Positions 1-64,000 of a DNA stretch of 64,000 nt are shown here, piece by piece. Each line of letters begins with the position of its first letter. Positions within the stretch are counted from its first letter, which is position 1. The translations under genes and the position numbers were made by a program. The stretch spans positions 2,122,189 through 2,186,188 of the forward strand of contig RPFO01000348.1 of assembly GCA_009746045.1 (NCBI GenBank). The letters are read 5' to 3'. This stretch comes from Mesostigma viride (taxonomy: Eukaryota; Streptophyta; Mesostigmatophyceae; Mesostigmatales; Mesostigmataceae). The notes below the pieces were generated by a model. That model had not been told where the DNA came from. It searched no databases and saw nothing but the letters and a program-made list of their open reading frames with translations.

Positions 1-960
1 GTCACCGACCCACACTCGATCTCACCAACCCACATTCCACGTCACCGACCCACACTCGATCTCACCAACCCACATTCCACGTCACCGACCCACACTTGAT
101 CTCACCAAACCCACATTCCACGTCACCGACCCACACTCGATCTCACCGACCCACATTCCACGTCACCGACCCACACTCGATCTCACCAACCCACATTCCA
201 CGTCACCGACCCACACTCGATCTCACCAACCCACATTCCACGTCACCGACCCACACTTGATCTCACCAACCCACATTCCACGTCACCGACCCACACTCGA
301 TCTCACCAAACCCACATTCCACGTCACCGACCCACACTCGATCTCACCAACCCACATTCCACGTCACCGACCCACACTCGATCTCACCAACCCACATTCC
401 ACGTCACCGACCCACACTCGATCTCACCAAACCCACATTCCACGTCACCGACCCACACTCGATCTCACCAACCCACATTCCACGTCACCGACCCACACTC
501 GATCTCACCAACCCACATTCCACGTCACCGACCCACACTCGATCTCACCAACCCACATTCCACGTCACCGACCCACACTCGATCTCACCAACCCACATTC
601 CACGTCACCGACCCACACTCGATCTCACCAACCCACATTCCACGTCACCGACCCACACTCGATCTCACCAAACCCACATTCCACGTCACCGACCCACACT
701 CGATCTCACCAACCCACATTCCACGTCACCGACCCACACTCGATCTCACCAACCCACATTCCACGTCACCGACCCACACTCGATCTCACCAAACCCACAT
801 TCCACGTCACCGACCCACACTCGATCTCACCAACCCACATTCCACGTCACCGACCCACACTCGATCTCACCAACCCACATTCCACGTCACCGACCCACAC
901 TCGATCTCACCAAACCCACATTCCACGTCACCGAACCACATTCGATCCCACTAAATCCAC
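1..960. repeat. 40/41-bp satellite array, open at left edge
   Basis: About 24 head-to-tail units of 40 bp (41 bp where an extra A is present) run from the window edge to about 960, where they decay. Each unit is two diverged 20-bp halves, one containing CCACATTCCACGTCACCGA and the other CACTCGATCTCACCAA. The array ends just before a good splice acceptor at 971-973, so it probably lies in an intron. The open frame through it is a repeat artefact. Confidence 0.95.
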
Positions 961-973
961 ATCTCCACGACAG

Positions 974-2656
974 GCGGGCGAGGACGGCTGACCAGCCTGC
1001 TGGGGCGCGGGAATGACCCGCACGAGCGAGTGGTCATGCGGGGGCCGGGGGGGCTGGGGGAGGCTGAGGTCATGGTCTCCCGGAGCCCAGGTGAGCGCAC
1101 TACTCATGCCGGGTTTGATCTGCCTTTCACCCCTAGCCACCCGGTGAGCGATGATGAGCCGCGCGCGGGTGGGGGCATCAGCCACGCGGGTGGGGGCATG
1201 AGCCGCGCGGGTGGGGCCATCAGCCACACGTGTGGGGGCATGAGCCGCGCGGGTGGGGCCATGAGCGGCGCAGGTGGGGGCACGAGCCGCGCGGGTGGGG
1301 GCATGAGCCGCGCGGGTGGGGGCATCAGCCACGCGGGTGGGGCCATGAGCCGCGCAGGTGGGGGCATGAGCTGCACGGGTGCTGTGTAGGATGTGGTATG
1401 GGGTAGAGTCCACACTATGATGGGGTATATAGGATGTGGTATGGGGTAGAGTCCACACTATGATGGGGTATATAGGATGGGGTATGGGGTAGAGTCCACA
1501 CTATGATGGGCCACAGCGTGTATTCCTGGAAGCGTTTTCCACCGTTTTCTGTCCGTGAATATTCAGCCATGGAGCCCAAGGCATCGCTTTGCTTTCTAGC
1601 ATGTACGGTATTCGCCTATGTTTATGTTATAAGAAAAGGAGTCAAAAGTGTACTAAGAAGAAATAAAAGAAAGTGAAAAGGAAGTGTAAAAAGAATATGC
1701 TAATAAGAATGTGCTCATAAGAATGTGCTATGTCTCATCTCAGCCCGGCGGCCTGCCCGGTACCGTGCAAGGATTGTTCCAGTGATGGGATTAGCAACTA
1801 TGTCATGCCATGCACTTATTTTGCCTCGGTATCGATAGTGGAATGCCGAGTACTCCGCCTGATTACATGCTAGGCGTCGTGTGGTTTCCCGTTCCGGTGT
1901 GGCCCGCTTCATGAGCGCTTCATGAGGCCTGCGGATGGCCAAGATGCGGGCCACCGGACAGCCTTGCGACCCGATGCCTGCAACTAGTTAATGAGCACCT
2001 CATCCCCATCCCTGTCATCCCGCCATCCGGCTGGCGTTCCCCTTGATCTCGTCTCCATGTGGCCATCAGTTGCAGGCCTTGGTATGGCTCATCGTTATTC
2101 TGTGCACTTGCGGCAAACCCAATATTTCCAATGTCCGCACGCGTTTCCATAACCCCTTGCCTCCTATCCTCCTGCTTGATTGTCCTCTTGCCTCACCACC
2201 GCTTGCCTCACCACCGCTTGCCTCACCTATCGCTCCACCCCCCTCGTTGCCCTTCCCATCCTTGCGTGGCCAGATCTGCCGTCATTCGACGACGAGGACT
2301 CGCGACTGGGCATGCTCGCCGCGCCCTTCCCGCCCACGACGAACGCGACCCAGTTCGGAGGTGCGGAGCCTGATGGTGTGGTGCCCCATCACAGCCCCGC
2401 CTACTACCCCATGGAACGTGAGCCACCGCCCCCACCAGATACAAGAATGGTCCGCACTGGGAGCAGCGGTCGGCTGGGAGGTTTCCTGGGTTCCATGGTG
2501 GGTGCGGTCGTCAAGACAGCATCGGACATGATCGCGCCGCCACTGGCGTCGGACCCCCGGCCACCTCCGCCCCCCGAGGTCCCCCCCCGGCTGCAGTGTT
2601 GCCTCATGAGCGTGTCCCTCCCGTGGCAGCACCTCGCAAACGAGCTGCTCTTCAAG
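974..2656 (+). CDS. two spliced exons of an unrecognised protein (partial gene)
   Basis: Two candidate internal exons: 974-1090 (acceptor CAG at 971-973, donor GTGAGC at 1091) and 2274-2656 (acceptor CAG at 2271-2273, donor GTGGGC at 2657). The first ends in phase 1 and the second starts in the matching phase, giving an Asp codon across the junction; the joined product is about 166 residues and open throughout. Visible traits are RLTSLLGRGNDPHER near the start, an acidic FDDEDSR segment, a proline-rich stretch and a final VSLPWQHLANELLFK. I do not recognise the family. The exons before (inside or left of the satellite) and after are not resolved. The intron holds two minisatellites. Splice phase and sequence complexity argue for a real gene; function is unknown. 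Confidence 0.42.
1155..1385. repeat. 21-bp G-rich minisatellite
   Basis: About ten 21-bp units alternating GCGGGTGGGGGCATGAGCC and variants with ATCAGCC. It lies inside the proposed intron 1091-2273. The G-runs are on the plus strand. Confidence 0.9.
1387..1508. repeat. 43-bp tandem repeat, about 2.8 copies
   Basis: Three nearly identical units, each containing GGTATGGGGTAGAGTCCACA, directly follow the 21-bp array. No coding sense is seen. Confidence 0.9.
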
Positions 2657-2824
2657 GTGGGCCGGATTAGCGGGTATTACGCTGTTTAATGCTGCGATGT
2701 CCTGCTCGTGAAATTTTCTTCGGGGGGCGGATATGCGATGTGGGAATATCATAGCACCTGGCACATGCGCTATGCTTCTTTTCCAGGTGGGTCGGTACGT
2801 CTGCAAGGTGGGCCGATGCGCTCT

Positions 2825-2950
2825 CCAGTAAGTAAGTAAGCACTTGCGTGTCATGCGCACGGGCATGCCACGAAGCACTATGCTGATCTCATTAGAAAAA
2901 TAATGACAAGAAAATTACCAATAGCGTCTGCAACTCTGCATCATGCCCCA
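2825..2950 (+). repeat. dispersed repeat R1, copy 1
   Basis: A segment with AAGTAAGCACTTGCGTGTCA, then GGCATGCCACG, then CTGATCTCATTA, then TGCATCATGCCCC. The same block order recurs at 13903-13990 and 39768-39925 on the plus strand and at 47605-47695 on the minus strand, with a partial copy near 7852-7905. No open frame or LINE similarity is seen; it could be a short non-autonomous element or an old LINE UTR. Confidence 0.7.
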
Positions 2951-3082
2951 TTCCAGATCCTCACTGGAGGGCGCTCTCCAGGACGCACCACATTAATTCG
3001 TTAGCTCTGCCGCCCTTGGTCATTTGTCGGGGCGGGAGGGTTTGTGGTTTGGACGTTGGTTGTGAGCATCTTGTCATACCTT

Positions 3083-3238
3083 TAATGGTAGCTACCCTTT
3101 ATCTTGTAAGGTGGGCTCCTATCCGATATCATGCCACCACGGCAGTGGATCGAGTAAGATTTAATGGTAGCTACCCTTTATCTTGTGGGCTTTCTGTGTG
3201 ATATCATACCACACCAGAGGATCAAGTAGCATATCATG
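3083..3238. repeat. 77-bp duplication, two copies
   Basis: AATGGTAGCTACCCTTTATC occurs at 3083 and again at 3160, each followed by a related stretch with GATATCATRCCAC. The second copy has small deletions. The surrounding 2657-3940 shows no supportable gene. Confidence 0.75.
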
Positions 3239-3987
3239 GTAGAGAGTGCTGTCATTGTCACCCATGTCTCATGAAACTGCTGCCAACTGGTCTCTTCTGT
3301 GGGTGGGTATGTGAAGTGATGTTTAGGTTTGGTTCTTGGATGGGTGCGGTTATCACATTTTTATGCAGGTAGTAGAGCCTGTGTGGCTTTGTGGTGCCGA
3401 GATGGCCTAGCCCGGCTATGTGCACCTGACCCGCCACGTCAAGGTTCATTAATTAATTAATGGTCACCTTGAGGATACTTGCATCACCACCGGCTGTGAT
3501 TGGCTCGTCATCTGCCCTTGCATAGTATTTCCTCGCTCTCAGCAAGAGTGGAATGAGCTGAAAGCGCATACCCTGGTAGCCTTCCGTTCCAGGCCGTCAG
3601 GCCGTGCGAGTGCAGTTGTCTTCTGAAGAGGCTGCTCCCACATAGCTCTACATGATTTTTTAACATGTCACCTGCCAGAGGTCTTCGAGAGCGTGACAAG
3701 GTCGAGTTTGTGTACACAAGGGTTGCATTCCCTTATTTAGCCATGTGACAGCTGTCAGTATGGGAAACAATGGCGTGGGGGGGTTGCATCATGCAGGGGG
3801 TCCGCGGCTGCTACCAAGGGCAACTATTCCACCGAGCATGCCATGGCTCCCCATGCCTGTAAACAGACAAGCTATTCATAAATTATCTACTTCCAGTTAG
3901 CTTCATAGTTCCTCCTCCTGGACTGTCTCTTATATGGCAGAGTGCCAGTGCCCTCCCATGACTCCCACTGTTCTCCATGCAGGACCC

Positions 3988-4148
3988 TGGCCCTTCCACC
4001 CGCATGGCAAGCTAGGCTGGCCGTCCTGACCACGTCCCGTCCAGAGGCTCTCGGCAGTGAGATTGCTTCATCTATGGCACGTGACGGCTTCACAGTCCTC
4101 GATGAAATGAGAATGGAATGGGATGGGATGGGACGGGTGCCTATCTAA
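3988..4148 (+). CDS. possible terminal exon, unknown product
   Basis: After an acceptor-like TCCATGCAG at 3979-3987 a frame of about 52 codons runs to a stop at 4146-4148 and contains RLAVLTTSRPEALGSEIASS. It could be the last exon of the gene at 974-2656, but the preceding exon ends in phase 0 while this frame needs two leading bases, so another exon would have to lie between them. Kept as a weak candidate. Confidence 0.2.
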
Positions 4149-4354
4149 CCTCTAGTTGCAGGTTTGCGGGTGCCACTGCCTGATCGAACCGCTGCGTTTA
4201 CCATCTTTGGGCACGCGCATCTCCCCCATGGATCAAGATAGTGAGGTGCTTCTGTGACAGGAAATCCAATGGACAGCCACTTGTACAGTTCAATGTATTT
4301 TACAGTAGTAAAACTATAAAGACATTTTCGGTTGTTTTCCATGAGGGTATTTCC

Positions 4355-4440
4355 TCGTAAATTACTACCGCGTTTTACACGGACCGGCACTGAACGCAAA
4401 TGGTTTTCACCTTTGCGGCGTGCCAAATCAGAATATACGC
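4355..4440 (+). mobile_element. 3' part of tRNA-like SINE S1
   Basis: Contains GCACTGAACGCAAATGGTTT followed by TCACCTTTGCGGCGTGCC, shared with 7545-7603 and 47185-47240. The upstream half of the unit is missing here. Confidence 0.65.
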
Positions 4441-4604
4441 TTGGCTGATCTCGATAGTACCAGCTACGCCCCCTTCTCAAGAAGGTTCCAGCCGTGTTCA
4501 GCCCGTCTCACGTTTCGAGACTGAACAAGTCTCGAGTGGACACGTGTGTAGTACTCCTACACACACAGATCTCGAATGATTTATCTAGTACCAAATCCGA
4601 AAAG

Positions 4605-4740
4605 GCTTGCATCACTCCCCGGAAAGGAGAACTTTTGCGGATGACTGTAGGTGTTGACCAGTTGGCGATGCCCTAGGATCCGGAGACGTCCGTCCTATAG
4701 TCAGCAAAAGTTGGTGCGAGAGGTCCCCAGTTCGATTAAA
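4605..4740 (+). mobile_element. 5' part of tRNA-like SINE S1, interrupted by a LINE
   Basis: Runs from CCCGGAAAGGAGAACTTTTG through GGTGCGAGAGGTCCCCAGTT and then stops at TTCGAT, where a minus-strand LINE-C tail begins. The copy at 47034-47250 continues through TTCGATTCCGG, so the LINE landed inside the putative B-box of this SINE. Confidence 0.65.
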
Positions 4741-5222
4741 TTAAATTAAATTATAACATGCCTCGATCCGTTGGGAGATCATGTAGCACATATTCCTTGA
4801 TGGATGGTGGAGTGGAGAGAGCCGCGTAATCGAACTAACCTAACTCTAGCTAGTCTATCTCTAGAAAAATCCTAGCTACCCTACTCATCAAAACGCCTCC
4901 TCCTCTTGGGGGGAGGTGGCTTGCCCACAGGGTCGGGCGTGTGAGCCTTGACAATCTTCTGCCACCGCGTCTTGTTCTGCATGGCAGTCCAAAGAGGGAG
5001 AAAGAGGGGATGCGGTATTCAAACTGGGCTGGGACCAGTAGGTCATCCAGCAACATTTCATACGTTCTCACGTATGGCGCCGAGACGTGGACCCTCACCG
5101 CCGACCTGGCCCGCAAGCTGGACGGCGCGGTCACCAGCATGCTGCGTTCCATTTTCAGAGTAGGATATGCTGCTCATGTCCGCAATGAGGACCTGTACCA
5201 GGGCATGCCCTATATCACCAGC
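4741..5222 (-). mobile_element. LINE-C 3' end with inverted 5' piece (twin-primed copy)
   Basis: 4741-5065 is the reverse complement of the LINE-C 3' region at about 13165-13505: an (AATTT)-type tail at 4741, the terminal hairpin near 4770, 3' UTR, then the last ORF2 codons. It switches abruptly at 5066 to plus-strand ORF2 sequence (TYGAETWTLT .. LYQGMPYITS) that ends at 5222. A truncated LINE whose 5' portion is inverted relative to its 3' portion is the classic product of twin priming. The 5066-5222 segment appears identical to 51576-51732. Confidence 0.75.
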
Positions 5223-6969
5223 ACAATTAACCCTTCAATTGTGTCAACTGGAACCACCAGAACGGACTGAGTATGGGCATCTTAGTAAGTATGAGAGTAT
5301 CTAGCCAAATAACATTTTCTGGCCCACCCTTGGAACCAAGGATGCTTTAATATCAAATAACTTCGGGGTCATGTCATTGGTCACATATCTATGCCCCACA
5401 GCTGCTATAAATAGCACCCCCCCCAAGGGGGTACGGTGCAGATGGGGTTCAAGAGATATATAATGCAATATGGACCATTTCTCAAAATCTGCTGACCCTG
5501 GCCCTTTGAGGGGAGTTCAAGATAATCACAGGCATGCCATAGATGCATTCACAACATGACATGCCATAGAACTGCACAGACTAGCTAGCATACAGCCCAA
5601 AATAGCTCAGACCGTTATAACGGGTGCAGTTATTTTAGGGTGTTTTGGTAGCACTACCGTATAGGCATTCAATTCCAACGTGGCACAAAACATCATAGAT
5701 GGCCACACATGGATTCCCAAACACATTTCCAGCTTAAAAATCACAACAGCATGCTATACAACAAGTATAAAGCTTGTGCCAAGGCCCAAAACCAAGAGTA
5801 TAACGGGTTCACAAGGAGCTACATTATCAATGCATCCAACACACTATAAAGCAATTCCAATGATCGGCAATGATAGAGAAAACAAAAGAACTCACCTGGT
5901 TGTGCTTCCATGCAAGCAGGCCCTGGCCATTCATGTTTCTTGCATGCACTATGGACGCACAAGCAGAAGGATAACTTGGGCCAGCAAACCAAGAAGCAAT
6001 GCCTAGAGCTGCCAGAAAACCAATTGTCTCGCTATGTCTGTGCAGGGAAAAGCATCCCGTTATCAAGCCCACCATGTTAAGAGACAATACCAAACGCTAC
6101 TTCACTGGTTTCGTTGAAGCCTTAGCTAATAGCAATCAAATCTGGTCCAAAATCTGCGTGACATAGTGGTATTCCCCAACCATCACAAGCGAACGCGTAC
6201 AAGCACTAAAGCAACAAAACGACAAGCAAAAACCATCGATTACATGTCTACAACTAGTTTATAAACGATAGGACGACTTGGTACTGTAATGTATAAACGC
6301 TAACATGTTAATACGTACCAGGTCGAAACCGCAGATTACCTGCTGTGCGGGAGCCATCACTCCCACCCCACGGACATAGCCTCGAACCTTTCCTGGCCGT
6401 CATCGCTAATAAAACATGTCAAGAATAACGTAACAAGTCTATCCACGCGCAAATATATGGACGTTTGCTGCCGAACAACAGGTAGCATACGCACTGTCAC
6501 CGCCTGGCCGCTGACAAGATCTGCTGCACCGATTAGAACCTAGAGACATACTTGCGCACATCCAGACGCTTCACGGCCAGAGTTATAACCTTTATAACAC
6601 TCAAGGATAATTACTACAAAATTTGAGTTCAAAATTCCAAGCCATGCTCTCGTACCAGTCAGTTGTGTGCACCGCCATAGCCGTGCGCGTCAATATTTTT
6701 CATGCACGTCGGTCCCGTTGGACCATGGTACCCCCCCAACTTTGATTGAGTATATCTCCCTGGCCAGTTGTCCAAAGTACGGTCTGAATAGTGCCAGGCA
6801 TAGCTTACGTCTAGATCTTTCGATCCCCCCAGGTTTGACCGTTGAATTATTTTTGGCGCGGCGCCTGGTTCTGCCACAAACTCAGTCCGTTAGAGTGGCG
6901 CGAGTTCAACTGGCGCCACGAAAACGGACTCGGTACAAATGAAGGGTTAAGCAACGCCGCCTGCAGCTA
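5223..6969. other. 1.7 kb without a supportable gene
   Basis: No long frame, conserved motif or tandem array is visible. Open frames here are short and low in coding character. A weak inverted similarity (AACGGACTGAGT at about 5261 and its reverse complement at about 6880) might mark element ends but is too short to call. Confidence 0.5.
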
Positions 6970-7458
6970 GTAGGGCACCTAGCTCGCACCAATCAGGTAG
7001 ACACCTCACGTGGCCCCCCCGCAGGACTGCGACCAGCCCAGCCTGGCCGGCACCTCCTGACGTGGGCTGGGCCCAGTGATGTTAGACGCCGCAAGGCCCG
7101 CACCTTCAAAGAACAGCTAGTAGAGGACATGGGGGGCCTCGGCCTCTCCGTGATTTGGAAGAAGATGATGGACAAGGCCAAGTGGGCCCAGGTCATAGAG
7201 GACAACGAGCCCCCCCCAGTGGGGAAGCGCCCGCGTGTGCAATCCCACGGGAGGCACGCTAGATAGCTCCCCCTAGGGCAGCGTGCGGCTGCCTAGATAG
7301 ATGATGTAGTTAGAATGTTGCTAGATAGATGTAGTATGTAGCCAATGTAGATAGATTAGACCGGTAGGCATGTTTGCACCCATCCATCCATTCATCGGGG
7401 TTAATGCTCCGTGACTCCCCAACGGGAGCACGAGTCTAATTAATTAATTAATTAATCC
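6970..7458 (+). mobile_element. LINE-B 3' end (ORF2 C-terminus, 3' UTR, tail)
   Basis: Carries the last ORF2 codons (ARTFKEQLVEDMG, then VIWKKMMDKAKWAQV, stop near 7264), about 130 bp of 3' UTR, the terminal hairpin ACTCCCCAACGGGAGCACGA at 7414-7433 and a (TTAA)n tail to 7458. It is 5'-truncated near 6970. Other copies of this C-terminus are at 8640-8890 and, inverted, at 48015-48243. Confidence 0.8.
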
Positions 7459-7504
7459 AGCAACATCTGTACATAGTTCGTGACATGTTTCCCTACCTTT
7501 TTGG

Positions 7505-7605
7505 CCAGTTCGATTCCGGCCTGGATTCATTTGCAGATCGCGTTTTCCGCGGACCGGCACTGAACGCAAATGGTTTTCACCTTTGCGGCGTGCCAAATCA
7601 GAAAA
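7505..7605 (+). mobile_element. tRNA-like SINE S1, partial copy
   Basis: Begins at AGTTCGATTCCGGCCTGG and continues through GCACTGAACGCAAATGGTTT to GCCAAATCAGAA. It lacks the 5' half present at 47034. Confidence 0.65.
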
Positions 7606-8069
7606 TACTACCAGTGGGAGAGCGATCGCAGGCAGTTGATGGTGCTCACCACTAGACACTCCCGGCCAGTTCTAATAAAGGCTCGAAACACACGCCCTGA
7701 TCAAGCAAGATGTTTCCGGCCCCGCGCCGTCTACATGCAGGTCCTCTAGTCACTCGTAGCGTTACCATGCCGTTATTTCAATGAACAAGGCTACACATTT
7801 CCATGTCCATTCATATCCATTGATCAGATCCTAAGTGATCATGCATCCTAAGTAAGTAAGTGCGTGATCATGCATGCACTAAAGGCATGCCACGGAGTAC
7901 CCGATGAGGTACTTTTCAACGCGGATATTTCACCCGCGAAGGCAAGTGGCGCAACTCACAGCTCGCCCAGGTCTGGAGTCGCAGATATAGCAACTCCGCG
8001 CGTCATGCATCCGGACTATCGGCCAAGATGACTGTACGCTCGGCCATGATGCCGGGTGTGGGGGTAAGT

Positions 8070-8342
8070 TTAAAAATTAAATTCTAACATGACTCCGTGG
8101 GAAGATCATGTAGCATGTATTCCCTTGATTGATGGATGGAGGTGAGCGAAGCCGCGAAACCTAACTAGGCTAACTCTAAGCTACTCTAGGAAATCCTAAC
8201 TACCCTAATACTCAGTAAAGCACCCCTTCCTCCTGGCCAGGGGCCGGGGGGGCTGGCGTGTGGGCCTAGCTGGACAAAGTCAAGGTCTGCCACCTCTTCT
8301 TGTTCTGCATAGCAGTCCAAGGAAGAGAGAGGGATCGAGGAC

Positions 8343-8406
<64 letters not shown>

Positions 8407-8580
8407 TAACAATAATAATTTAAGAAGAAGAATATACACGTAACTGTGTCACGTGAGCATAAGTCCTCAGTGGGAGTTGAACATGGGATGGAATGGGAGG
8501 AAATACGGTGTTCAAACTGGGCTGGGACCACGTACTCGGGTCAGCCAGCAACTGCCATGTGTATAGTTCATGGCAGGTTT
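8070..8580 (-). mobile_element. LINE-C 3' end, split by a LINE-A 3' end
   Basis: The reverse complement of the LINE-C 3' UTR and last ORF2 codons occupies 8070-8342 and resumes at about 8500-8560. Between them lies a short minus-strand LINE-A 3' end (CACGTGAC hairpin arms near 8440-8457) with a (TAA)n tail at 8343-8412. The order shows LINE-A inserted into an existing LINE-C. Confidence 0.65.
8343..8412. repeat. (TAA)n microsatellite
   Basis: About 20 perfect AAT triplets followed by a few AAC interruptions. It sits exactly where a minus-strand LINE-A 3' tail is expected, so it is probably an expanded LINE tail. Confidence 0.9.
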
Positions 8581-8624
8581 ACCATTCTTTAATTCTGGGA
8601 ATGTCCTCATGGGGCCAGGGCAGG

Positions 8625-8902
8625 TACGCCAGGATATGCCGCCCTGCCGGGCAGGCACCTCCTCACGTGGGCCGGGCCCAGCCAGGCTATAGATGCCGCA
8701 AGGCCCGCACCTTCAAAGAGCAGCTCGTAGAGGACATGGGGGCGGCCTATAGGCCTCTCCGTGAAAATTTGGAAAAAGATTATGGACAAGGCCAAGTGGG
8801 CCCAGGTCATGGAGGACCGAACAACCCCCCTGCAGTGGGGAAGCCGCGCGTTTGCACACGCCGTGGGCGGCATGCTAGACAAGACCCCTAGGGTCGCGGG
8901 CC
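8625..8902 (+). mobile_element. LINE-B ORF2 C-terminal fragment
   Basis: Second copy of the ARTFKEQLVEDMG region, with frameshifts. It joins at about 8903 directly to ORF1-II sequence without a 3' UTR or tail, giving an ORF2-then-ORF1 chimera. Confidence 0.65.
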
Positions 8903-10425
8903 GGCACCATACCGTATAAGTGCGGCGTGCTCATGAAGAAGCTTGAAGCCATCACTGCCGGCCGGCACCGAGGCCCTGGCCACACAGCCGGTCCCAAAGA
9001 TAGCTGATCGCAGACGGCCACCATCGCATCCCAGCTGGCACCCCGGCAGGATGCTGGCGACCTCCCGCCGCCGGCTCTCCTATGCAGACCTGCTGCGGTC
9101 AGCGACCGCCTCAACCACGTTGACGCCATATCGCCACGAAGCTCCAGGAGCTGCATGGAGGACCACTGCCAGGCCGAACAACGGGAGGCCACCGACCGCA
9201 CTCGCCGCGAGTGCCGAGTGGTGCTGCGTCGTTTCCCCCATATATATATTAAAAATATAATTACTTACAGCAGAGTGAAATCACTCAAACCAAAGCAAAC
9301 GCCCAGCTATAAAACTATATACAGAGCCATGTCAAAGCTCTATACTACGATAAGACCAATGGAAACGCCTAACAGGAGGAACCTAATAGCCCTGCTGCAC
9401 CGCAAAATCAGCCCGCGTACGGCGGAGCATGATGTCAGCCATGGCCCGAGTCAGCGCCACCGACAAGCGCTGACGCCAATATGACGTCCAGGTCCGCGCC
9501 GACCATGGGGCCCGCTGGCCCTCCAGGTCCAGCCGGTCCTCCCGGAGCCCCTTATATATGCAGAAGCCAGGTGAGACGTCAAACACCCTTGCCGACGAGC
9601 TCAAGGGCCAGCTTCTCACCCTCATGGGCCTGGTAGGTGAGGTAGAACTGCGCGGGTGCCGGCACCGCCTTCCCTACTCACGGGACAAGGCGGCTCCCCC
9701 GCACCAGTCCTGCTCACCTTCCCCTCCCCTGAGGACAAGCGGCGGTTCCTTTCTCGTCGGATCGAAGCGGCCGGTTGCACGACCTCACCTGGACGCTGAA
9801 CGACGACCTGACCCCGCTCAGCAGCAGCAGCTAGCGACGCGACCTGTGGCCGGAATTTACCTCCGCCACAAGCAGGACCCCCAGACCCCCAAGGTGTACT
9901 GGAGGGGCGGGGACCTGATGATTAACCACAAGATGTGGACGCCCCCTAGCGGCTGCGGGCTAGCCGAATAGCTTGTCTAGCACGCAGCCCTAGCTTGTAT
10001 CCATTGGTAGTCACTGCCGCCATGGCAGCCATGCCTAGAGTGTTTGCCTAGCTGTGTCACCATACCTAGTCACGTGCACCGCTATAACACATGGTACACA
10101 ACCAGCCATAGCCTCAGCTTATAGTTAGGGCTCCCTTGTACAGCCATGCTACGTCCTGCATGGCTATGATCAGTTAATTTACTTGCCCACGCTACTTGTT
10201 ACTGATGATCAATATGCTCACATGGGTCTTATTGCACCCACAGCACTTGCCGGATCGTCTATGGCGTGTCCGATTGCCGCTGTGGCATGCCTCTGGCATG
10301 TCAAAGGAGAACGGGGTTCCCTGCCCTTTCTTCCTAGGTAATTGTGCACATGCAGGGATTAAAAGCACTTCGGTGCTCCGTGACTCCCCAACGGGAGCAC
10401 GAGTTTGAATTGATTAATTGGGCCA
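8903..10425 (+). mobile_element. ORF1-only LINE (type ORF1-II), degraded
   Basis: Aligns by eye with the copy at 40105-41730: a stretch matching VLMKKLEAITAHTEALATQV, a basic/helical middle, the RNA-binding part (PVLLTFPS, then frameshifts) and a C-terminal KVYWRGGDLMINHKMW. A roughly 450-bp 3' UTR ends in AAAAGCACTTCGGTGCTCCG, the hairpin ACTCCCCAACGGGAGCACGA and an AT tail. There is no reverse transcriptase between ORF1 and the 3' end. Several frameshifts and a 317-bp insertion (9241-9557) make it a pseudogene. Confidence 0.7.
9241..9557. mobile_element. 317-bp insertion in ORF1-II, TA-rich ends
   Basis: The other ORF1-II copy (40885-40900) reads straight through this point. Here 317 bp starting TATATATATT and ending TTATATATG is inserted. 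Its interior is GC-rich with a minus-strand frame containing WTSYWRQRLSVALTRAMADI. Whether this is a MITE or a captured fragment cannot be decided by eye. Confidence 0.45.
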
Positions 10426-10549
10426 TGATATGCTCACGCAGGAATTATTACCACGGAATTTGCCCCCCGGGCGGGAAATAGTTGCAACTGCCACCAGCCA
10501 CGAGGTAGCCATGGCTGACGGCGGAGCTCATAACTTTCACGTTTGAGCA

Positions 10550-12535
10550 CCGAATTTAGCCGTGAATATCACAGTCGACGCGTCGATCTTTCTACGACGC
10601 ACATGCTGATATACAATTTTCCGACGCTCTTACGCAATATATGGCGAACAAACGCGCCTCGACACAACGCAGCCTGGCGGCAGCCTGCGCTCGGCAATGA
10701 AAATACGTCTGCAGCTCCGGCTGCAGCTTCGCCATCAGGTCCGGCAGGCAGCGCTGACACTAGTCGTGCACTGGTGCTCGCCCAGCCCCCCGGGCTTGCC
10801 TCGCCATCTGCATCGCCAGAGCCCAAGCGCAGTCGGCCAGTCGCCCTGCTGAGCCGCACTGGGACGAGATTTCCTTTGACATCAACGCATATGGCTTCTG
10901 GAGGCGCGGTCGATCCGGAGTCTTCATGGATCAAGACGTGTTTTTCGGCACGTACTCCTCGTTTCAGGACCTGTGCTTGTACCTGTGCTCCAACAATCGC
11001 GGCCGCTGGTCAGGCCGGCGGTCAGCTTGCCGACCCCGTCGAGGATCTCCCGCGCATTGGCCGCATGAATCGTCCCACGCTCCAACGCTTCGCCCTCTGG
11101 TCCCTCGATCCTCGGGCGCTCCGACGTCGAGATCTGGGCCCCCCACCACCGCCCCCCACCGTTGCGACAGAATCCATCGTCCGCGCCCTCCTTAAGGAAG
11201 CTTTCGAGCAGCACGTGACCCCCCTTGCCACAGATGTGGCGGCAATTGGAGGCACGCTGGCTGGCGAGCTTCCCACCATTTCCACCGCCACCTCTACCCT
11301 GTCGCTCCTCGCCTCCTCCACCGCCACCCTCCCCTCCTCCGACGCCATCACCGCCCAGCTCCGCGACATCGACCAGCGCGCCTCAAGGATAATGCAATCG
11401 CTATCGAGGTCCTGCAGAACACCGCCGGCCTCACCGCCCAGGCAGTGAAGGACATTGCCGCCAAGCCAGGCCCTGCTGGCCTGGCCGGCGATGCTCCTCC
11501 CATCACGACCTGGGCGGACATGCTTAAGCAACATAACATACCACCTCCACCACCTCCGCCGTCGCAGCCCAGCTCCAACGGCAGACGCTTGACCTCCGCG
11601 AGGAGGCCGAGCTCGCCAAGCGCAGCCTCAACGTCATCGTCAAGAGCTTCGACTTGGAGGAAGGTGAGAATTCCAAGAAGCTTGCACGTGCGTTTGAGAG
11701 CAAAATCCTTGCACGCATGGGCCTCCTTGGTGAGATTAACTGACCGCCCACCGCCTCCCCCGCGCGCGGGGTAAGGCCGGGGCGCCTCCGCTTCTTCTCA
11801 TCTTTGAGAGCCCAGCGGACAAGATTTCGTTTCTCAGACGCCGCAAGCGGCTCGAGAAGACTCACTTCGCCATTGACGACGACTTGACCCTGGCGCACCA
11901 ACAAAGGCGACGGGAGCTATGGCCGACCTACCTCCAGCTCCGGCAGACCAAGGCGGGCCAGCCGGTGTACTGGAAGGGGGCGGCCATCTACGTCGGCCAC
12001 AAGCCCTGGCACGCGACCCCCTCGACCACCGCGGCCCCAGCCGGACCCCAGCAGCCCCAGCCTAGGGGAATACAGCAGTAGTAGTGTAGAATAGATAGAC
12101 CGTGGCCATGTTGTACATGTACGCCTACTACAGGCACTATACTAGCTAAGCCACACGCTTTATTTAACCATGTACATGCGTGCCGATGATGCACATGCCA
12201 CACTCCAGATGATGCCTTAGTAGCTATATTTAGTTATGCTGTGCCCATGCAGAGAGCTGCTCTCTGCTGAGATGTCACGCTCTAGCTTTTGTATAGCTAT
12301 GATGATCTTCCCCCCCATGACAGGCTCCCCCTTCGCTGGGCATAGCTTGATATAGATCATGGGGATGCAGGTGCCCTGGTGCACCTAGAGCAAGTGTTGT
12401 TTACATTCCCACTCTTGCATGCAGGAAGTAGCTTAGAATGTATTATAGGCTCATATGCCCCTTCTCTGGGCTATGTGCTACATATACTCCCAACGGAGTT
12501 ATGTTCCTAATTAATTAATCTTAATTAATTTGCCC
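10550..12535 (+). mobile_element. ORF1-only LINE (type ORF1-I)
   Basis: Begins with a conserved 5' leader (GTGAATATCACAGTCGACGC) shared with 51735. ORF1 follows, frameshifted: a 301-residue frame ends at 11448, the RNA-binding module occupies about 11620-11760, and LWPTYLQLRQTKAGQPVYWK occurs at about 11920-11973. After a stop near 12079 comes a 3' UTR of about 430 bp ending TACTCCCAACGGAGTTATGT and a (TTAA)n tail. As in L1 ORF1p, an alanine-rich helical N-terminal part is followed by an RRM-like region and a C-terminal domain. No ORF2 is present between ORF1 and the 3' end. Confidence 0.75.
10639..12081 (+). pseudogene. L1-type ORF1 (RNA-binding chaperone), broken
   Basis: The start matching the intact copy at 51819 would be the ATG near 10639 (MANKRASTQRSLAAA), but a small insertion soon shifts the frame. 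Later pieces are recognisable in two other frames: DIAAKPGPAGLAGDAPPI at about 11446 and the C-terminal domain ending KPWHATP near 12021. The L1 ORF1 product coats LINE RNA and acts as a nucleic-acid chaperone. This copy cannot encode the full protein. Confidence 0.65.
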
Positions 12536-12559
12536 CCAGAATTTGAATATCGTGTCTGA

Positions 12560-12720
12560 TTGATTGCGTGCTGCTGTGGCATGCCTCTGGCATGTCAAAG
12601 GAGAACGGGGTTCCCTGCCCTTTCTTCCTGTTGTGCACATGCAGGGATTAAAAGCACTTCGGTGCTCCGTGACTCCCCAACGGGAGCACGAGTTTAATTA
12701 ATTATTTAATTAATTAATTC
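12560..12720 (+). mobile_element. solo 3' end of ORF1-II/LINE-B type
   Basis: About 140 bp of the ORF1-II 3' UTR (GCATGCCTCTGGCATGTCAA .. AAAAGCACTTCGGTGCTCCG) with the terminal hairpin and (TTAA)n tail. It is a heavily 5'-truncated insertion. Confidence 0.7.
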
Positions 12721-12721
12721 A

Positions 12722-13505
12722 TTGGGCCATGATATGCTCACGCGTTCGCTCAACACCTACTGGCGCTCCAAGGGCCTGGACAAGCACCGCAAGCGCATGC
12801 TCTTCAAGGTCCTCGTCCTCACGGTGCTCACGTATGGCGCCGAGGCGTGGACACTCACGGCAACACTGGCAGCTAAGCTAGACGGCACGGTAACCAGGAT
12901 GCTCCGACAGGTCCTGAATGTCGGGTTTTCTCAGCGTAGGTCATTAGAGTCTTTGTATCACGGTATGCCTCGTATTTCGGATGAGATTAGGCAGCGTAGC
13001 CGATAGCATAAACTGTAGGACATCTTCGGCTCGCACCAGCCAGGTCGACACCGCCCTTGGTCTGGCCGGTCCCCAGCGGCTCGGCCAACCAGGGCGGCAT
13101 ATTTTGACCTGGCCTGGCCCCAAGAACATTCCTAAAAGGGTAGGGAAACACGCCATGACCTATTATACCCAGATGTTGCTGGACGACCTAGTGGTCCTGG
13201 GCAGCCCAGTTTGAGTATCGCATCCCCTCTCTCTCCCTTCTCTGGACTGCCATGCAGGACACTGAGAAGCGGTGGCAGAAGATTGTCAAGGCTCACACGC
13301 CAGCCCCTGTGGGCAAGCCGCCTCCCCCCAAGAGGCGGAGCCGTTTTGATGAGTAGCGTAGATAGGCTTTTCTAGACTAGATATAGCTTAGAGTTAGGTT
13401 AGTTCGATTACGCGGCTTCCCCCACTCCACCCATCCAACCTGGAATATGTGCTACATGATCTCCCAACGGAGGCATGTTATAATTTAATTTAATTTAATT
13501 TAATG
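12722..13505 (+). mobile_element. LINE-C fragment: ORF2 C-terminal part, 3' UTR, tail
   Basis: The frame 12734-13006 encodes LFKVLVLTVLTYGAEAWTLT .. ESLYHGMPRIS, the region after the reverse transcriptase palm. It is then frameshifted into VDTALGLAGPQRLG .. YYTQMLLDDLVVLG, with stops. The 3' UTR ends ATCTCCCAACGGAGGCATGT with an (AATTT)n tail at 13480-13503. Related copies are 4741-5065, 8070-8560 and 50107-50275. Confidence 0.75.
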
Positions 13506-13740
13506 CTCACGCAGGAATTATTACCACGGAATTTGCCCCCAGAATTTGAATATCGTGCCTGATTAATTGCGTGCTGCTGTGGCATGCCTCTGGCATGAAG
13601 GAGAACTTTAGGGGGTCTCTGCCCTTTCTTCCTGTTGTGCATATACAGGGATTAAATCAAATACAGGGATTACTCCGGTGCATGCTGGACTGCTGGCCGT
13701 GCATGACTCCCCGACGGGAGAACGTGTTTAATGAATGGTA
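13505..13740 (+). mobile_element. LINE-B-type 3' end, short
   Basis: Contains GCATGCCTCTGGCATGAAGG, CTGCCCTTTCTTCCTGTTGT and the hairpin ACTCCCCGACGGGAGAACGT at 13701-13720. It is another severely truncated insertion. Confidence 0.6.
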
Positions 13741-14891
13741 GCTCAAGCCTGCCGTTATCTTTTCCGCGTTTCCGAGTCGTTCAGGATGATGAATATGAAT
13801 GGAGATGGAAATGTGTAGCCTTGTGCATTGAAATAATGGCTGGCTTACGTGTAGAGCGACTAGATATGGCCTAGACGGTGGGGTTGGAATTAAACAGCGG
13901 GAGACGGTGGGGCACGGAGTACTATGCTAATCTCATTAAATAATGACACAAAAGTTATAAGTATCGCCTGCATCATGCCCCAACCATATAGTCACTAGAG
14001 GGGGATATAATCCTCATCTGAGCTGTCCTCTACTACTGTAATGGCCGACAAGGCGGTAGTGTAGCGGCTATCCTCAGGGGCAAAAACCTGCGCACGTGGC
14101 AGGTGTCCCTAGGTATGAGGGCTATTGGCTAGGCATGTACATGGTTACTACATTCAATCGCATATGGAAACAGCTGGCTAGCCACAATGGCGGCATGAAT
14201 CGTAACATGGTGGGGTTATCACATGGGCCGAAAGTGTATACCCATCAGATGTACATCTGATGACGTGCGCGTGCAATTGTTCATTTATGAATTCTGCAGC
14301 TAGAGCCCATGCATGTCGACCTGCGCGCCAGCTGCAAACATGCATGTGCAACTGCATGCAAACATGCCGGATCGAAATCTGAATATGCATAAGTTTCAAT
14401 ATTTCAGTTCGGTATATGGTCAGTACATTGATCCAGTGGCTGTACATGCATGGCGAAACGTGACATGATAAACAAATTCCTGGCTTGGGGGTTCGGCTTC
14501 AATTTGAAAGGACTTGTAAAAATAGACACATGTGCACCGATTTCTGGCCTGCGCTGGTTGTCTCCTTGACATGTGCACGAGTTGAATGAAATTCAGGAAA
14601 TGCCATAGTCAAATTCCTCACATGATGGTCAAGTTGCTAGCAAAGGTTGCGTGAATACACAAAGAAGAGCGCTAAAGCTGTAGAACCATAGTCTAACCTC
14701 CTACATCAGTTTGCGGCCAAGGAAAAAAAAAAAGCAGGCCTGCATCACTGCAAGACGTCATAGAACCTGCCCATGACATCCTGCTCTCGCATCTTCAACC
14801 TCACGAAATTTCGCTCAATCACCCTGAGTTCCCCAGTGTCGCCCTTACAAAGGCATGTACATGGTATCATCAATGAGCCCCAAGATCGCGC
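13741..14891. other. intergenic, only dispersed repeats seen
   Basis: Holds an R1 copy (13903-13990), a piece similar in reverse to 7760-7815 (ATGTGTAGCCTTGT), and an S79 fragment on the minus strand (about 14537-14570). No gene is supportable. TTACA at about 14844, a possible minus-strand TGTAA polyadenylation signal, lies 45 bp past the stop of the next gene, which is weak evidence. Confidence 0.5.
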
Positions 14892-17800
14892 TCAGCGATC
14901 GTTATCGTCCCTCTCCTCAATGGCCCCATTCCGCCCCCGTGTGAAAGAGTTCACCAGCTGGTTGTACTCCTCCATCGGGTCATACACCCGCTTCTGGATA
15001 TGCCGCTCCGTCTTGCCCACACCCCCGCCGGCATGCTCCCTCCCGTGCGGGCCAGCCGTCGCATCCCTTCTACTGCCACCCGCGTACCCCCGGTCCTGGC
15101 CCAACCCAGGCCCCTCCTTGCCCCTCCGCATACCCGTCCCCCGCGCATCCCGGTCATAATGCGAGCCACCGTCACCCTGCCCCGCCGCCCCGCCCGACAC
15201 CCTCCCCCGGGTCCCCCCCTGGCCAGTATTCCCCCCACCCCACCGGTCATCCCCCCTTGATGATGACCCCGATTGTGATCCCCCGGACCGTCGTGCACCG
15301 GAACCGCTGCCAGTAGACACTCGGCCGCTCGCCCCATGGGCATGCGCGCCCCCTGACGTCGAGGACGACTTCCCGCCCCCCGACGACCTCCCCCCACCCC
15401 CCCCAAGCCCCAGCACGACCTTGAGAGCCTCCTTGGGCAGCTTCAGCCGCTGGAGCTCCCGCAACGCAGCCGCGAGCTCCTTGCTGCTGCGCTTGCGCGC
15501 GCGGTGGCTGGGCGACCGCACCTCCCTCTGCGCGTGCTGGAGCGCCCCTTTCATCTCCCTCGCCAGCTGCTCCAGCTCCTCCCGCAAGGATCGCCCAAGG
15601 GGGTCACCCACCGCCGACGCCCCGCCCCCACGGGATGACGATGACGGCCCATGCGGCCCCTTGGCGCCGCCACTGCCCCTTCGGCCATCCCCACCAGAGA
15701 ACCCATCCGAGAACTGCCGCCCGTAACCACCACCACCACTGCTGCCATCCCCCCAACGGCCCCGCCGACCGCCCCTACTGCCGTCCGCCCCATCGCCGTC
15801 GTCCTCTTCCTCGTCCCCATCCCCCCGGACCCCACCCCCCACGTGGGGCCGCTTATCGAACCAGCTTAGCCCGCCATCCTCTCTAGGTTTCTGCCGCCAC
15901 GGCTTGATGGCTTCTTCCGATGCCACCTCGCCACGGATATCCCCTACCCGCCGCCACTCGCCCCCCTCCATCTCCCCCGCCCGGTCGAGCCCCTCATCCG
16001 GCTGGCCCTGGGGTCGCTGCCACGCCAGGCCGCCCTGCTGCATCCCTGTGGAGGTAGAACCCTGGCGCACATCGTCACGTTTCATCCCCCATCCCGCGGG
16101 CGTGCCCGCCCTGACCCCACCCGCTTTGTCGCCGCTGCCCCACAGGCCAGTGCCCTCACGGTCATCATCACCATCATAGTCATCATTACCGCGGTTACTG
16201 CCATCCCCATCCCCATCCACATCCCTGCCATTACCAGCACTGCCACCTGCCGGGAGCTGCTTCTGTGCGAGACCCACCAGAGGTGTCGACCCACCCGGCC
16301 CTTTTAGATCCGATCCCACCGGCGTTCCCACGCCGGCGCCACGGGATCCGACCCCACCCTGCCCACCGGCAAGACCCGCGTTGCCACCACCGCCCACTTG
16401 CCCCTGGACACCGTCCGTCCCGGCTCCCTCACTGGCCGCCCTCGCGCGGCTGTTCAGGATGTTCAACACGGCGTCGATGACATCACTCTCACCATCCTCC
16501 GCATCACCGCCAACCGGCTTGGCCGCCACGGAACCCCCGGCAACCCCGGGTGCCGGCGGCCCTTCCAGCTGATCCACCAGTTCCTGCCAGACGTCACTCA
16601 GCTCTTCTTCCCCTTCATCCTCCGCCTCCTCCTCGGGATCCTCCATACCACCCATGCCCAGCCCGCGACCCTGGGGGCCTCCACGGGTTGCCCCCACCCC
16701 TGCATCCTTCCCCACAGATGCGGCCGCGGTTGTTTCCTCCTCGCGGTTACGGGCGCGAGCACGCTGCACCAACGTGTCCAACAACTGGGAGAAGACATCG
16801 CCCCCCTTGCCGGGGTCAAATCCTGTGCTGGCATCCGTTACCTCAGGCTGTGTCTGGCCCACTCCCCCCATCCCCTGGTTGCCACCAGCCCCGCCCAACA
16901 TCCCCTGACCGCTGCCGCCTGTGGCCCCGCCGGTGCCAGCCTCTCGGGCGTCCTGCCCGCTGTCCCCAACCATCCCTCCCCCAAAACCGCCATGCCGGGA
17001 GCTACCATCGCCAGCACCCATGCCCTGACCTTGCCACGGCCCCACCCCCCCTTGCATCCCCCCCGATGCCCACTGGACGATGCCCTCCCTGGAAGCCCCC
17101 CCTTGGAGGGACGCTGCCTGTGTTGAGAACGAGGAGGCTTCTTGCGCCGACTGTGACTGCGCGTCGATCTGGAAACGGTTAGCCTGGCCGGTGCCTATCG
17201 ACCGCCCCCCCTGCCCGGCCATCTGCCCCCCGCTGGCTAAGCTTGATAACGACCCAAGCTGCGTGCCATCAGGACGGGGAAAACCTCCCGTGGCAGCACC
17301 CTGAAACATGCCACCACGTGCACCCCCATCGATGGCAGCGGCCGCGCCCCCTTGCGCCCCAAAACGGTCCAACGGCCGCGCAGACACACCAAAGCCTGCC
17401 CCTCTGGCGGCCGAGGCCTGGCCAGGCAGCTGTAGCCCACCCCTCGCCCGGTCCCTCGCCCGGTCCATCTCCTCTTCACCCATCCACGCATCCGCATCGT
17501 TGGCGGTGTCCCACGCATCATCACCACCGCCAGCATCATCAGCGCCATCACTAGCACCCCGTGAACTCAGCAAGGCCTGAGTGCCTGTCACGGATGATGA
17601 CCCAGCGGTCGACATGCCACCCACATCGAACAGACCGGGACGCGCCTCAAACCCGAGAGGGCGGCCCATCTCACCACCGCCGCCATTACGGTTACCACCG
17701 CCGTTGCTGCTGAAGGCATGGCTGCCACTGCCACCGCTGAAGCCACCATTGCTGTTGCTCTCGCTGTTGACGCCCCCACCAACAGACCCACTGGCGTCAC

Positions 17801-20678
17801 CACGTCCCGAGACATCCCAAACGGAACGTGGACGCTGCTCTGAGGCCCACTGTAGCCCCCCTTGGCCCAACCCTTGTCCTTGCCCTTGCCCTTGCCCTTG
17901 CCACAACCCCTGCCCTTGCCCCTGGCCTTGGCTTTGTTCCACCCCTTGCTCAAACCCTTGCCCTTGCCATCCGCCCTGCGCCTGCCCCTGGCCTTGACCC
18001 TGGAACTGGTTTTGGAGGCGGCCTTGGCCCTGCCCTGGCCCGGGCCCTGGCCCTTGCCCTTGCCTTTGCCTTTGCCCTTGCCCTTGCCCTTGCCCTTGCC
18101 CTTGCCCTTGCCCTTGCCCTTGCCCTTGCCCTTGCCCTTGCCCTTGCCCTTGCCCTTGCCCTTGCCCTTGCCCTTGCCCTTGCCCTTGCCCTACCCCTCG
18201 CCCAAGATCTTGCCGCCCGCCCTGCTCCTGCCCCTGCCTCTGCCCATAGCCTTGGCTTTGGATTTGGCCTTGGCCTTGGTTCGGGTCTTGTCCTTGGTCT
18301 GGGTTTTGGCCTTGGTTCTGGCCTTGCCCAACCCCTTGCCCTTGCGCTTGCCACCGGCCCTGCCCTTGTCCCTGCCCCTGCCCATAGTTTTGGCCCTGGG
18401 CTTGGGCTTGGCCTTGCCCTAACCCTTGCCCCTGCTGCACCCCAACGCCCGTGAGTAACGACATGGCGGCCGCGTCAAGGTTGGCTGTGACGGTAGATGG
18501 TAGTGGTAGCCGTGCAATGTCCGTGCGCGTGGCACCGTCCCGCGAATCCCCGAACCCATCAGCCGCACCCGCACCGCCGTCACCGCCCCCAATCCTCCCC
18601 TTCCTGGCCCCCTCAGCCCTCCCCTCCCTTCTCCTGCTGTCATAGTCGCCATCATCAACATCATCATCATCGTTGCCGTTGTCATCAGCGTCATCACTGG
18701 CGTTTACATTGCCCTGACCATCACTGGCGCCAGCATCACCGCCGCCCGCCACATCGACATCACCCCACTCCCCTCCCAGGTCGTCGTCACCCCCATCATT
18801 GATCCGCCCACCATTCTGGCTGCCGTCACGACCAATGCCACCACTGCCACCACTGCCACCGCCGCTGCGGTCGCGGTCATTATCACCACTGCCACGGTCA
18901 CTGTAACCACTGCCACCGCTGGCATCGGCAATGTCATGGCCACTGTCAACATCACCAATATGACCGCTGCTGCCACCACCACTGCTGCTGGCAACTTCGC
19001 TGCCGCCACTACCGCCATGTCCGCCAGCATTACTGCCATCGTCCATGCGGCCCTTAAGGTGCACCAGATGCTTGAACCAATCAGCCCAGCTGCCCCGCCC
19101 ACCGCTACTTGAATCCTCATGAGTCGATGGATCCCCCCGCGTGGAATCCCCAGATACCCCGGGCAAAGGCAAGGCTGCGGAAGCAGAAGAATTGTCTCCA
19201 GTCCGCCCCACATCAGCCCACTTGTCCGAAGACAACCCGTCCTGTCCGCCCGCCGACATCCCCATGCCAATGACGCCCCGCCAGCTGTCGCCCTGGGATG
19301 CCCCACCCTGGCGCCTCCCAGCCACCCTGTCTGAAGGGATGTCGAATGTGCCCCCCGCACCATCGTCGCTATTCTCGCCGCCATTGTCCCCATCATGATC
19401 CCCTCCCTCATCACCACCATCACCATCATGACCATCATGACCATCATCATCATCATCATCACCATCATCATCCCGGTCATTGCCCTCAAACGCACGGCCC
19501 CTCCCATCCCTGTCACCACCAAAACCAGTGCGCTGGCCACCGGCAGCCGCCACACCAGGCAGGAGCTCCCTCACGGTCAACTGCGCGGCCTCACTGCTGG
19601 CATCGGTGAGGGGCAGTGCGCCGCCAGCATTCGCCAACGCATTACCCACCCCGGCTCCCGATGACAGTGCTGACGGTAGCCCACCGGCCGGGCTTGACCC
19701 ATCCCCATCCCCGCCACGAATGGGGTCGGTCAGGCCAGGGTCGCGGGAAATGCCACCCAACCCAAAGCGGAGGGAAGGTGTGCTGGAAGTAGGGTCCTGG
19801 ACCTGGCTTGGGTCAAATGCGCTGCCAGCCCCACCGCTGGCAAGCACCACGCCATCAGCAGGTGTCACTGCAGCAGGGTTGTCGCTGCCCCCGCCCCCGC
19901 CCCGGCCTGTACCCAGCCCCTGGATCTTCTCATGCTGTGGCAACTGCACCCTGGCCCCTCCCTGCCAGAGCATGCCGTCATCATCATGCATGCTAGCGCC
20001 CTCCTTGTCGTCCTCGTAGGTGGCCTCAACGCCAGGGTCCGACCGGCCCTGCCCCTGACCGAACGTGGCACCCGGGGTAGCACCCCGAGGAGGGGTGTCA
20101 AGGGCACTGCCGGGGGAGCCGAGGCTACTGACGGTTGCAGGGGCGCCGTCATTGATGGGGAACTGGGAAGGGATCGGAGGCGTGGAAGGGAGGGACACAT
20201 CACCCCAGACATCCTCGCCTTCGTCGGCGTTGTCTTCGTTGCTGGATGCGTCCGAATGGATTGCGGAAGCCGCTGTCAAGGAGGAAAAGGCATCGTCAGT
20301 TCCTGTCTGTCCCGCAGCGCGTGCTACATATCCTGCAGCGTCCACGCCAGAGAGCTCATCCTCCGAAAATCCGTCAGTTTGTAAGTATTCACCGTCGGCA
20401 GTCGAGAGCCGCGCCTGCTGACCCAAGGAGGCCTGCCGGTCTCCCTCCTTGCGCTGCTTGAAGTGCAGAGCAACGCCATAGTGGACGGAGGCCACCGCCG
20501 CGCAGGCCAGCAGCGCAATGCAAGCGGTGCACAGGAAGCAGCGACGAGCCGCACTTCTCTTTTGTTGTTTCTTCCGGAGTGCGGCCTGCTTCCCCGCGCC
20601 GGTGACTGGAATCATGGAACGTAGATCCCGCTGCCTTGCTGCTGAGCAGGGCAAAGGCAGGCAGTTATCTCGCAACAA
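14892..20678 (-). CDS. 1928-residue type II membrane protein with Gln-Gly repeat
   Basis: A single uninterrupted frame with the stop at 14892-14894. The first ATG gives MLRDNCLPLP; a second in-frame ATG 21 codons on (MIPVTGAGKQ) is equally plausible. A basic KKQQKRSAARR segment precedes one hydrophobic helix at about residues 47-69 with no cleavable signal peptide, predicting a type II topology and a very long lumenal or extracellular part. That part is low in complexity: acidic and Ser-rich to about 200, Gly/Asp-rich to about 700, a Gln-Gly repeat at about 748-938, then Gly/Ser/Gln-rich, with a charged helical patch containing SSKELAAALRELQRLKLPKE and a basic C-terminus. Composition suggests a wall, matrix or secreted scaffold protein, but no domain is recognised. 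The absence of introns contrasts with the neighbouring gene. Confidence 0.7.
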   Translation of the reverse strand: MLRDNCLPLPCSAARQRDLRSMIPVTGAGKQAALRKKQQKRSAARRCFLCTACIALLACAAVASVHYGVALHFKQRKEGDRQASLGQQARLSTADGEYLQTDGFSEDELSGVDAAGYVARAAGQTGTDDAFSSLTAASAIHSDASSNEDNADEGEDVWGDVSLPSTPPIPSQFPINDGAPATVSSLGSPGSALDTPPRGATPGATFGQGQGRSDPGVEATYEDDKEGASMHDDDGMLWQGGARVQLPQHEKIQGLGTGRGGGGGSDNPAAVTPADGVVLASGGAGSAFDPSQVQDPTSSTPSLRFGLGGISRDPGLTDPIRGGDGDGSSPAGGLPSALSSGAGVGNALANAGGALPLTDASSEAAQLTVRELLPGVAAAGGQRTGFGGDRDGRGRAFEGNDRDDDGDDDDDDGHDGHDGDGGDEGGDHDGDNGGENSDDGAGGTFDIPSDRVAGRRQGGASQGDSWRGVIGMGMSAGGQDGLSSDKWADVGRTGDNSSASAALPLPGVSGDSTRGDPSTHEDSSSGGRGSWADWFKHLVHLKGRMDDGSNAGGHGGSGGSEVASSSGGGSSGHIGDVDSGHDIADASGGSGYSDRGSGDNDRDRSGGGSGGSGGIGRDGSQNGGRINDGGDDDLGGEWGDVDVAGGGDAGASDGQGNVNASDDADDNGNDDDDVDDGDYDSRRREGRAEGARKGRIGGGDGGAGAADGFGDSRDGATRTDIARLPLPSTVTANLDAAAMSLLTGVGVQQGQGLGQGQAQAQGQNYGQGQGQGQGRWQAQGQGVGQGQNQGQNPDQGQDPNQGQGQIQSQGYGQRQGQEQGGRQDLGRGVGQGQGQGQGQGQGQGQGQGQGQGQGQGQGQGQGQGQGQGQRQRQGQGPGPGPGQGQGRLQNQFQGQGQGQAQGGWQGQGFEQGVEQSQGQGQGQGLWQGQGQGQGQGLGQGGLQWASEQRPRSVWDVSGRGDASGSVGGGVNSESNSNGGFSGGSGSHAFSSNGGGNRNGGGGEMGRPLGFEARPGLFDVGGMSTAGSSSVTGTQALLSSRGASDGADDAGGGDDAWDTANDADAWMGEEEMDRARDRARGGLQLPGQASAARGAGFGVSARPLDRFGAQGGAAAAIDGGARGGMFQGAATGGFPRPDGTQLGSLSSLASGGQMAGQGGRSIGTGQANRFQIDAQSQSAQEASSFSTQAASLQGGASREGIVQWASGGMQGGVGPWQGQGMGAGDGSSRHGGFGGGMVGDSGQDAREAGTGGATGGSGQGMLGGAGGNQGMGGVGQTQPEVTDASTGFDPGKGGDVFSQLLDTLVQRARARNREEETTAAASVGKDAGVGATRGGPQGRGLGMGGMEDPEEEAEDEGEEELSDVWQELVDQLEGPPAPGVAGGSVAAKPVGGDAEDGESDVIDAVLNILNSRARAASEGAGTDGVQGQVGGGGNAGLAGGQGGVGSRGAGVGTPVGSDLKGPGGSTPLVGLAQKQLPAGGSAGNGRDVDGDGDGSNRGNDDYDGDDDREGTGLWGSGDKAGGVRAGTPAGWGMKRDDVRQGSTSTGMQQGGLAWQRPQGQPDEGLDRAGEMEGGEWRRVGDIRGEVASEEAIKPWRQKPREDGGLSWFDKRPHVGGGVRGDGDEEEDDGDGADGSRGGRRGRWGDGSSGGGGYGRQFSDGFSGGDGRRGSGGAKGPHGPSSSSRGGGASAVGDPLGRSLREELEQLAREMKGALQHAQREVRSPSHRARKRSSKELAAALRELQRLKLPKEALKVVLGLGGGGGRSSGGGKSSSTSGGAHAHGASGRVSTGSGSGARRSGGSQSGSSSRGDDRWGGGNTGQGGTRGRVSGGAAGQGDGGSHYDRDARGTGMRRGKEGPGLGQDRGYAGGSRRDATAGPHGREHAGGGVGKTERHIQKRVYDPMEEYNQLVNSFTRGRNGAIEERDDNDR
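17865..18435 (-). repeat. hexanucleotide CAAGGG array coding Gln-Gly
   Basis: Reads CCCTTG repeats on the plus strand, purest at about 18055-18190. In the minus-strand gene each unit encodes Gln-Gly, so changes in unit number keep the frame. Interruptions (Arg, Pro, Asn, Leu) at the flanks show an older, decaying margin around a homogeneous core. Confidence 0.9.
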
Positions 20679-22010
20679 TAATTACCTTGTTGCCGACCAG
20701 GACCCCTTATTTCACCCATGTTAGGAACGCCAGCAACATCGTGGACGCTAAAGCAGGTCACGCCAAGCGTACGCTCGTGCAGCCGATGTTCGGGAAGCTG
20801 CAGGATGCTGATATTTCAAAGGCTTGGAGCTCACACAATAGCCGACATGGCCGGGGTCGCATTGCTTTGGTTATATTCGAGAGCTAACACGCCGGCTATC
20901 TGGAATACTCAAAAGCGTGCAATACTCTATGTAGCAACTTGACACCAGTCACACTACCAAGGGAAACGAAACTACATTCAGAACAGCAGTAGGGATTCCC
21001 GGGATGTGTTAGCTACAGTATATTTTGCCCCATTCGGTTCTGTGAAAATGACGGATTACTCGTCGATTTCGCCTTGCAAAATTGCCGGAGCGCAAGCGCC
21101 GTTGTTGCCCGCCATGAAAGTAGTGTGTTGGCTCTGTTTTCCGCCACGTCTCATTACTGTCTACAGGGCGATTTCTTTGGCTTTCTAAGTTTGAAATGGC
21201 CGTCAAGCCATCGACCGAGTAGCTTCACATAAAAATGCCTCAACAGGTCAAGGCCTTCCTTAGTATTTGTCACACCAAGTGGCAGTTAGTAAAGATTCTG
21301 TCCCACTAATGTCGGAAACAGCAACAACAAGGCCGGACTGTTAGAAGGCCATTAATAACGGCCACCACATCTTGATACCCTAGGCTTAGCAGGGATTAAT
21401 TACTGGCTATATTTGGAATAAACGTACACCTATTTACCTGGAAATCAAGTAACGTGCGTGTTTGCAACTTGCCCGTTGAAACTCTACGGCGGAGCCAATT
21501 TTCGGAAGAACCTCACCCTTATGCTTGCAAATTCGGGACAAATTCGGTGGATGGATGGATGGATGGATGTATGTATGGATGGATTGACGGATTTTCATCC
21601 CCTATTCCTATGTTTTCTCACGTGTACGGCCTTATAAGCTTCGCCAATTCTGGCGAACCTAACGGTTCTTCCGAAAATTGGCTCCGCCTGATAACGGCCA
21701 CCACATTATTCCACATATGAGCGGTGACGAGCGACAGGGAACATCATCAATCGGCATAACAACCTACGCGTGTCTACGCGTGTACCTTTGATTCGAGGCG
21801 CAGGCCCGTAGGCAGGCATGACCTTGGCCATGGCGGTTGCTGACGCCTTCCTACACATATGAAGCGAATGCTGTATAGTGTTAGTGAAAAAACATGTAGT
21901 TCTAGCCAATTCCAGTCAAATTGGGGAGTGGCATGCAGTGACATGGAGGTCCCGTAAAAGAGTTAATTGTTCAAGCTGCAGAATTCCTTAATTCCGGAAA
22001 AGGAGATAAT
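20679..22010. other. divergent intergenic region with a MITE-like element
   Basis: Separates the minus-strand membrane-protein gene from the plus-strand methyltransferase gene, so both promoters should lie here. No convincing TATA or initiator element can be assigned. A terminal-inverted-repeat element occupies 21488-21688, with a GGAT microsatellite at 21545-21585 inside it. Confidence 0.5.
21488..21688. mobile_element. 201-bp MITE-like element with 25-bp inverted repeats
   Basis: 21488-21512 begins GGCGGAGCCAATTTTCGG and its exact reverse complement ends the element at 21664-21688. The interior is non-coding. No clear target duplication touches the ends, but the 15-bp TAACGGCCACCACAT occurs directly at about 21354 and about 21691, so the boundaries may be more complex. 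Confidence 0.7.
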
Positions 22011-39022
<17,012 letters not shown>

Positions 39023-40104
39023 CAGGAAATGCTAGAGCCCATGGGCATTACAACCAAAGGCAGTTGGTGGGGGTTTGGTACAAGAAGTTAAGCCTTGCAA
39101 GCCCCGGGCAGGCGGGTACCTTCCCACTTTTTATGCCCGTACAGTTTCTGCACCTGGCAATCTGGGCAGTATCCTAGGTCTAAGCGTTGCATGTTTGAAC
39201 AGATCTGCGCCCCCATGATACAAAATGGATTGGCCGGTGTATGGCCGGCTGTGCATGAAGTAGCCAGTCCATTCTACCTGTCAATATATTGTGACTGGTG
39301 CTTTCTTGAGAGATAGGCAGAAGATGTTTGTCTATTTATATCCTCTTGCTTTTGTGAACCAATGTTGACAATTTAACTCAATGGTTGGATGGATGTCAAA
39401 TCACTCAAGGACATTGTCACGCACTTAAGTATATTCAGTAGTTAAACACGCGCTCCCGTCGGGGAGTCACAGAGCACCGGAGTGCCTTTAACCCCTGATC
39501 GAGTGTGCACAGCGGGCAGGGGGGCAGCTAGAGCCCCCCCCCTTCCCTCATGCCACAGGAATGCCACAGGGTGCACAATGGGACCCGTCGAAACGATATC
39601 GATCCAGCATCCCCTGTACAGCATCCCCACGTGGGTGCAATATGACCCGTGTGAGCATGGCATATTGCTATGGAGACGTGAGCACACAGGTGCACATTTA
39701 AGTATATGCAAATTAAGTTATGCAGTAAACCATTTAAGTGCAAGCATGTGCTAGTGAGGGACAACGTAAGTAAGCAAGTACTTGCGTGTCATGCGCAAAG
39801 GCATGCCACGGAGTACTCTGCTAATCTCATTAATAAAGAAAAAAATAATTGCACACAACAACGTACGTAAATGGCTATAAGTTGTAATAATTGCATCGCT
39901 CGATCGTGCGCGTCATGCATGCGCAGCATCTTTCGATGTACCAAAATTGATATTTCAATGCACAGCTAGCTTACTATGTGTATGCATGCGCACACACAAA
40001 ATATTTTATCTAACTGTAGGGGCTGGAGGGATTTGATACTTTTCCATTTGAACTGGCACGGCATGTCATTATTAATCAATTAATTCAGTTGCAAATGTCG
40101 CATT
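39023..40104. other. intergenic: minus-strand LINE-B tail and R1 repeat
   Basis: 39438-39580 is a minus-strand LINE-B/ORF1-II 3' end (hairpin CTCCCGTCGGGGAG at about 39451). 39768-39925 is an R1 copy. The rest, including the expected 3' UTR of the methyltransferase gene, shows no gene. Confidence 0.55.
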
Positions 40105-41730
40105 GATATGTACATGTATCGAAGCTGGTTGAATTTGGGGACAACTCCTTGGGGACAGCTCCTTGGGCCCGGTGGGCCCATCCTAGCTTGCCACCGACCT
40201 GGAGGGGTTCCTCGCCAAGAGCTCCACCACGTACCGCCTCGCTGTCCTGCGCATGCAGCTCCTTCCGGCAACTCCTATGGGCATCAACTTAAAGCTCCGC
40301 CACGGATCCCCAGCCCAGCCTGCGCCGCCGGCAGCCACATCGGCTCCCTCCCTCTGCAAGGATGACCTCCGAGCAGTGCTGGAGGAGCACGTGAAATGGC
40401 CGTTGGCCGAGAAGCTGTCCTCGCTAACTGACACGACGCTCTTGAAACACGGTGGAGGCCCGGGTCTCCAATGTGGAAACCAAGGTCGTCCACAAGCTCC
40501 AACCACAGTACGTTCACGGCCCTGCACACCGCGGCGCAGGCATCTGAGACACACGCTGCACTTGTCTCTCGCCTTAAGCAGGTGGAGGGCAAGTGCGCCG
40601 TGCTCATGAAGAAGCTTGAAGCCATCACCGCCCACACCGAGGCCCTGGCCACACAGGTCCCAAAGATAGCGGAGCAGACGGCCACCATCGCATCCCAGCC
40701 ACCCTGGCAGGATGCTGGTGACCTCCCGCCGCGCTCTCCTATGCGGACCTGCGCGCGGTCAGCGACCGCCTCAACCACCGACGCCATCGCCACGAAGCTC
40801 CAGGAGCTGGAGGACCACCGCCAGGCCAACCAACGGGAGGCCACCGACCGCGCTCGCCGCGAGTGCCGATTGGTGCTGCGTCGTTTCCCCCAGAAGCCAG
40901 TTGAGACGTCAACCTCCCTTGCCGACGAGCTCAAGGACCATGCAGCTCCTTACCCACGTACATGGGCCTGGTAGGTGAGGTAGCACTGCGTGGGTGTCAC
41001 CGCCTTCCCCACTCACGGGACGCGGCGGCTCCCCCACCAGTCCTGCTCACCTTCCCCTCCCGTGAGGACAAGCAGCGGTTCCTTTCTCGTCGCAAGAGGT
41101 TGCACGACCTCACCTGGAAGCTGGACGACGACCTGACCCCCCGCGGCCCGCTCAGCAGCAGCTAGCAGCGACGCGACCTGTGGCCGGAGTACCTCCGCCA
41201 CAAGCAGGACCCCCAGAAGCCCAAGGTGTACTGCATGGAGCCTGGGCGGGGACCTGATGATCAACCACAAGATGTGGACGCCCCCCGCGGGCTAGACTAG
41301 CTGATAGCCCTAGCTTGTATCCATTGGTAGTCACTGCCGCTACGTACGGCAGCCATGCTTAGAATGTTTGCCTAGCTGTGCCAACATACCTAGTCACGTG
41401 CACCGCTAACGCACGGTACACAACCAGCCATAGCCTTAGCTTAGTCCTTGTACAGCCATGCTATGACCTGGCTATGATCAGATTACTCGCCCACGCTCAG
41501 CTTGTTATGCCCTGCTCACATGGGTCTTATTGCACCCACAGACTGCCGGATCGTTAGCGTGTCCGTTTAGCTAGCGTGCCCGAATGCAGCTGTGGCATGC
41601 CTTAGGCAAGAAGCAGACCGGGGGTCTCTGCCCTTTCTCCTGTTGTGCACACACAGGGATTAAAAGCACTTCGGTGCTCCGTGACTCCCCAACGGGAGCA
41701 CGAGTTTAATTAATTGATTAATTGGGGACA
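40105..41730 (+). mobile_element. ORF1-only LINE (type ORF1-II)
   Basis: The best ORF1-II copy. Pieces in successive frames give RLAVLRMQLL-type N-terminal sequence, a helical section (LMKKLEAITAHTEALATQVP, 40607-40670), an Arg/Glu-rich stretch (NQREATDRARRECRLVLRRF), the RNA-binding part with PVLLTFPSREDKQRFLSRRK at about 41037-41096, and QKPKVYC at the C-terminus. A 430-bp 3' UTR ends in the hairpin ACTCCCCAACGGGAGCACGA (41683-41702) and an AT tail to about 41725. No reverse transcriptase is present. At least four frameshifts. Confidence 0.72.
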
Positions 41731-41978
41731 ACCTGTCAAACAGCTAGGGCGCTGAGGCTTGCATGTCTGATCTGCCGTATCCGATTGAAAAGTACTAGGA
41801 TTCGGACGTACCAGCTGGTCGATCTGTCCAACCAAGAGGTACGTGTGCATGTACAACTACCTGGCCGAATTCATGTCTATAGCTACCAATTATACTCACA
41901 CATCAGGGATCCAAGCCTCCCATGGCATTAAGTGTCTCACACATCATATGTGTATGGTGTACACTACGCGAGACACGG

Positions 41979-42172
41979 CATGCAGACATGCAGACATGCA
42001 GACATGCAGACATGCAGACATGCAGACATGCAGACATGCAGACATGCAGACATGCAGACATGCAGACATGCAGACATGCAGACATGCAGACATGCAGACA
42101 TGCAGACATGCAGACATGCAGACATGCAGACATGCAGACATGCAGACATGCAGACATGCAGACATGCAGACA
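41979..42172. repeat. 8-bp (ACATGCAG)n microsatellite
   Basis: About 24 perfect copies. All frames are open, so no coding is inferred. Confidence 0.97.
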
Positions 42173-42461
42173 GGCTAACGCTCACGGCACACCACCCAAC
42201 TACTCACGTGTGTAATGTCAGTACGTCTGTACAGATTTTTCACATTCCATGCCACATGCCGGCATGAATTTATGGCCATTGCTCGCCCCCCATCCATCTC
42301 AAAGGAGAGTCCGTCCCAGTCAGAGTCGCGCCTCCGTCCTTCTTGTTGTACATAGGGGCTTAGTAGGGATCCTTTAAATGGTACCCATGTGTCGCAGTCG
42401 CGTGCTTTTGATTCTCCTTGATGAATGGATGTTGGGAGTACTAATGTTTTATTGTTCCATC

Positions 42462-43634
42462 TCAACTGCTCCCAGCCTCGGCACCCCCAGGGCTCAAGGA
42501 CCCACTCCCCCTGTCGCCCGACGTCAACGCAGCCCCTGCACCATAGTTATTCCCGCTAGCATCCTCCACCAGCCGCCCCGGGAGCGCAAACCTCGCCTGG
42601 TGCCTCACCTTGGCCTCCAACCACTGCGCCATGCGCTCGGTCTCGTGCACACTGAGCACGCCCGTCTTGTACCGGGGCACCCGCGTTACTTTCTTCTCCC
42701 AAACGGGACACTTCTTGCTCGACAGCATGCCCCCGCACTCGGTGTAACCCGCCAGAAACGGCTTTTCTTCCGTCTCGTACCCTTCGATCATGTTTGCGAG
42801 GCGGATTGCGTGCCCTGCGGACGAGAAACAGACCGAGTATTTCCCTTGGGCGTACTGCGCGTAGAAGAATGTCGCCGACGCATACGCCATGCTCTCGTCA
42901 TCTGGGTCGACCGTGGTCCCTGAGACATAGTTCTGGGTGGTCATGTCGTCGGACAACCTCTCGGGGACCACGGATTCCAGGACATCGTCGAGCAACGCGT
43001 CGGGGAATTTCGCTGTCTTGAGCGTCTGCCTCGCCTGCGCCCTCGCTTGCTCTCTCGATGTGGACTCCATGCACAGGGAGGTACTGTACGTCTCGTACTT
43101 GGCCACGGGGAGCTCCTCAAAGGCGATCGTTTGGCGGGTGGCGACGCCGTGGTGCCGGCTCTTGACGAATTCGGCCAGCGCCAGCTTGGCAGGGTCCTCT
43201 CGCCGTTCGAGGAGCACCACGCCGGCGCCCATGAGCATGCCGACGAGGAGGATTATAACCGCGAGAGGCAGCAAGACGCCCTTGTGGCGCCAACTCCGAC
43301 CGCGGCGCTCCGTCTCCACCGATTTAGTAGGCTCAGCGAAGCGGCCATTGTCAGCTGCAGTGTTGGGCGCATTCCTCGGTACTGGAGCAGCACCGTGGAG
43401 GAAATTGGCATAGGGCGCAGTGGGCTGGCTGTATGCGGTGCCGGGAGGACACGGAGGACAAATCACGTAGCGATTGTCGTCATAATCGCTTCCTGAATCA
43501 TGAGCTGCACCACCGTCGCTAGTGTCGCACCTGGCATTGCCATCCACCCCCTGCTGGCGAGAGCCTTCGACATGGCGTCTACGAAGCGTCTCCGTCATGT
43601 CGACCTGACTAATGACGCTATAATTCGATGCCAA
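42462..43634 (-). CDS. 390-residue single-pass membrane protein, unknown family
   Basis: An intact frame starting MASNYSVISQ. Residues 1-118 are polar and Pro/Asp-rich (CPPCPPG at about 59-65). A basic RRGRSWRHK segment precedes a strong hydrophobic helix at about 119-142 (LLPLAVIILLVGMLMGAGVV), followed by a charged LLERRED. The 250-residue C-terminal part has mixed complexity like a folded domain, with Cys in SLCMES, YSVCFSSAG, TECGGM and KKCPVW and a helical ERMAQWLEAKVRHQARF, then a Gly/Ser tail. With no signal peptide and a basic cytosolic flank, a type II topology is likely. No introns. I do not recognise the family. Confidence 0.7.
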   Translation of the reverse strand: MASNYSVISQVDMTETLRRRHVEGSRQQGVDGNARCDTSDGGAAHDSGSDYDDNRYVICPPCPPGTAYSQPTAPYANFLHGAAPVPRNAPNTAADNGRFAEPTKSVETERRGRSWRHKGVLLPLAVIILLVGMLMGAGVVLLERREDPAKLALAEFVKSRHHGVATRQTIAFEELPVAKYETYSTSLCMESTSREQARAQARQTLKTAKFPDALLDDVLESVVPERLSDDMTTQNYVSGTTVDPDDESMAYASATFFYAQYAQGKYSVCFSSAGHAIRLANMIEGYETEEKPFLAGYTECGGMLSSKKCPVWEKKVTRVPRYKTGVLSVHETERMAQWLEAKVRHQARFALPGRLVEDASGNNYGAGAALTSGDRGSGSLSPGGAEAGSS

Positions 43635-44790
43635 ATGGAGTCGAACTCTTGCAGATCAAGTCCCGATTATAGCAAATCTGGCTCAGGGAGATCGAAAATT
43701 CGGACGTGTAATGAAACAAAACAAACAAGGAATGGGGCAACGAAGGGGTTGAGAAAGGAGGGGTGACATCTCCAGGCAAAATTTCCTGGATACTAGGGGC
43801 CCGTCCCAGGGCCTGACTGCTGCGGTAAGCGCCGGCCCCTGAATTGAAATAGGGGCTGGCGAGTAAAACGAGGGTCGGCGGCGGTGGCCCCGTATTACTG
43901 GCCCCCAATAGCGCAGCGCTACGTGGCCGAGCTGCGGCGCCACGTGGCAGGATGCGGCACCACGTGGCAAGATGAGGCGCCACGTGGCTTGATGCCGGCA
44001 TGCCTCTCCGGTGACAGGCAATTACTGGGCAAGACATATCACAGTACCCTAGTAAGGTTACCATCCGAGCTACTTACGTCGCCAAACTATCTCTGTTGGA
44101 TATGACCGGCGTGGGATTCCAACTAAACTGAACTGAACTGAACTGAACTGAACTGGGCAAGACATCTGCAGACTGCATGACAGTATAGCGCGGCGCGGCG
44201 TGAGGACAGATGCCGACACAGTTTTTTCACTTTTTTGTGTAGGCATCCGTAGGCCCGTACATAGCTGGCATCCGGGGGAGGGGAAGGCCGGAGTCGCCAA
44301 AGAAATGGGTTCCCAGTCGCCAAAGGCGAATCCCTAGTCGCCAAAGGTGAAATCGGGCACCATAAGCGGAATTTTTCACTGCTGTGCCAGCCAGAAGAAT
44401 AAGCAAACCTGCTTGCAGACCGGCCAGCCTGCGTGACTGGCTTTGATCAGTCAGGAACCTAGGATCCTTTACCTGAGTACTGAAAGAAAAGAGAAATTAA
44501 GCAATAAGCAGCTGGCGAGATGGCGGCCGGTACACTTGAGTACCTCTGTATTATTTCATGAATTCATCGCGCACTCTTTAAGGCCTTTTGCCGCGTCGAT
44601 GGCTGCTGTTGTGCGAGCCTTCCTGAATACTTAGAATAGCGGATTGTGACGCCTGTGAACCGACGAAGCTACGTAGCTTTGGCTTTTTAATGGCATTGCT
44701 ATCAGTCGGGACATTTGCGGGCTAGAATAGGAAAGCCTACAGTACAAAATGCATCATTGATGTTATGAGTGGGACGAACATGAGCAATGG
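43635..44790. other. intergenic, no gene seen
   Basis: Contains a GGCGCCACGTGGC-rich patch (43918-43990), an (AACTG)n microsatellite at 44124-44158, and two short GTCGCCAAAG repeats at about 44290-44345. Nothing coding is supportable. Confidence 0.5.
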
Positions 44791-44796
44791 CAGCTC

Positions 44797-45660
44797 GCAG
44801 AATTTTTATCTGCGCTGCCTCCATCAGTGGATTATGCAACGGCCAGGGAGCGGGCTGATGCTTATTCACGCGTGGTATCCCGCAACGGCCCTATCAACAA
44901 GAGCAACAATCAGAACTGCACACTTTGCCCGCCAGGAGGCCCTTCCCACAAGATGCGGTATGCGACGCGGACGTGCAGCTGCACCCGCTGTCTCGATGTC
45001 ATCAACGAGGGCGGCCGTGAAGCCGACCTTGCTGGCGGTGACGAAATTCTCCGTGATGGCACCGACGAACAGCTGCTTGGTGGCAGCCCCGAATCCGGCG
45101 CTGAAAAGCTGCACAGCGAGAGCCAGGATCTCGGCACTGAGGACTACCAGTGCCCGTTCCTTGTCAAGTATCTTGTGTGTCATGCCACGTTGAAGACCGG
45201 GATGTACACGCTCCGCGCTGCTCCACACGCATTGCCGGATGATGCCCCAGGAGGCTCAGTGCCCACTCCTCAGAAGATTGTGAAATTCACCAAAGAGCTG
45301 AAGGAGAAGCTGAAACCTTTGATGGTCGACGCAGGGCTTCAACCGAGCGCTGCTCGCAATCTATTTTGAACCCAGAATCCCGACATGCCGCTGTCTTCGC
45401 TTGGCCAGTGTCAGAATGCGAGCAGGCGGATGCGCAGGGAGGATGGCAACAACAACAACGAGCTGGATTAAATGAGCGTGTACATTCAGGGCAAGCTATG
45501 CCGCGATGATCTGGATGATCATGCCTTTTACTTCTTCGGCGTCCCCGAGCACGAGGATGGCACGCCTAGATTAGGGCTCAGAGATGGGGTCGTGTACGGC
45601 GATGGAGACCCTGCTCGTGGCGATGACGGCGTCTTCACTCTGATGATCACCACAAAGGTA
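44797..45660 (+). pseudogene. Mutator-like transposase N-terminal exon, two in-frame stops
   Basis: One continuous frame (in step with the codon at 44827) reads through LPPSVDYATARERADAY, a Cys-rich NQNCTLCPPGG .. RTCSCTRC, then CPFLVKYLVC with a following PHALPDD. It is broken by TGA at 45367 and TAA at 45469, and continues DDHAFYFFGVPEHEDGTPR to GVFTLMITTK before a donor-like GTAAAT at 45661. The Cys/His pattern resembles the FLYWCH/WRKY-GCM-type finger. The closing GVFTLMITTK is the lead-in to the DDE core in Mutator-like transposases of algae and oomycetes, as I recall those families. No DDE exon is found downstream. Confidence 0.6.
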
Positions 45661-45739
45661 AATTGTATTGATCAGGATAACGGCATGGGAGGGAACTTTG
45701 TACATTGCTGGCATATGCTTAGGGATGATGGCTTCTAAC

Positions 45740-47030
45740 GATTCAGCTCTTCCTCAGTTTATCACCCACCTCCACCTGCCCGCCCGCCCGCCCCCAACCA
45801 ACCAACCACCTGCCCACCAAACAGCCAGTTAACCAGCCAATCTATCAGCCAATAAATCAGCCAGCTATCACGCCACTCTCTATCACCCATTGCGTCTATT
45901 CATGGCACGCTGTCGGGCACAATTTTCTTTCGTTGGCCCACTGCTGAAAAGGCAATAGTGCCATGTGTGGCCGCAGCAGTGCCATGGTCATCAGGGTAAC
46001 TATGGTTGTTCTGCTACCTCAGCAGCCAAAGTGTCTCTAAAATCGACCTCTGACATGTAATATAGGACCATGGCTATGCTAATTCTGATTTATTTTCGGA
46101 TAGGAAGTTGGGTTGGTTACTTTGACTATGATTGCTGACTGTGTTGTGCTGTTGCATTTTGTGCATTTTTTAAGCGCACATGTATGTTTAGTTATTTCTA
46201 TTGAATGCAGGGAAAAGCTCCACAGTGGTATCCAAGGCTTTTCCGAAGACCATGGGCATTTTCTGTCCACTAGATAGCAAGCTTTGCACGTATTCCGAGT
46301 AGCCTTGCTTATGTGTTGCACAGGGCAGAGCTATGCTTGCACATGCGTAGTGGCAAAATGTCTTGCTGTTTTCAGTTTCTGCCAAGCATAACCAGTCCCA
46401 TTGTCATTGCCATATGTTACGGAGGCATCCTAGGAGTAAGATGACCAATGGCAGACTTGGAAAACAGCCGTGTCTGTTTCCTCATACAGTGTGAGATGTC
46501 ATGTTAAGTGAGACAAAGTTCTATGGGTGTGGAAAATTTTAAGTCGCTCCCCCCCCCCCCAACCCCCCCGCCCTCCCCCAACCCCCCCCCACCCCACGGT
46601 ACCCTATTTGGACAAGTTTGCTTTGGTACCAATTGATGTAATAGATAAACGATGTTATTAAGCATTTATTTTCTCAAACATGTCATAAATGACACATCGA
46701 TCCAGATTTCTGGCCTGTGCTGGTTGTCTCATTGATATTAAGTGATGTTTATATAACCCTATATGTCATAGAGCCCTCCAGATGTCTGACCCGCGCCGAC
46801 CAGTTTCCTCGTTGATAAATCGCCCTATCGCGGAATCTATGGCATAGGTTCCAGTTGGTAGCTAGTTCGAACCCTGATTTTTCTGGCTACCGTGAGTTCT
46901 CGCATTTTTTCGCGTACAGGCCGTTGGCAGCATTTAGTCCATTTGCTGCCTTTCTTGAGGATAACAGTTTCTGACAACTTAATTAATTACTGATAAATAC
47001 ACGTTGGCTGCGTCACATGTATGAGCATAA
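45740..47030. other. intergenic, no gene seen
   Basis: Holds runs of CCAACC/CCAGCC (45780-45880), a C-rich tract (46548-46600) and minus-strand S79-like fragments at about 46705-46735 and 46775-46815. No coding region is supportable. Confidence 0.5.
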
Positions 47031-47033
47031 TAA

Positions 47034-47250
47034 CCCGGAAAGGAGAACTTTTGCGGTTGGACTGTAGGTGTCAGTTGGCGATGCCTTAGGATCAGGAGAC
47101 GTCCATCCTATAGACAGCAAAAGTTGGTGCGAGAGGTCCCCAGTTCGATTCCGGCTTCCAGATTCATTTGCAGATCGCGTTTTCCGCGGACCGGCACTGA
47201 ACGCAAATGGTTTTCACCTTTGTGGCGTGCCAAATTAGAAATCAGAATAA
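47034..47250 (+). mobile_element. tRNA-like SINE S1, fullest copy
   Basis: Starts CCCGGAAAGGAGAACTTTTG, continues through TTGGCGATGCC (A-box-like), GGTGCGAGAGGTCCCC and AGTTCGATTCCGGC at 47132-47145 (close to the B-box GGTTCGANTCC), then ATTCATTTGCAGATCGCG and GCACTGAACGCAAATGGTTT to AAATTAGAAATCAG. Internal Pol III-type boxes in a dispersed 215-bp unit with at least three partial copies point to a SINE. No tRNA cloverleaf is claimed. Confidence 0.6.
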
Positions 47251-47964
47251 TCCTCAGTTATTTCTCCCGATTTCTGGCCTGCGCTGGTTGTCTCCTTGAT
47301 AATCCTCAGTCATTGATTAATAGGCACGCCAGTGCGTCACATGGGTGCCAACAAAGCAACCTCCAACCCCCATACATTACAAGGATGGAGGGGGCGCCCC
47401 TTACTAGCGTGCACTAGCCTCTCTCATGCTGCCATGAGTGGCCGGGCAGGCCACAGAGCGCTCTCGCCGCATCATTAAGTAATTAATTGACTAATTAATA
47501 TTCAGTTGGGCCCGACCCGCACGAAATACATGCGATTCTCCCGATTTCTGGCATGCGCTGGTTGTCTCCTTGACATGAAATCGCGGCATACATCATATTA
47601 ACGTATTAAGTGCATGGTTGGGGCATGATGCAGACGATATTTGTAACTTTGGTGTAATTATTTTCTAATGAGATTAGCATAGTAGCTGGTCCTCAAGCCG
47701 CCTTGTGTGCCTGTGCTTGTTTAGGAGGCATGAACCATCATGGTGGTGCAGGTGCACCTTGTGCACCCAGAGCAGGTGATAGTTGTACATCCTACACCTG
47801 CAGGTTGTCGCCCTGATTGTATTACAAACCCATAGATTCCCCTTTCTCAGGGCTATGTGTTACATATGCTCCCCACGGAGCTATGATTTCAATTAATTAA
47901 TCAATAGTAGCTGGTTGTCTCCTTGATAGTAGTCCGTGGCATGCCCATGCGCATAACATCCCCT

Positions 47965-48530
47965 TTGGTTTGCACATTAGCAATGAGGATTTGTACGCTG
48001 ATTTTCCCTATTAAATAATTAATTAGACTCGTGCTCCCGTTGGGTAGTCACGGAGCATTAACCCCGATGGATGGATGGGTGGGTGCAAACAGTCCTACCG
48101 GTCTAAGCTATCTACATCAGCTACCTACGACATCTATCTAACAGCATTACTAACTACAACATCTATCTATACAGCACTGGCGTGCCTCCCACGGGCTTGC
48201 ACACGCGGGCGCTTCCCCACAGGGGGGGGCTCGTTGTCCTCTATGCCCTATGTCTCCCACATTATTAGGCACAGGCGCCTGGGCCTAGCCGGGCACCGGC
48301 CTGGCCCGCACAGATCAGGTAGACACATCAGATAGACTAGCTGGCACCAAGCCCGCCCAGCCTGGGCGATATGTCCTCACCTGACGTGCCCCAGGCTGCG
48401 CGCGGCAGGGCTGCCACCCGTGGACTTTTCGTGATAGACTCGGCATGGACATGTGCTACACTAGACGTGACGGGCTCACACCCGGGCAGCCTCCTGGTTT
48501 GTCTGTAATATGGAGGCAGATGGTGCGCAG
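47965..48530 (+). mobile_element. LINE-A ORF2 C-terminal fragment with nested LINE-B 3' end
   Basis: Plus-strand LINE-A (TTTGCACATTAGCAATGAGG) runs to about 48012. A minus-strand LINE-B 3' end (tail, hairpin, ORF2 C-terminus) occupies 48013-48243. LINE-A resumes at GCCCTATGTCTCCCACATTA. The bases CCCTA flank both sides, consistent with a short target duplication. LINE-B therefore inserted into an existing LINE-A. Confidence 0.65.
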
Positions 48531-49320
48531 ATGGGCGGACAAGATTTCTTTTCTCAGACGCCGCAAGCGGCTCGAGAAGACTCTCTTCACCCTTGATGAT
48601 GACTTGACCCTGGCGCAGCAACAACGGCGACGGGAGCTATGGCCGACCTACCTCCAGCTCCGGCAGACCAAGGCGGGCCAGCCGGTGTACTGGAAGGGGG
48701 CGGCCATCTACGTCGGCCATAAGCCCTGGCAGGCGACACCCCCCCCCCCGCGGCCCCAGCGACCCCAGACGCCCCAGCTTAGGGGACTACAGCAGTAGTA
48801 GTGTAGAATAGATAGACCGTGGCCATGTACATGTACGCCTCCTAGAGGCACTATCCCAGCTAAGCCACGCGCTTTACTTAATCATGTACATGTGTGCCTA
48901 TGCTGAGCCACACGGCCCAGATGATGCCCAGCTTTATTTAGTTCTGTTGTGCCTATGCAGGGAGTAACTCTCTGCTGAGACGCCATGCCCTAGCTTCTTT
49001 GTATAGCTATGCTGATCTTCCCCCCCATGACAGGCTCCCCCTTCGCTGGGCATAGCCTGAAGATCATGGGGATGCAAGTGCCCTGGTGCACCTAGAGCAA
49101 GGGTCCTTTACATCCCCACCCTTGCAGGAAGTAGCTTAGGATGTATGATAGGCCATATGCCCCCTCTCAAGGGCTATGTGCTACATATCAAGGAGACAAC
49201 CAGCGCAGGCCAGAAATCGGGAGAATCCGGACCATGGTAGCTCGAGCCTGCCGTTATCTTGTCCGCGTGTGCTACATATACTCCCAACGGAGTTATGTTA
49301 CAATTCAATTCAATTCAATG
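48531..49320 (+). mobile_element. ORF1-I C-terminal part and 3' UTR, fused to LINE-A
   Basis: From GGACAAGATTTC onward it matches ORF1-I: RRRKRLEKT, then DDDLTLAQQQRRRELWPTYL, QPVYWKGAAIYVGHKPW and a stop near 48796. The 3' UTR ends ACTCCCAACGGAGTTATGTT with a (CAATT)n tail at 49302-49319. It is joined upstream to LINE-A ORF2 without any 5' ORF1 sequence. The 3' UTR is interrupted by S79 at 49189-49267. Confidence 0.65.
49189..49267 (+). mobile_element. 79-bp short mobile element (S79) with 12-bp target duplication
   Basis: Begins CAAGGAGACAACCAGC, contains GGCCAGAAATCGGGAGAATC and ACCATGGTAGCTCGAGCC, and ends TCTTGTCCGC. It interrupts the ORF1-I 3' UTR exactly between two copies of TGTGCTACATAT (49177-49188 and 49268-49279), while the related 3' UTR near 12477 has the site once. 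Other full or partial copies: about 29462-29535, 50438-50485, 54080-54130, and minus-strand pieces at about 14537, 46705, 47268, 47536 and 47908. Confidence 0.8.
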
Positions 49321-50070
49321 GTGCGCAAGGATAGATGGCAAGTAGTGATGAAGGCGACCACCCCCAAGCCTGTGGGGGCTCCGCGTGTGACCAAGTATGG
49401 CATTCATAGCGATTCGGGCCTTGGTGCCCACACCCCTGTAACTAGGACTTATACCATCCATTCCATCCCATTAATTAATTAATTAATAGACACGTGACTG
49501 CGTCACGTGAGCATAAGTCCTCAGTGGGAGGGGAACATGGGGTGGAATGGATGGTATAAGCTATCTAGGTCCTAGTTACAGGGGTGTGGGCACCGCGGCC
49601 CGAATCGCTATGAATGCCATACTTGGTCACACGCGGAGCCCCCACAGGCTTGGGGGTGGTCTCCTTCATCACTACTTGCCATCTATCCTTGCGCACCATC
49701 TGCCTCGATCCATATTACAGACAAACCAGGAGGCTGCCCGGGGATTCCATCCCATGTTCCCCTCCCACTGAGGACTTATGCTCACGTGACGCAGTCACGT
49801 GTCTATTAATTAATTAATTAATGGAGGCAGATGGTACGCAAGGATAGATGGCAAGTAGTGATGAAGGAGACCACCCCCAAGTCTGTGGGGGCTCCGCGTA
49901 TGACCGCGTATGGCGTTCATAGCGATTCGGGCCGCGGTGCCCACAACCCTGTAACTAGGACGTAGATAGCTTCCACCGGCCATCCATTCCATCCCATGTT
50001 CCCCTCCCACTGAGGACTTATCCTCACGTGACGCAGTCACGTGTCTATTAATTAATTAATTAATTCATTA
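49321..50070. mobile_element. nest of LINE-A 3' ends in both orientations
   Basis: Plus copy 49321-49488, minus copy 49471-49743, plus terminal piece 49744-49822 and plus copy 49823-50067. Each carries the last ORF2 codons (KDRWQVVMK, PKPVGAPR), the CACGTGAC-GCA-GTCACGTG hairpin, or both, and shares (TTAA)n tails. The minus copy and the following plus copy form an inverted repeat of about 220 bp. Confidence 0.7.
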
Positions 50071-50106
50071 ATTAATTAATGACACGCAAGTACTTACTTT
50101 TTTTTT

Positions 50107-50278
50107 CTAGACTAGATAGCTTAGAGTTAGGATAGTTCGATTACGCGGCTTCCTCCACCCCACCCATCCATCATGGAATATGTGCTACATGATCTCCCAA
50201 CGGAGGCATGTTGTAATTTAATTTAATTTTTAATGATCTCCCAACGGAGGCATGTTCTAATTTAATTTTTAATTTTTA
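50107..50278 (+). mobile_element. LINE-C 3' ends, tandem
   Basis: The LINE-C 3' UTR ends with GATCTCCCAACGGAGGCATG at about 50190 plus an (AATTT)n tail, then the same hairpin and a second tail at 50235-50278. The second is a 45-bp duplication of the 3' terminus or an extremely truncated insertion. Confidence 0.65.
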
Positions 50279-50604
50279 CGTACTTATTAAGTGCAAGACC
50301 TTGAAGTAGACTTGTCCCACTTAATTTTGAGTGATCTTGACAACTATTACTTGATAATGGATATTCATTAACGGCTCATGCAACGATTTTGTTAAAATAG
50401 ATTCATTGTAAAGTCCATCACTATAGATACAACCAGCAGAAGAATTCGGACCATGGTAGCTCAAACCTGTCATGATCTTGTCCACAATTCTAGAGTCGTT
50501 GAGGAATATGGAAGTGAGTGTCCACTCTATGTTGTACATACGAGCATACAGCCCTATATTCAGGGTACATCCCAGTTGGCATCATCAAATACCATACCAT
50601 GTAA

Positions 50605-51732
50605 ACTTGTCGCACGATGCTGTACAAGAACAAGGGGTCGCCTGCCGACCCCGGCAACTACAGAGGGGTGTGCATTCAAAGTGCCCCCCTCAAGCTTCTT
50701 ATGCGGCTTGAATCCTGAACCGCCTGCGCACGGCCCTGGACGGTCACCTCAGCGAGACTCAGCACGCCTTCCGTTCAGGTCGCAACACAGTACAGGCGCT
50801 CTTCGCTACTCGCCGCCTGGTGGAGGAACTGCAACGCCTTCAGCCTGGTGAGTCCCCTTTGCACCTTGTGCTGGTGGACTTCATCAAAGCCTTCGATTCG
50901 GTTTTCTGGCCTGCGCTTTGGGACATCCTCGAGTTGTTCCGGATCCCCCGCCCCCTGATTGCTGTCATCCGCAACCTGTATGAAGGGTCCACCACTTCGG
51001 TGCGCACTTCTTACGGGACCACTCCCCCATGCCCTTTACAGAAGGGTGTGTGGCAGGGCTGCGTGCTGTCGCCCTACCTGTTCATTATTGTTGTCGAATA
51101 CGTAATGATTCAGGCACGCAAGCGATTTGCCCGCATCGTGGGCATGCAGGGAACCAGGAGTGCAGGTTGCTAACAAATTCTGGCATGGCGGGGCGGACAC
51201 GGAGATTCGGCTAGCAGACATCATTTACGCAGACGACACCACCCTCTTCGAGGACACTGAGCACGTGCAGACATGGCTTGACTGCCTGGCTCTCGAGGCC
51301 CGTGCAGTGGGGCTTGAGGTCAGCAAGAAGACAGAGGCCCTGGCGGTTGGGCTCACCAACCCACCGCCGCCCCTCTATCTCCTAGACGGCTCTCGAGTCC
51401 TGTATCGGGACCGCGTTAAGCTGCTGGGCAGCCTGCTCCCCAGCTGCGAGGTTGATGTGGACCATCGCATCTCCCTCGCCTGGCACGCTTTACGCCAGTA
51501 CCGGGCCCTGTGGCGCAAGCCCCTGGGCAACTAGATCGAGAAACAGGACCTGTTCAAGGTCCTCGTCCTTCCTGTTCTCACGTATGGCGCCGAGACGTGG
51601 ACCCTCACCGCCGACCTGGCCCGCAAGCTGGACGGCGCGGTCACCAGCATGCTGCGTTCCATTTTCAGAGTAGGATATGCTGCTCATGTCCGCAATGAGG
51701 ACCTGTACCAGGGCATGCCCTATATCACCAGC
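50605..51732 (+). pseudogene. LINE reverse transcriptase fragment (LINE-C-like), fused to ORF1-I
   Basis: The reverse-transcriptase core is recognisable in pieces: MLYKNKGSPADPGNYRG region at about 50620, motif A VDFIKAFDSVFW at about 50876-50911, QKGVWQGCVLSPYLF at about 51040-51084, and catalytic IIYADDTTLFED at about 51220-51255 in a shifted frame. The later LTYGAETWTLTADLARKLDG follows an in-frame TAG at 51533-51535. Frameshifts occur near 50710 and 51160. It stops at TATATCACCAGC (51732), where the ORF1-I leader begins, so it is both dead and 3'-truncated. Confidence 0.75.
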
Positions 51733-53330
51733 CCCGAATTCAGCTGTGAATATCACAATCGCTTCGTCTTTCTTAGACGCACATGCTGATATAATTTTCC
51801 GAAGCTATAACGCAATATATGACGAGCAAACGCCCCTTGCCGCAACGCAGCCTGGCGGCTGCGCTCGGCAATGAAAGTCCGTCTGCAGCTTCGGCAGCAG
51901 ATTCGCCCTCAAGCCCGGAAGGCAACGGTGACACTAGTCGTGCACTGGTGGTTGCCCAGCCCCCTCACGGACTTGCCTCGCCCTCTGCATCGCCTGAGCC
52001 TAAACGCAGTCGCCCTGAGGATCCGCCCCCTGACGAGCCGGGCTGGAAAGCAATCGACTTTGACGCCAAATCAGCTGCCTGGTGGACACTAGGCCAAGCA
52101 GATCCCATCCAGTTTATGAACGCCGTGTTCTTCGGGACGCGCACCTCGCTTCTTGCCCTGTGCAAGCACTTTTACGTCCAACGTCGCATCACTCCGCCTG
52201 CCCGTGGTGATTTTTATCACCCGGATCACGAGTCCCGCTACTCCCGCCCCCGCCTTCAGCTCCTCGCCCTCTGCTGCCTCCTCGGGCGCTCTGTCGCCGA
52301 GATCTGGGCCCCCCCCTCCACCTCCGAAATTCGCTCCATCATCAACAAGGCCATCGAACAGCACGTGACACCCCTGGCCGCAGATGTGGCGGCCATGGGC
52401 GGCACGCTGGCTGCCGAGCTTCCCCTCCTCTCCTCCACCACCACCGCCACCTCCAAGCTCCTCGCCGCCACCTCCACCACAACCGAAGCCCTCACCGCCC
52501 AGCTCCTCGCCATCGACAAGCGCCTGCAGGACAATGCCGTAGCCATCGAATGCTTGCAGAACACCGCCGCCATCACTGCCCAGGCGGTGAAGGACATCGC
52601 CGCTCGGCCAGCCCCTGCTGGCCCTGCCGGCGATGCTCCTCCCGGCATCCCGACCTGGGCGGACATGCTTAAGCAGCACGCCACCTCCACCACCTCCGCC
52701 GTCGCCGCCCAGCTTAAGCAGCAGACGCTGGACCTCCGCGAGGAGGCCGAGCTCGCCAAGCGCAGCCTTAACGTCATAGTCAAGCACTTCGACCCGCTGC
52801 AGGACGAGACCTCCGAGACCCTTGCCCTGGCGTTTGAGAACAAAATCCTTGTCCCCATGGCTATCACTGGTAAGGGCAAGCCGCGGGGGGTGACCCGCCT
52901 TCCCCGCTCGCGGGGTAAGGCCGGCCCCTCCCCCTTGCTCCTCACCTTTGACACCATGGCGGATAAGATGGAGTTCCTCAAGTGTCGCAAGCGGCTTGGG
53001 GGACCGCCTACACGCTGGACGACGACTTGACCTTGACGCAGCAACAACGGCGACGGGAGCTATGGCCGACCTACCTCCAGCTTCGGCAGACGGCGGGGCA
53101 GAAGCCGGTCTACTGGAAGGGGGCGGACATCTACGTCGCCCACAAGCCCTGGCAGGCGACCCCTGCCGCCCCAGCCACCCCAGCCACCCCAGCCTAGGGA
53201 ATATATAGCAGTAGTGTAGACTAGAAAGCTTAGTGACGTGGCCATGTATGCCTACGTGACGGGCCCACACCCGCCCTTGCAATAGCCGTAGCAATTTCGA
53301 GTCATGCTTTGCCCATGCAGGGAGTTACTC
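51733..53330 (+). mobile_element. ORF1-only LINE (type ORF1-I), best copy
   Basis: The leader GTGAATATCACAATCGC at about 51744 matches 10560. ORF1 runs from 51819 to about 53197; the 3' side (ATATATAGCAGTAGTGTAGA and a short UTR) then fades near 53330 without the usual hairpin and tail. No reverse transcriptase follows. The upstream boundary is the abrupt joint to the LINE-C-like pseudogene. Confidence 0.7.
51819..53197 (+). pseudogene. L1-type ORF1 protein, one frameshift from intact
   Basis: ATG at 51819 (MTSKRPLPQRSLAAALGNES). The first 390 codons are open: a Ser/Pro-rich N-terminus, a basic PEPKRSRP motif, and a folded-looking middle. A long Ala/Thr helical stretch (about residues 170-260) may act as the trimerising coil. 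An RRM-like unit follows (SLNVIVKHFD .. SPLLLTFDTM). A single-base shift near 53000 moves the C-terminal domain (YTLDDDLTLTQQQRRRELWP, KPVYWKGADIYV) into the next frame, to a stop near 53197. Family role: LINE RNA binding and chaperone activity in the RNP. Confidence 0.72.
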
Positions 53331-53631
53331 CCTGCTGAGAGGCCATGTGTACCCTAGCTATAGCCTAGCCACATACCTTCCACCCCATATGTCATGCAGG
53401 CCTTCTAGGCCCTCTCCTCAAGCCCCCCCTGGGTGCCTGTGCTTGATTAGGAGGCATGAACCACCATGGAGGTGCAGGTCACTATACTTTTCGTCCGAGG
53501 GTAGTAAAAATGATCCGAGGCGTAAATTACGAGGTGGTAACTTACGGCGCAGACTACTCTTACGGTTTACATCCGAGATGGGATCTTTCTCGTAAGCTAC
53601 GAGTTAGATCCGAGGTAAGATCCGACGTCGT

Positions 53632-53900
53632 AATTTACGAGGTAGTAATTTACGAGGTAGTAATTTACGAGGTAGTAATTTACGAGGTAGTAATTTACGA
53701 GGTAGTAATTTACGAGGTAGTAATTTACGAGGTAGTAATTTACGAGGTAGTAATTTACGAGGTAGTAATTTACGAGGTAGTAATTTACGAGGTAGTAATT
53801 TACGAGGTAGTAATTTACGAGTTAGTAATCTACGAGGTAGTAACATACGAGGTGTTAACGTACGAGGTAGTAATGTACGAGTTGGTAAATTACGAGTTGT
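53632..53900. repeat. 15-bp (GTAATTTACGAGGTA)n minisatellite
   Basis: About 13 perfect units, then four or five diverged ones; weaker related words extend back to about 53520. A unit length divisible by three keeps one frame open, producing a spurious repeat peptide. Confidence 0.93.
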
Positions 53901-54160
53901 AAATTAAGATGTCTTCTATTTATTTGGTTTTAATTTGTGCAATGTTCAGTTTCATGAAATGAGCCTAAAAGAGTTTATTATTTCATATTTCAGCATAAAA
54001 CAAATATGTCTTCATTCTCACATTTCAGCCGATGTCCTTGTCGCATTTATAATACATTGAAACTCTAACACAAGACATCAAGGAGACAACCATCGCAGGC
54101 CAGAAATCGGGATAATCCGGACCATGGTAGCACAATATATGATCAGATAACCAAGTCGGC
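53901..54160. other. short AT-rich spacer with S79 fragment
   Basis: An S79 copy (ATCAAGGAGACAACCATCGC .. ACCATGGTAGCA) at about 54080-54132 is followed by the left LINE-A target duplication TAACCAAGTCGGC at 54148-54160. No gene. Confidence 0.6.
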
Positions 54161-56804
54161 GCTGCATTGACTATGTTGTAATGCGCAAGCGTCATCAAGG
54201 ATCTGTCCTAGCTGCTCGCTCGCATGTGATCCCCCTGGTGCGCTCCGATCATCGCATCGTCACCGCCCGCATCCGCCTGCGATTCCCCTCGCCCTTTCGT
54301 AAGCACGTGGCACCACCTGATTTGCGCACACTTCAGTTGCTCGAGAAATCTGACGACGCTCTGGAGGACTTCCCTGAAAAACGCGCCCACAAGCGCGCCG
54401 CAGAGGCGTTCGTCGACGCGCTGGACATCCCGGCCAGCCACGCCCAGCTGTTCGCTGCCGGCCCGGCATCGGCCCTTCGGCACCTCGCTGACAAGCTGCC
54501 CGCGGCCGGGGCCCTACTGCCCCCCCGCCGCCCGCCCCGCTTCACCAGCCTGCACCGGCTCCCCGCCGTCATCCAGGCCCGGCAAGCCCTGCGCGACAAC
54601 CGCGACCCCGCCCGCTACGCCCGCCTCAAAGCCGATTACCACTCGGCCATCCGGCAGGCGACCAAGGAGCAGGAGGACCTTCATGTCCGCGAGTACTTCG
54701 CCCACCTCAAGGACCAGCACGGCAAGTACGCCTGGACCCGCCTGCGTCACGCCCAACGGCCCGCCGGCGGCGCGCAGCCGGCGCCGCGGACGCTCTCTGG
54801 CTCACCGCAGCAGCAGCTCAACCAGTGGTATTCCTCCCAGTCCCGGCTGCTCGGCGCCCCCCGCCGCCTCCGCCGCTTGGCCCTCTGGCGGCCGCACGCC
54901 TGGCAGTAGCACCGGCGGACGTCCCTGCGCCGCCCACGCCACCCGCCGCTGAGCAGGACTACACGTACCCAGCCCTGACGGAACCCCTGGCCCACCCCAA
55001 CGAGCTCCCGCCGTTCACCGAGCTCGAGCTGAGCACCGCCGCCAAGCAACTCCGCTTCTATGCTGCCGTTGGACCTGACCAGCTCCCAGCCCCGGTGATT
55101 AAGCTGACGGCGCTCACGGGGTTCCTGCTTGACGTCTGCAACCGGATCCTGCTTGCCGACGCGCCGCCGATTCCGGAGTGGCAGCACAGCTACCGTATTA
55201 TGCTGTACAAAAACAAAGGTTCCCCTGACGACCCCGCCAACTACAGAGGAGTCTGCATCCAGAGCGCCGCACTTAAGTTGTTCATGCGCATGATCCTCAA
55301 CCGCCTTCGTTCTGCTCTCGACTGTCACCTTGGGGAAAGTCAAATGGGCTTCCGTCCTGGGCGCAACACCGTCATGGCCATCTTCGTCGCGCGTCGCCTC
55401 TTCGAGGAAATCGCTCTCCTGCAACCTGGTGAGTTTCCCGCCATCCTGATCTTCGTCGACTTCATCAAGGCTTTTGATTCTGTCCTCTGGGACGCTCTAT
55501 GGGCTGTACTTGCTCGCGCTCGCGTCCCCACTCCCCTGATTACCGTCATCCGCACGCTGTATGAGGGGTCCACCACTTCGGTGCGCACTCAGCACGGCAT
55601 AACCCCGCCCTGCCCACTGCAGACCGGCGTCTGGCAGGGTTGCGTCCTGTCGCCGTACCTGTTTATTATTGTAGTGGATTATGTTATGCGCCAGGCACGT
55701 GCTCGCTTTGCTAGCATTGCAGGCCGTGCCCCTGGCCTAGCGATCACGAACGAGCTTGGGGAAGGGGGGCCGACTAACAAGCAGAATTTACTAGCTGACC
55801 TCATTTATGCCGACGACATCACGCTCATCGAGAAGCCGGAGTCTGCCCAACTTTGGCTGGACTGCCTGGCGCTCGAGGCTCGGGCGGTTGGTCTAGAAAT
55901 CAGCCCCAAAACGGAGGCCCTGGCCCTCGGCATGGCAGGGCCCCCACCCACACTCCGCCTCTTAGACGATGCCGAGGTCAACTACCCTACTTCAGGCCGC
56001 TTCAAGCTGCTCGGCAGTTGGCTTCCTGACTGCGAGGACGACATGACGACACGGATCGGCATGGCGTGGGCGCACCTCCATGACCACCGCCGCTGGTGGA
56101 GCAACCCCGCCCTACCCCGGATCGTCAAGCGTGACCTCTTCAAGGTCGTCATTCTGACGATCCTGACCTACGGCGCCGAGACGTGGACACTGATGCAGGA
56201 GCTGGAGCAACGACTCGACGGCGCCGTCACCAAGATGCTGCGCAAGGCCCTTAACATCCCCTTTGGTTTGCACATTAGTAATGAGGATTTGTACGCTGAT
56301 TTGCCCTATGTTTCCCACATTATTAGGCACAGGCGCCTGGGCCTAGCCGGGCACCTGGCCCGCACAGATCAGGTAGATACATCAGATAGACTAGCTGGCA
56401 CCAAGCCCGCCCAGCCTGGGCGATATGTCCTCACCTGGCGTGCCCCCGGCCGCGCGCGGCAGGGCCGCCACCCGTGGACTTTTCGTGATAGACTCGGCAT
56501 GGACATGTGCTACACTAGACGTGACGGGCTCACCCCCGGGCAGCCTCCTGGTTTGTCTGTAATATGGAGGCAGATGGTGCGCAAGGATAGATGGCAAGTA
56601 GTGATGAAGGAGACCACCCCCAAGCCTGTGGGGGCTCCGCGTGTGACCAAGTATGGCATTCATAGCGATTCGGGCCGCGGTGCCCACACCCCTGTAACTA
56701 GGACCTAGATAGCTTATACCATCCATTCCATCCCATGTTCCCCTCCCACTGAGGACTTATGCTCACGTGACGCAGTCACGTGTCTATTAATTAATTAATT
56801 AATT
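54161..56804 (+). mobile_element. LINE-A, 5'-truncated, with target-site duplication
   Basis: Bounded by AACCAAGTCGGC at 54149-54160 and 56805-56816. It starts inside the endonuclease domain, carries the rest of ORF2, a 3' UTR of about 75 bp with a perfect hairpin CACGTGAC-GCA-GTCACGTG at 56765-56783, and a (TTAA)n tail. The intact target duplication and near-intact frame mark it as one of the youngest insertions here. It lies at the left flank of the Tnp2 transposon region. Confidence 0.88.
54162..56708 (+). pseudogene. LINE ORF2: endonuclease end plus reverse transcriptase
   Basis: Frame 1 (to 54909) begins in the AP-endonuclease domain (CIDYVVMRKRH .. PLVRSDHRIV, the last a SDH-type motif). 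One frameshift between about 54825 and 54905 moves to the frame that ends at 56706-56708. That frame holds LYKNKGSPDDPANYRG, QMGFRPGRNT, motif A FVDFIKAFDSVLWD, PLQTGVWQGCVLSPYLF and catalytic YADD (about 55806-55817), then the LTYGAETWTL thumb region and RHRRLGLAGHLARTDQVD. Family role: nicks the target and reverse transcribes the LINE RNA. Without the frameshift and the missing 5' end it would be a normal ORF2. Confidence 0.85.
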
Positions 56805-56904
56805 AACCAAGTCGGCTGATGACATCCTTAAATATTTATTGGCTTTGTTATCATCCATTGGATTGCGTGACAAACTCGCTCGAGGCACCGATGGGTGGGG
56901 TCTT

Positions 56905-57650
56905 CTACAAAGGTGCTGACTGGGGCTGGCCCGGTGCCGAGTGCGTGACATCCCCGCTCGCGGCGCCGATGGATGGGGTCTCCTCGGCAGGTTCTGCTGT
57001 GCGCTCGCTTGGTGCGCTCGAGGCGCCGATGCTTGTGCGGTTGTGCGAGTTTGTGCTTGCGTCAGAGTAGGGCCACGGGTTGTTTATGTTGTCGAACAAG
57101 ACACGCGGTGGCACCTGCCGGAAGGAAGCACGCGTCCTCGCCACCTCCTTGAAACATTCCTCCACGTCGTCCCACTCGCGCCTTGGCCCAGACCGCATCA
57201 CGGTCGTGGCCTGAAGGGCCTCGCGCACCTTCTTCTTGTCCCAGCACTTGGAGGCGATGTCTTCCCAATCTTCCCACAGCTCAGGCCGCTTGTCCCGCAC
57301 CTCCTGCTTGTGGTGTCATGATCACACGGCAAGTACATTCATTTTAACCGTGCATGCATTGAACAAACAATATAAGTCATTGTTGGCATACGAAAACTAA
57401 ATGGAGTGACATGCAGTATAGGCCTATGTACCAATGTGTTAAAGAAAGTAAGCGCATGCCACGAAACAGGTATAAGAAGAGAATAAGGCTGCTTACCTGC
57501 ACCGTGAAGTTCAACATCTTCAGATAGTACAAAAGTACCACGCGGCAGAAGTCCTCCTTCAGCCATGCTGGCATTACAATTCGTTCAAGTGGCCCGCCGG
57601 AGCGGCTGTACAATTTTTCCCAGTGAGCGCGCTGCCAAGTGTACTTGTGG
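56905..57650 (-). CDS. partial minus-strand gene beside the Tnp2 element, unknown
   Basis: Two exons join in phase 0: about 57650-57497 (containing WEKLYSRSGGPLERIVMPAW and LLYYLKMLNFTVQ, donor GTAAGC) and 57303-56905 (acceptor CAG, stop at 56905-56907). The second contains ELWEDWEDIASKCWDKKK and FKEVARTRASFRQVPPRV, then a Pro/Ser/Ala-rich tail. The first exon has no ATG and opens after a stop near 57665, so the 5' part is missing or lies beyond the repeats at 57.7-58.2 kb. The helical, Trp-rich exons look like a small DNA- or protein-binding factor. Role as a transposon accessory protein is inference from position. Confidence 0.5.
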
Positions 57651-57746
57651 GCAAATTTTTAGGTGCCCCGTCACTTCGAGGTACTAAAAATTAGGCTACG
57701 GTACGAATTCAGCGAATTTCAGCGAATTTTCAGTCGAACCAAAGGA

Positions 57747-57935
57747 AGTGACGCCAACTACCAAAAAGTTTCCGTTACGAATTTTCAGCCCAACACTCGC
57801 GCAAAATGAAGTGACGGCAACTACCAAAAATTTTCCGTTACGAATTTTCACTCCCACACGTTTGCACAAAAGACTTGACGGCAACTACCAAAAAGTTTCC
57901 GTTACGAATTTTCAGTCCCACACTTCGCGCAAATT
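57747..57935. repeat. 64-bp tandem repeat, three copies
   Basis: Each unit contains GACGGCAACTACCAAAAAGT and TTCCGTTACGAATTTTCA, starting at 57747, 57811 and 57875. It lies between two minus-strand coding units. Confidence 0.88.
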
Positions 57936-58235
57936 TTAGTAGGGCTGCACGCAAGCTACCTTTCAAAATTTTGCGCTAGTATGGAACGCATTTCATTCGT
58001 CTGGAGGAACGCTGCCCGCCAACTACCCCCGTTCAGAAAGTTCCGCCGAAATTTACCCGAGATTTGGAAATCTGAACGTCCGCGCAAATTTTAGTAGGGC
58101 TGCACGCAAGCTACCTTTCAAAATTTTGCGCAAGTATGGAACGCAATTCATTCGTCCGGAGGAATGCTGCTCGTCAACTGCCCCCGTTCAGAAAGTTGCG
58201 CCGAACTTTACTTGAGATTTGGAAATCTGAACGTG
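57926..58235. repeat. 155-bp tandem repeat, two copies
   Basis: CGCGCAAATTTTAGTAGGGC starts copies at 57926 and 58081. Each continues through TTTGGAAATCTGAACG with a few substitutions. It partly overlaps the end of the 64-bp array. Confidence 0.88.
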
Positions 58236-58306
58236 CGGTTGGAGTTTCGCGGGGAAACCCAAGTTCCCAAGTAATTCACCAATGACGCGCTTCGAACACT
58301 TGTCCG

Positions 58307-59132
58307 CTAAAACCTAAGCAGCCGCTCCGGCTGGCCACTTAAACGAAACTTGATGAGGTCTGCGTACTTCTTGATGCGATTGGTGGTGGCCGTCCCCACC
58401 AACCACGGCGTGTAATCGTCGGACACACGCACCAGTCCAAACTTGTACAAGTTGGACCGGTGGTTGGCCAGGCGCTTGATCAGCGCAGCCCGGACTTGAA
58501 CGTAATCCTCCGCAGGAACCGAGTCGGCGGGGCTTCTCACGATGCCCGACTCCTGGAAGAACATGGCGATCGCGCCACGCAGACCCATCTCCCTGACGGA
58601 CCGCTCCTGGTCCAGCTGAACCTCTTTCCCGACATCACCGCGAATGGACAAGCAATGACGGGAGAGGTGGTCGACAGCGGCCGAAAAAGCTGGGGTCGTC
58701 TTCTGCAAACGTGCAATGTGCAAGATAGAGAAAGTGCGAAGTTAGAAATCTGGAATAATGAATCGTGTACAGCAAAAAAGTTCAGCAAATAAGCTATAAA
58801 ATGCGTAATGTGCTACCCACGAAATTCCTGGGCAGTTTGGTGCCCAGTCGCGTCATGAGACTGGCGACGTCTTGTCTCAATGCCGCCACCTCCTGCCTGA
58901 GGCCCTCCTCCGCCCTGTTGGCCGCGATTTGCAAGTTCCTGCCGGCGGAGGTGGTGGCCGGTGCATCCGGGGGGGGCGCCATATCGTCGTCCTCGCCGGA
59001 GGACGACGAGGAAGAGGAATCGGATTCGGATTCGGATTCGGAGGAAGGCAACTGGCGGCTTTTCTTGCGCCGCCGGCCGATGTCCTCCTCCTCCCGCGAC
59101 ATCATGGCCTTCTTCTTGAGCTTGGGCGCCAT
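58307..59132 (-). CDS. 235-residue acidic/coiled-coil protein beside the Tnp2 element
   Basis: Two exons: 59132-58821 (104 codons, donor GTGGGT) and 58702-58307 (acceptor CAG, stop TAG), joined in phase 0. The N-terminus MAPKLKKKAMMSREEEDIGR is basic. It is followed by a Ser/Asp/Glu run (about residues 25-45), a Pro/Ala linker and a heptad-like RAEEGLRQEVAALRQDVASL. Exon 2 has a helical domain (FSAAVDHLSRHCLS, GLRGAIAMFFQESGI, ALIKRLANHRSNLYKFGLVR) ending RLLRF. No family is recognised. It is transcribed away from the Tnp2 gene; two-gene CACTA elements also carry a second DNA-binding protein, so an accessory role is plausible but unproven. Confidence 0.6.
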
Positions 59133-59873
59133 AGAAACTGATGAGCTGCGCGTAAACGTCAACTGGAGTCACCTACGGTGGTGAAGACGTGAAGGCGCAC
59201 TTTCAAATTTCGCGTGCACTCCTGGTGCACTGTCAAATTTCGCGTACACACGTGGTTGCAGCCATCCGACGGCTACAACCCCAGTGGTCAGGGGCAAACC
59301 AAACATCGCACGGTACACGTTCTTGCGGCATCGCTGTCAGGTCACCCTATAACGCGGCAACCCGCTGTTATACTGGCGGCAGTTGTGTACCACCCCCCGC
59401 CTTCCCACGGCAGGTACGCAGCGACCCGCTGTTGTGCTGGCTGCAATTGTGTATCACTTGTACGGTATTTGTGTATCACTTGTACGGTATTTGTGTATCA
59501 CTTGCCCTCCTTCCCACGGCAGGTACGCAGCGACCCGCTGTTGTCCTGGCTGCAATTGTGTATCACTTGTACGGTATTTGTGTATCACTTGTACGGTATT
59601 TGTGTATCACCCCCCTCCTTCCCGCGGCAGGTACGCAGCGACCCGCTGTCGACCTGGCTGCAATTGTGTATCACTTGTACGGTATTTGTGTATCACCCCC
59701 CTCCTTCCCGCGGCAGTTGTGTACCACCTTCGGTTTAGTTAGGTATTGGTGTAAGCCTCGTGTTGTAATTGCTGTACGTCCATGGCGTTTGTTGCAACTG
59801 GAGGTGTATACAATATTAATGGGACGACACTGCATGGCAACGATGCGCACGGAATTGTCAGCCTGACAAGCAA
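59133..59873. promoter_or_regulatory. divergent intergenic region with direct repeats
   Basis: Lies between the start codons of the minus-strand accessory gene (59132) and the plus-strand transposase gene (59874), so it should contain both promoters. It holds a 25-bp direct repeat (ATTTCGCGTRCAC at about 59206 and 59239) and a 108-bp tandem repeat from about 59380 to 59720, with inner GTGTATCACTTGTACGGTAT units. Repeated short motifs between divergent transposon genes could be binding sites for an element-encoded protein; no core promoter element can be assigned. Confidence 0.4.
59380..59720. repeat. about 108-bp tandem repeat with nested 22-bp units
   Basis: Starts of GGCAGGTACGCAGCGACCCG at about 59409, 59518 and 59625. 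Within each, GTGTATCACTTGTACGGTAT is present one or two times. Confidence 0.88.
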
Positions 59874-62800
59874 ATGAGCTGGCTGACTCGTCGATCTCAG
59901 GCATATTACAAGTCCCCCCAAAAGTCGTTCGTAGGTGAGGCCATTGAACGTTCTCGTCGTCAGGCACATCCCTTCTCGTTCCCCGATATCGGTCCACAAC
60001 CGCTCGTCGCGCGCCCCAATGTCGGTGCCTCCTGGTCCGTTCCCAGCGGCGGGAACGACGGAGCCAAACGGCGAAGGCTGTTTGGTGAGCCACGCCAGGA
60101 ATGCCCGCAAGGTGAACAGCTGTTGAAGACCGCCGAAGCTGTTGAAGTGGCTGAAGTGGATACACGGTCGCCGGAGCCCGATGCGGCGGGCATGGAAGGC
60201 GTAGAGCCTGCTGAGCCGCGCCCTGATGACTCAATGGAGGAGGAATGGGGGGCGATGGCGGAGGAGGAGTTTACGGCAGACGGTGGGGCAGGGGGGGCGA
60301 TGGCGGAGGAGGGGCTTACGACAGACGGTGGGGGAGGAACGGCTGGTGATGTTGAGGCCGGCGCCGGCCGTGCATCAAGAAACCCATGGGCATGGTCTAA
60401 GCCGTTGTCTGGGAACGCGGATTTTACACAGGCTTCGCTTTTCTGCATAGCCACGGAGTTTGGTCTTCCTGATAAGTGCATCGAAGCGTTTCAGGAACTG
60501 GCGAAGCACCCACAATACAGTGTGACCAGCCACGGGGAGTTCGGCGTGGCTAGGAGACGGTCATTGGAGAAGGGCCTGCCCCTTGCGGACGCACTGACTG
60601 TGAATTGGGTCCCAGCGGAGGCAGAGGGCGATCCTTTGCGTGAGGCAGTCAAGTTCACTTACATCAGCATACAGTCAACGCTATCCGCTCTGCTGCAGAA
60701 TGAGTCGTTCACGGGGAAACTGTTACTAGAACACGAGATGAATGAGGATCGGCGTGTGTGGACTTTCAATCAGACCCAGTTTTACAACACCCATCCAACA
60801 GTTCAACAACAGGAGGTGCAGCTTCCCGCCTTGGCAGCAAGTTCCAGTGAGAAGCGGCAGAGTGTCGTCCGCATTGGGGACACCATCATGGTGTTAATGG
60901 ACAACAACAAGGGGCAGCGAAAGCGAGAAGAACTTTGCCTTGTCCGCGCTGTCTTCATGCAAGTAAACGCTGACGGTACTCGTGAGCCATGGGCGAAAGT
61001 CCGGTAAGTGGCACGGATGGTGCTTTTGTGTCGATGTACACTCATCATGATATGCCCTTGGGATTGCACATGCTGAGTTAATTGCATTCTGCTGAAAACA
61101 GATTGGTGTCTGTCCGGGCTCCCTTGTTGGTTGGTACCAGTTGACCACTATAAACTGCCGTAATGGGCATGCATCCGGGCCAGTGCAAGCATGGTTATTA
61201 AACTGGGTTGTGGGAAGTGCAATGTTTGCACCATATATCAAGTATGATGACAGTGTTTATGCAGCAATGTGGTGTGTTTAGAGACCAAATAATGTCGTAG
61301 CCTTTTTGGTCCTGCATGAGCGCAAAGTTCCGAACACTATTTTCCCGAGGTTAGCCACTCCTCGGCATCCTCGGCATCCTAAATTGAGACCACGCATGCG
61401 CAGGATGACACAGAGTGCACTACATTTGGTGGGAGGATATTGACGTGTGCACGTCCAGCACGCTTGGATGGATCTAGTATTGTATATTGATGACAATCCT
61501 ATAGTATTTGCCCGCCGTCATGATGCCTGCAGGTTCTTCTACCGCGCAAGGGATTGTCCGGGGGGGACCGTACCGCGGGATGCCGATCGTGTCAGTGAGG
61601 TCTTCTGGACGAAGCATGAGCAGGAGATCTCTTTACTGAACTACGGGGGTCACATTGACGTGGTTGGCGTCCGTAAGTGGAGGAAATTTGCCGAGGCTGA
61701 CCGAGAGGGCGGGCGAGTGTTCTTCATGCGCAGGTCGTACAACCTGTCCCCGGACAAGCCTCGGTACAAGAGGCTGAGATTCTCTAGATGGGAAGCCGAA
61801 TTCCGCTGTTACCGCCCTTCTAAGGATGGTCTACGCATCCTATATTTGGTAGTGGCGTTGTGGGATGACTCATTTGAGGAGTATCTCCATCGGCATGGGA
61901 CGCTGGAAGCGCATTTGTTCACTGTTCTGAACATCGAGCGCGCCGACAACAAGTCAAGAGACATGATCTTCCCCATCACCGTGAGAGATACACATGTGCC
62001 ACGAGAGGCAGTCCTTGAGTGTCTTGTGGAGGACATGGATGCGATGGCAGAGGGCGTGCCCATGCTTGTGAAGTTTCCCAATACGCCAATGGAGCGGTGG
62101 GAAATCCGTGTCGCGAACCTGAACGTGATGGATTCGGCCGCCCGCAACGGCGCGATGGGGCACAAGGGTTGCACCGGCGACAAAGTGAGTGATGTTGTCA
62201 CGTAGCTTGGTTCGGGGTGCTGCCCATGTGACCTTGATGTATTGGGAAGCTGTGTTGGTTTGTTATCACCGTAACCATCAGGCCTTCTTTTATTTCTGCG
62301 TACCTTGGTGTGCGGCGCATTGTGGGTGTGTGCGCCACTGCAGGGATGCCCCTTTTGCAACGTTCACCACGACGACTGGGCGGATGCGACGGTGGACGTG
62401 GCGGAGTACATGCGCAGTGAGAAGCAAACGGCGGAAATATTGGAGGAGATGGAGGGCATGGCGACGGCCACGGCACGGAAAGAGAAGGCGAAGGAGACCG
62501 GGGTGATGTATCAGCCGCTGTGGCCTTGGCGGGAGCTTCGATTCTTTGACCGCTACCGGCAGTATCCGATGGATATCTTTCACAATCTGACGTTGGGTCT
62601 ATGTAAGCAGGTGGCTCGCTACCTCGAGGAGGATGGAATTCCCACTCGCCAGCACCCGGAGTTGGATGCTTGGGTAAGCGCACACCCCACGCGCGTCGGG
62701 AGCCGGCTGCCGCAGGGGAAAGCTTTTACCTTGTATCCACATTACAAGGGAATGGAGCTGCTGACCCTACTGTTCCAAATGCCTTTTGCACTTCCCATGC

Positions 62801-64000
62801 TGCTGCTGAGGAGGCGGAATGAGGGAGATGATAAGGAGAAAAGGAAGGCCCGGCGGATCAGCAAGATGGTGATGCACCTCGCCAAGTGGGCGCAGATGAT
62901 GCTTGGTCCCGTTACGTCTCCAATCTACAACTTGGCTGCTGACAACGTCTACGCCACTTTTCAAGAGTGTTTCGGCACCTTGTGGCCGCGTGGCAGCCTT
63001 GCAGGAAAGGGTCCTGGGGCAATGGCTGAGGCAGCGGATGGCGACGAAAAGAAGAAAAACGCGGAGAAGAAGAAGAAGAACGCGGAGAAGAAGAAGAAGA
63101 GGATGGCACGCCAAGACAATGCCGCCAGCCATAACGTCCACATACCGCGCCATGCTTTGGCACAGACTGACGATGTGGGTCGTATCTGGTCCTTGGGCCC
63201 GCATGAATTTGAGGGGTACCACTTATTCCTGAAATCTCTCATGGAGTCCATGGCCAAATGCCACAGCAAGGAGCCGGGGCGTTACTTGCTGCAGAAACTA
63301 CAGGGCTACTTGGCGTGGCAGTCAATGCTGGTTAAGGAGACATCCCAGCTCGATGAACGCGTGCTGCAAACCTTGCAGGAAAGCAGGATGTTCAACAAGC
63401 TGTATCCCAAAGCGGCCGCGACTGGTAGTGGCGCGAGTGGCGGTCCTTCTGGGCGGGAGGTGTGGGTGCGGCAAGGGGCGACTTTTCCAACGGTCATACA
63501 CGAGCGCTGCGCGTTGGGGCGCATCGAGCAGGTGAGGAAACGCATGGGCGCTGTTGCTATGGCTGCGCTGGCGCTAGGGCTAGGGCATTCCTTGGTGTGC
63601 TGGGCCGACCCAGCATTTCCGTTCATATGCCCAGGCTAACAACGGCACTTGTGTGTTTTGCATGTGGTGCTGTGTGTGTGCAGGTCATGGGGGGCATGCC
63701 TTGCGGCCGTAACCCTAAGTCAACACCTACGTTGGCGGAAATTGGCGCTGACAAGCAGACGGTGGACGAGCTTCTCGCCCCGCTGGGCTGTCCACCCTGG
63801 GATGAAGCAACTGGCAGCGTGAAGGTTTATGCTAGTGCAGTAGTCGGTGCCAGGACCATTACGACTGGGGAGGTCAGGTGCTTCCACACTGATGCATACC
63901 CGGAAGGTCAAGTGGCGACGGCAGACTCATTGGCATACCAGGCGGCGGACAATGTGGACGCTGAATTTTGGTTTGCTGAGGTTGGCACCATCTTCATGCT
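59874..64000 (+). CDS. BAH-domain / Tnp2 (CACTA-type) transposase fusion, right end open
   Basis: Four exons splice in phase: 59874-61003, 61533-62184, 62344-63531 and 63684 to beyond 64000; about 1095 residues are visible. Residues 1-200 are low in complexity; 200-325 look folded. A BAH-like module spans about 330-447 across exons 1-2: RIGDTIMVLMDN, LCLVRAVFMQ, WAKV-RFFYRARD and SEVFWTKHEQEISLLNYGG. The Tnp2-type core follows: LWDDSFEEYL with LFTVLNI (first acidic site, about 488), ANLNVMDSAARNG (about 577), GHKGCTGDKGCPFC (zinc-binding Cys pair) and YPMDIFHNLTLG (about 671-680). Exon 3 also has a Lys/Asn/Glu coil of about 20 residues. Tnp2 proteins cut and paste CACTA elements; BAH domains read nucleosomes or modified histones. 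Intact frames suggest a recent or active copy. Confidence 0.72.

Follow-up and report, generated by a model that had tools for sequence, protein, structure and literature searches.

A predicted BAH domain in the transposase of a giant CACTA-ended DNA transposon of Mesostigma viride

Does the green-lineage alga Mesostigma viride carry a DNA transposase with a chromatin-reader domain of its own, and what might such a domain do for the transposon? The question arises from one window of 64,000 nucleotides (contig RPFO01000348.1, positions 2,122,189 to 2,186,188), near the right edge of which a BAH-like module and a DDE-type core appear to be encoded by the same gene.

The gene and the giant element that carries it

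The initial annotation read positions 59874-64000 as a single spliced plus-strand gene, and the four exons indeed join into one open protein. Exon 1 (59874-61003) encodes an N-terminal region and the first part of the BAH domain; exon 2 (61533-62184) encodes the remaining BAH and the putative catalytic residues D1 and D2; exon 3 (62344-63531) contains the motifs CPFC (residues 596-599), HIPRH (860-864) and HEFEGYH (881-887); and the start of exon 4 (63684-64000) is still open at the window edge. Translation of the joined exons gave 1095 open residues up to that edge; the introns are of the GT..AG type, and the phases, counted cumulatively, are 2, 0, 0. The exon 4 bases in the window are identical to those of the sister copy C183 (317/317), in which exon 4 reaches a stop (249 residues); with exon 4 taken from this copy the full transposase is ∼1239 aa.

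The transposon itself extends to the left of the earlier start at 59874. Its left terminus lies at position 53480 (own copy, 53480-64000, plus strand, left terminus to window edge, with the right part outside the window, where the own sequence reads N); in an alignment with the C335 and C1106 copies, whose flanks are unrelated, the three copies agree and the left end is exactly CACTATACTTTTCG. The left terminal inverted repeat (TIR; 53480-53535, plus strand, CACTATACTTTTCGTCCGAGG...) is identical over 56 bp to both ends of the C183 copy; this repeat with its exact CACTA terminus supports an element with CACTA ends. The ends are CACTA..TAGTG with inverted repeats and the tip CACTATAC.., and not TGT..ACA or CATCA..TGATG. 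The 21-bp TIR tip occurs 545 times as an exact match in the 440-Mb genome (272 forward and 273 reverse; control 0/0). Among 11 elements, 8 had a target duplication of exactly 2 bp and 3 had none; after one double was merged, 8 of 10 had the 2-bp duplication, for which the chance is ∼9e-9 at 1/16 each. A canonical CACTA element with 3-bp target duplication was rejected (3 bp in 0/11 elements). The search for other copies in the assembly, which had been recommended, gave 113 matches; in 33 of these exon 3 is nearly complete, at 98-99%. The gene-bearing elements listed span 24-47 kb and hold further genes, and the genome also has shorter elements that share these ends; the host transposon is very large and apparently young. 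We concluded that the gene encodes the transposase of a giant DNA transposon that carries several genes, ends in CACTA...TAGTG and mostly has 2-bp duplications.

Subterminal repeats are typical of CACTA elements, and likewise an array of 17.8 copies of a 15-bp unit (GTAATTTACGAGGTA) was detected by TRF at 53630-53896; the C335 and C1106 copies have such units at their left ends too. The own copy has received two insertions. A retroelement with reverse transcriptase (54161-56803, plus strand; Pfam RVT_1, 88.8 bits; labelled non-LTR-type by eye) is flanked by a TAACCAAGTCGGC duplication and is missing at the matching point in L033 and c1106. An insert with 29-nt inverted arms (57572-58355; arms 57580-57608/58319-58347), absent from L033-L036, splits and thereby breaks a divergent second gene on the minus strand (56905-59132; start near 59132, limits drawn by eye from ORFs), which has a KKK/SESES-rich N terminus and no Pfam family above cut-off; the region of this gene is common to L033-L036 at 89-99%. 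Between the two divergent genes are three ∼108-bp repeats (59377-59718; repeat search and TRF), and two further cassettes of this repeat lie between other divergent ORFs in the C183 copy. The cassette is promoter-like and may act as a promoter.

The splice sites are present in all four sister copies modelled, and all four have a broken frame (at 411, 71, 412, and 88 residues). In C446, C1635, C1663, and C1735, all four window exons are open, as in the own copy. Exon 1 is open in 6 and broken in 5 of the 11 sister loci with a whole exon 1. Exon 2, with the larger part of the BAH, has an open frame in 14 of 30 loci, the own copy among them, and is broken in 16, 13 by a six-G run and 3 by other changes; the seven-G run is kept in 17/30. 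Exon 3 is open in 30/30 loci, a count to be read with the fact that these loci were chosen by exon 3 itself. Exons are less variable than introns (0.6-1.7% vs. 3.1-4.3% of sites).

The BAH domain in three diverged families

A BAH domain had been claimed at residues 330-447, with the exon 1/2 junction inside it. Both statements agree with the Pfam match (PF01426) at residues 332-447, of which residues 332-376 (60867-61003, plus strand) come from exon 1 and residues 377-447 (61533-61743, plus strand) from exon 2. In the whole protein the match scores 30.7 bits (E 3.2e-7), just under the 30.8 cut-off; the excised region scores 36.0 bits (E 7.1e-9), above it, and no BAH match was found in five controls (the reversed sequence and four shuffles).

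Two diverged families in the same genome (47% and 23% identical) retain a BAH at the same place, directly before the catalytic core as in family 1. Their BAHs share 43% (family 2) and 17% (family 3) identity with the family-1 BAH, with 15 invariant columns across the three; Pfam BAH scores are 33.4 bits for family 2 (above cut-off) and 22.3 bits for family 3 (below cut-off). In family 2 the exon 1/2 intron is at the same codon and phase as in family 1, and the family-3 copy examined has BAH, D1, D2 and CxxC in one uninterrupted 612-aa frame. Since BAH and the first half of the core share a single frame in family 3, the fusion is not a splicing artefact; together with the intron position in family 2, this rules out two adjacent genes read as one, as the initial annotation had also maintained. 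An N-terminal domain precedes the BAH and the D-D-C2C-H3H-E core follows it, and all three families share this fusion. A host gene or domesticated transposase, of which a low copy number and no TIRs would be expected, was rejected by copy number and TIRs. The host does have BAH genes (L065, L066) from which a domesticated gene, or a chance chimera with a transposon fragment, could be drawn, but such an origin is extremely improbable given the tens of almost identical copies, the TIR pairs that surround the copies checked, and an architecture that recurs in diverged families.

To which BAH proteins is the transposon domain related? A profile built from the three transposon BAHs was compared with solved structures; the best matches were SHL (E 5.8e-4), EBS (0.017) and the polybromo BAH (0.07), and eight of nine structure matches up to E 10 were BAH proteins. 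The likeness to the plant histone readers EBS and SHL (structures 5z8l, 5znp) thus lies in the BAH by sequence profile. The family-1 BAH as a single sequence gave no match among solved structures up to E 10; the AlphaFold model of the BAH alone (single sequence) was poor (pLDDT 49), and a fold search with it was uninformative. Binding residues were compared at the aromatic-cage positions of EBS/SHL. Where the cage has Trp, family 1 has Phe and family 2 has Tyr, and the two families retain the cage Tyr; in family 3 these two positions are occupied by Asn and Trp. No counterpart of the third cage residue was seen at its place in the alignment of the transposon BAHs. EBS and SHL are host regulators with PHD fingers and not transposases, and their cage residues are matched here in part only. 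Because of this partial retention, methyl-histone reading by the transposase BAH is plausible, not assured. Within-family purifying selection on the BAH was considered as well: with 1 nonsynonymous vs. 1 synonymous change the count is uninformative, and a more favourable count of 5 to 6 had included one copy without exon 1.

The partial loss of cage aromatics, the low identity among the three BAHs and their constant position directly before the core would also be expected of a structural or protein-binding module (e.g., for multimer assembly or replication-factor contact) that reads no mark, in which case its retention would say nothing on targeting. We consider this a possible but less likely explanation: among solved structures the plant histone readers SHL and EBS come closest, and the W-to-F/Y change leaves an aromatic residue in families 1 and 2.

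Catalytic core and relation to known transposons

The core had been described as a DDE transposase of Tnp2 type. The first part of this description stands and the second does not. Landmarks of the CMCT (EnSpm-Plavaka) group, chosen by eye, follow in the order D-D-C(2)C-H(3)H-E on the plus strand: putative first catalytic Asp D489 (WDDSF, 61867-61869) and putative second catalytic Asp D577 (VMDSAAR, 62131-62133), both invariant in the three families; the C(2)C motif CPFC (62347-62358; CGFC in family 3); the H(3)H motif HIPRH (63139-63153; HMGLH in family 3); and putative catalytic Glu E884 (HEFEGYH, 63211-63213; HAFERDH in family 3). C(2)C, H(3)H and E were thus observed in families 1 and 3. 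A Tnp2 core was rejected, as Tnp2/Transposase_21 (PF02992) has no Pfam match in the transposase up to E 10; the protein is rather Plavaka-like, with 2-bp and not 3-bp duplications. The Plavaka model (PF18759) matched residues 590-682 at 19.8-22.2 bits, below its 26.3 cut-off (family 3, 16.9 bits). Judged by its motifs, the predicted transposase belongs to the CMCT group.

The element resembles Plavaka, which is also of the CMCT group, in the D-D-C(2)C-H(3-4)H-E core, the short (2-bp) duplications and the oxygenase gene of some families (PMC12730594); it differs in its CACTA..TAGTG ends, those of Plavaka being given there as TGT..ACA or CATCA..TGATG, and in a Pfam Plavaka score below cut-off. 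The word BAH is absent from the main text of that paper. CACTA/EnSpm elements, including giant elements with multiple ORFs in red and brown algae, are alike in having CACTA termini, large size and several genes, and their defective copies are thought to be mobilised in trans (PMC6431247, PMC12477816), as would also hold for the element here; the M. viride element departs from them by 2-bp instead of 3-bp duplications, the lack of a Tnp2 match and the BAH in its transposase. Relatives were found neither in viral contigs nor in prokaryote genome contigs, the own genome being the only eukaryote searched. The Pfam Plavaka model found nothing over this whole genome, and the Pfam BAH search of the genome missed family 1, in which an intron splits the BAH; such genome searches therefore miss much.

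What the BAH domain may do

We favor, with a probability of roughly 0.6, a CMCT transposase of a giant CACTA-ended transposon to which a BAH domain was fused as a chromatin tether. Movement of the element would be by cut and paste, with use of the inverted and subterminal repeats. Through binding to some feature of the nucleosome or to a protein of chromatin, the BAH would hold the transposase-DNA complex at chosen chromatin, which could bias landing sites toward safe or silent chromatin, or aid the enzyme on its own silenced copies, by analogy with the chromodomains of some Ty3/Gypsy integrases; intact copies would mobilise in trans those whose transposase frame is broken. The broken exon 2 in 16/30 loci and the cage residues matched only in part speak against this reading. 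Chromodomain Gypsy elements and the Tudor-bearing Gypsy-10_Ec32 likewise fuse a chromatin reader to an inserting polyprotein or enzyme (PMC12477816); these are LTR retrotransposons, whereas here a BAH is joined to a DDE transposase. In the PMC open-access literature searched, of which coverage is partial, no BAH in a DNA transposase was found.

The element also carries a dioxygenase-like gene (PhyH, 23.7 bits, cut-off 22, over 26 residues only), with 124 matches in the genome, of which 28 have an open frame over the full length; 26 of the 28 share a contig with a transposase match, a relation at contig level only. The BAH might lead the transposase to the element's own methylated, silenced copies and, together with the dioxygenase-like protein, might help it to escape silencing, a role proposed for fungal transposons that bear TET/JBP. 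The open full-length copies of this gene, a DNMT1/MET1-type methyltransferase in the host (L066, named by eye) and the TET/JBP genes of fungal Plavaka/EnSpm elements (PMC12730594) speak for such a role. We regard it as rather unlikely, however, since the PhyH match is so short and TET/JBP models gave no match to the protein up to E 1. A little more doubtful still is the idea of a giant green-lineage transposon clade in which a transposase reader and a mobile oxygenase "eraser" find a chosen chromatin state and chemically reopen it before moving; if true, this pairing would be an epigenetic toolkit carried by the element itself.

Chromatin readers fused to integrases are already known in retroelements; here the predicted reader is on a DDE transposase, and its presence in three diverged families suggests that the fusion has been kept for long. 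Since a single genome holds open copies, BAH-frameshifted copies and shorter same-end elements side by side, it becomes directly testable if the insertion of a DNA transposon is steered by a reader domain.

Structure and domains of the transposase gene

The BAH-bearing transposase gene occupies four plus-strand exons (59874-61003, 61533-62184, 62344-63531, and 63684-64000) whose borders are canonical and whose junctions have phases 2, 0, and 0, and 1095 residues remain open across the joined exons up to the window edge, in agreement with the initial annotation of a single gene spliced in phase. Exon 4 of the window's own copy is identical to that of the copy on contig C183 at 317/317 shared bases, and the C183 exon reaches a stop; joining own exons 1-3 to C183 exon 4 gives 1239 residues in total. 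The BAH domain, originally placed near residues 330-447, was recovered by Pfam at residues 332-447 with 30.7 bits in the whole protein and 36.0 bits when excised (cut-off 30.8); none of five reversed and shuffled BAH sequences matched any BAH model. The proposed Tnp2-type core did not hold up: Tnp2 gave no Pfam match in the transposase up to E 10, and Plavaka at residues 590-682 scored 19.8-22.2 bits, under the cut-off of 26.3. The landmarks, picked by eye, run in the order D489 and D577 (the putative catalytic aspartates D1 and D2), CPFC, HIPRH, and E884 (putative catalytic glutamate), which is the order described for the CMCT group (PMC12730594). Structure prediction run without an alignment was poor.

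BAH-transposase fusion in diverged families

A BAH search of the genome returned three matches in all, none from the window's transposase family (family 1). Two are host genes: L065 (C2145) is EBS/SHL-like, its closest solved chains being plant EBS/SHL, and L066 (C1402) is a DNMT1-type methyltransferase; this pair suggests that the host belongs to the green lineage. The third match (L067) represents another transposase family, family 2, which shares 43% identity with family 1 over 204 N-terminal columns and 41% over 106 BAH-exon columns. The intron that splits its BAH (33.4 bits) matches the own intron in both codon and phase (TG|G; own copy, CG|G). This copy is nearly single in the genome and carries a frameshift further downstream. 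A genome search with family 2 led to a third family at 28 places (27-29% identity). At the one family 3 place examined (L078), a single 612-aa frame carries the N-terminal domain, BAH, D1, D2, and CxxC, and the next ORF carries HMGLH and HAFERDH; the BAH here scored 22.3 bits, under the cut-off. In the three-family alignment, identity to the first sequence is 47% for family 2 and 23% for family 3, and the D1, D2, and BAH landmarks are common to all. With a profile built from the three transposon BAHs only, 8/9 matches to solved structures up to E 10 were BAH proteins, with SHL, EBS, and polybromo BAH at the top. The fusion is thus common to families, and because it is conserved across them, including the single frame of L078, the joining of BAH to the core is independent of splice prediction.

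Ends, sizes, and copies of the transposon

Alignment of the own copy with the copies on C125, C335, C1801, and C1106, together with extended C335 and C1106 stretches, placed the left end at window position 53480, exactly CACTATACTTTTCGTCCGAGG; the flanks beyond are unrelated between copies, and 15-bp subterminal repeats follow the terminus of the own copy. In the genome (440 Mb, 2243 contigs), exact matches to the 21-bp tip number 272 forward and 273 reverse (control, 0 and 0). Among the first 100 listed of these 545 places, 86 were joined into 43 pairs, 25 of them 10-15 kb long and 17 of them 15-60 kb long; the remaining pair, at 261 kb, is probably a mispair. Seven pairs contain a transposase match from the genome searches with the own protein or with family 2: C113 (23.6 kb), C183 (25.2 kb), C224 (26.0 and 47.1 kb), C1 (33.9 kb), C125 (37.0 kb), and C48 (43.0 kb). 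The C113 and C183 elements have reverse-complement flanks and are one insertion on two contigs, so some copies are counted twice. An 11.5-kb element on C1 has the transposon ends and ∼3.3 kb of one end in common, and gave no match when compared with the transposase gene. Where both flanks were read (11 elements), exact 2-bp target duplications were found in 8, none in 3, and a 3-bp duplication in 0; merging the doubled insertion gives 8/10 (chance ∼9e-9). The genome holds at least 113 matches to the transposase protein, a lower bound since 42/379 candidates were scored, and at least 33 of them cover nearly all of exon 3 with 98-99% identity.

Outside its transposase gene, the own copy has been damaged by two insertions: one is a retroelement that encodes reverse transcriptase (54161-56803), and the other (57572-58355) breaks the divergent minus-strand gene. 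Pieces related to the retroelement also lie near 49-51 kb. Elsewhere in the window are a telomere-like interstitial array of the 7-bp unit ACCCTAC (30226-32995, ∼396 units), a tandem 40-bp unit (1-969, 24 copies, 97%), and a single minus-strand open frame of 1929 aa (14892-20681), by eye very abundant in Gly, Gln, Asp, and Ser, with no Pfam family up to E 0.01.

Many copies of the gene are broken, which counts against function. Among 30 loci selected by exon-3 match, exon 3 is open in 30, and exon 2, which encodes the larger part of the BAH, stays open in 14 loci and is broken in the other 16; in 13 of the broken loci a G run is shorter by one G (seven G in 17/30, six G in 13/30). Seven six-G loci are identical, two of which (C113 and C183) are one insertion. 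The six-G form has spread either because open copies moved it in trans, as argued for defective copies of giant algal elements (PMC12477816), or in appearance, through miscounting of the G run in the assembly. The four sister copies modelled first end early, at 411, 71, 412, and 88 residues, and exon 1 is open in 6/11 loci that hold it whole. In the C446, C1635, C1663, and C1735 copies, judged exon by exon by pairing L074-L077 with L015-L018, all four window exons are open. Within-family pN/pS of the BAH was uninformative.

Additional element genes and a possible role for the BAH

Further genes were read from the C183 copy. A dioxygenase-like gene (within stretch L041, C183:17000-26999; PhyH match of 23.7 bits across 26 residues, cut-off 22) is reminiscent of the TET/JBP genes of fungal transposons. 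It has 124 genome matches, 28 of them covering at least 314/324 residues at 89-100% with no stop, and 26 of these 28 share a contig with a transposase match; dozens of relatives at 25-48% occur elsewhere in the genome. A protein-kinase-like gene on the minus strand (L042, ∼C183:28020-29228; 33.2 bits, cut-off 31.7) lies inside the transposon ends, and the copy additionally holds ORFs without a family. Two further occurrences of the repeat cassette at window 59377-59718 lie in C183 (20825-21369 and 29829-30195); the position of the cassette between divergent ORFs of the element at all three sites suggests a shared bidirectional promoter.

Already published are giant multi-ORF EnSpm elements (PMC6431247, PMC12477816), EnSpm-Plavaka elements of a green alga (PMC12633428), oxygenase-bearing Plavaka/EnSpm of fungi (PMC12730594), and reader domains of Gypsy elements (PMC12477816). 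Searches of open-access (PMC) papers turned up no BAH-bearing DNA transposase. The transposon would move by cut-and-paste, and its BAH, whether in choosing targets or in acting on silenced copies, may serve to tether the transposase to chromatin or to one of its proteins.
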